Shown here piece after piece: positions 1 through 60,402 of a stretch of 60,402 bases of DNA (within the stretch, counting starts at the first letter, position 1; every line of letters starts with the position of its first letter). The notes beneath the pieces are model-generated. The model saw only the letters and a list, made by a program, of their open reading frames with translations, did not search any database and was not told the DNA's origin. The translations under genes were made by a program, and so were the position numbers. Location: NCBI GenBank assembly GCA_015487495.1, contig WFPP01000122.1, forward strand, positions 1 through 60,402, read 5' to 3'. Source of the stretch: Thiomicrorhabdus sp. GTDB taxonomy: Bacteria; Pseudomonadota; Gammaproteobacteria; Thiomicrospirales; Thiomicrospiraceae.

Positions 1-2
1 AT

Positions 3-1004
<1,002 letters not shown>

Positions 1005-1032
1005 ATAACCCAAGTTTGGTGAGATTAGCAAA

Positions 1033-3423
1033 ATGAAAATAAGTGAAAACTGGTTAAGAGAGTGGGTTAATCCAGACTGGGATACGGATACATTAACAGA
1101 AGCGTTAAGTTTAGCTGGGTTAGAAGTAGATGGCACGGAAGCCGTAGCGGGACAGTTTACTCATGTGGTTGTCGGGCATGTATTGTCGGTGGAAAAACAC
1201 TCTGATGCCGATAAGTTAAACGTAACCCAAGTGGATATTGGAGAAGCGGAACCGGTTCAGATTGTGTGTGGCGCTAAAAATGTTGTAAAGGGCATGAAAG
1301 CCTGTTGTGCAAAAGTGGGTGCGGTATTACCAGGTGGTTTTAAAATTAAAAAAGCCAAACTACGTGGTGTTCCCTCTCATGGTATGTTGTGTGGCGCAAC
1401 CGAGATTGGGTTGCCTGATGATGGGGTAGATGGGCTTTATGTGTTGCCTGATGATGCACCTACGGGCATGGATGTTCGTGTATTTTTAGATTTAAACGAT
1501 GTGACGATTGATGTGGATTTAACCCCTAATCGTGCTGATTGTTTAAGTGTTGAAGGCATTGCCCGAGAGCTTCATGCGATCAGTGGCGTTGAATTGAAGC
1601 CACCCTTTGAGCTGACAGCAGTACGGGGAAGTAACCCGTGTGTTCAAAATATTCGGGTTTTGAAGCCGAAAGCTTGCCCTAAATATTTAGGTTGTGTGGT
1701 GTCAGGTTTTGATGCCTCGGCACCGACTCCATTATGGATGGTGCAAAAGTTGCAACGTTCAGGTCTGCGTTCATTAGGTTTGGTTGTGGATATAACCAAT
1801 TACGTGTTATTGGAGCTTGGGCAACCTATGCACGCGTTTGATTTGGCTAAGTTACAAGGTGATGTGTGTGTAAGAGAGGCTGTGCAAGGCGAAACTCTGG
1901 TGACCCTGGATGAAAAAACATTAGAGCTAAAAGAAGGGACTTTAGTGATTGCTGATGACTCGGGTGTGATTGCATTGGCAGGGATCATGGGTGGGTTATC
2001 AACTTCGGTGACCGCTTCAACAACAGACATCTTTTTTGAGTGTGCTCATTTTGCACCTTTGGCAATTGCTGGTAAGGCACGTCAGTATGGTTTGCATACG
2101 GACTCTTCTCATCGCTTTGAGCGTGGTGTCGATCCAGCCTTGCCTGAGCGAGCCTTGAATCGAGCATTGCAGTTATTTACGGACATTGCAGGAGGCGAAG
2201 TAAGTCAAGTTCGGGCTGAGCTTTCAGAAGCCGATTTACCTAAACCAGCCGTTATTGAATTACGTCGTTCAGCGGTATCCAGTCGTTTGGGAGTTGATAT
2301 TGAAGATGAACGGGTGTGCCAAATCTTTAATGCATTAGGGTTTCAAGTCATACCGGTGACTGAAGGTTGGAAAATAACGGCACCTACTTATCGTTTTGAT
2401 ATGGCGATTGAAATGGATTTGATTGAAGAGGTAGGTCGTATTTTTGGGTATAATAATTTACCTGAAACTCCAGTTCATACACCAATGGTTCTGAATGAAC
2501 TGCCCGAATCGGAACAGTCGTTGTTGGCCTTAAAAACTGCATTGGTACAACGGGGTTACAACGAGGTGATGACTTATAGCTTTGTTGAAGAAGCCAAGCA
2601 AATATTACTGGAACCGAACAAGCCGTATGTTTTATTACAAAATCCTATTTCGGATGATATGAAAGCTATGCGTACCAGTTTGTTTCCTGGTTTATTGCAG
2701 TCAGTGGTTTACAACCAAAATCGCCAGCAATCCAGAGTTCGCTTATTTGAATCCGGGCTGGTTTTTTATAAAAATGAGACTGATCCAACAGGGGCAACAC
2801 AAATCCCTATGTTTGGCGGTGTTGTGGTTGGAAAAGTTTCTGCTTCTGGCTGGGATGAAGACGCACGTGCCGTTGACTTTTTTGATTTGAAAGGGGATGT
2901 GGAAACGCTTATCCGAATGAGTCATCAGTTAGCAAATATTCGTTTTGAGCCATGTCAGCATCCGGCGTTGCATCCAGGACAGTCGGCGGTCATGATAAAA
3001 AAGGGTAAAGAAGTTGGGATGATTGGTCAGTTGCACCCTTCTTTGGTGAAACCAATGGGGGTAACGGGCAATGTTTTTTTATTCCAGATTCGTCAGGATG
3101 CTTTGATGACAATGAAAGTGCCTGCCGCTCAAGCCATTTCTAAATTTCCAGAAGTGCAACGCGATTTGGCATTTGTGGTCGATGAAGCGGTTGCGGTACA
3201 ATCATTAATTGATGCTGTGATGGCGGTGGAATCCAATATTTTAAAGTCTGTTGAATTATTTGATATTTATCGTGGCCAAGGGGTGGGTGAGGCTCAAAAA
3301 AGCATTGCATTAACTCTTAAGATTCAACATCAAGAGCGCACTCTTCAGGATGAAGAAGTGGATGCGCTTGTTGAGTGCGCTTTAAAATCGGCTAAGCAAG
3401 CGGTTGGCGCTGAGCTAAGGTAA
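1033..3423 (+). CDS. pheT: Phenylalanine--tRNA ligase beta subunit
   Basis: Partner of PheS in PheRS; the beta subunit carries tRNA recognition and editing. Its 796 aa equal the bacterial norm. An EMAP/Trbp-type tRNA-binding domain lies near residues 40-150 ([18 protein letters not shown]), followed by the B3/B4 editing domain, the B5 domain, the catalytic-like core (motif around [15 protein letters not shown]) and a C-terminal FDX-ACB anticodon-binding domain beginning near [15 protein letters not shown]. ihfA follows after 54 bp, as in enterobacteria, so pheST-ihfA-merR is probably one transcription unit. Confidence 0.97.
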
Positions 3424-3477
3424 TTGAATCAGTGCTTCTTTAGTATAAGGTTATAAAATTTAATACAGGATAGAAAT

Positions 3478-3771
3478 ATGGCATTAACCAAAGCAGATAT
3501 TGCTCAAAATTTATCAGATACATTTGGATTTAATAAAAGAGAGTCAAAAGAGCTGGTTGAGCAATTTTATGATGAAATCAGTGAGGTGTTGATTTCAGGA
3601 GAGCAGGTTAAGTTGTCCGGATTTGGTAATTTTGAGCTTCGTGATAAAGCCGCTCGTCCAGGACGTAATCCTCGAACAGGAGAAGATGTTCCCATTTCAG
3701 CCCGAAGAGTGGTAACATTTAAGCCTGGACAAAAACTACGTGCGCAAATAGATAATTATGGCAAAGATTAG
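3478..3771 (+). CDS. ihfA: Integration host factor subunit alpha
   Basis: Small nucleoid protein that with IhfB bends DNA sharply at specific sites. At 97 aa it is typical (E. coli 99). The HU/IHF fold is clear: an N-terminal helical dimerisation part ([20 protein letters not shown]) and the beta-ribbon arm [14 protein letters not shown] with the intercalating proline, then [13 protein letters not shown]. The start has a weak ribosome-binding sequence (caggat). Its 3' end overlaps the downstream MerR gene by 14 bp, implying translational coupling. Confidence 0.96.
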
Positions 3772-4156
3772 TCAGAATACTACCGATTTAAAGCAACTGG
3801 GTGAGACGTTGCCAGATAAAAAGTATTTTACGATTGGTGAAGTAGCCCAATTGCTTCAGTTAAAATCGCATGTATTACGCTATTGGGAACAGGTTTTTCC
3901 GCAGCTTGAGCCAAGTAAGCGCCGAGGACGGCGTTATTATCAACGCTCTGATCTTGAGTTGGTTTTAGAAATAAAAACGCTGTTGCATGATCAGGGATTT
4001 ACCATACCAGGCGCAAAAGCAAAGTTGGCTAAAAAGTCGGGTGCTTCTATTGAAGCAACATTGGATGATGAAACGGCTTCTGTTGTGAGTTTATTACAAA
4101 CAATGAAACAAGAAGCGCAAGAGTTTAATGCATATATTCAACAAAAATATTTATAG
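3758..4156 (+). CDS. MerR family transcriptional regulator
   Basis: A 132-aa DNA-binding protein with a winged-helix MerR domain at about residues 22-92: [22 protein letters not shown] is the first helix-turn-helix and [22 protein letters not shown] the wing and second helix. The C-terminal tail is short, with no visible metal or ligand cysteines. A MerR-like gene immediately after ihfA is common in gammaproteobacteria; its targets are not known to me. It overlaps ihfA by 14 bp, so it is co-transcribed with it. Confidence 0.9.
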
Positions 4157-4256
4157 AAAGCTTCTTTAAACGTGTGTTTTGAGCGGTTTTTTGTTGTGTA
4201 GGATAAAATAGTGATAAAGCATTTCATTTAGGGCTTTTATTCAAAATTTTTAAGGT

Positions 4257-4262
4257 TATAAT
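4257..4262 (+). promoter_or_regulatory. -10 element of the tRNA-Pro promoter
   Basis: A perfect TATAAT followed by a GC-rich stretch (ACGCCC) lies 30 bp before the tRNA. The same TATAATACGC string occurs before tRNA-Ser (20204) and before rnr (32765). The -35 is weak (T-rich around 4234-4240). A GC-rich discriminator is typical of stringently controlled stable-RNA promoters; that part is inference. Confidence 0.55.
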
Positions 4263-4292
4263 ACGCCCAACTCTTTTCAGAGTTCTGTTTTT

Positions 4293-4369
<77 letters not shown>

Positions 4370-4372
4370 ATT

Positions 4373-4678
4373 TTAGTTTTCTGTATTTTTTTCTTGTTTT
4401 GTAAACTCTTTTCCGCTTACTTGATAGGCGAAAATCAGCACTTGCACAATTGCTTCATACAACTCTTCTGGAATTTCATGATTTAATTCTACTTGGCTTA
4501 AGAGTCCAACCAATGCTTTATCTTCTTGAATAGGAATGCCTAGATCAATGGCCTTTTGAATGATTTCTTCCGCAATATACCCTTTTCCCTTTGCAGTCAC
4601 TTTTGGGGCTCCAGACCCTTCGTATTCAAGGGAAACTGCGACTTTATCTGCGAGGGTTTTTGGGGGAGAGTGTTTCAT
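4373..4678 (-). CDS. FlhB-like C-terminal domain protein
   Basis: A 101-aa protein equivalent to the cytoplasmic C-terminal domain of FlhB/YscU export-switch proteins: AVSLEYEGSGAPKVTAKGKGYIAEEI, then IPIQEDKALVGLL and a final IPEELYEAIVQVLIFAYQV. Membrane segments and the self-cleaving NPTH motif of true FlhB are absent. Stand-alone proteins of this family are known next to fliK-like genes in bacteria. Here it is the last gene of a minus-strand run with STAS, cheY, cheW and a FliK-like gene, which supports a role in flagellar export or hook-length control. Its exact function is uncertain. Confidence 0.85.
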   Translation of the reverse strand: MKHSPPKTLADKVAVSLEYEGSGAPKVTAKGKGYIAEEIIQKAIDLGIPIQEDKALVGLLSQVELNHEIPEELYEAIVQVLIFAYQVSGKEFTKQEKNTEN

Positions 4679-4764
4679 GTTTTTTGTATTTCAGGTTTAA
4701 AGAAAAAGAGGAGGGGCTGGCAACTAGAGTTGTTGCCAATGTATTTTGTTTGGCAGGAGAAAGA

Positions 4765-5040
4765 TTAAGACAAGACAAGTGCTTGGGATAAGCCAAGTTT
4801 TTCAGAGCTGGTTTGTAAAATTTCAGGAGGGTTTTTCCAAGAAATGCTTTTTTCATTATCTAAACTGTTCTTAATCAAGATCAATAAGGTTTGAAGTCCA
4901 GCACTATCAACGGTTTCAACAGAAGATGCCTCAAGCGTAATGTCTTTTTCAGCATCGTTAAACTGCTGATTTAAATGATTAAAGTGATCATCAATGTGAT
5001 GAATGGTTAAGTTTTCGGGAAGTTTAATCTCTGTGCTCAT
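4765..5040 (-). CDS. STAS domain protein (anti-sigma factor antagonist-like)
   Basis: A 91-aa single STAS domain. The phosphorylatable serine of SpoIIAA-like proteins corresponds to the serine in SVETVDSAGLQTLLILIKN. It lies 41 bp downstream of cheY. STAS-cheY pairs are common at the head of chemotaxis operons in gammaproteobacteria, and family members may act in partner switching or as CheA-pathway accessories. No anti-sigma kinase is seen nearby. The function is inferred from the fold and context only. Confidence 0.85.
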   Translation of the reverse strand: MSTEIKLPENLTIHHIDDHFNHLNQQFNDAEKDITLEASSVETVDSAGLQTLLILIKNSLDNEKSISWKNPPEILQTSSEKLGLSQALVLS

Positions 5041-5081
5041 AACAATGTGTCCTTATGCTCAAATAGAGCCATCATGCTGGA

Positions 5082-5441
5082 TTACAGTACTCGACTAATA
5101 ACAGACAGTAACTTTTCAGGGCTAAATGGTTTGACTATCCAGCCTGTTGCACCCGCTTCTTTTCCTTTGGCTTTCATGTCACCTGATGACTCTGTGGTGA
5201 GGCAAAGAAGGGGGGTGAATTTATAATTTGGCATGGCTCGAAGTGCTGTGACTAGCTCAATACCGTTCATGTTAGGCATGTTGATGTCTGTTACGACAAG
5301 ATCAAATTGTTCTTTTTGCGCTATTGCGAGTGCAACGGCACCGTCTTCGGCTTCTGTTACATCATGTCCAGCTGATTTTAGGGACATGCTGACCATTTGT
5401 CTCATGGACTTGGAATCATCTACTGCTAAGATTTTTGGCAT
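5082..5441 (-). CDS. cheY: Chemotaxis response regulator CheY-like
   Basis: A single receiver domain of 119 aa. The acidic pocket is D8-D9, the phospho-acceptor D52 (VVTDINMPNMNG), the switch threonine is in LTTES (T82/T83), and the conserved lysine is K104 (WIVKPFSPEK). There is no output domain, as in CheY. With CheW upstream and a STAS gene downstream on the same strand it belongs to the chemotaxis/twitching class; whether its target is the flagellar motor or a type IV pilus is not shown by the sequence. CheA is not in this window. Confidence 0.92.
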   Translation of the reverse strand: MPKILAVDDSKSMRQMVSMSLKSAGHDVTEAEDGAVALAIAQKEQFDLVVTDINMPNMNGIELVTALRAMPNYKFTPLLCLTTESSGDMKAKGKEAGATGWIVKPFSPEKLLSVISRVL

Positions 5442-5504
5442 CTTATCTTCTCGCTATTTATTTTCTTAATAAGTAACTGTTGTTCGCAACATTATACATA
5501 AGGG

Positions 5505-6029
5505 TTAGTTTATATTTAATGCTTTTTTAATACGGGATAGAATGCCGTCATTTATCAATGGGTCGACATGAAGGATAATAATCAGTTTTTCATTTAGGGT
5601 AGCCAGACCTTGAATGTATTCAGAGTGTACTTTGCCAGACATGTCTGGCGCGGTTTGAAGATCTTTTTGTTCAACACCATAAACATCGGATACTCCATCC
5701 ACTACAAGACCGATAATTTTTGGCGTACCACTGGTGTCTTCGGAGCGAACAATAATAACAACGGTTGTGTCATCATAGGTCATTTCTTCTAAGCCAAAGC
5801 GTATACGCAGGTCAATAATAGGGACGACCGCACCGCGTAAATTAATGACACCCATAACATAGTCTGGGGTATTTGGAATGGGAGTGGTTTTTTCCCAGCC
5901 TTTTATTTCCTGTACCCGTAAGATGTCTACGCCATACTCTTCATGTCCTAAAATAAAACTGAGTACTTGATCATTTTCACTGCTATTTTGATCAATTTGT
6001 TCTTGGATGGCGTCTAGATTTTTTTCCAT
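5505..6029 (-). CDS. cheW: Chemotaxis coupling protein CheW
   Basis: A 174-aa CheW-domain protein that links receptors to CheA. Diagnostic stretches are VLSFILGHEEYGVDILRVQEIKGWEKTTPIP, VMGVINLRGAVVPIIDLRIRFGL and IGLVVDGVSDVYGVEQKDLQ. The N-terminal 20 residues are polar and variable. It lies between the FliK-like gene upstream (108 bp) and cheY downstream (63 bp). Position and content make it a canonical CheW rather than a CheV, since no receiver domain is present. Confidence 0.94.
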   Translation of the reverse strand: MEKNLDAIQEQIDQNSSENDQVLSFILGHEEYGVDILRVQEIKGWEKTTPIPNTPDYVMGVINLRGAVVPIIDLRIRFGLEEMTYDDTTVVIIVRSEDTSGTPKIIGLVVDGVSDVYGVEQKDLQTAPDMSGKVHSEYIQGLATLNEKLIIILHVDPLINDGILSRIKKALNIN

Positions 6030-6137
6030 TTGTGGACGTCTCTCTGTAGTTGGCAGGATGAGATTCTAAATTAACCGATTCATTCCAAAAGGTCTAGCCT
6101 TTGTCGGTAAAAATTGGTTAAAAAAATTGAAAGGTCT

Positions 6138-7166
6138 CTAAATATGAATATCAATTAATGCAACTTGGGTGGTTTTTTGCGCGCTTGAAGGTTTTTGTGC
6201 AACGAGTTGTATCCAGTTTAGATTCAGTTGATTGTCTGCAAAGGATTGAGAGAGGTTATCCAATTTCGGTTTAATGGTGTTTTCCAATGCATTGGTTTCA
6301 CACCAAAGAAAACAATTGATTTCATTTTGATGGTTCATCGTAAGTTTGGTTGAAAGGTTGCCCAGAGGCAGTTCAATGTCCATTAATACCTCCCAGGAGG
6401 GCGGAGAGGTGTGTTCGTTTTTTCGCAATTCAATGCTGTTTTTATACACTTGCCGGTCTCGACTAAAAGGCAATTCCAGAGGCGTTATTAAAGGATTTTC
6501 GTACAGTTGTAATTGCTGAACAGTTAAACGGTTAATGGCTTGGGTGAGTACGCTGGTAAGTTGTAATAACTGAGGTGTTGCGCCTTTGGTATTAAGACTT
6601 TCTGTTTGTTGTTTTAGAGCAAGCAGTTGTGCTTTGATGTCTTGTTTTACATTGGGTGGCTCGTTTTTTTTTAAGTTAGACTCTAAAAATAATCCACTTT
6701 GTTCCAGTCTGTTTTTGAGTTCTTTTCCCGATAGAGTTTGTCCCGGTTTAAGGGTTTGATCGAGTAACTGGTTAAGGGGGGACAGTAAAGAAGGGGGCAG
6801 TGACTGCAATAAGGAGAGTTGTTGAAAGGCTTGGGTGAGATTGGTTTGTTGAGGGATAAGTTGTCGATAAGCGGTTTGTAGGATGTGTTGAATTTGGTCT
6901 GATGCTTTAGGTGCGTTGGGGGTCATAATGGATAGAACAACGGAGGGTTGAACTTGCTTGACTTGCACTTGAACTGTTCCTGTATTTTGAATGGATTCTT
7001 TTGTATTGGCCAATAGCGTTTGGTTGCCAATATTGAGTTGTACCTGTTTTCCTTGAACGGTTTCAATTGTGGCACTGAATACTTGCCCTACCTTAAATAA
7101 GGCATTGGCTTGATTTGCCGTATTGAGTGTCAGCGTTGAGGGGGGGGGAGTATTTGGTATATACAT
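6138..7166 (-). CDS. FliK-like flagellar hook-length control protein
   Basis: A 342-aa protein with a Q/L-rich, low-complexity N-terminal two thirds (VQGKQVQLNIG, VQVQVKQVQPSVVLSI) and a compact C-terminal domain around residues 255-340 (WEVLMDIELPLGNLSTKLTM, LNLNWIQLVAQK) resembling the FliK/Flg_hook C-terminus that talks to FlhB. A second FlhB-like protein in the same strand run supports the pairing. Codons 7-9 are CCC CCC CCC preceded by ACT and followed by TCA, a C9 tract (7140-7148) 24 bases after the start, where slippage would abolish the protein. The assignment rests on domain likeness and context. Confidence 0.75.
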   Translation of the reverse strand: MYIPNTPPPSTLTLNTANQANALFKVGQVFSATIETVQGKQVQLNIGNQTLLANTKESIQNTGTVQVQVKQVQPSVVLSIMTPNAPKASDQIQHILQTAYRQLIPQQTNLTQAFQQLSLLQSLPPSLLSPLNQLLDQTLKPGQTLSGKELKNRLEQSGLFLESNLKKNEPPNVKQDIKAQLLALKQQTESLNTKGATPQLLQLTSVLTQAINRLTVQQLQLYENPLITPLELPFSRDRQVYKNSIELRKNEHTSPPSWEVLMDIELPLGNLSTKLTMNHQNEINCFLWCETNALENTIKPKLDNLSQSFADNQLNLNWIQLVAQKPSSAQKTTQVALIDIHI

Positions 7167-7274
7167 TACATATTAGATAAAAATAAAAACTTTTAACTGG
7201 TATCCCTTGTAATTATTGTAATTACGATTATATTGACTGTCATTATGACAGATTAGATGGATGGTTTCATAGTG

Positions 7275-8102
7275 ATGAGTGAGAGAGAATTTAATTTTAC
7301 GGATAATGACTTTAAGCGTGTACAAAAAATTGTCTATGATTTTGCTGGAATTGATTTAAACGACTCGAAGAAAAACCTTGTATATAATCGATTAGCCAAG
7401 CGTATTCGGTTTTTAGGGCAAACGCACTTTAATGAATATTTAGACTATGTTGAAGAACAAGGCGAGTCTGAGTTTATTCACCTTATTAATGCCATTACCA
7501 CCAATCTGACTTTTTTCTTTCGGGAAACCCATCATTTTGAATTTTTAGCCGATACGGTTATTCCCGAGTTGCTTCAAAAAAATGCATCCACTAAAAAAAT
7601 TCGCATTTGGTCAGCGGGTTGTTCAACGGGTGAAGAACCTTATTCATTAGCTATTGTGTTAAAAGAAACTGTACCAACTGGTTGGGATGCCAAAGTGATT
7701 GCAACTGACTTGGATTCTAATGTGGTTAATACCGGGCTAACAGGAATTTATAAAATTGATCGTTTGAAAGGGGTCTCTGAAGAGCGAAAAAGTCGTTGGT
7801 TTATGAAAGGAGAGGGTTCTAAGGCAGGGTTTGTTAAAACCAAACCTGAGTTACAAAAAATAATTGAATTTGGTCAACTGAATTTAATGGCAGACTGGCC
7901 TATTCAGGATGCAATTGATGTTATTTTTTGTCGAAATGTGGTTATTTATTTTGATAAACCAACACAAAGTAAGCTTTTTAATCGTTATGCCGATAAGTTA
8001 CCGATGGGAGGACATTTGTTTATTGGGCATTCAGAATCACTGTATAAAGTTTGCGACCGTTTTGAGTTATTGGGAAAAACGGTGTATAAAAAAATTAAAT
8101 AA
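7275..8102 (+). CDS. cheR: Chemotaxis protein methyltransferase CheR
   Basis: Methylates glutamates of chemoreceptors using S-adenosylmethionine. An N-terminal helical domain (FNFTDNDFKRVQKIVYDFAGIDL) is followed by the SAM-binding core, with RIWSAGCSTGEEPYSLAIVL as motif I and DVIFCRNVVIYFD as the later motif. The start at 7275 (MSEREF) gives 275 aa, the usual CheR length; an in-frame ATG at 7257 would add six residues, and neither has a strong ribosome-binding site. It is divergent from the FliK-like gene and heads the cheR-cheB-receptor series. Confidence 0.94.
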   Translation: MSEREFNFTDNDFKRVQKIVYDFAGIDLNDSKKNLVYNRLAKRIRFLGQTHFNEYLDYVEEQGESEFIHLINAITTNLTFFFRETHHFEFLADTVIPELLQKNASTKKIRIWSAGCSTGEEPYSLAIVLKETVPTGWDAKVIATDLDSNVVNTGLTGIYKIDRLKGVSEERKSRWFMKGEGSKAGFVKTKPELQKIIEFGQLNLMADWPIQDAIDVIFCRNVVIYFDKPTQSKLFNRYADKLPMGGHLFIGHSESLYKVCDRFELLGKTVYKKIK

Positions 8103-8224
8103 TTGGAAGGGATTTTAACACGATAAAATTACGAGTAAAAAAAGGGGGGGATATTTCTCTTTTTATCGGCGGGGTTTTTCGTGAAAATGTCTCATAACAA
8201 AACTGGACTAAAAAGGATCTGTTT

Positions 8225-9331
8225 GTGAAAAAGCCAATTCGAGTATTGATTGTAGATGACTCCGCATTAGTTAGAAAGATGTTAAAGGAAATGCTTTCTT
8301 CTGATCCCGAGATTGAAGTGATTGGGGTGGCATTTGACCCTTTTGATGCACGGGAAAAAATTAAAGAATTGCATCCTGATGTGCTGACATTAGACGTTGA
8401 AATGCCCAAAATGGATGGCGTTACGTTTTTGCGAAATTTAATGCGGCTGCACCCATTGCCTGTTGTAATGGTTTCAACGCTCACTGAAAAAGGAGCTGAT
8501 GTTACGTTTGAAGCGATGGATTTGGGAGCGGTTGATTTTGTAACCAAGCCAAAAATTAATTTGGTTAATACGTTTGAAAATTACACACACGAAATTTGCA
8601 GTAAGGTGAAAGTTGCCTCAAAGGTCAAAAAGTCACTTTTGGAAACACAATACAACCGTTACGTTGCAAACTTGGCATCCCCCCCTGTTGTTGCACAAAC
8701 CAAACCGCAAAAGTTACAAACTCCCTTGGGGTCTGAACCGCAAAAAACCAAAGCAGTTAAATCCAATAAAATCATTGCACTGGGTGCTTCAACGGGAGGC
8801 ACGGAAGCCATTAAAGAAGTATTAATGCGCTTACCAGCGAATACGCCTCCCATTGTGATTACACAACACATTCCTGCTACATTCAGCTTACCGTTTGCTA
8901 AACGAATGAATACGGTTTCTGAAATGACCGTTTTTCATGCAAAAGATGGGCAACCCATTTTACCTGGAAACGTTTATATCGCTCCAGGCGACAAGCACTT
9001 ACGGGTGGTGAAAGAAGGGGGAGGGTATGTTTGCCGTTTAGATGATGGGCCACCTGTTAATCGCCATAAGCCGGCTGTGGATGTGATGTTTCGGTCTGTA
9101 ACACAAAATGTGGCTCAAAATGCAATTTGTGTTCTTTTGACGGGTATGGGAGCAGATGGTGCGGTTGGCATGAAAGAGATGAAAGCGGTAAAAGCCTCTA
9201 CGATTGCACAAGACGAAAAAAGCAGTGTCGTGTGGGGAATGCCTGGTGAAGCCGTTAAGCTAGGTGCGGCTGACTATGTCTTGTCTTTAAACCAGATTCC
9301 TGAAAAAATTCTTGAGTTGGCATCTTTATGA
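8225..9331 (+). CDS. cheB: Chemotaxis protein-glutamate methylesterase CheB
   Basis: Removes methyl groups from (or deamidates) receptor glutamates; a phosphorylation-controlled enzyme. The N-terminal receiver has phospho-acceptor D57 (DVLTLDVEMPKMDG) and K in VTKPK. After a linker rich in K/Q (with a C7 run at 8679-8685) comes the methylesterase domain with catalytic S189 in LGASTGGTEAI, H in ITQHIPATF and D in LLTGMGADGAVGM. The GTG start at 8225 follows AAGGATC at good spacing. Length 368 aa is typical. It lies 122 bp after cheR. Confidence 0.95.
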   Translation: MKKPIRVLIVDDSALVRKMLKEMLSSDPEIEVIGVAFDPFDAREKIKELHPDVLTLDVEMPKMDGVTFLRNLMRLHPLPVVMVSTLTEKGADVTFEAMDLGAVDFVTKPKINLVNTFENYTHEICSKVKVASKVKKSLLETQYNRYVANLASPPVVAQTKPQKLQTPLGSEPQKTKAVKSNKIIALGASTGGTEAIKEVLMRLPANTPPIVITQHIPATFSLPFAKRMNTVSEMTVFHAKDGQPILPGNVYIAPGDKHLRVVKEGGGYVCRLDDGPPVNRHKPAVDVMFRSVTQNVAQNAICVLLTGMGADGAVGMKEMKAVKASTIAQDEKSSVVWGMPGEAVKLGAADYVLSLNQIPEKILELASL

Positions 9332-9418
9332 TTTTGGCACTAAAACTGCTTTAATACCCTCAGAGTTATTTATGGTGTTAATCAGATTGTCATTTGAGTG
9401 TAATTTAAGGAAATTAAC

Positions 9419-10675
9419 ATGCCAAACCTTCTTACTGCATATTGGCCTGCTTGGCTAGCAACGCTAATAGGTGTTGTTTTAACATTACTGGACATTCCCT
9501 TTATGGGGGTGGTGATGCTTATTTTAGTCTCTGTTATTTGGGCGGTACTTGTGGCAAGACTTGCCAGCACCGAGACAACCCAGCGAGTGGCGTCTGTATC
9601 GCAACCTATTGCACAATCGTATACCACGCCATCTCAAGAGAATGAAGCGATGGTTCGCGTAACGGTGGCAGATGAAGCACTGCAATTGATTATGAGCGAT
9701 GTGGATTCTGTTGTTGGCAATGAAGTGTGCGTGGTGCGTGATGAGCTAGGACAAATTAAAGAGCTGATTGCAGAATCCATTGAAACCTTAAATGGCAGTT
9801 TTTCAGGCCTGCATGAGCAAACAAAATCACAATATGAGTTGGTATTAGCCCTGCTTGAAAATCTGGGTGGGGAAGATTCTCAGTCTGGTGAGATGAGCAT
9901 TAAGCAATTTTCATCGGAAATTAAGCTTGTCTTGCAGTACTTGATTGATTTATTGATTGAAGCCAGTGAACGCAGTACTCAAACCGTTGCGAAAATTGAT
10001 GATATGGTTGGGCAAATCGAATCGATTTTTCATTTGTTGGAAGATGTAAAAGGCATTGCAGATCAAACCAATTTATTAGCTTTAAATGCTGCTATTGAAG
10101 CGGCAAGAGCAGGCGAAGCTGGGCGAGGATTTGCCGTGGTAGCCGATGAAGTACGTAAATTATCGATTAATTCTAATGTGTTGAATGAGCAGATACGTAA
10201 ACAGGCAGAAAAAGCCAGAAGCACTGTGGATCAAGTGCGTTTTATTGTTAGTGAGACAGCCACAAAAGATATGGAACATGCAAAGTCTTCCCAGAAAAAA
10301 ATGGATGTTATGCTGTCAGATTTGGATGGCATGAATGATGGCATTTCTAGTAAGCTAGACAGTTTTTCAGGCATTATTGCGGGCATTGAAAGCAGTGTTT
10401 CAGATGCCATGCGTTCTTTACAATTTGAGGACATTGTGCGTCAATTAGTTGATCAAGTTGCCAGTCATTTGGATAACTTAAACCTGTTTTCTGCTGAAAT
10501 CAGTGAGTTTTTAGAAGAAAATCGTGCAAATCCAACGCAAGATGAAGAGGAATATAAACAGCGTGTTGAGGTTTTTCGCCAAAAAATACATCAAAAACGC
10601 CAAGAAATTGAAGACACTCGAATGAAGCGTGTTAACTTAGATTCAATGGATGAAGGTGAGGTTGAGCTGTTTTAA
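9419..10675 (+). CDS. Membrane-anchored methyl-accepting chemotaxis protein without a sensor domain
   Basis: A 418-aa receptor. Two adjacent hydrophobic stretches (about residues 8-26 and 28-47) form a hairpin with almost no periplasmic loop, and there is no PAS, Cache or HAMP region. The signalling hairpin tip is clear: [37 protein letters not shown]. The C-terminus ends EGEVELF and has no NWETF-type CheR-tethering pentapeptide. A good ribosome-binding site (aagga) precedes the ATG. It follows cheB by 87 bp. It probably signals to CheW/CheA from a membrane or cytoplasmic cue, which is inference. Confidence 0.9.
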
Positions 10676-10768
10676 CCCCTTTTTTATTGAGAACCTTGTG
10701 AAGGGCTGGAATGTTCGGTATTTTATTTGTAATCGAGTAAAAAGAAGCCCTGTTTTTTTATGAGCTTT

Positions 10769-10875
10769 TTAAGGAATCTCTGAATAAGTCCATTTTTTAC
10801 CAGAAACAAGCATGTAAGTCATTGATTAATAAAATTATGAAAATTTTGATTGGAACTTAATCAGAGTTTCCTTAA
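10769..10875. mobile_element. MITE family A, copy 1 (IS5-like ends, TTAA duplication)
   Basis: A non-coding element of about 99 bp flanked by TTAA (10769-10772 and 10872-10875). Its ends are imperfect inverted repeats: left GGAATCTCTGAATAAGTCC, and right, read on the other strand, GGAAACTCTGATTAAGTTC. The interior has no reading frame. IS5-family elements have GGAA-type ends and duplicate 4-bp YTAR targets, so this is probably an IS5-derived MITE. Two other copies share the interior (11584, 43651). Confidence 0.8.
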
Positions 10876-10904
10876 AGAAGGAACCGTCATAGTGAAAAGA
10901 AGCA

Positions 10905-11168
10905 CTAAATCATATTTCCCATATGATCGTTCCAGAAGCTACCAAATAGTAAGCTAAAGAAAATTCCTGTTCCAGCAACAACATACCAATAACGACGAAG
11001 TTTCACTTCTTTTTCGCTTTCATGATCACTTCGGTCTTTAAAAAAGACAACCAATAAACTCATGGCACCAATAAAGCCTGCAACATTGGCCAGGTGGTGA
11101 ATGCCTGACATCATGGCTGAAATACCTAAAATTAAAATAATACTGTAGGTGATTAGAAGTATACGCAT
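10905..11168 (-). CDS. Small hypothetical membrane protein
   Basis: An 87-aa protein I do not recognise. Hydrophobic segments at about residues 3-17, 24-42 and 64-80 are separated by a charged loop, FKDRSDHESEKEVKLRRY. The SGIHHLANVAGFIGAM stretch faintly recalls rhomboid helices but is too short to claim kinship. The start has AAAGGACA upstream at rather long spacing. It lies alone between a MITE and the converse-strand NIF3-like gene. Coding status is plausible from the membrane pattern, but function is unknown. Confidence 0.6.
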   Translation of the reverse strand: MRILLITYSIILILGISAMMSGIHHLANVAGFIGAMSLLVVFFKDRSDHESEKEVKLRRYWYVVAGTGIFFSLLFGSFWNDHMGNMI

Positions 11169-11261
11169 AAGAGAAAAGTGTCCTTTAAACTATTAAGTCA
11201 GCTTATTGTATTGAATAAATGAGAGCAGGGTTATTTTTTTTATAGAAATTAGGAGTGAATT

Positions 11262-11573
11262 ATGTACAAAATAGGCATTTATATTCCTGAAATGCATTTG
11301 GAGAGTGTTAAGCAGGCACTTTTTGATGCGGGTGCGGGTAAAATTGGACAATATGAGCACTGTGCGTGGCAAGTAAAAGGAAAAGGACAGTTTAAGCCAA
11401 TGCAAAGCAGTCAACCATTTATTGGGACACAAGGAGAGCTTGAGTTTGTAGAGGAGTTTCGGGTGGAACTGGTGTGTGATGCAGCTTGTATTCAAGATGT
11501 CATTAAGGCTTTAAAGGCGGCGCATCCTTACGAAACGCCTGCTTATGATGTAGTGCAACTTGTTGAAGTTTAA
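11262..11573 (+). CDS. NIF3/YqfO C-terminal-type (CutA-like fold) protein
   Basis: A 103-aa protein resembling the inserted CutA-like domain of YqfO/NIF3 proteins, which exists alone in many proteobacteria. Key stretches are MYKIGIYIPEMHLESVKQALFDAGAGKIGQYEHCAWQ, a central VKGKGQFKPMQSSQPFIG, and the final ALKAAHPYETPAYDVVQL, whose HPYETP is highly characteristic. A good ribosome-binding site (taggag) precedes it. The biochemical function of the stand-alone form is not established. Its stop is 10 bp before a nested pair of MITEs. Confidence 0.85.
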   Translation: MYKIGIYIPEMHLESVKQALFDAGAGKIGQYEHCAWQVKGKGQFKPMQSSQPFIGTQGELEFVEEFRVELVCDAACIQDVIKALKAAHPYETPAYDVVQLVEV

Positions 11574-11583
11574 TGAATTGCAC

Positions 11584-11763
11584 TTAAGTTCTGAATAAGT
11601 TCATTTTTTACTAGGAGTCTGTTGAACTTAAGTGATCGTCTCAAAATGGCTTTTTCGCAGTAGATTCATCCTAAATCCGACAGACTCCTAGGAGCAAGCA
11701 TGTAAGTCATCGATTAATAAAATGACGAAAATGTTGATTGGGACTTAATAAGAGGTTCCTTAA
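11584..11763. mobile_element. MITE family A, copy 2, interrupted by a family B element
   Basis: Bounded by TTAA at 11584-11587 and 11760-11763. Left (GTTCTGAATAAGTTCATTTTTTAC) and right halves match copies at 10769 and 43651, but a 75-bp foreign segment (11614-11688) lies between them. The left terminal GGAAC is partly lost. Removing the insert plus one TA leaves about 103 bp, the length of the sister copies. Confidence 0.8.
11614..11688. mobile_element. MITE family B, short copy nested in family A
   Basis: A 75-bp element with terminal inverted repeats: it begins GGAGTCTGTTGAACTTA and its other end, read in reverse, begins GGAGTCTGTCGGATTTAGG. It is flanked by TA on both sides (11612-11613, 11689-11690), or by CTAG if the ends are counted as GAGTCTG. 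It matches the outer parts of the 161-bp copy at 46862-47022, so it looks like an internal-deletion form. Confidence 0.78.
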
Positions 11764-11831
11764 TGTTGTGTTGAGCCATTTCTTAATGGTTTCATAAAGA
11801 TTACATGGAATGGCTCATGTACGGTTTTTAC

Positions 11832-12548
11832 TTATTTGGAGGCTGGTTTTTCAAAGTCAACCAGCTCAATGGTAAAAATAAGTGTTTGATTTGGCCCAAT
11901 TGCTTTACCCGCACCCCGCTCACCATAAGCCATGTTAGATGGAATATAGACTTCCCATTTAGACCCTTTTTTCATGAGTTTAAGTACTTCACCCCAACCT
12001 TTAATAACGCTGTTCATTTGTAGTTGTAATGGGGTGCCACGTTGATACGAACTGTCAAACTCGCTTCCATCAATTAACGTTCCCTTATAGTGAGCCGAAA
12101 TGGTGTCTTCTGGTGTTGGAGAATCTCCTTTTCCTTCGGTTAATACTTTGTACTGAACCCCGCTTTTAAGCGTAATTACGCCTGGTTTTTTTGCATTTTC
12201 AGTTAGAAAGGCTTCACCCTCTTTACGATTTTTGTCGGCAAGTGTTTTCATTTTTTCAAGCTGTTGTTGTTGCATGCGTTGTTTGACTTCATCAATGGCG
12301 ACCATCATTTCATCTTCGGTGAGTTTTAGAGGACGCTCTTTTAAGGCATCTTCCAAGCCAAGAGAAAATGCGTTTACATCAATTTTTAGCCCTTGATCAC
12401 GAAAGTTTTTAGCAATGTCAGCCCCTAATGTATAACTGGCTTTTTGCTCAAGTGTCTTCAGGGGGGATGGGTCAGTAGAAGTCGTTGAAGCAGTAGAAGC
12501 GGTAGAAGTTAAGGCAAGGCCAAGGGAAATCAGGAGTACTTTTTTCAT
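11832..12548 (-). CDS. FKBP-type peptidyl-prolyl cis-trans isomerase (FkpA/Mip-like)
   Basis: A periplasmic or surface chaperone that isomerises prolyl bonds. Its 238 aa begin with a signal peptide (MKKVLLISLGLALTSTASTA). A helical N-terminal dimerisation domain follows (KASYTLGADIAKNFRDQGLKID to about residue 125), then a C-terminal FKBP domain: SGVQYKVLTEGKG, VSAHYKG-type ISAHYKGTLIDGSEFDSSYQRG, GWGEVLKLMKKGSKWEVYIPS, AYGERGAGKAIGPNQTLIFTIELVD. A run of S/T after the signal peptide is low complexity. The gene stands alone on the minus strand. Confidence 0.93.
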   Translation of the reverse strand: MKKVLLISLGLALTSTASTASTTSTDPSPLKTLEQKASYTLGADIAKNFRDQGLKIDVNAFSLGLEDALKERPLKLTEDEMMVAIDEVKQRMQQQQLEKMKTLADKNRKEGEAFLTENAKKPGVITLKSGVQYKVLTEGKGDSPTPEDTISAHYKGTLIDGSEFDSSYQRGTPLQLQMNSVIKGWGEVLKLMKKGSKWEVYIPSNMAYGERGAGKAIGPNQTLIFTIELVDFEKPASK

Positions 12549-12633
12549 AATATTTTTAAACTCTTAAAATTTATTTTATTTATTTGGTAGAGACCTTTCG
12601 TACCTGTATGACGTAAAGGTTTCTGATAAAATC

Positions 12634-12675
12634 AAAGCCATATTAAAACCATAACTTTATATGTTGTGTGGCTTT
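12634..12675 (-). terminator. Possible terminator after trxB
   Basis: AAAGCCA (12634-12640) pairs with TGGCTTT (12669-12675) across a long AT-rich loop. On the minus strand the stem is followed by GATTTTATC. The stem is short and the loop long, so this is weak. Confidence 0.35.
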
Positions 12676-12698
12676 TTTATGGCATTATACGGATCTGG

Positions 12699-13658
<960 letters not shown>

Positions 13659-13800
13659 TTATGATTTATGAAGGGTTATGTGCTAAAATTCTAGCAGTTT
13701 TTGAGAGTAAAACGTGAATTAAATACGACCCGTCGTCTCTGCTTGTAAAAGCGGCACTTGTGTGAGTTCTATCCTATAATTTTAAACCTTTAGATATTCA

Positions 13801-16341
13801 ATGACCTTTAAAACAGCAAAAATAAAACCTTCTAAATCCAGTAATCCTGTGGCCTCTAATGCAGAAAATTCGCAGGATAATGTGAGGGCGAATCATATTG
13901 CATGGTTGGTAAAAGATGGCATTGTTCTAAGCTGTATTGGCTTGGCCTTTTTTTTGTTTATTGTGTTATTTAGCTACACTCCTCAAGACCCTGGGTTTGA
14001 TTCAGTGGGCAGTGTGCATACCATCTATAACTATGGTGGAAAAACCGGTGCGTGGCTTTCCTCTATGGTGTTGTATTTGTTTGGCGTGTTTGGATTTTTG
14101 ATTCCATTTGGTATTTTATTTGCCGGCTGGGTTACACTCAGAATACGTTCAGGAAGCGATTTGGATTACGTTCGTTTTATCATCAGTTTATTAGGGTTAG
14201 TGCTGTTAATTACCGCAGGAGCGGGCTTGGCCAATCTGTATGTAGAGCCTAATATGTCTTTAATTCAATTGCCTTATTCGGCTGGGGGTGTTTGGGGATA
14301 TGAGTTCAGTCAATGGTTGGTTAGTCGTGTGGACTTATTGGGAGCGACCCTTGTTTTACTGGTTCTTTTTGCCGTAGCATTCAGTATGTTAAGCAGTTGT
14401 TCGTGGTTGACTATTTCAGAATTTACAGGAAAAAAGGCGTGGCAAATAGGTCGTTTTTTAAATGCACAATTTCAAGCATTTACAGACCGAGTCAAAGCAG
14501 AAAAAACAGCAGATTCTTCGGACTCTTTTTCTTCTAAGGTTAACGCTTTTAAGAAAAAAATTCCACAAGGTTTGTCTCCAAATACATCCCCAGGTGCAGA
14601 GAGGGGTATGGATAACAATGATTCTTCAAAGGAATCATTAAATAAAAACGTGCCATCCAGTTCGCTGAAAAAAATTATTTCAGAAAAATTGGCTCAAAAA
14701 ACAACCCAAAAAATAACTAGGGAAAAAACTTCAAAACATTCGGAAAATGCACTTTCTGTTGAAAGTGAAGTGGCATCAAAAGCTGTTCATTCTGAGGTGA
14801 AAATTGGGAAAAAACAACATACTTCTTCTACCCTTCCGATTGTTCAAACGGGAGATTTGCCTTGTTTAGACTTGCTGGACATCGTACCAGAGTATGAAGA
14901 CAGTTTTTCACAAGATGAACTGGCCACATTATCGAGCTTATTAGAGCAACGGTTATTGGAATTTGGGGTGACGGTGAAGGTTGAATCAGTACAACCTGGC
15001 CCAGTGGTGACGCGTTTTGAAATTTTACCTGCGGCAGGGGTTAAAGTCAGTCAAATTAATAATCTTTCTAAAGATTTGGCACGGGTTCTGTCGGTTCAAT
15101 CGGTTCGCGTGGTGGACGTTATTCCAGGAAAGGCCGTTGTAGGGATTGAGATTCCGAACGAACAACGTGAGATTGTCAGTTTTAGAGAAGTGTTGTCATC
15201 GGATGAGTTTCAGAGAGCCAAGTCACCTCTTACTGTTGGATTAGGTAGAGACATTGCAGGGAAGCCTATTGTGGCAGACATTGCCAAAATGCCCCATTTG
15301 CTCGTGGCAGGTACGACGGGTTCGGGGAAATCGGTTGGAGTGAACAGCATGATTTTAAGTCTGTTATATAAAAGTACTCCCGAACAAGTGCGTTTGATTA
15401 TGGTGGACCCTAAAATGTTGGAGCTGTCTGTGTATGATGATATTCCGCATTTATTGACTCCCGTGGTAACCGATATGAGTGAGGCGGCCAATGCGCTTCG
15501 TTGGTGTGTGTTTGAAATGGACCGGCGCTATCAGCTCATGGCAAAATTAGGGGTAAGAAATATTGCGGGCTTTAACGAAAAAGTACAAAAAGCCATTGAT
15601 GAAGGCAAGCCCATTATTGATCCGTTGTATCAACAGGTTGCCAATTACGGTCATGAATTGGGTGAAAAGCCCCCCACGCTCGAAACCTTGCCTTTTATTG
15701 TGGTTGTGGTGGATGAATTTGCCGATATGATTATGGTGGTGGGCAAAGAAGTGGAACAACTGATTGCCCGTATTGCACAAAAAGCACGAGCCGCAGGCAT
15801 TCATTTAATTTTGGCCACACAGAGGCCGTCTGTGAATGTGATAACGGGATTGATTAAAGCCAATATTCCCACACGAATCTCTTTTATGGTGAGTACCAAA
15901 ATTGATTCTCGAACGGTATTGGATCAGGGGGGAGCTGAGCAACTTTTGGGAATGGGCGACATGTTGTTCTTGCCACCCGGTTCAGGTAATCCAAAGCGGG
16001 TGCATGGTGCCTTTGTGACCGATGAAGACGTGCATCGAGTGGCCGATTTTGTACGAAGCCAGGGTGAGCCTCAATATTTAGAGGCCATTACACAGGGCAT
16101 GAACAATAAAGAAAGTGAATCCCCAGAGAATGGGGATGCGGAGCAGGACGACCTTTACGATGCCGCCGTGGCTTTTGTGGTTGAGGGGCGACGCGTTTCA
16201 ATTTCTTCAGTACAAAGACAGTTTCGGATTGGCTATAACCGTGCTGCCAGAATTGTCGAAGCAATGGAATCTGCGGGGGTCATTTCCTCTGCTGGAGCAA
16301 ATGGTAATCGTGATGTACTTGTCCCAAAATCACAGGAATAA
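13801..16341 (+). CDS. ftsK: DNA translocase FtsK
   Basis: Septum-anchored ATPase that pumps DNA and activates XerCD at dif during division. At 846 aa it is compact compared with E. coli (1329) because the linker is short. Four membrane segments lie within residues 35-205. A Ser/Lys-rich linker follows (about 215-350), then the motor with Walker A GTTGSGKS (residues 504-511) and Walker B VVVVDEFADMIM, and a C-terminal gamma winged helix (DAAVAFVVEGRRVSISSVQRQFRIGYNRAARIVEAMESAGV) that reads KOPS. ftsK-lolA-rarA is the standard gammaproteobacterial order. Confidence 0.96.
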   Translation: MTFKTAKIKPSKSSNPVASNAENSQDNVRANHIAWLVKDGIVLSCIGLAFFLFIVLFSYTPQDPGFDSVGSVHTIYNYGGKTGAWLSSMVLYLFGVFGFLIPFGILFAGWVTLRIRSGSDLDYVRFIISLLGLVLLITAGAGLANLYVEPNMSLIQLPYSAGGVWGYEFSQWLVSRVDLLGATLVLLVLFAVAFSMLSSCSWLTISEFTGKKAWQIGRFLNAQFQAFTDRVKAEKTADSSDSFSSKVNAFKKKIPQGLSPNTSPGAERGMDNNDSSKESLNKNVPSSSLKKIISEKLAQKTTQKITREKTSKHSENALSVESEVASKAVHSEVKIGKKQHTSSTLPIVQTGDLPCLDLLDIVPEYEDSFSQDELATLSSLLEQRLLEFGVTVKVESVQPGPVVTRFEILPAAGVKVSQINNLSKDLARVLSVQSVRVVDVIPGKAVVGIEIPNEQREIVSFREVLSSDEFQRAKSPLTVGLGRDIAGKPIVADIAKMPHLLVAGTTGSGKSVGVNSMILSLLYKSTPEQVRLIMVDPKMLELSVYDDIPHLLTPVVTDMSEAANALRWCVFEMDRRYQLMAKLGVRNIAGFNEKVQKAIDEGKPIIDPLYQQVANYGHELGEKPPTLETLPFIVVVVDEFADMIMVVGKEVEQLIARIAQKARAAGIHLILATQRPSVNVITGLIKANIPTRISFMVSTKIDSRTVLDQGGAEQLLGMGDMLFLPPGSGNPKRVHGAFVTDEDVHRVADFVRSQGEPQYLEAITQGMNNKESESPENGDAEQDDLYDAAVAFVVEGRRVSISSVQRQFRIGYNRAARIVEAMESAGVISSAGANGNRDVLVPKSQE

Positions 16342-16349
16342 GGTAACGA

Positions 16350-16994
16350 ATGATAAAGCGTATATGGAAACAGCCTCTTATGGCATTCACATTAATCAAA
16401 ACAATGGTGTTGTTTGTTTGTTTCTCCTCACTGGTACAGGCACAACCCGTTTTGCAAACGTATGTAAATAATTTAAAAACCTTCAGTGCCGATTTTGAGC
16501 AAGTACAACCGGATGAAAGTGTGTTTGCTTTAAATAAATCAACGGGGCATTTCAAACTTAATCGCCCCGGCCAGCTTGTGTGGCAGTATGTTTCGCCAAC
16601 ACCGCAAAAAATTGTGATTGATGGTGTGAATTTGTGGGTGTTTGACGAAGACCTGGATCAGGTTACGGTGCGACCGATTGAAGAAATTAAGGGCGATATT
16701 CCATTAAGTTGGATTTTATATGATGAAAATATTGAAGATAAATTTACTATTTTAGATGCAGGTCATCGTAACGGCATGGATTGGTATAATCTCACGCCTA
16801 AAAAAGCCACTTATTTTCAAAGCATTGAAGTCGGTATGAAAGAGGGAGAAATGGCTGAAGTTTGGATGTATCAAAGTGCTGACAATATTACCAAAGTGCG
16901 TTTTTTTAATATTGAATCGAATCATGTGATTCCCCTGAAAAATTTTCAATTTAATGTGCCAGAAGGGGTCGACTTGGTGGGCGAAGCACTTTAA
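16350..16994 (+). CDS. lolA: Outer-membrane lipoprotein carrier protein LolA
   Basis: Periplasmic chaperone that ferries lipoproteins from LolCDE to LolB. Its 214 aa start with a signal peptide (about residues 1-31, ending VQAQP). The mature fold is recognisable from LQTYVNNLKTFSADFEQ, TGHFKLNRPGQLVWQYVSP and VIDGVNLWVFDEDLDQVTVRP. It lies 9 bp after ftsK, and its TAA stop overlaps the ATG of rarA by one base, so ftsK-lolA-rarA are co-transcribed. Confidence 0.93.
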   Translation: MIKRIWKQPLMAFTLIKTMVLFVCFSSLVQAQPVLQTYVNNLKTFSADFEQVQPDESVFALNKSTGHFKLNRPGQLVWQYVSPTPQKIVIDGVNLWVFDEDLDQVTVRPIEEIKGDIPLSWILYDENIEDKFTILDAGHRNGMDWYNLTPKKATYFQSIEVGMKEGEMAEVWMYQSADNITKVRFFNIESNHVIPLKNFQFNVPEGVDLVGEAL

Positions 16995-18388
16995 TGGCCA
17001 TTTACCGTCCGTTATCTGATTGTTTAAGGCCTAAAACCCTTGCCGATTACGTTGGGCAAACCCATTTACTGGGTAAAAACAGGGCACTCTCTCGAATGCT
17101 GGATTCAGGGTCGTTGCACTCCATGATTTTTTGGGGGCCACCAGGTGTGGGTAAAACCACTTTAGCACGCCTGATTGCGCACCAGTCCGATTTGCAATTT
17201 ATTAATCTCTCTGCCGTGTTAGGAGGGGTAAAAGACGTTCGTTCAGCGGTAGAGCAAGCACAACTGCATCGTGAACAATTTCAGCAAGGTACCTTACTGT
17301 TTGTAGACGAAGTGCATCGTTTTAATAAAGCGCAACAAGATGCCTTTTTGCCTTACGTAGAAGACGGTACCTTTATTTTTATTGGCGCAACCACTGAAAA
17401 TCCGTCGTTTGAGTTAAATAACGCTTTACTGTCTCGTGCAAGAGTGTATGTGTTGCGTACACTGGATGAAGAAGAGCTTGCTCAAGTATTAGAACAAGGC
17501 CGAAAATGGTTGGAGATACATTTTACTCCAGAATCCCCACTCTTGAGCAAGCCCAGTTCACCTTGCCCCACAGATCGTTCAAATGAGGCAAAAGAAGCCA
17601 CGTTTACACTGGTTATAGATGACAAGGCTCGCACATTATTAATTGCCTCAGCAGACGGGGACGCACGCCGTTTATTAAATTATCTGGAACAAGCGGTTGA
17701 TTTTGCCGAGTGGGATGCGCAAAATAAACAGATGCACTTAACGCACCAAGCCTGCCAAGAAGTGGTTCAAGGCGGTGTGCGTCGTTTTGATAACAAGGGC
17801 GAAGTGTTTTACGACCAAATTTCCGCTTTGCATAAATCCATTAGAGGGTCTGATGCCAATGCCGCACTGTATTGGTTAGTGCGTATGCTGGATGGGGGGG
17901 CTGATGCACGTTATCTGGCTCGTCGTTTAATTAGAATGGCCAGTGAAGAGATTGGCAATGCCGACCCAAAAGCATTGCAAATGGCTGTAAATGCTGCCGA
18001 AGCGTATGAGCGTTTAGGGTCTCCCGAAGGCGACCTGGCTTTGGCGCATGCTGCATCGTATTTGGCAGTTGCCCCCAAATCGAATGCCGTTTACATGGCT
18101 TATAAAGCCGTTTTGGCCGATGTAAAAGAGCACGGTTCTTACGACGTTCCCTTACATTTGCGCAATGCACCAACAAAACTCATGGCCAATTTAGACTATG
18201 GTAAAGGCTATCGTTATGCACACGATGAACCCGAAGCGTTTGCAGCAGGAGAATGTTATTTTCCAGAAGAGATGCCTGAAAAATCCTACTATCAACCCGT
18301 CGAACGCGGACTGGAAATTAAAATTATTGCCAAGATGAAACACCTTGACGAACTCAATCGCCAAGCAATTTATCAACGCCGTTCATAG
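16994..18388 (+). CDS. rarA: Replication-associated recombination protein A (AAA+ ATPase)
   Basis: Clamp-loader-like AAA+ ATPase acting at stalled replication forks (RarA/MgsA, the bacterial WRNIP1/Mgs1 homologue). Walker A is GPPGVGKTT near residue 45, Walker B LLFVDEVHRFNKAQQDAFLP, and sensor 1 IFIGATTENPSFELNNALLSR. The C-terminal tetramerisation domain holds DGGADARYLARRLIRMASEEIGNADP. At 464 aa it is slightly longer than E. coli (447), owing to a Ser/Pro-rich insert near residues 178-200. A G7 run (17894-17900) encodes DGGA. It overlaps the lolA stop. Confidence 0.95.
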   Translation: MAIYRPLSDCLRPKTLADYVGQTHLLGKNRALSRMLDSGSLHSMIFWGPPGVGKTTLARLIAHQSDLQFINLSAVLGGVKDVRSAVEQAQLHREQFQQGTLLFVDEVHRFNKAQQDAFLPYVEDGTFIFIGATTENPSFELNNALLSRARVYVLRTLDEEELAQVLEQGRKWLEIHFTPESPLLSKPSSPCPTDRSNEAKEATFTLVIDDKARTLLIASADGDARRLLNYLEQAVDFAEWDAQNKQMHLTHQACQEVVQGGVRRFDNKGEVFYDQISALHKSIRGSDANAALYWLVRMLDGGADARYLARRLIRMASEEIGNADPKALQMAVNAAEAYERLGSPEGDLALAHAASYLAVAPKSNAVYMAYKAVLADVKEHGSYDVPLHLRNAPTKLMANLDYGKGYRYAHDEPEAFAAGECYFPEEMPEKSYYQPVERGLEIKIIAKMKHLDELNRQAIYQRRS

Positions 18389-18400
18389 AAGGATGTCCTT

Positions 18401-18799
18401 ATGAGTACAATGACAATGCTTGGGTGGCTTGCCATTGCGGCAGGGGGCGCATTGGGAGCCGTGGCACGGTTTGCCATGTCGCATCAAGTATACCAGTGGT
18501 TTGGGCGTGAATTTGCATGGGGAACCTTATCTGTTAATGTATTAGGCTCGTTTGTGATGGGACTGGTAGCGATTTTGCTGGTTGATAAACTGGACACGTC
18601 ACCCGAGTGGCGAGCCTTTATTATGGTGGGTTTTTTAGGTGCGTTTACCACTTTTTCAACCTTCTCATTTGAAACCATGCAATACATTCAAATAGGCGAA
18701 CTTAATAAAGCACTGCTTAATATGGCCGTAAGTTTGATAACGTGTTTGCTTGCCGTATGGGGTGGCTTACTATTAGGGCGATATTTTTTAACCTCTTAA
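18401..18799 (+). CDS. crcB: Fluoride ion channel CrcB/FluC
   Basis: A 132-aa inner-membrane protein with four hydrophobic segments, of the Fluc family that exports fluoride as a dual-topology dimer. Characteristic parts are GGALGAVARFAMS at the N-terminus, WGTLSVNVLGSFVMGLVA and GFLGAFTTFSTFSFETM, the last containing the conserved pore Phe/Thr residues. A good ribosome-binding site (aagga) precedes the ATG. It follows rarA by 12 bp. No fluoride riboswitch is visible upstream, so expression probably comes from the ftsK-rarA run. Confidence 0.93.
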   Translation: MSTMTMLGWLAIAAGGALGAVARFAMSHQVYQWFGREFAWGTLSVNVLGSFVMGLVAILLVDKLDTSPEWRAFIMVGFLGAFTTFSTFSFETMQYIQIGELNKALLNMAVSLITCLLAVWGGLLLGRYFLTS

Positions 18800-18827
18800 A
18801 AAATTTTCCCCCCCCCTTATATTTTAA

Positions 18828-20153
<1,326 letters not shown>

Positions 20154-20181
20154 AAAAGTCATAAAAAAACGATAAAGCGTA

Positions 20182-20209
20182 TTGCATTAATCTCCAAGAT
20201 CTCTATAAT
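20182..20209 (+). promoter_or_regulatory. Sigma-70 promoter of tRNA-Ser
   Basis: TTGCAT (20182-20187), a 16-bp spacer and a perfect TATAAT (20204-20209) followed by ACGCC. It lies 17 bp before the tRNA's first base. The -10 and discriminator match the tRNA-Pro promoter. Confidence 0.65.
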
Positions 20210-20226
20210 ACGCCACATCAACACAA

Positions 20227-20317
20227 GGTGGACTGGCTGAGCGGCTTAAGGCGGCGGTCTTGAAAACCGTTGTAGGTTTGTAGCCTACCTGGGGTTCGAA
20301 TCCCTAGTCCACCGCCA
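20227..20317 (+). tRNA. tRNA-Ser(UGA)
   Basis: A 91-nt class II tRNA with encoded CCA. The acceptor stem GGTGGAC pairs with GTCCACC, with G as discriminator. The anticodon loop CTTGAAA carries TGA (read UGA), and the long variable arm (TTGTAGGTTTGTAGCCTACC) is diagnostic for serine. The T arm is GGGGTTCGAATCCC. It lies 73 bp after serS. Confidence 0.96.
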
Positions 20318-20329
20318 TATTCGATAAAG

Positions 20330-20352
20330 AACCCTCGAAAGAGGGTTTTTTT
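20330..20352 (+). terminator. Terminator after tRNA-Ser
   Basis: AACCCTC, loop GAAA, GAGGGTT, followed by a T run (20345-20352). A strong GNRA-loop intrinsic terminator 12 bp after the tRNA. Confidence 0.9.
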
Positions 20353-20386
20353 ATGCTTGTCTATAAATTTTAAGAAAACGATTTAA

Positions 20387-20563
20387 TTAAAGATTCCTTA
20401 ATTGGGCTTGGGTGACCAATACGCTAAATTTTAAACAGTCAATCAATTCGTCGCTTATTCTATGTTTCATGCTTTTCAAGGGCGTCGGTAATTTTCTGTA
20501 CCAAGAACAAAAGTGTTGTAATTCATTGAAGTCTGAGGAAAAATCGCTAAAATGGGGCTTCAT
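20387..20563 (-). CDS. Possible 58-aa small protein antisense to the pcnB leader
   Basis: An uninterrupted ATG-to-TAA frame of 58 codons in the otherwise empty gap between tRNA-Ser and pcnB. It starts MKPHFSDFSSDFNELQHFCSW and ends LIDCLKFSVLVTQAQLRNL. Composition looks protein-like (amphipathic, mixed charge), but there is no obvious ribosome-binding site and I recognise no family. It is divergent from pcnB, starting 28 bp away. Could be a real small gene or chance. Confidence 0.35.
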   Translation of the reverse strand: MKPHFSDFSSDFNELQHFCSWYRKLPTPLKSMKHRISDELIDCLKFSVLVTQAQLRNL

Positions 20564-20591
20564 TTTAAGATAAAGACATTGAACGTTCCTT

Positions 20592-22037
20592 ATGCGACGA
20601 ATTATTCGTAAGATTAGCTCTTTTTTTTCAAAACCATCCGACCTTTCTAATACGCCAGATGATATGAAAGCCCCATTAATTTTGTCTCGAGATAAGCATG
20701 GTCTTTCTCGTCAAGACATTGATAAATCAGCTTTAGATGTGTTGTATGGTTTTAAACGAGCGGGGTATGAAGCGCACTTGGTGGGTGGCTGTGTACGTGA
20801 TTTGTTACTTGGATTGGAACCTAAAGATTTTGACGTTGTTACGGATGCAGAGCCGGATGAGGTGAAATCGGTATTTCGACAACGTTGTCGTTTAATTGGT
20901 CGTCGTTTTCGTTTGGCACATGTGCGTTTTGGTCGTAACGTTATTGAGGTAGCAACGTTTAGAGGTGCGGGAGACAATGCCTCTCAAATCAAGCGTAAAG
21001 ATAAGTTTGGTCGTAATGGAAAGTATTCGGGTAAGGCACGTGAGATCGATGATACGGGACGTTTGGTTCGAGATAATGTATATGGCACGATTGAAGAGGA
21101 TGTTTGGCGACGCGATTTTACAGTAAACGCACTGTATTATAATATTCGTGATTTTTCGATTATTGATTATGTTGGGGGAGTGGATGATATTAAAAAAGGC
21201 CAGTTGCGCTTAATTGGCGATCCTGAAACGCGTTATCGTGAAGATCCCGTTCGGATGATTCGTGCCATTCGTTTTGCGGCGAAATTGGGCTTTAACATTG
21301 AAGAAAAAACAGAAAAACCTATTTTTGAATTAGCTCCTTTGTTATTGGATGTGTCTCATGCCCGTATGTTTGAAGAGGTGTTAAAGCTGTTTCATAGTGG
21401 GGTTGCGATTCAGGTTTTTGAGAAACTTCGCCATTATGGTTTATTTGAGCATTTATTTCCTCAAACGGAATGCGTGTTGTCTGGGGAGCAGAATGGTTTT
21501 CCTAGAATGTTGGTGATAGAGGCACTCAAAAGTACGGATAGACGCATTAGAGAAGGGAAGAGTGTGAACCCTTCTTTTTTATTTTCGGCTTTGTTATGGG
21601 AGCCGATGTTACAACGCAGAGCAACGTATTTGGAAGAGGGTTTGCCAAAACAAGAGGCGTTGTATGCCGCGGCAGATGATGTGATTGGTGAGCAAATTAA
21701 GTGTACGGCGATTCCAAAACGGTTTACGGCTCAAATGCGTGAAATTTGGAGTTTTCAGTATCGTTTGCCCAATCGACATGGTGATCGGGCTGTGAAATTA
21801 CGAAGCCATGTACGTTTTAGAGCGGCCTATGACTTTTTGGGTATTCGTGCGGCTGCGGGTGAAACCGATTTGCAAGAGGTTTTTGATTGGTGGACAGTGT
21901 ACCAGGAAAAAAATCCGGTTGAACAGGTTGTGTTTGCAAATGACCTGAAAAGACCAGAGCGTAAAAAAAGACCAAGAAAGAATCGTAATTTTTATCGTAA
22001 GCGTAGTCAGTTAGCACGTCATAACGATAGCGAATAA
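20592..22037 (+). CDS. pcnB: Poly(A) polymerase I
   Basis: Adds 3' poly(A) tails that mark RNA for decay. Its 481 aa hold the class II nucleotidyltransferase signature LVGGCVRDLLLGLEPKDFDVVTDAEP, the region RRLIGRRFRLAHVRFG, DFTVNALYYNIRD and the tRNA-nucleotidyltransferase-like RYREDPVRMIRAIRFAAKLGF. The basic C-terminal tail (RPERKKRPRKNRNFYRKRSQ) is typical of PcnB rather than CCA-adding enzyme. The start at 20592 gives a basic MRRIIRKISSFF N-terminus. folK follows after 6 bp, the usual pcnB-folK-panBC cluster. Confidence 0.94.
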   Translation: MRRIIRKISSFFSKPSDLSNTPDDMKAPLILSRDKHGLSRQDIDKSALDVLYGFKRAGYEAHLVGGCVRDLLLGLEPKDFDVVTDAEPDEVKSVFRQRCRLIGRRFRLAHVRFGRNVIEVATFRGAGDNASQIKRKDKFGRNGKYSGKAREIDDTGRLVRDNVYGTIEEDVWRRDFTVNALYYNIRDFSIIDYVGGVDDIKKGQLRLIGDPETRYREDPVRMIRAIRFAAKLGFNIEEKTEKPIFELAPLLLDVSHARMFEEVLKLFHSGVAIQVFEKLRHYGLFEHLFPQTECVLSGEQNGFPRMLVIEALKSTDRRIREGKSVNPSFLFSALLWEPMLQRRATYLEEGLPKQEALYAAADDVIGEQIKCTAIPKRFTAQMREIWSFQYRLPNRHGDRAVKLRSHVRFRAAYDFLGIRAAAGETDLQEVFDWWTVYQEKNPVEQVVFANDLKRPERKKRPRKNRNFYRKRSQLARHNDSE

Positions 22038-22043
22038 CATTGA

Positions 22044-22526
22044 ATGGCACGGGTATTTATTGGATTGGGGAGTAATTTGTCGGATCCCGTAAGGCAATTA
22101 AAGCGTGCTATTGAACATTTGAAGTTACTTGAAAAGACATCTGTTATGAGGTGTTCTTCGTTTTATTGCTCCAAACCTCAAGGGCCACAAGATCAACCTG
22201 ATTTTGTGAATGCCGTTTGCTTAATTGATACGTTGTTGTCTCCCGAACGGCTATTGCTTGCTTTACAAGACATTGAGCAAACTCAAGGACGTGTTAAGCA
22301 ACGCCATTGGGGAGAGCGTTTAATTGATTTGGATATTTTATTATTTGATGATCGCATTATTTCATGGCCCCATTTAACCATTCCGCATAGTGAAATTGCT
22401 CATCGAGATTTTGTTTTAGTTCCTTTGTCTGAAATTGCACCAGATACGGTGATTCCAAACATGGGAACTGTGACTTCCCTGATTGCACAACTAGACAACT
22501 CTTATTTATACCCTATTCAACCCTAA
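22044..22526 (+). CDS. folK: 6-hydroxymethyl-dihydropterin diphosphokinase
   Basis: Transfers pyrophosphate from ATP to hydroxymethyl-dihydropterin in folate synthesis. It is 160 aa, as in E. coli. Signature pieces are the N-terminal [12 protein letters not shown], the loop residues around [18 protein letters not shown], and the active-site block [16 protein letters not shown] (here [16 protein letters not shown]), then [23 protein letters not shown]. It is tightly spaced after pcnB and 19 bp before panB, so the four genes pcnB-folK-panB-panC probably form one operon. Confidence 0.95.
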
Positions 22527-22545
22527 CTGTTTAACTGAGGTTTTT

Positions 22546-23349
22546 ATGAAAACAACGCTTTCAAGACTACAAAAAATGAGACAGTCGGGTGAAAAAATAG
22601 CGTGTTTAACCGCCTATGATGCTTCATTTGCACACTGGTTGGATCAAGCGGGAGTGGATGTTATTTTGGTGGGCGACTCTTTGGGGATGGTCGTGCAAGG
22701 GCATGGTTCAACCTTGCCTGTCTCAACCAAAGAGATGGTTTACCACACTCAAATGGTTCAACGAGGTAATCTGAATGCCTGGTGCATTGCCGACCTTCCT
22801 TTTATGTCAGATGCCACGCTGGAAAATGCATTGGAGTCGGCCAGCCTTTTAATGAAAGAGGGGGGGGCAAATATGGTGAAGCTGGAAGGTGGGGCGCGGG
22901 TATTAAATACAGTCGCACACCTTTCGGATTTGGGGATTCCCGTGTGTGGGCATTTAGGGTTATTACCTCAATCGGTTGAAAAGAAAGGCTATAAGGCTGT
23001 GGGAAGAGATCGGGATTCGGCTGAAAAATTGTTAAAAGATGCGTTGGCATTGCAAGCGCATGGTGCTGAAATGCTGGTATTGGAGTGTGTGCCGTCGGCA
23101 TTGGCGAAAACGGTAACCGAAGCATTGTCTATTCCTGTGATTGGTATTGGCGCAGGCGGTGGTACTTCTGGTCAGGTGTTGGTGCTATATGATCTGTTGG
23201 GATTGACGGTGGGCAAGACACCGTTGTTTGCTAAAAATTATTTAGAAGGGCACGATGGAGAGGGTTCGATTCAACGGGCATTGGCAGCTTATGTGGCTGA
23301 AGTGAAATCGGGTGAATTTCCTGCTTCTTGTCATGAGATTCACTTATGA
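22546..23349 (+). CDS. panB: 3-methyl-2-oxobutanoate hydroxymethyltransferase
   Basis: First committed step of pantothenate synthesis: ketoisovalerate plus methylene-THF gives ketopantoate. 267 aa. Conserved parts are [38 protein letters not shown], the catalytic-site [28 protein letters not shown] and [25 protein letters not shown]8 run (22860-22867) encodes EGGA. TGAGG precedes the ATG. The 3' end overlaps panC by 4 bp (ATGA). Confidence 0.96.
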
Positions 23350-24230
23350 ACGTGGTAGACACATTAAAAGCATTAAGAGCGCAGATTACGCAGTGGAAGC
23401 AGACGGGTTTAAAAGTCGGGTTGGTTCCTACTATGGGGAATTTACATCAAGGGCATTTGAGTTTGGTTCAACAAGCGCAATCCTTGTGTGACCGTGTGGT
23501 GGTGAGTGTCTTTGTTAATCCCATGCAGTTTGGTCCCAATGAAGATTTTGAGCGTTATCCAAGAACCTTTCAGGCTGATAGCGCAAAATTAAAAGATTTA
23601 AAGGTGGATTTGCTCTATCTTCCTTCAGTGGATGAGATGTACCCCAATGGTTTGGAACAGACTCGTGTGGTCGTGCCAGATGCATTGACGACCTTGTTAG
23701 AAGGGGCAAGTCGTCCAGGGCATTTTGATGGTGTGTCTACCGTGGTGTGTAAGTTATTTAATATGGTGCAGCCTGATGTGGCGTTGTTTGGTCAAAAAGA
23801 TTATCAGCAGTGGTTGGTGATTCTCCGAATGGTTCAGGAGCTGGCTTTGCCCGTTGAGGTGGTTGCATCGCCTATTGTTCGGGATAGGGATGGTTTGGCA
23901 TTAAGTTCTCGTAACCAGTATTTATCAAGTGCTCAGAGAGGTATAGCTTCTAAACTGAATGTGATTTTACAAGAGGTTGCGATGGCGATTGCATCGGGTA
24001 ATCGGTATTTTAAGATGTTGGAAGAAACCGCTTCTCAAAACTTGTTGCAAGCGGGGTTTGATGATGTGGATTACATTTGTATTTGTGACCCTGATACCTT
24101 ACAACCTGCGACATCTGAACAGGTAAAGTGTGTGGTTTTGGCGGCAGCCCGTTTAGGTGAAACGCGACTGTTGGATAATACGTTAGTGCGCGTTAATTCA
24201 CCTGTCAAAGAGCCATTGTCGCGTTGTTAA
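23346..24230 (+). CDS. panC: Pantothenate synthetase
   Basis: ATP-dependent condensation of pantoate with beta-alanine. 294 aa. The nucleotidyl-transferase HIGH-like signature is in [15 protein letters not shown]; other conserved segments are [60 protein letters not shown] and SRNQYLS (KMSKS-like). The start overlaps panB by 4 bp, implying translational coupling. It converges on panD, which supplies the beta-alanine. Confidence 0.96.
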
Positions 24231-24254
24231 GGAAGCAACTTCGTTGTTGGACGT

Positions 24255-24644
24255 TTAGCTGGCTTCTTTAACCTGAACAGGAATGGTATTTCTTGTATGA
24301 GTAATGCGATTTTGCTCGTTAAAATAGACTAATTTAGGTTTAAAGCTTTCTGCTTCCGATTCACTCATGGTGGCATAGGTGGCAATAATAAGCAGGTCTT
24401 TGGGGCTGGCTTTATGTGCTGCTGCACCATTAACAGAGATGATTCCGCTGTTGTCTTCGGCACGAATGGCATAGGTGGTGAAGCGTTCGCCATTGTTGAC
24501 GTTATAAATCTGAATTTGTTCGTATTCACGAATGCCAGCTACATCTAAAAGGTGTCCATCAATGGCGCAGGACCCTTCATAATCCAGTTCGGAGTGTGTG
24601 GTTGTCACTCGGTGTAGTTTTGATTTTAGTAACGTTACTTGCAT
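24255..24644 (-). CDS. panD: Aspartate 1-decarboxylase
   Basis: Makes beta-alanine from aspartate for pantothenate. A pyruvoyl enzyme: the proenzyme self-cleaves between G24 and S25, visible here in DYEGSCAID. 129 aa. The helix [11 protein letters not shown]-like region reads [13 protein letters not shown], with the conserved [20 protein letters not shown] following. It converges with panC, 24 bp apart, so the pathway is encoded on both strands here. The lysine and tyrosine expected at the active site are present (LLKSKLHR, Y in YEG). Confidence 0.95.
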
Positions 24645-24893
24645 ACTGCTCTCTTAATTCGTTCTCTTGTTCTGACGATACATTTTTTGAGTCCTGCTCT
24701 TAAAGTAGCCAAATATTATACTATTTTTGTTGTAGGTGGGGGGGGGAGAATAGTTAAAGTTTGTTTTTTATACTCTTTGTTTTCACTTGCTTGCATTAAA
24801 AAATAAGGGGCATAACGCCAAAAGCTCCCAGTAAAAATACGGGGAGGTGGAGTCATGCTTTTTATAGGTGGGCTGAAGGAATGGCTGAGGGTC

Positions 24894-27683
24894 TTATCCG
24901 GTATTACGCATGCCTGCCGCAATGGCATTAATGCTGTTAAGCAGTACGGGCAACCAAATTTCTTTCTCTTCATCCGGCAAATCATCGGATTTATAACGCC
25001 TTAACAGGGCGATTTGAATATTATTTAATGGCACTAAATACGGATTGCGCCGCTGTAGAGAGAGCGCAATGGTTGGTGTATCAGCCATTAAGGTTTCATT
25101 TCCGCTAATTTCTAAAATACGCTGTTTGGTGCGTTTATACTCTTCTGCAATTAAGTTATAAACTTGATTGGCAACCACAGGGTCTTTTCCAAGTTCTTTG
25201 TATTGTGCACCAATGTCTAAGTCGGTTTTAAACAGCGCCATTTGAATGTTGCTCATGAGTGCTCTAAAAAACGGCCAGTTTTCATACATCTCTTTGAGCT
25301 GTGCATCGCCATGTTTTTGGATCCAGTTGTCGAGTGCGTAACCTGTACCTTGCCATGCAGGGAAGGTCAGGCGTGCTTGTGCCCAGCCAAAGACCCAAGG
25401 TATTGCACGAATAGAGGACTTGGACAGGTTGCCTTTTTTACGGTGAGAGGGGCGAGATCCAATGTTGAGTAACCCAATTTCGGTAACAGGGGTGGCTTCA
25501 TAAAAGAAGTTAAAAAACCCTTCTGTGTTATCGGTTAGCTCTCTAAAGTTATGTTCCCCATCTTTCGACAGGGTTTTCATAACGTCAAGGTATGCGGGAT
25601 TGTCGGCTTTTGGGGCTTGAACAATGCCGGTACTGGCTTTCATTAAGCCTGTCACACCAAGAGACAGCTCGTACATTGCTGTTTCTGAATTGCTGTATTT
25701 GTATGAAAGAACTTCACCTTGTTCGGTAAACTTAATCGAGCCACGAACAGTTCCAGTCGGTTGTGACAGAATTGCAAAATGGGTTGGTCCTCCGCCACGG
25801 CCAACGGTGCCTCCTCGTCCGTGGAACAGGCGGCAGTCTACTTGATGTTGATCGGCCAGGGTCATAATCTGTTGTTGTGCTTGATACAGACACCACGCTG
25901 ATGACAGATTTCCACCGTCTTTTGCTGAATCGGAGTATCCCAGCATGATTTCTTGCTGGTTTCCCGAGGCTTGTAGCAGTGCTTTGTAAGTGCTGTTTTC
26001 AAACAGTGCTTGGGTTACAGGCACGATGTGTTCCAAATCTTCAATGGTTTCAAACAGGGGGGAGATTTGAATATCGCAATAAGGCTTGCCTGCGTTATAG
26101 CCAGCCAGACCTGCTTGATGTGCTAGAAACAGCACTTCCATTACGTGGCTGGCTTGGTGTGTCATGGAAATAATATAGTTATTAAAGGCTTTAACGCTGA
26201 TCTCTTTACGCATTTCACGGAACACGTGAAAGACTTCCAGCACTTCTTTGGTCATCTCTTTTAAATCAAGATGTTGGGTGTCTACAATGGTAGCCGAGGC
26301 GACATGGCTGGCTAACAGGTTAAGTTTCTCTTTTTCGCTTAAGCTTGGGTAGTCGATACCCAGATGAGAGAGTAGGTCAGCTACAGCATCGCTGTGTACA
26401 TTGGACTCTTGACGAATATCTAGGCGCATTAGGTAGAAACCAAACGTTTTAACCAGGCGAATCAGATCTTGTAATTCCGCATTGGCGACATTTTTATCAC
26501 CGTGATTGCAGAGTGAATCATAGATTAGTTTCAGGTCAGAAAGCAGGGTATCTTCATCAGGGTAAGCCAGTGTGTTTTTATCAATATGTTTATTATTTAG
26601 GCGTGCTTCAATGTAGTTAAGGTTATGATTGAGCTTGCCATGAATGAGGTATAAAAAACGACGATAGGGTTCGTCCTTAAAACGGTCAGGGCGGGTTTTG
26701 AAGACGCTGTTGATGAGGTCGGTATCGACAATCATGGAGCGGTTAATGACGTCTTGGGAGATATTGCTGATAAAGCGAGAGTGTGTCAGTTGTGAACTGA
26801 GTTCAAAAATACGTTTTTGGTACTCATAAATAACCGCGCGTGATTGCAGTAACAGTGCTCTAACCGTGGTTTCATGGGTCACAAAAGGGTTGCCATCACG
26901 ATCACCACCAATCCAGGATCCAAAGGTCAGGAAGTCGGGGGTTTCAATTTTATCGTCCGGGTAGTGTTTAGACAGCGCTCTTTCCATGTAGCGATATACG
27001 CTTGGTACGGCATCAAACAGTGATTTACGGAAAAAGTAGATGCCATTGCGAATTTCATCTTCAACGGTTGGTTTTTGATGGCGTACCTCATCGGTTTGCC
27101 ACAAGACTTGAATTTGAGTTTCAAGTTGTTGATAAATCGACTCTTTAGCGTATTCATTGTTGTAGGTATCGGCTTCATTTAAGGCGCTGATGTCTAAAAA
27201 GATACGTCTTAGGTTGTCCATAACCGAGCGACGCTTGGATTCGGTAGGGTGTGCGGTAAACACAGGAATATAGTGCAGTTTATTCAGTAACGTTTGGACT
27301 TGTGTGGCGTCTAGCCCTTGTTCTTTAAACTCTCCAACAGTGTTTAAAACAGAGCCTGTCCAGAGAGGGCCGTCGGATTTTAGTTGACTTTGTCTTTCGT
27401 GATATTGGTGCTCTTCTTCTGCAAGGTTGACGAGACTGAAGTAAAGATTGAATGCGCGAATAATGGGGGCTAACTCTTCAGCAGATTGTGCTTCAATAAA
27501 TTCGGTGAGTTCGGTACGAAGGGTGGGGTTTTCTTCTTTTTGTAGTTGTAGGTAGCCTGTTCGTAGCTTTTCAACCGCATCGTAAGTCTTTTTTCCTGCT
27601 TGTGATTCAATCACTTTTCCCAGTAAATTACCTAATAACTTAACACGTGCTCTTAGTTGTTTATCACGACGTTCTGCGACCAT
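24894..27683 (-). CDS. ppc: Phosphoenolpyruvate carboxylase
   Basis: Carboxylates PEP with bicarbonate to oxaloacetate, feeding the TCA cycle; an anaplerotic staple in autotrophs. The ATG at 27683 (MVAERRDKQ) gives 929 aa; a TTG eight codons upstream would extend it. Catalytic signatures are VFTAHPTESKRRSV (catalytic His near residue 145), FHGRGGTVGRGGGP and GYSDSAKDGG. The C-terminus ends SINAIAAGMRNTG, the invariant R-N-T-G that enters the active site. It stands alone, with a hairpin between it and the ppa gene upstream. Confidence 0.96.
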   Translation of the reverse strand: MVAERRDKQLRARVKLLGNLLGKVIESQAGKKTYDAVEKLRTGYLQLQKEENPTLRTELTEFIEAQSAEELAPIIRAFNLYFSLVNLAEEEHQYHERQSQLKSDGPLWTGSVLNTVGEFKEQGLDATQVQTLLNKLHYIPVFTAHPTESKRRSVMDNLRRIFLDISALNEADTYNNEYAKESIYQQLETQIQVLWQTDEVRHQKPTVEDEIRNGIYFFRKSLFDAVPSVYRYMERALSKHYPDDKIETPDFLTFGSWIGGDRDGNPFVTHETTVRALLLQSRAVIYEYQKRIFELSSQLTHSRFISNISQDVINRSMIVDTDLINSVFKTRPDRFKDEPYRRFLYLIHGKLNHNLNYIEARLNNKHIDKNTLAYPDEDTLLSDLKLIYDSLCNHGDKNVANAELQDLIRLVKTFGFYLMRLDIRQESNVHSDAVADLLSHLGIDYPSLSEKEKLNLLASHVASATIVDTQHLDLKEMTKEVLEVFHVFREMRKEISVKAFNNYIISMTHQASHVMEVLFLAHQAGLAGYNAGKPYCDIQISPLFETIEDLEHIVPVTQALFENSTYKALLQASGNQQEIMLGYSDSAKDGGNLSSAWCLYQAQQQIMTLADQHQVDCRLFHGRGGTVGRGGGPTHFAILSQPTGTVRGSIKFTEQGEVLSYKYSNSETAMYELSLGVTGLMKASTGIVQAPKADNPAYLDVMKTLSKDGEHNFRELTDNTEGFFNFFYEATPVTEIGLLNIGSRPSHRKKGNLSKSSIRAIPWVFGWAQARLTFPAWQGTGYALDNWIQKHGDAQLKEMYENWPFFRALMSNIQMALFKTDLDIGAQYKELGKDPVVANQVYNLIAEEYKRTKQRILEISGNETLMADTPTIALSLQRRNPYLVPLNNIQIALLRRYKSDDLPDEEKEIWLPVLLNSINAIAAGMRNTG

Positions 27684-27800
27684 TTTTACTCTCAGTTTCT
27701 TAAACAAAATTGAGCGGTATTATAACAGAAAATTTCTCTAAAAATGGATGTTATATGGGTGGGTTTGAGTGCGGGTTTATACGAATGAAAAAAGGAGAGA

Positions 27801-27835
27801 AATAACAGGGGGGGGAATATTTTCCCCCTGTTATT
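27801..27835 (-). terminator. Hairpin terminator-like structure between ppa and ppc
   Basis: AATAACAGGGGG (27801-27812) and CCCCCTGTTATT (27824-27835) form a perfect 12-bp stem around a GGGAATATTTT loop. It sits 43 bp past the ppa stop and upstream of ppc. A G8 run (27808-27815) is part of the left arm. The trailing T run on the minus strand is weak, so it could be an mRNA-stabilising hairpin instead. Confidence 0.6.
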
Positions 27836-27878
27836 ATGTGTAGGTGCGACTTTTAAAGTGCATTGCACGAGAAGGGGG

Positions 27879-28409
27879 TTATTTATTTTCCTGGTAGGTT
27901 TTCGCGCCGTTTAAGATCTCTTCTTGTGCCGCTTTGAGGTCTCCCCAGCCATCTACTTTGACCCATTTTCCCGGCTCAATGTCTTTGTAGTGGCTAAAGA
28001 AGTGTTCAATTTGCTCTTTAAGCAAAGGGATGTCTTCTACTTTCTCAATTTTAGAGTAAATAGGTGTCAGTTTATCTATTGGTACAGCAATGACTTTGGC
28101 ATCTTGTCCGCCGTCATCGGTCATATTGAAAATGCCGATTGGACGACAGCGAATGACAGAACCAACAAGCAGTGGATGGGGGGTGACAACGAGCACATCC
28201 ACCGGATCCCCATCATCAGAAAGCGTGTTATTAATGTAGCCGTAGTTGGCAGGATAGGACATAGTCGCCCCTTGCAGGCGATCAACCCATACGAGATCGG
28301 TTTCTTTGTCTACTTCATATTTTACAGGTGGTGCAAAGGCTGGAATTTCAATAATGACATTAATGTCGTTTGGCAAATCTTTGCCTGCAGGTACAGCAGA
28401 ATAACCCAT
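27879..28409 (-). CDS. ppa: Inorganic pyrophosphatase (family I)
   Basis: Hydrolyses pyrophosphate in the cytoplasm. 176 aa, equal to E. coli Ppa. The Mg-binding aspartate motif is [15 protein letters not shown]; the N-terminal part [22 protein letters not shown] and Y-x-x-x-YGYINNT region are conserved, as is the C-terminal [15 protein letters not shown]. It is downstream of fbp, from which a strong terminator separates it (28444-28461). Confidence 0.96.
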
Positions 28410-28443
28410 GATTTGTTCCTTATTGTTTAATTTTATATAAAAA

Positions 28444-28461
28444 CACCCGCTGGAGCGGGTG
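28444..28461 (-). terminator. Terminator after fbp
   Basis: On the minus strand CACCCGC, loop TCCA, GCGGGTG, then TTTTTATAT. It lies 26 bp beyond the fbp stop, between fbp and ppa. A strong GC-rich intrinsic terminator. Confidence 0.9.
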
Positions 28462-28487
28462 CAATCGTTTGATTAAGTCAGCTCGAT

Positions 28488-29459
28488 TTATTTGTGGTAA
28501 GCAACCACTTTAGCGACTTCATTTTTGGAGCCAAGTACAACTGGTACGCGGTCATGAATGCCTTCTGGTTTGACATCCATAATGTCCATACGACCTGTTG
28601 AAGAAGCGCCACCCGCCTGCTCAACAATCATGGACATCGGGTTGCCTTCATACATTAAGCGTAATTTACCGGCTTTTGACGGATCACGATTATCGTAAGG
28701 GTACATAAAGATACCACCACGCATTAGAATGCGGTGAACTTCGGCCACCATTGAGGCTACCCAGCGCATATTGTAACGTTTGCCTAAAGGCCCTTCTTCT
28801 CCTTTTAGGCAGTCATCAATATACTGCTTCATTTCGGGTTCCCAGAATCGCTGGTTAGACATATTGATGGCAAATTCAGCGGTGTCTTCAGGGATTTGAA
28901 CGCCTGATTTTGTGAGAACAAATTCTCCGATATTTTGGTCAAGCGTAAAGATGTTTACGCCGTTACCGGTTGTCATAACTAATAATGAAGATGGGCCATA
29001 AAGAACATATCCGGCAGCAACTTGCTTGCGACCTTCTTGCAAGAAAACGTCTTGCTGGTCACCAGTACGGTCATCTTGTGGTGCCTCTAAAATTGAGAAA
29101 ATGGTTCCAACAGAAAGGTTAACATCAATGTTGGACGAGCCGTCTAACGGATCAAAAGTAACAAGGTATTTTCCGTCTTGATTTCCTGCAATGGTATAGT
29201 CTTCTTCTTCTGACCCTACGCCTTTAACAGATGGGTTGGCAATAAGAATGTCCTTTAAAAGGTCGTTCGAAATAACGTCAAGCATTTTTTGAGTTTCACC
29301 TTGAACGTTCTCATCTTCGGTTGCGCCCAAAATTCCCGCCAGTTCTCCTTGACCCAGTTTGTAAGCGATGTCTTTACATGCAATCATAATGTGGTTGATT
29401 ACAAGTTCCAGTTCTGCAGGAACACCGTCGTTTGCTAATACTTGGTCTAGTCTTTTCAT
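28488..29459 (-). CDS. fbp: Fructose-1,6-bisphosphatase class I
   Basis: Dephosphorylates fructose-1,6-bisphosphate (gluconeogenesis and, in autotrophs, the Calvin cycle). 323 aa. Metal-binding signatures are GSEEEDYTI and VTFDPLDGSSNIDVNLSVGTIFSI; the substrate part includes GIFMYPYDNRDPSKAGKLRLMYEGNPMSMIVEQAGG. Neighbours ppa and ppc give a small carbon-metabolism group. In Calvin-cycle bacteria this enzyme may also act on sedoheptulose bisphosphate; nothing in the sequence settles that. A terminator follows. Confidence 0.96.
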   Translation of the reverse strand: MKRLDQVLANDGVPAELELVINHIMIACKDIAYKLGQGELAGILGATEDENVQGETQKMLDVISNDLLKDILIANPSVKGVGSEEEDYTIAGNQDGKYLVTFDPLDGSSNIDVNLSVGTIFSILEAPQDDRTGDQQDVFLQEGRKQVAAGYVLYGPSSLLVMTTGNGVNIFTLDQNIGEFVLTKSGVQIPEDTAEFAINMSNQRFWEPEMKQYIDDCLKGEEGPLGKRYNMRWVASMVAEVHRILMRGGIFMYPYDNRDPSKAGKLRLMYEGNPMSMIVEQAGGASSTGRMDIMDVKPEGIHDRVPVVLGSKNEVAKVVAYHK

Positions 29460-29633
29460 TGAGGTTCTCTCTTAATGTTTAAAAAAATATCAAAATTAAT
29501 TTCGGGGATTTTACCATAAAACTGGATATTTTTAGTAAATTCTCCAAGCCATTGAATTTGCTTCGCTGTTTGTATGGCAAACATGTGTACAATAACGTCT
29601 ATTTTTCAAATGTTCTAAAAAAAGAGTTTTGCC

Positions 29634-31076
29634 ATGAGATTTATCGTTAAGCTATTTCCAGAGATTATGATTAAGGGTGCACCGGTTAAAAAGAAGATGA
29701 TTAGCCAGTTGAATGATAATTTACGGACGCTGTTGCACCGTATTGACGATCAAATTATGGTGAAACGTTTTTGGGATAAAATTGAAGTGGATTCGGATGA
29801 TCAATGGAATGAGGCGGTTCGACGAGTGTTAAGTAAAACCCCCGGGATCGAGCAGTTTTTGGAGGTGGTGCAGTATGAGACGGGAGAAAATTTAGACTTC
29901 ATTGCTGAAAAAGTAGCGGAGCACTCTTTGGAGAGTGTGGCGGGCAAGTCGTTTGTGGTTCGAGCCAAAAGAACGGGAGCGCATGAGGTAACATCATTTG
30001 AGCTGGAGCGTTTTGTTGGGGCATATTTTTGTCAACATGGTTCCCCCCGAAAAGTCGATCTGCATACCCCGGAGGTGAAGGTTGAGTTTGAGTTGCATCA
30101 AAATACTTTAAATGTCATTACTCAACGCAGGGCGGGGTTGGGCGGTTTTCCGATGGGTACGCAAGGAGAGTTGTTATCCCTGATGTCGGGTGGATTTGAT
30201 TCAACGGTAGCCAGTTATTTGACGATGAAGCGTGGGGTAAAAACGCATTTTATCTTTTTTAATTTGGGAGGGGCTGCACATGAAATGGGTGTGAAGCAAG
30301 TGGCCTTGTATTTATGGGGGTGCTTTGGTTCATCTCATCGGGTTTCTTTTGTTACGGTTCCATTTGAAGAGGTTGTGGCAGAAATTTTTCGTTCAACCCA
30401 TGAAAGTTATATGGGGGTGACATTAAAGCGTTTGATGTTAATGGCGGCAGAAAAAATTGCAGATGAAATGGGAATTGATGCATTGGTAACCGGAGAGAGT
30501 GTGGCACAAGTAAGCAGTCAGACATTGCGTAATTTGGCTATTATTGATAAAGCAACAAGTAAGCTGGTATTGCGTCCTCTTGTGATGATGAATAAGCCTG
30601 AAATTGTGAACATTGCCAACCAGATTGGTACTCGCCATTTTGCAGAAAGTATGCCTGAGTATTGTGGTGTGATTTCAAAAAACCCTGTGATTCATGCTTC
30701 ATTTAAGCGTATGGAAAAAGAAGCTAAACGCTTTAATATGGAGGTTTTGGAGACGGCCATAAACCAAGCTGTTACCATCCCTGTGCACACGATTATTGCG
30801 GATGTTAATGCTGCTGAGGCAGTAGAGGTACTAAAAGAGGTGCCAGAAGGCTCGGTGGTGATTGATATTCGCCGAACAGATGAGCAGGTCTCTGCTCCAT
30901 TAGCATTAGGGAAGGTAAAAACAATTCCTTTTTATGAATTAAAACAAGTATTTAAAACATTAGACCAAAAAGTAGAGTATCTTTTGTATTGTGAAAAAGG
31001 GGTAATGAGTCAATTGCATGCACAGTACTTAAGGGATACTGGTTTTAAAAATGTGCGCGTTTATCGCCCCGAATAG
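29634..31076 (+). CDS. thiI: tRNA 4-thiouridine synthase / thiazole synthesis sulfurtransferase ThiI
   Basis: Puts sulfur on U8 of tRNA and supplies sulfur for the thiazole of thiamine. 480 aa. Domains: N-terminal ferredoxin-like plus THUMP (about 1-165), the PP-loop ATP-pyrophosphatase with SGGFDSTVASY near residue 185, and a C-terminal rhodanese (about 400-480) with active-site cysteine in LLYCEKGVMSQ. The rhodanese domain is present, as in gammaproteobacterial ThiI and unlike the short Bacillus form, so both activities are expected. No thiamine genes are adjacent. Confidence 0.95.
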   Translation: MRFIVKLFPEIMIKGAPVKKKMISQLNDNLRTLLHRIDDQIMVKRFWDKIEVDSDDQWNEAVRRVLSKTPGIEQFLEVVQYETGENLDFIAEKVAEHSLESVAGKSFVVRAKRTGAHEVTSFELERFVGAYFCQHGSPRKVDLHTPEVKVEFELHQNTLNVITQRRAGLGGFPMGTQGELLSLMSGGFDSTVASYLTMKRGVKTHFIFFNLGGAAHEMGVKQVALYLWGCFGSSHRVSFVTVPFEEVVAEIFRSTHESYMGVTLKRLMLMAAEKIADEMGIDALVTGESVAQVSSQTLRNLAIIDKATSKLVLRPLVMMNKPEIVNIANQIGTRHFAESMPEYCGVISKNPVIHASFKRMEKEAKRFNMEVLETAINQAVTIPVHTIIADVNAAEAVEVLKEVPEGSVVIDIRRTDEQVSAPLALGKVKTIPFYELKQVFKTLDQKVEYLLYCEKGVMSQLHAQYLRDTGFKNVRVYRPE

Positions 31077-31098
31077 CTCTTTTGTTTTTTGGGGGGGA

Positions 31099-32604
31099 TT
31101 ATTTTGAACTTTTTTTATGCTCATTGAGCTTTTGTTCCTTTAGTCGGTTTTTATCTTTTGACAGGTTCATGGAGCCTTTTAAACCAATCATTCGCTTCTG
31201 AATTTGTGTGACATAGTCAACGGTTTCGTGGCCAATTTCCTCGCGTGCCAGTGCTTCAACATTATAAAACCATTTATTTGGATTAAGACCAAGTGCTTCG
31301 GCTTCTCGCTGGAGCTTTCGAATACGGCCTGGTCCCGCATTATAGGCGGCTAAGGAAAAATTTATTTGGTCTTCTTTGCTGTATTCAGGTTTGTTGAAAT
31401 AGTAATCTCGAATAAAGGCCAAATATTTTATTCCTGCATGGATATTGTCTTCCAGGTTTTGAATGTCTGGAATGTCTACAACTTTTGAACGGGCGGTAGA
31501 ACGCTTTATCTGCATAATGCCTTGAGCATTGGCTTTACTGACAAGGTGATGCTGAAATCGAGACTCTTGATAAGCCAAAGAGGCAATTAAAAACCAGTCA
31601 AAATCATAAAATTCAGCGTATTTTTCAAAATAATACTGTAAGCAGGGGATTTCATCTAAGGCCGTGAGAGATAAAGGTTCTTTTATCCAAAAAGGGTTTT
31701 TATAGTATTTTTGGAAAATACTGTTGCCTAAAAACTTACCAGGTTTGGCATAGGTGTTAATAAAGGTGTTTAATGAGTTTTTAAGATTGGGCAAGTTTTT
31801 ATTCAGTGCCCAGGCGATTTGGCCACCATGATGAAAAATAATATTATTGTGTATGTTCAGGTTGGAGTAAATATGTTGATAGATGTGGGCAATGTGGTCA
31901 TCTACAACGGTGTAATCAAATAAACCGGCATTAACCATTTCAAGCAGATCTTCGGCTTCAAGTATTGGATTAGCCTGGACTATTTCAATTCCAGGAAGAC
32001 CTAAGCGTCCAAGAGCCTGATTCATTTGTTCAATGTGAATAATATAGCTGCTGTTAGCAACGACAATGATTTGTTGATTGGATAAATCTTCCAGTCGAGT
32101 GATATTGGTAGCATTATTGTTGGAAACTAAAATTTCTTTAACATCTTTAATATAGGGGGTTGTGAAGTCAAACAGAAATGCCCTTTCAGGTGTGATCGTC
32201 AGTCCTGAGGCGATCAGGTCGCCATGTCCAGAAAGAAGTTCACTGAAAAGGTCTTTGAATGGATGGGTCAGGAAGATAACATGTGTTTTGTAACGCTCTT
32301 TTCGGGGGCCACGATTTAAATACTTTTCGTATGCTTTGATTAGGTCGTGTTCAAGGCCGCGTTGCCCCTTTATGGTGTGGAAGAAGTTAGTGCGATTATA
32401 GCTTACTAATACTCTTAATATGCGGCGTTCACGTATGGATTGAAGGTCGCCAATAAACGCCTCATTTATTCGGTCTGAGAGAGAGTGTCGTATGGATGCT
32501 TGTTGTATAGGCGCGCTTGATTCTGCTAACGTTTCGGTTAAAAAAATACCTGTGAGCAGGATGGGAAACGAGAGCGTTTTTAGATAAACATTACGAGACA
32601 GCAA
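31099..32604 (-). CDS. mltF: Membrane-bound lytic murein transglycosylase F
   Basis: Cleaves peptidoglycan between MurNAc and GlcNAc. 501 aa. An N-terminal hydrophobic leader (LKTLSFPILLTGIFLTETLA) has no lipobox. A periplasmic binding protein-like domain follows (about 55-300; RRILRVLVSYNRTNFF, DLIASGLTITPERAFLFDFTTPY), then a C-terminal SLT domain with catalytic Glu in LIASLAYQESRFQHHLVSKANAQGIMQI and the downstream NFSLAAYNAGPGRI. This is the MltF architecture. It converges on thiI with a T6-G7 sequence between. Confidence 0.93.
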   Translation of the reverse strand: MLSRNVYLKTLSFPILLTGIFLTETLAESSAPIQQASIRHSLSDRINEAFIGDLQSIRERRILRVLVSYNRTNFFHTIKGQRGLEHDLIKAYEKYLNRGPRKERYKTHVIFLTHPFKDLFSELLSGHGDLIASGLTITPERAFLFDFTTPYIKDVKEILVSNNNATNITRLEDLSNQQIIVVANSSYIIHIEQMNQALGRLGLPGIEIVQANPILEAEDLLEMVNAGLFDYTVVDDHIAHIYQHIYSNLNIHNNIIFHHGGQIAWALNKNLPNLKNSLNTFINTYAKPGKFLGNSIFQKYYKNPFWIKEPLSLTALDEIPCLQYYFEKYAEFYDFDWFLIASLAYQESRFQHHLVSKANAQGIMQIKRSTARSKVVDIPDIQNLEDNIHAGIKYLAFIRDYYFNKPEYSKEDQINFSLAAYNAGPGRIRKLQREAEALGLNPNKWFYNVEALAREEIGHETVDYVTQIQKRMIGLKGSMNLSKDKNRLKEQKLNEHKKSSK

Positions 32605-32764
32605 AAGACCTTCCAGATGTTTAAAGCGATTGAATGTATTCTAAAGGAGATGGCATTGGAAGAGTACTTTTTTTTAACTCGTATTGAATGAATTTAAAGT
32701 AATGCAATAGGTCTATTTAATGGGAGTTGTCTGGAATACCATAAAGTTTGGTAACTATTTGTTA

Positions 32765-32770
32765 TAATAC
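32765..32770 (+). promoter_or_regulatory. -10 element upstream of rnr
   Basis: Perfect TATAAT followed by ACGCGC, the same -10/discriminator as both tRNA promoters. It lies 109 bp before the rnr GTG. No good -35 is visible. Confidence 0.45.
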
Positions 32771-32878
32771 GCGCAATTTTTTAAATATAACCCCCTTTAT
32801 TTCTATTTTGTACTCTGTTTTTTGTGTGTTTTGAGCGATTAATGGATTTAGGGTGTTTTAACGGTTAGATGGTATCGA

Positions 32879-35209
32879 GTGACTACAGAAAATACGACGG
32901 GTCAGCAAGACCCACATGCACAGCGTGAAGCTGAAAAATATGATAATCCCATTCCAAGCAGAGAATTTATTCTTGAGGCACTAGAGAAAGCTCAGAAGCC
33001 CTTGCGGTTGTATCAGGTGGCAAAGGCTCTTGAGGTTTCGGAAGAAGACGAAGAGCGTTATGAAGCATTGTCTCGCCGATTAAAAGCGATGGTTCGTGAT
33101 GGGCAGCTGATTCGTAACCGTCGTGGTGCATTTGGTTTATTACGCAAGATGGATTTAATAAAAGGTCGAGTATTGGGGCATCCTGATGGTTATGGCTTTT
33201 TGGTTCCAGAAGAAGGCGGAAAAGATCTTTTCCTTTCTGAAAAAGAGATGCATAAAGTCTTGCATGGCGATATTGTGATTGCTTCTGTTATTGGCGAAGA
33301 TCGTCGAGGTCGTCAAGAAGGGACAATTGTTGAGGTTGTTAAACATGGTACAAAGCAGGTGCTGGGGCGTTTGGCATGTGAAAATGGTTTGTCTTGGGTA
33401 CGTCCAAATAATAACCGTTTAACACAAGATGTTTTTATTCCTAAAGATGGTTTGCTGGAAGCCACTGAAGAGCAGGTGGTTTTGGTTGAAATTTTAAGTC
33501 AGCCAACGGCGCGTTCAGGCCCAATAGGTCGAATTATTGAGGTTGTAGGTGACTATATGGCACCTGGAATGGAAATCGATTCGGCCATTCATGCTTATGG
33601 TATTCCAAATGAATGGTCAGAAGCGTTATTAAAAGAGCTGGATGCGATTCCAGATGAGGTAACGGAAGCCGATCTGGAAGGACGTAAGGATCTTAGAAGC
33701 ATGCAACTGGTAACCATTGATGGCGCGGATACCAAAGACTTTGATGATGCTGTTTTTGCAAAACGCCGTAAAAATGGTTGGCGTTTAGTGGTTGCGATTG
33801 CAGATGTATCGCATTATGTGAAGCCTGGAACTGAATTGGATAAAGAGGCCTTGAATCGTGGAAATTCGGTGTATTTTCCCCAACGAGTTGTGCCAATGTT
33901 GCCTTCAAAATTATCGGATGGCTTGTGCTCTTTAAATCCCCATGTTGATCGTTTGTGTATGGTTGCTGACTTAGCTATTGATGAAGATGGGCGTTTGGAA
34001 CGCAGTCAATATTATCAGGCTGTAATGAACTCGAAAGCGCGTTTAACGTATGATCAAGTGCATGATATTTTAACCAATCCAGAGAGTGAGTTTAGGGAGA
34101 GGTTCTCTGAACAAGTTCCTCATTTGGAAGACTTGAATGCGCTGTATAAAGTGTTGCAAAAAGCACGTGAAGCTCGAGGTGCATTAGAATTTAATACCAC
34201 TGAAACGCGTATTGTTTTTGATGATGAACGAAAAATTAAAGAGATTGTGCCTGTTTACCGTAATGAGGCACACAAGCTGATTGAAGAATGCATGTTAATG
34301 GCCAATGTGGCAACAGCAAGGTATTTAAAATGGCATAAAATTCCAATTGTTTATCGTGTGCATGAAAAGCCGACGGAAGAACGCCTTAAAAACCTAAGAA
34401 CCTTTTTAAACGATTTTAGTTTAACCTTGGAGGGAGGAGATGAACCCACTGCTCATGATTATGCGGCAGTAATGGAAAAAATTCAGGGGAAACCTTATGA
34501 GCATTTAGTGCAAACGGTGTTGTTACGCAGTATGAATCAAGCGGTGTATCAGCCTGAAAATAAAGGCCATTTTGGTTTAAATTACGAGCATTACACACAT
34601 TTTACTTCACCTATTCGTCGTTACCCTGATTTATTAGTGCATCGTGCGATTCAGCATGCCTGGAAAAAGGTTGGAGCAGAAGGATTTGAATATACAGAAG
34701 CACAAATGCAGGAGTTGGGTCAGCATTGCTCGGATACAGAAAGGCGTGCAGATGAGGCAACGCGTGATGCCGTTACCTTTTTGAAATGTGAGTTTTTATC
34801 ACATCGATTAGGAGAAGAGTATGACGCAGTGGTGACGGCAGCGACGAACTTTGGTTTATTTGTTGAAATTGACCCGCTGTATGTTGAAGGTCTGGTGCAT
34901 ATTACTGAACTGGGTGAAGATTACTTTCATTATGATAATGCTCGCCATTGTTTAAAGGGGGAGCGTACAGGGAAAGTGTATCGTTTAGGGGATCGTATTC
35001 GTGTGCAGGTGGCTCAAGTTAATTTAGATGATCGGAAAGTGGACTTGCGCTTTATTTCAGGTGGTTCGAGTGATGAGCCTGTTTCAGAAGAGACAGAAGC
35101 ATCACCGGAAGAAGAGACGCAAGATTCCCGTTCCCACAAAAGACCACGACGTAAACGCTATTATCGTAAAGGTAAAAAGTCTCCCGTTAAAAGTCAGGAT
35201 TTGTTGTGA
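32879..35209 (+). CDS. rnr: Ribonuclease R
   Basis: Processive 3'-5' exoribonuclease that degrades structured RNA. 776 aa. Order: N-terminal HTH (about 25-85), cold-shock domains, the RNB catalytic domain with the Asp cluster in VTIDGADTKDFDDAVFA near residue 285, an S1 domain (EYDAVVTAATNFGLFVEIDPLYVEGLVHI) and a basic tail rich in R/K. The GTG start at 32879 has a weak ribosome-binding site. The stop overlaps the rlmB start by 4 bp (GTGA), the conserved rnr-rlmB pair. Confidence 0.95.
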   Translation: MTTENTTGQQDPHAQREAEKYDNPIPSREFILEALEKAQKPLRLYQVAKALEVSEEDEERYEALSRRLKAMVRDGQLIRNRRGAFGLLRKMDLIKGRVLGHPDGYGFLVPEEGGKDLFLSEKEMHKVLHGDIVIASVIGEDRRGRQEGTIVEVVKHGTKQVLGRLACENGLSWVRPNNNRLTQDVFIPKDGLLEATEEQVVLVEILSQPTARSGPIGRIIEVVGDYMAPGMEIDSAIHAYGIPNEWSEALLKELDAIPDEVTEADLEGRKDLRSMQLVTIDGADTKDFDDAVFAKRRKNGWRLVVAIADVSHYVKPGTELDKEALNRGNSVYFPQRVVPMLPSKLSDGLCSLNPHVDRLCMVADLAIDEDGRLERSQYYQAVMNSKARLTYDQVHDILTNPESEFRERFSEQVPHLEDLNALYKVLQKAREARGALEFNTTETRIVFDDERKIKEIVPVYRNEAHKLIEECMLMANVATARYLKWHKIPIVYRVHEKPTEERLKNLRTFLNDFSLTLEGGDEPTAHDYAAVMEKIQGKPYEHLVQTVLLRSMNQAVYQPENKGHFGLNYEHYTHFTSPIRRYPDLLVHRAIQHAWKKVGAEGFEYTEAQMQELGQHCSDTERRADEATRDAVTFLKCEFLSHRLGEEYDAVVTAATNFGLFVEIDPLYVEGLVHITELGEDYFHYDNARHCLKGERTGKVYRLGDRIRVQVAQVNLDDRKVDLRFISGGSSDEPVSEETEASPEEETQDSRSHKRPRRKRYYRKGKKSPVKSQDLL

Positions 35210-35958
35210 AGCAAGAAACCATTTATGGATTGCATGCGATTGAAAAATTTATTAAGCAAACGCCGCATTTGGTTTATCAACTCTCTTTTGTAAAGGGGCG
35301 TTTAAATAATCGACAGCAAGCATTGTATGATTCGGCAAAAGCATTAGGTTTATCGCCTAACTGTGTTGCTAAGTCGGATTTTAATAAAGTTGATGGTAAT
35401 CATCAGGGTGTGATGGCGCTTGTGGCTAAACAACCTGATTTAAAAGAGTCTGATTTATTAAGTCTGATGAATCAGGCTTCAAACCCATTATTTATTTTTT
35501 TGGATGAGGTTCAGGACCCCCATAATTTAGGGGCTATTTTGCGAACTGCCGATGCGGTAGGTGCGGATGCTGTAATTATTCCCAAGCATAATTCATCGGG
35601 AATGAATGCAACGGTTCGTAAAGTGGCTTCTGGTGCTGCGGATAATGTAAAATTAATCGTGGTATCTAACTTAACGCGTACTTTAAAAGAGATGCAACAA
35701 GCTGGCATGTGGATGGTGGGGCTGGACGGTGAGACTGAGCAAACCATTTATGATCAAGATTTTACGGGTTCAACTGGAATTGTTATGGGGGCAGAAGGAC
35801 GAGGCTTAAGACGTTTAACAAGAGAAGCCTGTGATTATTTAGCTGCCATCCCGATGTTAGGGGTTGTCGAAAGTTTAAATGTATCGGTTGCAACGGGTAT
35901 TACGGTTTATGAGGCCTATCGCCAGCGCCAATTATTTGCTCAATCTTCAGATAGGTAA
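35206..35958 (+). CDS. rlmB: 23S rRNA (guanosine-2'-O-)-methyltransferase RlmB
   Basis: SpoU/TrmH-family methylase of G2251 in 23S rRNA. 250 aa. N-terminal substrate-binding domain (IYGLHAIEKFIKQTPHLVYQL), then the knotted SAM domain: FLDEVQDPHNLGAILRTADAVGADAVII (motif 1), GIVMGAEGRGLRRL (motif 2) and PMLGVVESLNVSVATGITVYEA (motif 3). The GTG start overlaps the rnr stop. Its 3' end overlaps the 3' end of the opposite-strand PfkB-Rieske gene by 19 bp. Confidence 0.95.
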   Translation: MKQETIYGLHAIEKFIKQTPHLVYQLSFVKGRLNNRQQALYDSAKALGLSPNCVAKSDFNKVDGNHQGVMALVAKQPDLKESDLLSLMNQASNPLFIFLDEVQDPHNLGAILRTADAVGADAVIIPKHNSSGMNATVRKVASGAADNVKLIVVSNLTRTLKEMQQAGMWMVGLDGETEQTIYDQDFTGSTGIVMGAEGRGLRRLTREACDYLAAIPMLGVVESLNVSVATGITVYEAYRQRQLFAQSSDR

Positions 35959-37145
35959 ATATCTCCGTTTTTATCAATCAAAATGTCAACGGGAGTAAGG
36001 GAATCATTCCAGCATGGCCCCTCGATACAGACCCCATCATCAATCTGAAAGAAAGCATCGTGTACGGAACATTTGAGTGTTTTCTCAAAAGGGTTTACCT
36101 CTATTTTGTAGGCTTCATCCAGTGGTACGTTTTGATGAGGACAATTATTTTCATAGGCTTTGACTCCATTGATATGCTTGATCAGGATGATTGGGTAGAG
36201 CTTTTTTTCAGATTGAACAACCAGTGTTTTCGCATTGCTTAATTGTGCAATATTGGCAATGGGCGTGTCATGTTCGGTTATTTTAAGTAAGTTATCCAAC
36301 CCTATTTGTGTGCACTTTTTGCCTGCTAAATTATTTGCATGTTGTACTGCATTGTCCAAGGTTTCTCCATGTATTAAGTGGTGTATTAAAGAGGCATTAA
36401 ACGTATCGCCAGCACCAAGTGTGTCAATGGCGTTAACGGGAGTGGCATGCAGATGTTGAATGGTTTGGTTGATGTCGGCAAACCATACCCCCTGTTCTCC
36501 CCAAGTGCAGACTATTCTGGCGTTTGGTGCGACTTGTTGAATGTTCGAAAGTAGAGCATGTCCATCCTTAAATCCTTTTTGAGTGGCATAATCGTGTGAA
36601 AAAATAAGTAGGTTCGCCTGGTTAAATAGGGCTTCAATGCCTTTTCTTGGTTTTTCAATTTCAAGAGAAATAGGCTGATTGGTTAGAAATGTTTTTGCAA
36701 TATTAAGCATGCCTGTTAGATTTTCGACATTTCGCCCTTCAAAATGCAACCAGTCAAATGTTTCGATTGCAATTTTAGCAAAGTGTTCAAAACTCACTTC
36801 AGGTAAATCACGATAATGAACAATGGTTCTTTGCCCGTTTTGTTTGTTAAGGATGATAAAAGAGTTGGGGGTTTTGCCTTGAATGAATCTCTGTATATGA
36901 GTGGTGTCGATATTTCGGTTTTTTAGTCCGAGTAGAAGTTGCTTTGCTTCGTTATCGGCCGCAACGGTTGTGCAGATGCTACTTTGATGGCCGAGTTGGT
37001 TTAAGACGTATAGAGTATTGTTGATGTTACCACCAGTTGAAAATAGGCGAGTTTGTGCTCTTAGTTCTTCATTTTCCTTGGGGTAGTGTAAAACGGTAAA
37101 AATGGTATCTAATACGCTATTGCCAATGCCAAGTATCTTTGCCAT
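35940..37145 (-). CDS. PfkB-family carbohydrate kinase fused to a C-terminal Rieske [2Fe-2S] domain
   Basis: A 401-aa two-domain protein. Residues 1-295 are a ribokinase/PfkB kinase: FSTGGNINNTLYVLNQLG holds the GG signature and AIDTLGAGDTFNASLIHHL the DTxGAGD anion-hole/catalytic Asp motif. Residues about 310-401 form a NirD-like Rieske domain with ligands C335-x-H337 (NNCPHQNVPLDE) and C359-x2-H362 (LKCSVHDAFFQIDDG), then CIEGPCWNDSLTPVDI. One continuous frame covers both, without stop or ribosome-binding site at the junction, so this is a true fusion rather than neighbouring genes. Kinase substrate unknown; the ketohexokinase/fructokinase branch is plausible. The Rieske part suggests redox control or electron transfer (inference). 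Confidence 0.88.
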   Translation of the reverse strand: MAKILGIGNSVLDTIFTVLHYPKENEELRAQTRLFSTGGNINNTLYVLNQLGHQSSICTTVAADNEAKQLLLGLKNRNIDTTHIQRFIQGKTPNSFIILNKQNGQRTIVHYRDLPEVSFEHFAKIAIETFDWLHFEGRNVENLTGMLNIAKTFLTNQPISLEIEKPRKGIEALFNQANLLIFSHDYATQKGFKDGHALLSNIQQVAPNARIVCTWGEQGVWFADINQTIQHLHATPVNAIDTLGAGDTFNASLIHHLIHGETLDNAVQHANNLAGKKCTQIGLDNLLKITEHDTPIANIAQLSNAKTLVVQSEKKLYPIILIKHINGVKAYENNCPHQNVPLDEAYKIEVNPFEKTLKCSVHDAFFQIDDGVCIEGPCWNDSLTPVDILIDKNGDIYLSED

Positions 37146-37466
37146 ATGTAGTATTGCCTGAGATTAATTTCGTAGTTTCGTCTATTTTTGTCTTGTGTAA
37201 GAGAGGTAAGTAAGGTTGTTGCGAGTCTCTCAATTCTAAATATGGATTTTAGCATAGCTTGCCTAGTACTTCTCTTGGGAGGAGGAATTAATTTTAAAGT
37301 GCATAAATTTAAAAAAAGGTTTGACATAATATTAATTAAGATTAATCAGGCTATTTGAATTGAAATGGTTTAATGTTTATCTAACTTATTGAATATTAAG
37401 TGTATTTTGTGAGTGTCGTGAAATAAAAGATGGGGTGTTTAGGGGGGTATTTTTTTCCACAAAAGT

Positions 37467-37475
37467 TGTGGATAA
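37467..37475 (-). promoter_or_regulatory. Single DnaA box
   Basis: TGTGGATAA, the complement of the consensus TTATCCACA. It overlaps a short palindrome. Only one such box was seen here, so a regulatory DnaA site is possible; an origin is not indicated. Confidence 0.45.
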
Positions 37476-37651
37476 CTTTGTGTGTAATTCAATGAAAATG
37501 CTCATAAGTTCTTTATTTTAGCTGGTATTTGATAACTTGCTTAAAAAGTAGACAGTATTTTAGCAAGCCATTATTTTAAGTATTAATACTTGCATTGATA
37601 ATATAAATCCATATCATTGTGATTTGTTTGAGCAAAATTTACTTGTTTAGG

Positions 37652-37679
37652 ATGACAAACGCGATAAAAAGGCTACAAT
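37652..37679 (+). promoter_or_regulatory. Probable sigma-70 promoter of fnr
   Basis: ATGACA (37652-37657), 16-bp spacer, TACAAT (37674-37679). The expected start is near 37686, leaving a leader of about 36 nt to the ATG at 37722. Confidence 0.6.
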
Positions 37680-37721
37680 TCACCTACAAAAAATAAAACA
37701 GAAAATAAGTGAGCGATTGGT

Positions 37722-38462
37722 ATGGCTGAAATTAAGTCTGCGTTTAATGCAAGTTGCCGAAACTGTGGTTTGCAAAAAGTATGTTTTCCTACAGGGCTTG
37801 TGAAATCAGACATTGATCGTCTGGATCAGGTTGTTGATCGAAAACCTCCTCTTAAAAAAAATCAATATCTATTTAAATCAGGTGAAGCATTCACCTCTTT
37901 GTTTGCGATTCGTGCTGGCGTGATTAAGCTGTACTCTTTTTCTGAAATGGGTGAAGAGATTATTCATGGTTTTTATTTGCCAGGAGATGTGTTGGGGGTG
38001 GATGCACTGGCATCCAAAGAACATAAGTTAAATGCGGTTGCCATTGATAATGTAAGTGTGTGCGCTTTGCCTTTTGATCAACTAACTGATCTTTCTTTAC
38101 AAATTCCCAGTTTGAATCAACAAATTATGATGGTGATGAGCAAAGAGGTTAATGAGGGACGATCTCATTCTGAAATGTTGATTAAACGAAATGCCGATCA
38201 ACGAGTGGCACAATTTATTTGGAGTATGGCAGAACGTTATCGTGTTCGAGGGTATGTGTGTGATGAATTTCGTTTGAATATTTTACACAGGGATGTTGCC
38301 GTGCATTTAGGATTAACCCCTGAAACCGTTTCGCGTATTTTGGCTAAATTGCATTCTGAAAATATTGTGACGTGGAAAAAGAAAGAGGTCAAAATCTACA
38401 ATGAAGAAGCATTACGTATTGCAGCAGGTGGTGTATGTGAAGAGGTTGAAGGGTTTGCTTAA
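37722..38462 (+). CDS. fnr: Fumarate/nitrate reduction regulator FNR
   Basis: Oxygen-sensing CRP/FNR-family regulator. 246 aa. Cysteines C12-x2-C15-x5-C21 (SCRNCGLQKVC) plus C114 (NVSVCALPF) match the four ligands of the E. coli FNR [4Fe-4S] cluster. A cNMP-like beta-roll follows, then the dimerisation helix and a C-terminal HTH with recognition helix LTPETVSRILAKLH, whose E-x-x-S-R is the FNR-type specificity, so a TTGAT-N4-ATCAA target is expected. No clear FNR box was seen in its own promoter. Confidence 0.95.
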   Translation: MAEIKSAFNASCRNCGLQKVCFPTGLVKSDIDRLDQVVDRKPPLKKNQYLFKSGEAFTSLFAIRAGVIKLYSFSEMGEEIIHGFYLPGDVLGVDALASKEHKLNAVAIDNVSVCALPFDQLTDLSLQIPSLNQQIMMVMSKEVNEGRSHSEMLIKRNADQRVAQFIWSMAERYRVRGYVCDEFRLNILHRDVAVHLGLTPETVSRILAKLHSENIVTWKKKEVKIYNEEALRIAAGGVCEEVEGFA

Positions 38463-38642
38463 AAATACGAAACAACTCCTGAATAACTAATTAATAAGCA
38501 TCATTCGTCATTCATCTTCTTCATAATAGGTCAGATAAGGCATTGCAAGAGATTGACTTTTATGTAAAAAGTCAGGCATTGTTTGTTACTTTACGGTATA
38601 TTATTGTTACATTTATTATTAATTGAATTAGGAAGTGGAAGC

Positions 38643-39188
38643 ATGTGGGTAAGAAATATTAAACAATTATTTTTGGTTGGGTTTTTAGGATTGGCGCTTA
38701 TTGGTTGTAGTTCATCCCCAAAGCCTACGGAAGAAGCTCCTGAATCAACCCCGATGGTAAATGACGTGGCTGTTGAGACGATTGTTGAAGAGGATATTGA
38801 TGCTGTTAGAGCGGCTAAAGCCAGAGAGTTAGCCGCGCAAAAAGCAGAGCTTTTGGCTACGATTCAAAATGGAGTGGTGTATTTTGACTTTGATCAATCG
38901 GATGTTAAATCCCAGTTTTACTCTATCATTAAAGCAAATGCAGATTATTTGTCACTAGAGCCAACAGCAACGGTTCGAATTGAAGGGTATTGTGATGAAC
39001 GCGGTACGCGTGAATATAATATGGCATTAGGAGAACGCCGAGCTAACGCTGTCAAGCGTGCATTGATTGCGGAAGGGGTGAGTCCTAGCCGTATTACAGT
39101 GATCAGTTATGGTGAAGAAAATCCGGCTGTTGAAGGGCATAATGAAGCGGCGTGGGCTAAAAACCGTCGAGCAGAGTTTTCTTACTAG
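38643..39188 (+). CDS. pal: Peptidoglycan-associated lipoprotein Pal
   Basis: Outer-membrane lipoprotein of the Tol-Pal system, binding peptidoglycan during division. The ATG at 38643 follows GGAAGTGGAAGC and gives a standard lipoprotein signal (MWVRNIKQLFLVGFLGLALIGC, lipidated C22) and 181 aa; an upstream ATG at 38583 would put 20 hydrophobic residues ahead of it. The OmpA-like domain is clear: VYFDFDQSDVKSQF, IEGYCDERGTREYNMALGERRANAVK, VISYGEENPA. tolB and tolQRA are not adjacent. A strong terminator follows. Confidence 0.95.
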   Translation: MWVRNIKQLFLVGFLGLALIGCSSSPKPTEEAPESTPMVNDVAVETIVEEDIDAVRAAKARELAAQKAELLATIQNGVVYFDFDQSDVKSQFYSIIKANADYLSLEPTATVRIEGYCDERGTREYNMALGERRANAVKRALIAEGVSPSRITVISYGEENPAVEGHNEAAWAKNRRAEFSY

Positions 39189-39261
39189 AGTTCGTAATAG
39201 AGGTTGCGTTCTCTGAAAGTTGAAATAGTATAACGCCTCTTTGAATGAGGGTGTTTTATTT

Positions 39262-39297
39262 AAGCCTTTCTATCGTTTTAGATAGAAAGGCTTTTTT
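39262..39297 (+). terminator. Terminator after pal
   Basis: AAGCCTTTCTATC, loop GTTTTA, GATAGAAAGGCTT, then a T run. The 13-bp perfect stem ends 74-105 bp past the pal stop. Confidence 0.93.
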
Positions 39298-39454
39298 ATT
39301 TGTAATCATTTCATTCCTTTAAAAAAGGATCTTGTTCGATTTGAGCCCCTTTTTTTCAGGAGTAATTTAAACGCTTTCCTAAACACATTAAGTGATTAAT
39401 TTTAAACACTTTTCTCCCTCTTGCACCAAGTTGGAGAGAGATAGGATTGATTAA

Positions 39455-42112
39455 ATGTTGGTTTTTATGAAAAAAAATGCACCCAAAATACAGTACCTAA
39501 AAGATTATCAAGCTCCAGAATTTATCATAGAGTCGGTTTTTCTTGAGTTTGACCTGCACCCAACCGAAACCCTTGTTAAGAATACAATGCGGTTAAAAAG
39601 CCTTAAAGAAGGTGAGCATTTACTGGTTTTAAACGGTGAAAATATCACTTTGTTATCGGTTTTATTAAATGGGGTTGAAATCATTGAACAGTGTCGAAGT
39701 GACGATGAAACACTTTCGGTTATGACGGCATTACCTGAATTTGATTTAACCATTATGACTCGAATTTCACCTGAAGGTAATACTGCACTGGAAGGGTTGT
39801 ATCGTACAAATGGCCATTATTGTACGCAGTGTGAAGCGGAAGGCTTTCGAAAAATTACCTATTTTTTAGATCGGCCAGATGTGTTAACGCGGTTTACGAC
39901 TAAAATAATTGCAGATAAGACTCATAATGCTGTTTTATTATCCAATGGAAATTTAATTGATTCAGGTGAATTGGAAGATAACCGTCATTATGCTGTATGG
40001 CAAGACCCATTTAAAAAGCCTTGTTACTTATTTGCATTGGTTGCAGGTAATTTAGAGTGCATTGAGGAGGAGTACATTACACTGGATCAACGGCACGTGG
40101 CTTTAAAAATTTATGTTGAAGCACGTAATGCAGACAAATGCCAGCATGCCATGACCTCTTTAAAAAAAGCCATGGCATGGGATGAACAGCGGTTTGGTTT
40201 GATATACGATTTAGATATTTATATGATTGTCGCTGTAGATGATTTTAATATGGGAGCGATGGAAAATAAGGGATTAAATATATTTAATTCTAAATTTATT
40301 TTGGCAAAGCCGGAAACAGCAACGGATACAGACTATGAAAATATTGAGGCGGTGATTGCGCATGAGTATTTTCATAACTGGACGGGTAATCGTGTGACAT
40401 GCCGTGATTGGTTTCAATTAACTTTAAAAGAAGGGTTGACGGTATTTAGAGACCAAGAATTTACTGCGGATATGCTTTCTCCAGATGTTAAGAGAATTGA
40501 GGATATTAAACGATTAAGAAGTAATCAATTTCCAGAAGATGCAGGGCCAATGGCGCACCCTATTCAGCCACAATCTTATATTGAAATGAATAATTTTTAT
40601 ACGATGACGGTATATGAAAAGGGGGCTGAAGTCGTTCGCCTTTATCATACGTTGTTGGGTGAATCGGGCTTCCGAAAAGGAATGGATCTTTATTTTAAAC
40701 GGCATGATGGTCAAGCAGTGACGGTGGTTGACTTTAGAAAGGCAATGGAAGATGCGAATGCCGTGGATCTTGCACAAATGCATCAATGGTATATTCAGGC
40801 AGGAACACCTGTGCTTGAAGTTTCAACTGAGTATAATGCGGCACTGCGAACGTATTGCATAACTTGCCACCAAACAAGAGTGCATTCCGATCAAGTATTT
40901 AAGCCTCTACTCATTCCTTTTAGAGTAGGGCTGTTTTCTCAGAAAGGAGACAGAATCGATCTTATTCCTGATAAAAAAACTGCTGAAAAAATATCAGGAA
41001 AGAAAGGGGAGCGATTATTGCATTGCACTCAACTAACGGAGTCTTTTACCTTTATTGAGGTTCCCTGTCAGCCGGTTCCTTCTTTGCTAAGAGGGTTTTC
41101 TGCTCCCGTCTATTTAAAATATGATTATTCTGATGCCGAATTAAGTTTGTTGGCTCGTTCGGACACGGATGCCTTCGTCCGCTGGGAATCTTTTCAGGTT
41201 TTGGCATTAAATGAAATTAAATACAATATTCGTCGATATGAATCTGGTCAGCCTTTAGAGCTTTCAAGTGCTTTGCAAAAGGCTTTCTCAGGCATTTTAA
41301 ATGTGGCTTTAGAAGAAAGAGCCTTAACGGCCTTAACCATAACATTACCTGACTTAACGTATATTGGTGAACAGTTTTCAGAGATTAATGTGGATGCAGT
41401 TTATCATGTTCACCAGTGGTTACGAGTGCAGTTGGCGAGGTGTTATGAAGCCAAGTTATTGCATATTTACCATGCCTTAAAAGGGCTGGAACCCATTGAA
41501 TATCGCTATCATAAAGAGGATATTGCCTGTCGTAAATTAAAAAATGCGTGTTTAGCCTACTTGGCGTTATTGCCATGTGGATTCGAATTAGCGAAGGCAC
41601 AATATGAACATAACCATAATATGACGGATGTTTTAGCGGCTTTAAAAGCCATTTCTCATATGGATCATTCACAACGTGCGGCATGTCTGGCGCATTTTTA
41701 TGATAAATGGCATGAAGATGCTTTGGTATTGGATAAATGGTTTAGCTTACAGGCTGCATCGCATCACCGTCATGCGCTTGAGCATGTAAAAGCGTTAGTG
41801 AAGCATGCCGACTTTCATTACACCAACCCAAACCGAGTAAGAAGTGTCTTGGGGGTCTTTGGTCGATTAAATTTATTAGGGTTTCATCGAGAAGATGGGG
41901 AGGGTTATGTTTTTTTGGCCGAACAAGTGCTTAAGCTGGATGCGATTAACCCTCAGGTAGCAGCAAGAATTGTTGCGCCATTTACTCATTGGCAACGTTA
42001 TGATGAGAAAAGACAATTTAAAATGAGAGAGCAATTAAATCGCATTTTACAGCATGAAGGGTTGTCTAAGGATGTGTATGAGGTTGTATCTAAAACACTT
42101 AAAATTTCCTAA
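39455..42112 (+). CDS. pepN: Aminopeptidase N
   Basis: Cytoplasmic zinc aminopeptidase of the M1 family (885 aa; E. coli 870). The exopeptidase motif is GAMEN at residues 267-271, and the zinc site is HEYFHNWTGNR with H303, H307 and the distal Glu in LKEGLTVFRDQEF. The usual N-terminal saddle domain begins APKIQYLKDYQAPEFII; the C-terminal helical half is complete. The first ATG (MLVFMKK) is used; MKKN four codons later is an alternative. It is monocistronic in appearance. Confidence 0.95.
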   Translation: MLVFMKKNAPKIQYLKDYQAPEFIIESVFLEFDLHPTETLVKNTMRLKSLKEGEHLLVLNGENITLLSVLLNGVEIIEQCRSDDETLSVMTALPEFDLTIMTRISPEGNTALEGLYRTNGHYCTQCEAEGFRKITYFLDRPDVLTRFTTKIIADKTHNAVLLSNGNLIDSGELEDNRHYAVWQDPFKKPCYLFALVAGNLECIEEEYITLDQRHVALKIYVEARNADKCQHAMTSLKKAMAWDEQRFGLIYDLDIYMIVAVDDFNMGAMENKGLNIFNSKFILAKPETATDTDYENIEAVIAHEYFHNWTGNRVTCRDWFQLTLKEGLTVFRDQEFTADMLSPDVKRIEDIKRLRSNQFPEDAGPMAHPIQPQSYIEMNNFYTMTVYEKGAEVVRLYHTLLGESGFRKGMDLYFKRHDGQAVTVVDFRKAMEDANAVDLAQMHQWYIQAGTPVLEVSTEYNAALRTYCITCHQTRVHSDQVFKPLLIPFRVGLFSQKGDRIDLIPDKKTAEKISGKKGERLLHCTQLTESFTFIEVPCQPVPSLLRGFSAPVYLKYDYSDAELSLLARSDTDAFVRWESFQVLALNEIKYNIRRYESGQPLELSSALQKAFSGILNVALEERALTALTITLPDLTYIGEQFSEINVDAVYHVHQWLRVQLARCYEAKLLHIYHALKGLEPIEYRYHKEDIACRKLKNACLAYLALLPCGFELAKAQYEHNHNMTDVLAALKAISHMDHSQRAACLAHFYDKWHEDALVLDKWFSLQAASHHRHALEHVKALVKHADFHYTNPNRVRSVLGVFGRLNLLGFHREDGEGYVFLAEQVLKLDAINPQVAARIVAPFTHWQRYDEKRQFKMREQLNRILQHEGLSKDVYEVVSKTLKIS

Positions 42113-42161
42113 AACAGCTTTTCACAGTTTTTCTTAATTATTGATGTTGATGGGATGGTGA

Positions 42162-43631
42162 ATGAAGAAAGTATTGCTTATTTTTTTTTTAGTGGCAAGT
42201 CATATACTTTTGCCTACGGCAATCTTTGCCAATGATGTAGAAAAATTATTGCCTTCTGCTTCTTTGGAGACATTAACCATTGAATGGGAGGCTTTTGATA
42301 AAGAGCCTAGCAGTACAGCATCACTTTCAGAACAGCAAGTCGAAGATCAAATTATTCGAATTGATCAAGAAATTTTGGTTTTAAAAGCAGAGTTGGCTCA
42401 AAAATACAGTCATTTTAATGAGTTAGAAAACTATTTGACTCAGTTAGATAAAATGACATTGTTACCGATGTTTCATCAACGTGTGGTGTGGTTAAAACAG
42501 GCTTTATTTAGTCATCAAAAAATAAGGGGGGGGGATTTTCAGCCAGAAACTCAATCTCATTTAATGGTTACAGGAATTCAGCCTCTTAAGTTTCATATTG
42601 GCGACAAAGAGACGGTTATGGCTGTTTTATTGCCTTTAACAGGCAGTTATGAAGAGGCTGGATATCAACTGCTGGAAAGTGTTACTGATGCTCTTGAACG
42701 TATCGGATTTTTAGGGTCATTGGTGGTACTAGATACGGCGATTTATGATAGCGCATTTGAGATTTGGCAAGCGCTCAAATATGATGCTCCCCATTTTATT
42801 TTTGGGCCACTTCGTAAATCAATGGCGCAACAGTGGCATGCATTAAATACAGGTGTTTCAACTTTGTATTTTAATGAAATGAAAGTGCTTCATGGTTATG
42901 AGAGAGCCCTTTCGCCTAGCAAGCGGAAAGGCATGGTACAAACCATCCAGTTTTTGCAAGAAAATCAGTATCAAAACGTATTGGTGTTGACTGATGAAAC
43001 GCACGCATCACAAGCATTGGAATCTTCTTTTTATACAGAATGGCAGTCGCAAAATGAGGTGGGTTCTTATCAGCATCAATCTGTTGAAAAGACGGTGGGA
43101 GAGGCTATTGAGCTTGTGAGTCATATTAAACGTTCCAAGCAACGGCATCAATGGTTACAAAAAATCATTGCTTCGGATTTGTTTTTTAAGCCTAGAGCAA
43201 GACAGGACTTGGATATTGTTGTTTCCTTTTTATCTAAAAACAAAGCCATACAACTTGCGCCAGTACTGGATTTTTATCACCTTGAATCTCTTCCTCGTAT
43301 TTGGTATCCCCCTCAAAACATTGAGCCGGATTTTTTGAGTAAAAACCCTTCTTCATGGCAAAATTCTTATATTGTCCTTCCTGCCTATCGAGAGATCGTA
43401 TTTCCTAAAAGCGCTTCTGAAGAGAGGTCATCTAAAAAAACTGGCCTGTTTTATGCTTTGGGGCAAGTGGCGGTTGAAATTGTCAGTCATTCAGAGATAT
43501 CGGACGGATTGGAACTGTACGTAGAGACCCAATTTGGAACGGTTATTTCGAATTCTGTTGGACAGTTTTATTTATTACCGCAGATTTATTCAATCGATAA
43601 AGCTCAGAAAATGTCTGTTCTTGATGATTGA
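42162..43631 (+). CDS. LppC/LpoA-like periplasmic protein
   Basis: A 489-aa protein with a cleavable signal peptide (about residues 1-24, ending IFA-ND). A helical N-terminal part (about 50-130) is followed by a domain like the C-terminal LppC/LpoA periplasmic-binding fold: VMAVLLPLTGSYEEAGYQLLESVTDAL, IFGPLRKSMAQQW, LDIVVSFLSKNKAIQLAPVLDFY. LpoA activates PBP1A and is an outer-membrane lipoprotein; here there is no lipobox cysteine. Codons IRGGD contain a G9 run (42526-42534), where slippage would truncate it. A family A MITE lies 19 bp downstream. Role as a PBP activator is uncertain. Confidence 0.7.
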   Translation: MKKVLLIFFLVASHILLPTAIFANDVEKLLPSASLETLTIEWEAFDKEPSSTASLSEQQVEDQIIRIDQEILVLKAELAQKYSHFNELENYLTQLDKMTLLPMFHQRVVWLKQALFSHQKIRGGDFQPETQSHLMVTGIQPLKFHIGDKETVMAVLLPLTGSYEEAGYQLLESVTDALERIGFLGSLVVLDTAIYDSAFEIWQALKYDAPHFIFGPLRKSMAQQWHALNTGVSTLYFNEMKVLHGYERALSPSKRKGMVQTIQFLQENQYQNVLVLTDETHASQALESSFYTEWQSQNEVGSYQHQSVEKTVGEAIELVSHIKRSKQRHQWLQKIIASDLFFKPRARQDLDIVVSFLSKNKAIQLAPVLDFYHLESLPRIWYPPQNIEPDFLSKNPSSWQNSYIVLPAYREIVFPKSASEERSSKKTGLFYALGQVAVEIVSHSEISDGLELYVETQFGTVISNSVGQFYLLPQIYSIDKAQKMSVLDD

Positions 43632-43650
43632 AAGGCTGGAAACTCCCGCC

Positions 43651-43757
43651 TTAAAGAGGTTCTGAATAAATCCATTTTTTACCAGAAATAACCATATAAG
43701 TCATTGATTAATAAAATGACGAAAATGTTGATTGGGACTTAATCAGAGCTTGCTTAA
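43651..43757. mobile_element. MITE family A, copy 3
   Basis: Flanked by TTAA at 43651-43654 and 43754-43757. Left end AGAGGTTCTGAATAAATCC; right end, read in reverse, GCAAGCTCTGATTAAGTCC. Its interior (ATAAGTCATTGATTAATAAAA and onward) matches the copies at 10769 and 11584 nearly base for base. No coding capacity. Confidence 0.8.
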
Positions 43758-43808
43758 TGAAATGTATTTTATATTTACTATTTGTGTCTTCAGTAAAGGA
43801 AGTAGAGT

Positions 43809-44870
43809 GTGGCCGCTTCAGATGAAACAATTGATCCTAATGATTTAGACAGCATTGATGCCTTATTGGATGAAGCTGAGCTGGAGGTTACAGAACGTAA
43901 TGGTGATGTTGCATCAGACTCTGAAAAGGATGCGATTGATACATTGCTCGATGAAGCAGAAGCAGAATCGGTAGACTTACCTGAACTGGAGCCAGAAGAG
44001 GGTGATGTGAAAGAGGGCTCTGAATCTCAAAGCCTTTTTTCTGAAGACAGTGATGATAGCATCGTTAAGGAAGAAGCACAGAATAAACAACCTGCTGCAA
44101 AAGAGGTTACGTCAAAAGAACGTGTGACTAAGTCAGCAACAGCACAATCCACCCCAACTACAGAAATGACGGCGGAAGATATGGAATCGATAAAAAAACT
44201 TATTATTATTTTTGGTTCAACATTGATCGTATTGGCTTTTATTGCGATTGGTATCGGGGTATGGAGTGCATTGGCGGCTCAGGGAGCGGCACTGGATGAA
44301 GAAACTCAAACAATGATTGAAACCATACAGGTTGAAACCGCACGAGTTTCCTCTAGTGTCATCGACTCCAAAGAGTCCATTCAAACGATGGAAAAAAAAT
44401 TAGATGCACTTAATTTCCAGTTAGAAGAGTTGTCGTCAGAGTTATTTGTATCGCAAGTGCCTGGTGTCTCAGCTAAAAAACAAGAAATGATTGATCCGTT
44501 AGGTTTGAATGCACATGACGCTACAGTGGCACCAAAAACCGCAAAAGTACCCGTGCTAAATTCTGTTGTAGATCAAGAGCAACACTCCAATTCTGAAGCA
44601 ATGAAACTGGCCAGTTCAGTGAATAAAAAAATGATTTCAGCGCAGCGGCGTATTGATGAAGTGAATCGCAGAGTGAAAGATATTCAGTCCAAACATAAAG
44701 CTTTGTTATTAAGCATTAAAAGTCTTGAAAAGCAATGGGTTTTACAACAGAAAAAAATGGCCGTAAAAGAGGCCGAAGAGAAAAAGAAAAAACAGTTACA
44801 TAACCCCTATCAGTACCGTGCGCCAGATGAGTCGTATTATGACCAGTCTGTAGGGGACAGTTATCCCTAA
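43809..44870 (+). CDS. Membrane-anchored coiled-coil protein with two FliM-like acidic motifs
   Basis: A 353-aa protein of unrecognised family. The acidic N-terminus has two repeats, DSIDALLDEAELE (residues 14-26) and DAIDTLLDEAEAE, resembling the EIDALL CheY-binding segment at the start of FliM. A single membrane segment follows near residues 137-160 (LIIIFGSTLIVLAFIAIGIGVW), then long periplasmic coiled-coil stretches (about 165-210 and 265-325) and a Tyr-rich tail. The GTG start has AAGGAAG upstream. The next gene is an FlgP-like lipoprotein, so a motility role is suspected, not shown. Confidence 0.75.
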   Translation: MAASDETIDPNDLDSIDALLDEAELEVTERNGDVASDSEKDAIDTLLDEAEAESVDLPELEPEEGDVKEGSESQSLFSEDSDDSIVKEEAQNKQPAAKEVTSKERVTKSATAQSTPTTEMTAEDMESIKKLIIIFGSTLIVLAFIAIGIGVWSALAAQGAALDEETQTMIETIQVETARVSSSVIDSKESIQTMEKKLDALNFQLEELSSELFVSQVPGVSAKKQEMIDPLGLNAHDATVAPKTAKVPVLNSVVDQEQHSNSEAMKLASSVNKKMISAQRRIDEVNRRVKDIQSKHKALLLSIKSLEKQWVLQQKKMAVKEAEEKKKKQLHNPYQYRAPDESYYDQSVGDSYP

Positions 44871-44955
44871 ACTCGGGATTGCAAGCCAAGTTTAGGGTAA
44901 TTGAACTGGTAATTGAATTGTCATGCAAAAAAATAAAAAAATGGAGTAGAGAGCA

Positions 44956-45519
44956 ATGAAAAAACAAACTGTTCTAAAGGTAAGTTTAGTGGGGTTGGCA
45001 AGCATTTTTGTCTTAAGTGGGTGTGTTCAAAGCACATCATGTTGTTCAGGTGATGATGTAAAGCCTAGTAATCAATCCGCGGTAGCTGTGCAACCTGCCA
45101 TAAAGCCTTCAACTCAGGTTGCAGAAAGTAAACCTGAATTAATGAAAATATCAGGCATCGGTTATGGTGCAGAAAGTACCTTTGGGGCTTACACGCCGGG
45201 TCAACGTCGATTAATGGCTATTAGAGCCTCCAAGCTGGATGCATATCGTGCTTTAGCAGAGCAACTGTATGGCATCAAAATTGATAGTAACACCTCTATT
45301 TCAACACTTACAGCTAAAAGTGACAGCTTTAGAGCGCGAGTTAATGCTGTGGTGCGCGGTGCCCGAATTGTGAGTGTTACTCCAATGGCCGATCGTAACT
45401 ATGAAACGATTTTAGAAGTGTATGTTGATAAACGCTTTTTTGAGCAAACATTTGTGTATAGTGCGAACAAAGTTAATATTTTAAGTCCAGAGTCGACTTA
45501 TCAGGTTAATTCATATTAA
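44956..45519 (+). CDS. LPP20-family lipoprotein (FlgP-like)
   Basis: A 187-aa lipoprotein: signal MKKQTVLKVSLVGLASIFVLSGC with lipidated C23, followed by an unusual CC pair. The LPP20 domain is clear from ISGIGYGAESTF, GQRRLMAIRASKLDAYRALAEQLYGIKID and FRARVNAVVRGARIVSVTPMADRNYETILEVYVDKRFF. Vibrio FlgP, a component of the outer-membrane flagellar disc, belongs to this family. It follows the coiled-coil gene by 85 bp and precedes a small secreted coil. The FlgP assignment is likely by family, but other LPP20 proteins are not flagellar. Confidence 0.82.
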   Translation: MKKQTVLKVSLVGLASIFVLSGCVQSTSCCSGDDVKPSNQSAVAVQPAIKPSTQVAESKPELMKISGIGYGAESTFGAYTPGQRRLMAIRASKLDAYRALAEQLYGIKIDSNTSISTLTAKSDSFRARVNAVVRGARIVSVTPMADRNYETILEVYVDKRFFEQTFVYSANKVNILSPESTYQVNSY

Positions 45520-45655
45520 ATGAATATTTTGAACTGAACGATACCATCACGACTAAAAATGGGAAATAAAATAGCAACTCATTTTTTTGACTTACCCTTA
45601 TGGGTTCTAAACATCTCTAAAAGAGTGAGAAGTGATGCCTTTTTGGAGGGGTAGG

Positions 45656-45943
45656 ATGACAGAATATAAAGTAATAATACCGCTGGTTTTAGGAATGTTT
45701 GTATGGCAAGGCATTGCGGAAGCCGCCAGCATTAGTACACGAGTACGTGTATTAGAAGCAAAGGTTGCAAAGCAGGAACGTGTGATTAAAAATTCATTAA
45801 ACTCCGTTACTTCCCGTAATGATAAGGCAGAAAAAAGTCTTGCCAAAGTGAATGCGTTGGAGAAAAAAGTCGATAAATTATTAAAAGAACAAAAGGGTAA
45901 AAAACAATTTGAGCGTGCGGATAAGCGCTATGCCTATCCTTAA
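45656..45943 (+). CDS. Small secreted coiled-coil protein
   Basis: 95 aa from the ATG at 45656, chosen because GGAGGGGTAGG stands just before it; upstream GTG/ATG codons at 45632-45635 lack such a site. A signal peptide covers about residues 1-22 (VIIPLVLGMFVWQGIAEAAS). The rest is a Lys-rich heptad pattern (VLEAKVAKQERVI, VNALEKKVDKLLKEQ) and a basic Tyr-rich tail (RADKRYAYP). I do not recognise a family. It is the third member of a same-strand series with the FliM-motif membrane protein and the LPP20 lipoprotein. Confidence 0.75.
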   Translation: MTEYKVIIPLVLGMFVWQGIAEAASISTRVRVLEAKVAKQERVIKNSLNSVTSRNDKAEKSLAKVNALEKKVDKLLKEQKGKKQFERADKRYAYP

Positions 45944-45987
45944 AACATGCATTTTTTATAGAGTTGAACTAATCTTTCCCGTTATTT

Positions 45988-46674
45988 TTAGGCGCTGAAT
46001 GTCTCTGTTGAAGAGGTTTTTTTTTGACGTCTATGGATAGAGGCGAATAACATCAATGTACCCAATCCAAATAACAGGATAGAAGACGGTTCTGGAACTG
46101 GCGAAACTTTTGTGAGCGCTTGTGTTCTGGAAAGGGTGTCATAACTAAATAGTTGTAGCTCGGAAATGGCGTATAAATGATCTCCTCCTGATGCGGACAG
46201 TCTAAGGTAGCGGGCATTAACAGCATCAAAGTCCAAGTTGGCAACGTATTCACTGTTGAGTGCATCACTGCTCATAATATCCATTCCCCATCTTGTTTCG
46301 CCATCGTTTGGATTGATGGTAAAAAGATTGGACCAGTTGAGGTTATCAATAGAGTAGTCTACTTGATAAATGTCATTATCATTTACTTGTAAAAGAATGT
46401 CTTGAATTAAAAAAATTTCTTTTAGGTCAACAGTAATATTTAGGTAGTCAGATTGCCACCAAATACTATTACTCATCATTTTTTGATTAAAGATGTCCTC
46501 TTCTTCACCAAGCATGATGCCATCCGTTAGGCTATTTGATGTGATTGAGAATAATTGATTCGTAGAAATATTATTTTCTGATAGTGTAATGAGGTGTGGT
46601 TTTTCTGATGCTCCTGCTTGTACCCCTGTAAAAGTTAAAAAACTGATAAGTAAAGGTGAGAATAGCTTTTTCAT
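45988..46674 (-). CDS. PEP-CTERM sorting domain protein with discoidin-like domain
   Basis: A 228-aa exported protein. Signal peptide at residues 1-22 (ends VQAGAS). The middle has the shape of an F5/8 type C (discoidin) carbohydrate-binding domain: WWQSDYLNITVDLKEIFLIQDILLQV, YQVDYSIDNLNWSNLF, ARYLRLSASGGDHLYAISELQLFSY. The C-terminus is a textbook PEP-CTERM tag: VPEPSSILLFGLGTLMLFA followed by basic SIHRRQKK, recognised by exosortase. No exosortase gene is in the window, so it must lie elsewhere. Likely a surface or exopolysaccharide-associated protein. Confidence 0.85.
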   Translation of the reverse strand: MKKLFSPLLISFLTFTGVQAGASEKPHLITLSENNISTNQLFSITSNSLTDGIMLGEEEDIFNQKMMSNSIWWQSDYLNITVDLKEIFLIQDILLQVNDNDIYQVDYSIDNLNWSNLFTINPNDGETRWGMDIMSSDALNSEYVANLDFDAVNARYLRLSASGGDHLYAISELQLFSYDTLSRTQALTKVSPVPEPSSILLFGLGTLMLFASIHRRQKKTSSTETFSA

Positions 46675-46861
46675 TGGAACCCTGTTTTAGTCGATTTTAT
46701 TAATATTTTATACTAATGAGCAACGTATTTTTTAATAGGGCATAGGATAGCTTGTATTAAACGACATGTCCATAAAACAGTTAAGGGATTTAATGACTTG
46801 TAATAAGTTTTTTATGAGTGAGTTTAAGCAGAACTGTGTAACAGGTTTAGTTGGCGTTTTT
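46675..46861. other. Intergenic DNA before the dcd-side MITE
   Basis: AT-rich leader of the PEP-CTERM gene plus the former 3' flank of dcd. No reading frame, promoter or hairpin that I could defend. Confidence 0.5.
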
Positions 46862-47022
46862 GGAGTCTGTCGGACTTAGGTGATCGTCACGAGAGAAAGC
46901 CATTTTGAGACCATTTTTTCGATCATTTGAGGCGAATATTGAGTATATTTAACGAAATTGATCGGAAAAATGGGCCGAAATGGCTTTTTCGCAGTAGATT
47001 TATCCTAAATCCGACAGACTCC
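46862..47022. mobile_element. MITE family B, 161-bp full copy in the 3' end of dcd
   Basis: An imperfect palindrome over its whole length: left GGAGTCTGTCGGACTTAGG, and right read in reverse GGAGTCTGTCGGATTTAGG, with further matches inward (AAAGCCATTT, CCATTTTT, CGATCA). No coding capacity of its own. Flanking 4-mers TTTG and CTTG may be a decayed duplication. It overlaps the last codons and stop of dcd. A 75-bp relative is at 11614. Confidence 0.82.
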
Positions 47023-47613
47023 TTGGTGGGATTTATCTTCATTAATGCGACTGGAAGTTGGCCCTGTTTGGTTTTTGTATTTTGCATCGGCGCGTTTGTT
47101 GTAAGGTTTTTCAACTGCGCTGGAAAGGGTTTCAAAATTGATGGCACAAATATCCATTCCTGGGCGTAAGGCGAGAGGGAGTTTTCCACTATTGAATATC
47201 TCTAATACAATTTGGCCATTCCAGCCTGGATCAATACGGTGAGCGGTGACGTGTACCATTAAACCTAAGCGTGCCAGGCTTGAACGGCCATCGAGCCAGC
47301 CGACTAGGTCATCTGGTAAGGTGACGGATTCAAGTGTGGTGGCCAGAGCGAGTTCGCCGGGGTGCAAGAAAAAAGCCTTATCTTCCGGAATTAAGATTTC
47401 ATCCCCCATGACGGTGTCCATAATTTGTTGAACTTCATCTTTTGGGCCGCTTAAATCGATATAAGGTGCGGTATGATCGTTAAACACCCGAAATCGATTG
47501 TCGAGCCTTAAATCGACGCTGATTCCTTTTATTTTACTGACACTCGGTTGAGGAGAAATCGCGATTTTTCCTATTTTTAGATGCTTGATAATATCTGTAT
47601 CACTTAGCTTCAT
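47005..47613 (-). CDS. dcd: dCTP deaminase, with a MITE-derived C-terminal tail
   Basis: Deaminates dCTP to dUTP, the main source of dTTP precursors. 202 aa versus 193 in E. coli. Conserved: [39 protein letters not shown], the active-site [26 protein letters not shown] with its catalytic Glu in [19 protein letters not shown], and [15 protein letters not shown]. The native tail ends near INEDK; the last five residues GVCRI and the TAG stop are encoded by the MITE at 46862-47022. The catalytic fold is intact, so activity is expected. It overlaps the DUF3108 gene by 4 bp. Confidence 0.94.
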
Positions 47614-48356
47614 AATCGTGTTGGTAGCTCCGCAAGGTTAAGCGTAATGGTTTTATTTTCTTTTTTATCAATAAGGCGTATTTTACTCGGAAAATAGTCG
47701 TAGTTTGGTAATAACCACAGCTCTAATCGAGATTGTTTGCTTTCCAGCGTGTATTTTAAAGTGTTAAATGCGTTATTGGAGAATTTAAAATGCAATGGTT
47801 CGGGATGATTTGCCTGCTTGAGTTGCAATTTTTCTTGAAAGTTGCTGTCTTGAATATGCAATTCGATTGTATTGAGTGGACGGTTATTGAGTTTAAAGTA
47901 TTGGATGGCATAGGCGAGTGACATAATATCAAATGTATTTGGTTGAATTGGCCAGTTGCGCTTTTTTTCAACATACACAATTTTTTGGTTAGCTTTATCT
48001 CGTTTTAGTGTGGTATGTTTAATTTCTTCATTGCCATTTTTTTTACTAATCCCTTGTTTATGGTAACTAAGCCACGTGAAAGAGGTTGGTGTTTGTTGCA
48101 GTTGAATGGTTTCGATAGAGCGGTCTTTAAAAAACATGGCTGCAACCCCTGAAGGTTTGGCTTCGCTGACAAGGGTGCAGTTCTGTTGGTGACAAGTAAA
48201 CCGGTGTTTGGCTTTACCAAGATCAACCCCAAAGGCATTCACGTAATAACTGGTTTTAAAGTTAGGCAATGTGGCGGCAAAAGAGAGGGGGATATAAAGA
48301 GCCGTCGTCAGTATGAGGGCAAACCATGACGCTCTTTTGAATAATAAATTCAACAT
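47610..48356 (-). CDS. DUF3108 domain protein
   Basis: A periplasmic protein of unknown function. The ATG at 48356 is preceded by AAGGATTATT and starts a good signal peptide ([20 protein letters not shown] to SFAA), giving 248 aa; a longer frame from 48428 has no such logic. The DUF3108 core includes [48 protein letters not shown] and [18 protein letters not shown]. The purN-DUF3108 arrangement is widespread in gammaproteobacteria. It overlaps dcd by 4 bp (ATGA). Confidence 0.85.
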
Positions 48357-48411
48357 AATAATCCTTTGCTGTTTTAAACAGGGAGAGGTCTTGTGCAAAG
48401 GTTTTATTATA

Positions 48412-49077
48412 TTAAATGTCCTGGTCATTTAGGTGATGCAATTGTTGAGGTTTACTTAAGACCGTTTGTTGAAACCAGACTTGATTGTTTTTTAATTGCA
48501 GTTTGTTTTGTGCAAACCATTGAATAACAAGCGGGTAAGCAAGATGTTCTTTTTGATGAACTTTTTCTTTTAGGCTTTCTTTGGTATCGTTTTCTGTAAT
48601 GGGAACCGTTGCCTGTAAAATAACAGGGCCACCATCCAGTTCAGGAGTGACAAAGTGAATGCTTAAACCGTGTTCCGTATCGCCTGCTTCCAATGCGCGT
48701 TGATGAGTATTAAGCCCTGTGTATTTAGGCAGTAATGAGGGGTGGATATTAATCATTTTTCCTAAAAAATGTTGAGTAAACGCGGGGGTTAAAATTCGCA
48801 TGAAGCCTGCCAGCACAACAAGGTCGATTTGTTTGGAATCAATCGCCATCTGTAAAGCGTAATCAAAGGCTTTGCGATGTTCAAATTTGCTGTGTTCAAT
48901 GATTTCTGTTGGGATATGGGCTTTTTCAGCTCGAATAAGCCCATAGGCATCTGCTTTGTTAGAGACCACTAAGGCAATTTCATATTCATGCGAATGCTGT
49001 TTTTGATGGTCAATAATGGTTTGAAGATTTGAGCCATTGCCTGAAATTAAGACGGCGATACGAATAGGTTGTTTCAT
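48412..49077 (-). CDS. purN: Phosphoribosylglycinamide formyltransferase
   Basis: Third step of purine synthesis: formyl-THF plus GAR gives FGAR. 221 aa. Conserved: IAVLISGNGSNLQTIID at the N-terminus, LAGFMRILTPAF, the catalytic block INIHPSLLPKYTGLNTHQRAL with Asn-His, and HFVTPELDGGPVILQATVPI with the catalytic Asp. It follows purM, the usual purMN pair, but an unusually strong hairpin (49118-49147) lies between the two. Confidence 0.95.
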   Translation of the reverse strand: MKQPIRIAVLISGNGSNLQTIIDHQKQHSHEYEIALVVSNKADAYGLIRAEKAHIPTEIIEHSKFEHRKAFDYALQMAIDSKQIDLVVLAGFMRILTPAFTQHFLGKMINIHPSLLPKYTGLNTHQRALEAGDTEHGLSIHFVTPELDGGPVILQATVPITENDTKESLKEKVHQKEHLAYPLVIQWFAQNKLQLKNNQVWFQQTVLSKPQQLHHLNDQDI

Positions 49078-49117
49078 AGTGTTTAAAAAAGAAAAGGCAT
49101 TAAAATTAGGGGGGGAG

Positions 49118-49147
49118 AAAAATCGTTCACATTGGTGAACGATTTTT
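49118..49147 (-). terminator. Bidirectional hairpin terminator between purM and purN
   Basis: AAAAATCGTTCAC (49118-49130), loop ATTG, GTGAACGATTTTT (49135-49147): a perfect 13-bp stem with T/A runs on both strands, 13 bp past the purM stop. It should attenuate or end purM transcription before purN. A G7 run (49109-49115) adjoins it. Confidence 0.88.
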
Positions 49148-49160
49148 GATTAAAGTGTGA

Positions 49161-50210
49161 CTAACATTGTACAAGTCTAACGCCAGGGGACTCGGTATCT
49201 GAGGTTTCGATCTGGCCAATTACCGAGACGGTTTCGCCTGTGGCCGTTAGTAAGTCAATGGCTTTTTGTTGTTCTGCTTGGTCAACCACGATAACCAAGC
49301 CAATACCGCAATTTAAGGTGCGGTGCATTTCTTCGTATTCAACATGACCGGCCTCTTGAATCCAGTCAAAAACAGGAGGACGTTGCCAACTGTTGGTATT
49401 AATATTTGCCATGGTATGGTTTGGCATAACACGTGGCAGGTTTTCCAGTAGCCCACCGCCAGTAATATGTGATATGGCATGAATATCAACCGATTTCATG
49501 AGTTCAAGTACTGATTTAACGTAAATTCTTGTGGGTGCCATTAGCGCATCAATAAGTGGTTGACCATGAATGTCGGTTTGCAAGTCGGCATGGTTAACTT
49601 CAATGATTTTACGAATTAATGAATAACCATTGGAGTGGGGACCCGTGGAAGCCAGTCCAAGCATAACATCGCCAGCCTTTACTTTTGTGCCATCAATTAA
49701 ATTTGCTTTTTCAACAATGCCGACGCAAAACCCAGCCAAATCGTAGTCACCATCATGGTACATGCCAGGCATTTCAGCTGTTTCCCCACCAATTAAAGCA
49801 CAACCCGATTGTAAGCAACCTTCTCCAATGCCTTTTACAACATCGGTTGCAACGTTAATTTCAAGTTTGCCAGTGGCATAATAGTCTAAAAAGAAAAGGG
49901 GTTCTGCGCCTTGCACAATCAGATCGTTGACGCACATGGCAACCAGATCAATTCCAACCTGATCATGTTTGCCACTGTCAATCGCAAGGCGCAATTTTGT
50001 TCCAACGCCATCTGTTCCCGAGACTAAAATGGGGTTTTTGTATTTGGCCATATCCAGTTCAAACAATGCACCAAAACCACCTAAAGAAGCGGGAACTTCT
50101 GGACGAGTAGTGGCTTTTGCAATGGGTTTAATGGCTTTAACAAGAGCATTTCCTGCGTCGATATCAACACCGGAATCTTTGTAACTAATGGATTGTTTAT
50201 TGGTTGTCAT
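49161..50210 (-). CDS. purM: Phosphoribosylformylglycinamidine cyclo-ligase
   Basis: Fifth step of purine synthesis: ATP-dependent closure of FGAM to AIR. 349 aa (E. coli 345). Conserved: [86 protein letters not shown] and [17 protein letters not shown]. It is divergent from the DUF2066 gene, a conserved neighbourhood (purM / DUF2066-hda). Confidence 0.96.
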
Positions 50211-50380
50211 AGTCTCGATTCTAAATTTGCAAGGGGGTTAAAAAATAGGGTTTGTTTTTTGGCAGGCTCTAATATAGGGTTTGGTAAAATACTTGAAATA
50301 AACTGACATCGCTTTTAAAAGTCTATACCGACACGATTAAAAAATATTATGATATTGTAACGAAATTTTAAGAGCCAAGC

Positions 50381-51580
50381 ATGAGAAGTTTTCAGCGATT
50401 GATGCAAATTTTATTCCTCCCCCTGTTTTTGAGTATTTCACTCGGTGCATTGGCGAACTCGAATGAAAACCCGAAGGGTGATTTTTTTACCATCACATTG
50501 CCTTATGATGTGGATGTTTACGAACCATCGCAGGATGCATCCCCTCTCCCTATACAAACAGAGGAACTTTTTGAACAATCGTTGCAAAAAGCAATGGCTA
50601 TTTTACTGGTTCGGATGACGGGACAAAAAAAAATTTTACATTCTCGTGTTGGAAAAAAATACCTCTCTAACCCCAGAATATGGTTAAAAACGTATGATTT
50701 TTCGCCACGTGTGCAAGAAGGGGTTGTCGTAGGTCAAAATATTTTATTTTCATTTTTAGGTGATAAACTGCAAAAAGAGTTTCGCAACCGTTTTGTACCA
50801 ATTTGGCCCGCCTCGGAACGCCCCAATACATTGGTTATGGGAAGTCTGGTGCATGGAAAAACACTTATTAAACTGGACGGAAATGAAATGCAATATCGAC
50901 TTGATTTGGCATTTAGAGAATACCCCCAGCAAATTAAATTACCCATTACGATTCCAGAGTTTGCAGATCGGTTGCCTGCCAATCAATGGATATTGCCTGT
51001 AGAGTCATCCGAAATGCTCAAAATCATACCAAGTATTCAATCCCTTCTTGCACAAACAAAACAAGCGTATTTATTAAGCTTTAAGGCCATTATGAATGAC
51101 GCATATCAATATGAGCTAAACTGGGTTTTGTACAATCAAAAAGGTGAACCTGTTTTAACCGGGGTGCAAACGAGAGAAACAGGGGGGGGGAATTTTTCAG
51201 ACCTGACCAATGAGATGTTTGATCAAGTGATGACTTTTTATGCACAAATCTACCTTCAAGCTCTTCATCGCCATAAAACAGAAACGGATACTCAGGTAAT
51301 GTCTTTAACCGTTCATAATGTTCAGGACCCTCAACCTCTTTTGGAAATTGAGCGTTTATTGAAATCACAACCAGCCATGATTGATTCATTTGAGCTAGTT
51401 TCCATGCAGGCAGGCAAAGTTCAGTATAGAATGTCTACTCTTGTGGGCTATCAACGTATTTTTAACTGGGTTAAGAAGTGGCCAAAAATGACGCTGGTGG
51501 GAAGTGTGCCTGAACGTCGGAAAATTGATGTTCGTATCGACTCTAAAGGTTTATTTGAGTCAAAAGAAGGAGAGCAATAG
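50381..51580 (+). CDS. DUF2066 domain protein
   Basis: A 399-aa exported protein of unknown function. Signal peptide about residues 1-26 (ends LGALA-NS). The DUF2066 part is recognisable from FEQSLQKAMAILLVRMTGQ, NPRIWLKTYDF, LWLP-like FVPIWPASERPNTLVMGS and INQWILP-type ANQWILPVESSEM. The family usually sits next to hda and divergent to purM, as here. Codons TGGGN are a G9 run (51182-51190), a possible slippage site. The TAG stop overlaps the GTG of hda by one base. Confidence 0.85.
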   Translation: MRSFQRLMQILFLPLFLSISLGALANSNENPKGDFFTITLPYDVDVYEPSQDASPLPIQTEELFEQSLQKAMAILLVRMTGQKKILHSRVGKKYLSNPRIWLKTYDFSPRVQEGVVVGQNILFSFLGDKLQKEFRNRFVPIWPASERPNTLVMGSLVHGKTLIKLDGNEMQYRLDLAFREYPQQIKLPITIPEFADRLPANQWILPVESSEMLKIIPSIQSLLAQTKQAYLLSFKAIMNDAYQYELNWVLYNQKGEPVLTGVQTRETGGGNFSDLTNEMFDQVMTFYAQIYLQALHRHKTETDTQVMSLTVHNVQDPQPLLEIERLLKSQPAMIDSFELVSMQAGKVQYRMSTLVGYQRIFNWVKKWPKMTLVGSVPERRKIDVRIDSKGLFESKEGEQ

Positions 51581-52299
51581 TGTTTGTACAGTTGCCGTTA
51601 AAAATCGGCTTGCGAGACGATGCCTGTTTTGAAACCTTTGTGACAGAAAAAGAGTCTCTTGCCTTGGCTTTTAACGGCTTGCAAAGTGCACTCACACAGC
51701 CCGGAGGCAGTGCCTTTTATTTATATGGTGAAACGGGCGTTGGTAAAACACATTTATTGCAAGCCTCGTGTCGTTTTATTACCGAGCAGGGCCAGGCCAG
51801 TGTGTATTTGCCATTTGAGGATCATTCCTTACCCCTGATTCCCGATGTGCTAACGGGATTGGAGCAAATGCCACTGGTCTGTTTGGATGATATGAATGGC
51901 ATGATTGGTCAGGCAAAATGGGAAGTTGCATTAGCAAATTTAATTACCAAATCTAGTGTACAAGGGCACACATTAATTTTAACGGGGGCTGTTCCGATGA
52001 ACGATTGGGACATTGCCACGACTGATTTGGCCAAGTCGCTGATGACAGTATTGCCGATTGAAATGCAGGCGCTTGTAGAAAAAGAAGAGATTATTCTTGC
52101 CTTGCAACGCCACAGCAAACGTTTGGGGTTTGAGTTGCCAAATGATGTTGGAAATTATTTAATTAAACAGTTTTCGATGGATCTTCAAGAGTTATTAGCG
52201 GTATTAAAGCTATTGGAGCAAGCCACGTTGGTTGAAAAAAGGCGTTTAACCTTGCCTTTTGTTAAGGAAACTCTGAATAAGCCCCTTAACATTCTGTGA
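51580..52299 (+). CDS. hda: DnaA regulatory inactivator Hda, C-terminus replaced by a MITE
   Basis: AAA+ homologue of DnaA that, bound to the clamp, triggers DnaA-ATP hydrolysis (RIDA). The GTG start at 51580 gives 239 aa. The N-terminus VQLPLKIG carries a short clamp-binding QLPL; Walker A is GETGVGKT (residues 50-57) and Walker B LVCLDDMNGM. The C-terminus is abnormal: after LTLPFVK the residues ETLNKPLNIL and the TGA come from a MITE at 52262. Removing the MITE restores PFVKQVLQQT and a TAA, 235 aa in all, close to E. coli's 233. The core is intact, so function is probably kept. Confidence 0.92.
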   Translation: MFVQLPLKIGLRDDACFETFVTEKESLALAFNGLQSALTQPGGSAFYLYGETGVGKTHLLQASCRFITEQGQASVYLPFEDHSLPLIPDVLTGLEQMPLVCLDDMNGMIGQAKWEVALANLITKSSVQGHTLILTGAVPMNDWDIATTDLAKSLMTVLPIEMQALVEKEEIILALQRHSKRLGFELPNDVGNYLIKQFSMDLQELLAVLKLLEQATLVEKRRLTLPFVKETLNKPLNIL

Positions 52300-52458
52300 G
52301 TCATCAAGCCTTCCTTTTCCCAGGCATGTTTTGCAGGGAATGGTTATTCCATTCACAAGAAGCATAACAGCCAAGAAGCATAACAGTGAAGAGGAAGGCT
52401 TGAAGGCTCACCCTGCGGCGTTGTTAGAAATTAAGGGACTTACTCAGAGCTTCCTTAA
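52262..52458. mobile_element. IS5-like deletion derivative (family A ends) in the 3' end of hda
   Basis: Flanked by a perfect TTAA duplication (52262-52265, 52455-52458). Ends: left GGAAACTCTGAATAAGCCCC, right in reverse GGAAGCTCTGAGTAAGTCCC. The interior differs from the short family A copies: it has a second inverted repeat (GTGAGTCATCAAGCCTTCC against GTGAGCCTTCAAGCCTTCC), a small hairpin GAATGG/CCATTC and a 14-bp direct repeat AAGAAGCATAACAG (52357-52370, 52373-52386). It encodes no transposase. Confidence 0.85.
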
Positions 52459-52536
52459 ACAGGTTTTACAACAGACGTAACTGAAACGAATCAATACGAT
52501 AAAACACAGTAAATAAACCCTTTAAGGAATAAATGA

Positions 52537-53082
52537 ATGATGAATTTTTCAAGTATTAGAGTTATTATTTTGAGTCTGCTCTTTTTTCTTTTTGCATGGA
52601 GTGCAACCGCCCATAGTGCAGAACTTAAAGAAGACGTTAAATTTATTGATCTGGAAGGCAAGGAGACCATGCTTTCAGACTATAAAGGCAAGTGGGTAAT
52701 TGTCAATTTATGGGCCACATGGTGTCCACCGTGTTTGGTTGAAATTCCAGATTTAATTATGTTTCATGAAGAGCATAAAGACAAAGATGCCATTGTGATT
52801 GGTGTGAACTATGAAGACATTGGTATTGATAAAGTAAAAGCCTTTGCCAAAGAACAAATGATTAATTTTCCCATTGTTCGTTTTGAGGGCAAAGTGGATG
52901 GTATTAATAGTCCGTTTGGTCGAATATACGGCTTGCCAACCTCTTATATGGTTGCGCCTGATGGACAGGTTGTTGCAGTAAGAACGGGTATGGTAGATCA
53001 AAAAATGTTAGAGAATTTTATGGACAAATACAACGATATGAACCCACCTCAAGAATCATCTGATTCAGATAAAACAGAATAA
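52537..53082 (+). CDS. TlpA-like periplasmic thioredoxin
   Basis: A 181-aa thiol-disulfide oxidoreductase. Signal peptide about residues 1-28 (ends TAHSA). The thioredoxin fold holds the active site W62-C63-P-P-C66 in VIVNLWATWCPPCLVEIPDL and the cis-proline in GRIYGLPTSYMVAPDG. TlpA/ResA-type proteins reduce cysteines in the periplasm, for example during cytochrome c maturation; the client here is not shown. A ribosome-binding site (aagga) precedes the start. The next gene begins 10 bp later. Confidence 0.9.
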   Translation: MMNFSSIRVIILSLLFFLFAWSATAHSAELKEDVKFIDLEGKETMLSDYKGKWVIVNLWATWCPPCLVEIPDLIMFHEEHKDKDAIVIGVNYEDIGIDKVKAFAKEQMINFPIVRFEGKVDGINSPFGRIYGLPTSYMVAPDGQVVAVRTGMVDQKMLENFMDKYNDMNPPQESSDSDKTE

Positions 53083-53092
53083 GGGTGAGTAA

Positions 53093-53353
53093 ATGCTTTC
53101 AAAACGTTTACATTACGGCTTAAAATATTGGCGTCTGGCCTTGCATTTGATTTTTAAAACTAGGTATTTTGGAGTCAATAATGCATGGTGGGCCTCGCAA
53201 CCCTCTGCTATTGGATGGCATTGGTATCAAATTCTTTGGGGCGTTGTGACCATTGTGCCAATTGTGCGTAACTATCAATCACTTAAAGTAAGAAGTTGTT
53301 TAGGCTGGTTACCAGAATCTGAATGCCTTGCACTGGGGTTTAAAGTCAATTAA
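53093..53353 (+). CDS. Small Trp-rich basic hypothetical protein
   Basis: An 86-aa protein I do not recognise. It is rich in Trp (W14, W32, W33, W42, W44, W49, W71) and basic at the N-terminus (MLSKRLHYGLKYWRLALHLIFK), with one possible membrane segment around residues 42-60 (WHWYQILWGVVTIVPIV). AAGGGTGAG precedes the ATG at good spacing and it lies 10 bp after the TlpA-like gene, which supports real expression. Its function is unknown. Confidence 0.65.
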   Translation: MLSKRLHYGLKYWRLALHLIFKTRYFGVNNAWWASQPSAIGWHWYQILWGVVTIVPIVRNYQSLKVRSCLGWLPESECLALGFKVN

Positions 53354-53389
53354 AAAAGGCATTTAACACCTTTTTAGGGGGGGATAAAA

Positions 53390-54211
53390 ATGATTCAAAT
53401 GGATTTGGAGCAACGGCAATCGTTGCGTTTTTTACGCCCTTTTTTAGTAACGGATAAAGAAGATGAGCATTTCTCAGCCCCGTTTGAAGGGCTGGATGTG
53501 AATTTAACCGGGTTAAGTTTTTGGGTTGATGAGCCCGATTATTTTTTACCAGAACAACAAATTAGTCTTAGAATCAAAAACAGTGAGACTAATGAAGTTT
53601 ATTGTTTGGAAAGTGTGGAAGTGGTGCATCAACGTGAAGAAGAGGGGCGTTTTTTATGCGGTTGTCATATTGTTCAAGTAACCAGCTCCCAGCTTTTATC
53701 TCATCACCGAACCGTAATGACTGATGAAAAGACCGCATTAGTTTCTATGGCTGCTTCCAAACTTTCCGAGTTTGACTTTGTCGAAGATGGTTCAACCTTA
53801 TCGACAGATCAAGCCGATTTTCAGGAAGCCAGTATGGCATTAAACCTTGCTGTTTCACAACTGACCTCCAGCCGAAATTGGGGGCATGTTTTATTACAAG
53901 ACATTCAAAACACCATTGATGCCGCACAGGGTGACCAAGTGGGTGTTGAGTCATTTAAAACTATTTTTAGACAGTTTTCTGATTATTACGATCACATAAG
54001 CGACACCACCATCGCACTGGGCATGTTGGCAAAGCTTCTTGCCCACACACCAGATAACCCAGTTGATAAACAGTCTTGGAAAACCCTTATTTCAGATTTT
54101 GAAGCCCGTTTTCTGACAGAACAGCAACAGGTTGCTTACGACTTTATGCATCAAGGCATGAGTGCGGATGAAGCCTTTAAACAGGCAGAAGAGTATCTTA
54201 GGGGATTGTAA
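53390..54211 (+). CDS. PilZ-like domain protein
   Basis: A 273-aa protein. The first 110 residues look like a PilZ domain: R9-Q-S-L-R13 fits RxxxR and DVNLTGLSFWV fits D-x-[SN]-x-x-G, followed by ISLRIK and a VEVVHQREEEGRFLCGCHIV strand. These motifs bind cyclic di-GMP in the family, though the Asn for Ser swap leaves binding uncertain. The C-terminal half is helical (HVLLQDIQNTIDAA, YDHISDTTIALGMLAKLLAH) and unrecognised. The stop overlaps the 3' end of the opposing adaptor gene by 14 bp. Confidence 0.65.
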   Translation: MIQMDLEQRQSLRFLRPFLVTDKEDEHFSAPFEGLDVNLTGLSFWVDEPDYFLPEQQISLRIKNSETNEVYCLESVEVVHQREEEGRFLCGCHIVQVTSSQLLSHHRTVMTDEKTALVSMAASKLSEFDFVEDGSTLSTDQADFQEASMALNLAVSQLTSSRNWGHVLLQDIQNTIDAAQGDQVGVESFKTIFRQFSDYYDHISDTTIALGMLAKLLAHTPDNPVDKQSWKTLISDFEARFLTEQQQVAYDFMHQGMSADEAFKQAEEYLRGL

Positions 54212-55409
54212 CACTTACTCCATCATCAATTAAATCACTTGGGTGGTTAATAATCGTTTGTCCTTCCTTTAATCCCGTAAGGACTTGTGCGCTTAAACCA
54301 TTTTGGTGTCCTAAAGTCACTTTCTGACGTTTGGCTTTGTTATTTTCGACTGTAAAGACGGCCCACCCTCCTTGATAGCGAAAGAGAGCGCTGGCAGGAA
54401 CTTGTAATACTTCTTCGTTGTGCCAAAGAATAAATTTAGCCTCCACACGATAAGCATCTCCCAAGCGTTGCCATTGTTCTATGGGAGAAGTGAAGTCTGA
54501 AATAACCCATACCCGTTGCTCTTCCACCCCTAATGCGGATACTTTGGTAAATCCAATGGGTTCAATTCGGCGAACTACAGCTTCTAACGGATGATCGCCT
54601 CCCCAGCGTTCCAGTATGACTTTCATACCGGGTTTAATTTTAACCGCATCCGCCGACAGCACATCTACTTCCAGCTCCAGAGCAGAAGGGTTTCCAATTT
54701 CTAAAAGAGCTTCACCAATACTGACTGGGCTGTCGCACTGGCGTACCACTTTTAGAATGTTGCCGTCAATGGGGGATTTGATTAGAACATGTGGTTTGGA
54801 ACTGTTTTCGGATGTGTTGTGTGCGTATTCCAGAGTGGTTAAGGCTGCTTTAAGTTCATGTTGGGCAACTTCAACCTGAAATCTGGCTCGGCGTTGGTTG
54901 GTGAGTGCGGTAATCGAGGTTGTTTTGGCTTTATCATAAACATCTTGAGAAATAAGTCCTTTTTTGAGTAAAGGTTGATAGCGCTTGACCTCATTTTCAG
55001 CCTGTTGAGCCGCTGCATTTGACGAACGAACTTGTTCTTTTGCAACCTTTAATGCCGATTTGGCAACTTGAATATTGGCTTCGGCCTGAGCACGGCTTCG
55101 GGCATCCAGTTCCTGGGGAAGAAGAGGGGAGATACTAAGCAGGGTTTGGCCTTGTGTGACAACATCTCCCACTTTTAACTGCATTTGACAAGTCATGCCA
55201 TTAACGGGAGCGGCAATAACATAGCGATCAATAATGCGAGTTTTCCCATCTTTTTCAATGCTGGTGGTTAAGGGAGCGCGTGAGACCTTAACGCTTTCAA
55301 TGACAATGGGGTTGGGCCAAAACCCCCAAGTCAGCAAAGCGATTATGAGTAGCCCTGAAACCAATATACCAGGGTGATTTTGTATTGGGCGTTTTAATGA
55401 ATGAGGCAT
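54198..55409 (-). CDS. HlyD/MacA-type periplasmic adaptor of an ABC efflux system
   Basis: A 403-aa membrane-fusion protein. Single N-terminal membrane anchor at about residues 14-31 (GILVSGLLIIALLTWGFW), a split lipoyl domain (GMTCQMQLKVGDVVTQGQTLLSI and IKSPIDGNILKVVRQCDSPVSIGEALLEIG), a coiled-coil hairpin (about 95-180) and beta-barrel parts (VEAKFILWHNEEVLQVPASALF). It starts 4 bp after the FtsX permease stop, the last gene of an ATPase-permease-adaptor operon. The substrate is unknown. Confidence 0.9.
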   Translation of the reverse strand: MPHSLKRPIQNHPGILVSGLLIIALLTWGFWPNPIVIESVKVSRAPLTTSIEKDGKTRIIDRYVIAAPVNGMTCQMQLKVGDVVTQGQTLLSISPLLPQELDARSRAQAEANIQVAKSALKVAKEQVRSSNAAAQQAENEVKRYQPLLKKGLISQDVYDKAKTTSITALTNQRRARFQVEVAQHELKAALTTLEYAHNTSENSSKPHVLIKSPIDGNILKVVRQCDSPVSIGEALLEIGNPSALELEVDVLSADAVKIKPGMKVILERWGGDHPLEAVVRRIEPIGFTKVSALGVEEQRVWVISDFTSPIEQWQRLGDAYRVEAKFILWHNEEVLQVPASALFRYQGGWAVFTVENNKAKRQKVTLGHQNGLSAQVLTGLKEGQTIINHPSDLIDDGVSVTIP

Positions 55410-55413
55410 GATG

Positions 55414-57777
55414 TTATTCCTTAGACTTTAATACTGCTACCATATCAAGGCGGGCAAGGTTTCGCCAGATAATACTGGCAGAGAGAATAAAAGATACAAT
55501 GACTACGAGGGCGGCACGGGCATAAACCTCCGTTTCCAGTACCAGTGGTACGCGGTATAAATCACTCTCAAAATTAATAGAAAGATACCAGCATAAACCG
55601 TAGCCAATAACAAATCCGAGAGGAATGGCAATTAAGGTTAATATCCCTTGTTCCCCCAGTAAAATATAGGCCACTTCACCACGAGTAAACCCTAAAACAC
55701 GCAAACTGGCCAACTCTCTATTTCGTTCGGAAAGTGCAATACGCAAACTGTTATATACCACACCAAATGCAATACTGCCTCCCAGTAATGTTGTGATGAA
55801 GGTAAAAAATAAAATGGTGTCATTCATGGTGTCATAAAACCCTGAAATGGACGACTCTTGTTCAATCACGCCTATCACTTGGGGCATATTCTTAATCTCT
55901 TTGTATGCCGATTGTTGAAACAGGGCATCCACTTTTAAATACGCCCCTGAAACCACATCGCCTTCTTTTAGCTTTTGATTTAAGTTGCTGCGTTGAAGAT
56001 AGGCATTTAACCCTAAATATTGTTTAGCGGTTCCAGCAACAGGAATATTGAGAGTTGGTCGGTTACCTTCAAGTATTTCAATAGTGAGCATATCCCCCGC
56101 TTTTATATGTAGTTTTTGGGCTAGATAATCGGTTAAAATGACGCCATTTTCAGGTAAATAAATCTCTTTCAGGTTGCGATCCAGTAAGCGAGAAAGCTGG
56201 CTGTTTCGCTCAATGCCATTAAGCGAAGTACGATAATAACGGTGTTTAAAAGAAAGTTTGGCTTTAACCTGCCGAAAACCTTCAACATACTCAATGCCTT
56301 GAAGGCCTTTTAAAGAATAGAGAGATGTTTGTGATGTGGGTTCACGATAAAGTGCGATAAAATCTTCCCGCTGGCTCATATTGTATTGAACCTTAATCAT
56401 TTCATCAATCGCTCCTTTTTGAAAGCCACCCACCATCATAATGCCACAGGCCATACTGATGCCTAATATGGTAAGTAAGGATTTTAAGGGACGGCGTTCA
56501 ATGTGGCGTAAAACCATACGGCTGGGTTGTGAAAACCGCGCTTGTAACCCTAATCGTTCAATTAACGTTTGCTTATACAGAACAGGTTGTTCAGGTTGCA
56601 TGCCTTGTGCAGGAGGTAAGCGAGCGGCCTGTCTAACAGAATACAGCGTACCAGCCATTGCGACGGTAACCGTAATTAAGATGGCGTAGGCGATAATATC
56701 GGGTTTGAGTTGATAGAGCATATAAGGCAAGCTATAAATATTCATATACAGATAGCTCATGGCGTGTCCCATCCAGGTTCCCACGCCGATGCCTATGAGG
56801 ATACCAAAGGCGGTAATCATTAAAACCAGTTTACTGTAGTGTAATGCAATGTCTGTATTACGGTAGCCAAAGGCTTTTAAAGTGGCGATTTGTTCACGTT
56901 CCAGTGCAATTAATCGACTGACAACAACATTCAGTAAAAAAGCCGCAACGCCCAAAAAAATAATGGGAAACAGGGTTGCCATATTTTGTAGTTGCTTAAG
57001 TTCTTCAGTTAAAAACTGGTTGGAAACCTGTTTTTCCCGAGCGTAAGCCCCAATGCCTCCATAGGGCTTTAAAAGTTGATCCAGTTGATCAATAACATCC
57101 TCTTTATTCCCATTTTTGGTGAGGGTAAGAGAGACATGATTAAAAGCCCCCTGCATATCAAACGCACTGGCAAGAGGCGTGCGTGCCATCCACATAACAC
57201 CGTAACTTTTATGATTGGGAAACATAGCACCTGGAGCAATTTGATAAATGTATTCGGGAGACATGGCTGTACCAATAATGGTTAATTTTTTACTGCGCCC
57301 ATTAATAATGGCTTTAATATTGTCGCCTTCCATTAAGTTATGTGCGTTGGCAAACTCCTTACTTAAAATAATTTCATTATCTCGATTTGGATCGAGTAAG
57401 CGGCCACTGCGTAACAAAATTTGATTTAATACGCCGGTGCTGTTGTCGGGTAACGAAATTAAATGTCCACTAGCCGGATTGTCATACCCTGCAATGTCTA
57501 AATTAATATAGCTGATTACTCGGGTTTGAACCTGATCAACCCCTTTAATTTCTTGAATATGCTGTTTAACGGATAAAGGTGCGCGTTTAAGAGCGGTAAA
57601 AATATCCGCAAACTGGTGTTCTTGGTAATACGTTTCACGAGTTTCATATAGTGAGTCGTAAGTGCTTAATGACATAATAAAAACAGCAACACCACTCACA
57701 ATAACCATGACAATCGCCAATGCTTGTAAGCGCATATTCCATAGTTCTCGCCATAATTTTATATCAATCGCTTTCAT
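55414..57777 (-). CDS. ABC transporter permease with two FtsX domains
   Basis: A 787-aa inner-membrane permease. One membrane helix at residues 17-38 (LAIVMVIVSGVAVFIMSL) precedes a periplasmic part (about 45-260). The first FtsX region follows (LFPIIFLGVAAFLLNVVVSRL, LVLMITAFGILIGIGVG, IIAYAILITVTVAMAG), then a helix ILGISMACGIMMVGG, a second periplasmic domain and the second FtsX region (FFTFITTLLGGSIAFGVVYN, GILTLIAIPLGFVIGYGLCWYL, ALVVIVSFILSASII). It pairs with the ATPase 8 bp upstream and the adaptor downstream, a MacB/LolC-like mechanotransmission exporter. Confidence 0.9.
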   Translation of the reverse strand: MKAIDIKLWRELWNMRLQALAIVMVIVSGVAVFIMSLSTYDSLYETRETYYQEHQFADIFTALKRAPLSVKQHIQEIKGVDQVQTRVISYINLDIAGYDNPASGHLISLPDNSTGVLNQILLRSGRLLDPNRDNEIILSKEFANAHNLMEGDNIKAIINGRSKKLTIIGTAMSPEYIYQIAPGAMFPNHKSYGVMWMARTPLASAFDMQGAFNHVSLTLTKNGNKEDVIDQLDQLLKPYGGIGAYAREKQVSNQFLTEELKQLQNMATLFPIIFLGVAAFLLNVVVSRLIALEREQIATLKAFGYRNTDIALHYSKLVLMITAFGILIGIGVGTWMGHAMSYLYMNIYSLPYMLYQLKPDIIAYAILITVTVAMAGTLYSVRQAARLPPAQGMQPEQPVLYKQTLIERLGLQARFSQPSRMVLRHIERRPLKSLLTILGISMACGIMMVGGFQKGAIDEMIKVQYNMSQREDFIALYREPTSQTSLYSLKGLQGIEYVEGFRQVKAKLSFKHRYYRTSLNGIERNSQLSRLLDRNLKEIYLPENGVILTDYLAQKLHIKAGDMLTIEILEGNRPTLNIPVAGTAKQYLGLNAYLQRSNLNQKLKEGDVVSGAYLKVDALFQQSAYKEIKNMPQVIGVIEQESSISGFYDTMNDTILFFTFITTLLGGSIAFGVVYNSLRIALSERNRELASLRVLGFTRGEVAYILLGEQGILTLIAIPLGFVIGYGLCWYLSINFESDLYRVPLVLETEVYARAALVVIVSFILSASIIWRNLARLDMVAVLKSKE

Positions 57778-57784
57778 GGCGTAG

Positions 57785-58528
57785 CTACCAGCTTAAATCA
57801 TGTGGATTAAGACGTTGCTCATTTTCATAAAATTGGCTGATTTGTCCATCGGCTAAATGAATTATTCGGTTCGCCATTTGAGCAATACTGGCGTTATGAG
57901 TAATAATTGCGGTAGAGGTGCCCAGTTCACGGTTTATTTTTTGCAAGGCTTCAAGCACCCTAATACCTGTTGTGGAGTCAAGTGCGCCAGTGGGCTCATC
58001 ACAGAGTAACACATCCGGTTTTTTGGCAATGGCACGAGCAATGGCAACACGCTGTTGTTCTCCGCCAGAGAGTTGGGCAGGGAAATGATTTAATCGCTCA
58101 CTCAGTCCGACCATTTCAAGTGCTTCTTCAGGAGTCATGTGGGATTCAGCAATTTCAGTGACAACGGCAATGTTTTCAAGTGCGGTTAAACTGGGAATTA
58201 AATTGTAAAACTGAAACACAAATCCAACATTAAAGCGACGATAATATGTGAGTTCTTGTTCGGAAGCATGGCTTAAATCGATGTCCCCTTTTTTTGAATG
58301 ATAAAGAACTTGGCCTGTTGTCGGGGTATCTAGCCCTCCTAAAATATTTAATAGAGTAGATTTGCCACTGCCTGAAGCCCCTAATAAAACCGTTAACTCT
58401 CCACGAAAAAGTTCTAAGTTAATGCCCCTTAAAGCCTGAACAGCGACTTCCCCCATTTGATAAGTTTTTGTGATATTTTTTACCTGAAAAACACGGGTTG
58501 CATCATCAATAAATTGGGTTTGTGGCAT
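57785..58528 (-). CDS. ABC transporter ATP-binding protein (LolD/MacB type)
   Basis: A 247-aa ATPase of the efflux system. Walker [10 protein letters not shown] near residue 52, Q-loop [17 protein letters not shown], signature [14 protein letters not shown], Walker [14 protein letters not shown] and H-loop [16 protein letters not shown]. The sequence EPTGALD and the [16 protein letters not shown]-like Q-loop are typical of the MacB/LolD/FtsE group that works with FtsX permeases. First gene of the minus-strand operon; the 338-bp gap upstream should hold its promoter. Confidence 0.94.
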
Positions 58529-58866
58529 GTTTTGGTCCTTTATTTTATCTCAGTATATTAATCAGTATATCAATGTGAGTGCTCCAGATTAAAAATATAG
58601 GGGGAGGGGCTAAAATTAAGAGCCTATAGTTTTTATTTATGATGTTTAGCAATTAATTTAATGACTTAAAAGGGTTTTAGGTCTTTCGGTTTGGTAGAAG
58701 TTTTTTATAATGCCATGTAGATTGTTTGTATGAAAAGGCGAATCTTTATTTGGTTGTGTCTTTAAAGGAACCTCTGAATCAGCGCTGATTAAATTGCTCA
58801 GGCTTTAGGTTTTAATAATGTAAACGACGACGATGATCTAATGAAACTCATTTGATAGGACGACTT
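58529..58866. other. Divergent intergenic region with a MITE family A remnant
   Basis: A 338-bp gap between the ABC operon and the EAL-HDOD gene. It contains AGGAACCTCTGAATCAG (58766-58782) beside TTTAAA, matching the left end of family A, but no right end within 90 bp, so it is at most a decayed remnant. Promoters for both genes are expected but I cannot place them confidently. Confidence 0.5.
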
Positions 58867-60087
58867 ATGGATAACCAAATTTTTTTAAATAAACAACCCG
58901 TTTTTGATTGCCAAAAAAATGTATATGCTTATCAGCTTACTCTGGAGTCTTTGCTTTATTCGGAGATTAAAGCGGATCAGTGGGAGGAACTTGCAAAGGC
59001 CTTTTACCAAAATTTGCAAGAGCAAGTTGGGGTTGAAGACATTACGGGTGGCAAGCCTATTTTTTATCGAGCGCCTACCCAACTGTTAAGACTGGATTTG
59101 TTGCCAAGTGTGGAATGTTTAAGTACGCTGATTGTCGAAGTTGAAACAGACGTTTTAAAAGATCCAGAAGCCCTGTCTACTTTAAAGGAACTGAAGCAGT
59201 CTGGCGTAACGATTGCCATTGCCGATTACCATCCAGATGAGGCCTGTAATAAGTTATTAAGCATTGCAAAAATAGCAAAATTGAATGCACAAAACTTTAC
59301 AGTAGAGGAGGTCAAATCAGAAATATTGGCATTAAAACAAAAGCAATTAAAGACCGTTATTACAGGATTGGAAACCGAAGAGCAGTTTAATTTATATTTG
59401 TCAGCTGATGCAGATTATTATCAAGGATTTTTCTTTGTTAATCCCATTTTTGACACCAAAAAAGAGTTATCGAATAATAAATTGTCGGTTTTAAAATTGT
59501 TGGCTGAGGTGAATGAACCCAATATTTCTTTTGAACAATTAGCCGAAACTATTGGTGTGGATGTGGGTTTGACGCATAAACTGCTGAGTGCAATTAACCA
59601 TCCAAGTAATAACATTCCAAAGCGAATTGAAACCTTAAAAGACGCTGTGAGCTACATGGGCATTAAGCGCCTTAAATTTTGGGTGAATATGATGATGATG
59701 TCCTCTATGGAGGATGTCCCTGATGAGTTGTTAGTTGTGGCTCTGGTTCGTGCTAAATTTTTGGAGGGTATGGCCGAAAAAATGGACATACCTGAAGAAA
59801 AAGACCGTTATTTTATGGCAGGGCTTTTTTCAACGCTGAATTCTTTTTTAAAAATTCCTATGGCTGATATTGTGGATCAGTTGCCGTTATCGGATGAGGT
59901 TAAATTAGCTTTGGTTGAACAGTCAGGTGAAATGGGCAGCGTGCTTTGGGTTATTCGTTCTTTAGAACAGGGCAATACCCGTTTAAGCATTCCAGGGCGC
60001 GAGCAAATTGACATGATGGTGATTTCAAGTGCGTATATGGCAGCCAACGCTTGGGCCTATAAAACCATAGCAAGTTTAAATTCCTGA
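58867..60087 (+). CDS. Degenerate EAL plus HDOD domain signalling protein
   Basis: 406 aa from the ATG at 58867 (MDNQIF), chosen because TAGGA precedes it; a TTG at 58852 would add five residues. The N-terminal half (1-195) is an EAL-type barrel of the YuxH class: IFLNKQPVFDCQKNVYAYQL, but the E-x-L motif is lost (YQLTLES) and metal ligands are not conserved, so phosphodiesterase activity is not expected. The C-terminal half (about 200-390) is HDOD: VLKLLAEVNEPNISFEQLAETIGVDVGLTHKLLSAINHP, then RIETLKDAVSYMGIKRLKFWV. Such proteins work as signalling scaffolds. Confidence 0.88.
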   Translation: MDNQIFLNKQPVFDCQKNVYAYQLTLESLLYSEIKADQWEELAKAFYQNLQEQVGVEDITGGKPIFYRAPTQLLRLDLLPSVECLSTLIVEVETDVLKDPEALSTLKELKQSGVTIAIADYHPDEACNKLLSIAKIAKLNAQNFTVEEVKSEILALKQKQLKTVITGLETEEQFNLYLSADADYYQGFFFVNPIFDTKKELSNNKLSVLKLLAEVNEPNISFEQLAETIGVDVGLTHKLLSAINHPSNNIPKRIETLKDAVSYMGIKRLKFWVNMMMMSSMEDVPDELLVVALVRAKFLEGMAEKMDIPEEKDRYFMAGLFSTLNSFLKIPMADIVDQLPLSDEVKLALVEQSGEMGSVLWVIRSLEQGNTRLSIPGREQIDMMVISSAYMAANAWAYKTIASLNS

Positions 60088-60117
60088 AAAAGTGATGAAA
60101 AAACTTTAAACAAGAGA

Positions 60118-60146
60118 GGGGGGGGGGAAAATCTCCCCTTTTTTTT
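60118..60146 (+). terminator. Terminator after the EAL-HDOD gene
   Basis: A G10 run (60118-60127), AAAATC and TCCCC, then eight T (60139-60146). GGGGA (60124-60128) pairs with TCCCC (60134-60138), 31 bp past the stop. Confidence 0.75.
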
Positions 60147-60179
60147 GTGCAAAAAATTAGGCATAAAGGAGTTGATGCG

Positions 60180-60402
60180 ATGAAATCCGTTACCGTATGG
60201 GACCTTCCAACCCGAATTTTTCACTGGTCTTTGGTCTTCTTTTTTAGCTTCTCTTATCTGTCTGGCGATGAGTTTGAAGAGCTTCACAGTTACTCCGGTT
60301 ATATCATTATTGGCCTGTTGCTGTTTCGGGTTATTTGGGGCTTTATTGGCAGTCGCCACGCTCGTTTTAGTGATTTTATCTACCCCCGTCATGTCATTAT
60401 TG
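60180..60402 (+). CDS. Cytochrome b561-type membrane protein (partial, cut by window edge)
   Basis: The frame begins at ATG 60180, preceded by AAAGGAGTTGATGCG, and runs off the window after about 74 codons. It starts MKSVTVWDLPTRIFHWSL, the signature of b-type cytochromes of the Ni/Fe-hydrogenase/b561 family, with a probable haem ligand H15. Membrane segments lie at about residues 14-30 and 40-57 (GYIIIGLLLFRVIWGFIG), followed by SRHARFSDFIY. It would carry electrons between membrane donors and a soluble cytochrome or dehydrogenase. The rest is missing, so partner and exact role are open. Confidence 0.88.
   Translation, partial: MKSVTVWDLPTRIFHWSLVFFFSFSYLSGDEFEELHSYSGYIIIGLLLFRVIWGFIGSRHARFSDFIYPRHVII

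Follow-up and report, generated by a model that had tools for sequence, protein, structure and literature searches.

A ketohexokinase-like kinase joined to a Rieske domain throughout the order of Thiomicrorhabdus

The fusion gene and its conservation

The question raised by this locus is whether one gene that reads as a sugar kinase followed by a Rieske iron-sulfur domain encodes a genuine protein and, if so, what the two domains would do together. The stretch of DNA analysed, here called the window, comprised 60,402 nucleotides of a Thiomicrorhabdus sp. contig (WFPP01000122.1), and an earlier reading made from the sequence alone had placed in it an uninterrupted frame of 401 amino acids at positions 35940-37145, leaving its strand unsaid. 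The frame was found on the minus strand, with 401 codons plus a stop and an ATG start codon at 37145, and the plus strand across 35940..37145 was full of stops. Moreover, all the motifs on which that sequence-only reading relied were present, namely GG (residues 38-39), IDTLGAGDTF (240-249), C335-P-H337 and C359-x2-H362. A search of the window's own genome with the fusion protein returned one match, which was the fusion gene itself.

To establish how widely the fusion occurs, the family of the window was considered, which in the genome collection is identical to its order and comprises 62 genomes of seven genera. Both domains were joined in all 62 genomes, with the frame intact in 60, and inner stops were found in three copies. 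In the first of these (G021, locus L111, lying on two contigs) the break fell towards the end of the Rieske domain, beyond the four ligands; in the second (G035, locus L117) it was broken in the kinase part; and in the third (G030) the stop sits at the natural end of the fusion gene. Furthermore, 13 of the 14 named loci in the collection, a set that overlaps with the 62 genomes, carried the fusion, including those of Thiomicrorhabdus, Thiomicrospira and Hydrogenovibrio, which are sulfur-oxidising autotrophs. The fourteenth, from Marinomonas (L044), matched the Rieske part alone.

Separate kinase and Rieske genes do occur outside the order, and the presence in other orders of separate neighbours lying in the same frame (G418, G063 and G197) would lend some weight to the view that a sequencing, assembly or frameshift artefact had joined two genes. 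Against it, the fusion was carried by 62 assemblies from seven genera and its frame was broken inside only two of them (G021 and G035), so that the chance of an artefact is negligible. A frameshift at the junction, or a recent error uniting genes that relatives keep apart, is what would have refuted the claim of the sequence-only reading; with the fusion present in 62/62 genomes, both were rejected. The uninterrupted frame holding PfkB and Rieske domains is real, and the fusion of a ketohexokinase-type kinase to a Rieske domain is conserved across the order.

The surroundings of the gene were also largely maintained. On its 5′ side lies a divergent gene (37722..38462, plus strand), the product of which we take from its sequence to be an Fnr/Crp-type regulator, the listed start codons of the two genes being separated by 576 bases and their gene order being conserved. 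On its other side, a convergent gene (35206..35958, plus strand), presumably for an rlmB-like rRNA methyltransferase, overlaps the fusion gene by 19 bases at its 3′ end. Near the fusion, the rnr cluster was represented at 54 of the 62 loci of the family, the rlmB cluster at 55 and the fnr cluster at 48, the fetched flanks being of variable length. Thus, the adjacency to fnr that had been pointed out earlier holds, as a divergent pair with a gene of the same cluster at 48/62 loci, but the redox link drawn from it found nothing beyond this conserved gene order. In particular, a scan for the FNR-box consensus in the 300-base upstream region of the kinase domain, which covered 60 family loci out of 62, detected no signal above shuffles (mean best match of 7.35 out of 10 vs. 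7.31 in base shuffles), this region amounting in the window to about half of the 576-base gap. Control of the fusion gene by Fnr was rejected for this lack of enrichment. Elsewhere in the window, a protein encoded on the minus strand (45988-46674) ends in a VPEPSS-hydrophobic-RRQKK tail, which we take to be like PEP-CTERM sorting signals.

The kinase and Rieske domains

The kinase domain occupies residues 1-288 (36282..37145, minus strand). It matched the Pfam PfkB family (PF00294) over residues 2-285 with an E-value of 7.7e-33 and 114.5 bits, above the curated cut-off of 25.8, and contained the GG and GAGD motifs, which places it in the PfkB/ribokinase superfamily. The ten best matches among solved structures were all ketohexokinases (E 2e-48 to 1e-45, residues 3-286), and the next sugar kinase structure followed at 3.6e-16, the domain being closer to ketohexokinase than to other PfkB kinases. 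Moreover, the fusion protein did not reach the equivalog cut-offs for ribokinase (TIGR02152, 88.8 vs. 299.65 bits) or 1-phosphofructokinase (TIGR03828, 31.4 vs. 292 bits). Judged by its sequence, the kinase is ketohexokinase-like, a more specific assignment than the PfkB kinase named earlier.

In human ketohexokinase, fructose is contacted by Asp15, Gly41, Asn42, Asn45 and Asp258, and by Glu139 through water (PMC2651755). When these contacts were mapped by the structure-match alignment, their counterparts in the fusion were D13, G39, N40, N43, D247 and E136, respectively. All six were invariant in every family row covering them (61 or 62 of 62), the N-terminal residues being counted in 61 rows because the broken copy G035 is without that part, and the catalytic D247 was kept in all 62. 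At the position aligned with ketohexokinase residue 27, the window has Asn, and the 62 family rows showed 49 Asp, 12 Asn and one gap. Given the ketohexokinase structure matches and the retained fructose-contact residues, the activity expected of the fusion is that of an ATP-dependent ketose kinase forming the 1-phosphate.

The Rieske domain follows at residues 297-401 (35943..36257, minus strand), in the same frame as PfkB. The Pfam Rieske family (PF00355) was matched over residues 296-379 (E 1.8e-8, 34.6 bits, cut-off 20.3), and this match together with two cysteine and two histidine ligands assigns the domain to that family. The four ligands, C335, H337, C359 and H362, were kept in 62/62 family rows. 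In addition, two further conserved cysteines, C373 and C378, lie in a GxCxxGPC motif; both were invariant across a 14-row alignment, and C373 was present in 61 of the 62 family rows, the other having a gap. The domain had been called a complete NirD-like Rieske, and complete it is, with the PF00355 match and all its ligands, but the likeness to NirD was not borne out, as no NirD model appeared among the three Pfam matches or the 25 listed of 32 NCBIfam matches (E up to 1).

A total of 90 Rieske domains were compared, all of which kept CxH, CxxH and GxCxxGxC, the rows having been chosen by similarity, which favours conservation, with two truncated rows dropped and 14 of the 62 family rows used. 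Because all of them keep these three motifs, the 90 domains look like one subfamily. From what is known of the family, a ferredoxin-type [2Fe-2S] cluster would be expected in the Rieske domain of the fusion.

The two domains are joined by a variable linker of low identity (36258..36281, minus strand, about residues 289-296). The mean identity to the window was 62% for the kinase and 63% for the Rieske domain (60 rows each), compared to 32% for linker residues 286-296 (61 rows), a pattern suggestive of a loose connection between two functional domains. An AlphaFold model built from 14 sequences had a mean pLDDT of 62.7, too low for judging how the domains are arranged or how far the cluster lies from the active site.

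Kinase-Rieske pairing and carbon fixation in the class

The pairing was followed in a class sample of 369 genomes, from which 95 further loci with ketohexokinase-like kinases were fetched and classified. Five of these were fused, 31 had an adjoining Rieske gene on the same strand (30 downstream of the kinase and one upstream), and 59 were without a Rieske gene in the fetched stretch, which at four of the 59 reached less than 500 bases downstream. For 40 of those 59 loci, the genome gave no Rieske match at E 1e-5, in a search that was not exhaustive and missed one known pair (G219). The kinase can therefore work without a Rieske domain, as the 59 loci and the 40 genomes indicate. Furthermore, 76 of the 134 Rieske genomes in the class sample were not among its 99 kinase genomes. 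The separate occurrence of each fits with the kinase and the Rieske domain being modules useful apart. Clearly, the fused protein is one form of a pair of kinase and Rieske genes that recurs. Within family f153, a single gene slot contained the kinase and the Rieske gene in one genome (G418) and the Rieske gene alone in two others (G213 and G323); this slot is flanked on one side by a large protein from the cluster with cNMP-binding, rhodanese and FGE-sulfatase domains and on the other by what is presumably an ABC transporter.

The loci without a neighbouring Rieske gene (59/95) would be in line with a Rieske domain that has lost its electron-carrying function and serves just to stabilise or localise the kinase. 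Such a role is improbable, however, as the four ligands were invariant in 62/62 family rows and C373 in 61/62, and the domain is as conserved as the kinase.

Regarding the origin of the fusion, a quick tree was built from 115 kinase domains, of which 20 came from the 62 family rows and 95 from the class loci. It required three changes of the fused label, one of them forced by well-supported branches. A tree with all fused rows together was no worse (log-likelihood 9.9 higher, AU p 0.60), so a claim of repeated fusion was dropped, and the fused form may go back to a single old event or to several later ones. In a phylum-labelled sample of 249 genomes, drawn differently from the class sample, the kinase was found at E 1e-20 in three genomes, including the window's own, all of the same class. 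At another locus (L194:1303-2646, genome G493), a distant PfkB kinase with 27% identity was followed by one stop and then by a Rieske gene in the same frame, which suggests that such pairs may also occur outside the group of closely related kinases.

Clustering of the neighbouring genes gave no constant third gene within the fetched sequence (mostly 2-5 kb), whether beside the pair or beside a Rieske gene standing alone. The neighbours were varied, and a fixed third gene partner was rejected. The cNMP-binding/rhodanese/FGE-sulfatase protein cluster was frequent but not universal, being present near 17 of the 95 kinase loci of the class sample (an adjacent Rieske gene occurred at 12 of the 17), and it was likewise found at eight loci where a Rieske gene has no kinase next to it. 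The two examples scanned (L073:332-5161 and L086:1-3945) were very large proteins combining cNMP-binding, rhodanese and C-terminal FGE-sulfatase parts. Moreover, a small protein of ~100 amino acids with zinc-ribbon-like cysteines (L089:5337-5645 and similar) was found close to the kinase at 27 loci, none of which had a Rieske neighbour; the one example scanned, that of L089, had no Pfam match.

Within the class sample, the kinase tracks carbon fixation. RuBisCO was detected at E 1e-100 or better in 87 of the 99 kinase genomes compared to 82 of the 270 others, a main figure that leaves out matches between 1e-20 and 1e-76 (13 genomes); when every RuBisCO match was counted, the numbers were 91/99 and 91/270. 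The 99 kinase genomes excluded two with inner stop codons (G136 and G375), one with an E-value of 7e-34 (G121) and all weaker PfkB matches, and adding the three named genomes resulted in 90/102 vs. 79/267. These counts treat related genomes as independent, and kinship inflates the contrast, an effect reduced but not removed at the family level, where RuBisCO appeared in 50 of 53 kinase families and 33 of 129 others (the total of 182 being the highest family code seen). The window's own family was represented in the class sample by four genomes, all four with RuBisCO. Furthermore, hexulose-6-phosphate synthase was found over cut-off in 3 of the 12 kinase genomes without RuBisCO at E 1e-100 or better, all from one family, corresponding to the RuMP route.

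The same sample lent itself to another explanation, in which the kinase is a fructokinase of sucrose turnover, acting on fructose from osmolyte sucrose, and the Rieske tail is incidental. Sucrose-phosphate synthase was found over cut-off in 58 of the 99 kinase genomes and 31 of the 270 others, and the association persisted with an odds ratio of 3.1 within RuBisCO genomes, as well as outside them (7/12 vs. 5/188). However, this explanation, favoured by the class sample, failed within the window's family: all 62 genomes carry the fusion and only 27 of them the synthase, which was also not found in the window's own genome (94% complete). In addition, a separate PfkB match lay 1.8-2.4 kb from the synthase (the distance between the matched stretches) in 26 of the 26 synthase genomes searched for both, the PfkB search covering 60 of the 62 family genomes. 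A role of the fusion as sucrose fructokinase is accordingly unlikely. The synthase with a PfkB kinase ~2 kb away has a patchy distribution (27/62 family genomes), as exemplified by G032:C1:1733139-1737011. Other matches of the PfkB search, with frames of ~480 residues, are probably HldE-type proteins.

Proposed function and relation to known systems

The best explanation, to which we would give a probability of roughly 0.4, is that the fusion acts as a ketose kinase and that a ferredoxin-type [2Fe-2S] module within the same protein tunes it to the redox state. In such a protein, the N-terminal ketohexokinase-type kinase would transfer phosphate from ATP to O1 of a ketose sugar, and the C-terminal ferredoxin-type Rieske domain would hold the [2Fe-2S] cluster. 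The kinase would act in carbon-fixing bacteria (by RuBisCO or RuMP) on free intracellular ketose, which might arise, for example, through loss of phosphate from the sugar phosphates of the cycle. The cluster would then tune the kinase to the redox state in cis where the two are fused, or by contact where they are encoded by neighbouring genes. Redox gating is the least certain of these steps. As the fetched sequence showed no constant third gene next to the pair, the cluster may serve the kinase, most simply by redox tuning, and the same result for the Rieske genes leans towards the kinase itself as the Rieske partner in these organisms. In its strongest form, with a ketohexokinase switched by its own Rieske cluster, which would sense redox directly and match ketose phosphorylation to carbon fixation, the proposal is a tentative one. 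The occurrence of the kinase and of the Rieske protein apart from each other counts against the best explanation. So does the result for 1-phosphofructokinase, considered as the next step for the ketose 1-phosphate, which was found over cut-off in none of the 60 family genomes searched.

Alternatively, the Rieske domain might carry electrons to a distinct reductase or oxygenase of the same pathway, the fusion merely tethering two steps. The CxH...CxxH spacing, the retention of CxH, CxxH and GxCxxGxC by all 90 compared domains and the existence of the same Rieske type without the kinase in 76/134 Rieske genomes, pointing to a role of its own, are in keeping with this possibility, while within the fetched sequence no constant oxygenase or reductase gene was found beside the pair or beside Rieske genes standing alone, although such a partner may be encoded elsewhere in the genome. 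Electron carriage is nearly as likely as redox tuning, given that Rieske domains of this type are also encoded elsewhere without the kinase, but both would be held with some doubt.

Both domains are of known kinds, and it is their combination that would be new. The open-access literature was searched for PfkB, ketohexokinase or sugar kinase together with Rieske, and no such fusion was evident from titles or the start of abstracts; likewise, searches for bacterial, methanotroph or chemolithoautotroph ketohexokinase and for sucrose or Thiomicrospira fructokinase brought up nothing evident on the fusion in those parts of the articles. To that extent, the statement of the sequence-only reading that no characterised enzyme has this layout agrees with the open-access literature, the only literature covered, and an entry for the kinase-Rieske architecture may exist in domain databases. 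No sugar kinase containing an iron-sulfur redox centre of its own thus emerged from the literature searched, and here one would be present in 62/62 genomes of an order. The order-wide fusion and the link to RuBisCO point to an unrecognised step in which carbon-fixing bacteria would handle free ketoses, perhaps under direct redox control.

Four known systems can be compared with the fusion. HldE is likewise a PfkB fusion, in which the kinase is joined to a nucleotidyltransferase, so that both proteins have a PfkB kinase with a second domain attached, but that of HldE is not a redox domain. FruK, the sucrose-operon fructokinase of halotolerant methanotrophs, is, like the fusion, a PfkB kinase of carbon-fixing or C1 bacteria, whereas in the window's family it is a different PfkB gene that lies 1.8-2.4 kb from sucrose-phosphate synthase (26/26). 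The ferredoxin-type Rieske proteins of PF00355, such as the phenylpropionate dioxygenase ferredoxin (PRK09965), share with the fusion the CxH...CxxH pattern and a domain of ~100 residues. In contrast to them, the Rieske domain of the window is fused behind a sugar kinase and carries GxCxxGxC, and it scored below the PRK09965 cut-off (17.8 vs. 113 bits). Finally, ketohexokinase (PDB 3nbv and 3b3l) resembles the kinase over the whole domain (E 2e-48), and its fructose-contact residues and GAGD catalytic Asp have conserved counterparts in the fusion. The animal ketohexokinase is an enzyme of medical interest, and the fusion is a bacterial relative of it that differs in carrying a C-terminal Rieske domain and that would act on a ketose.
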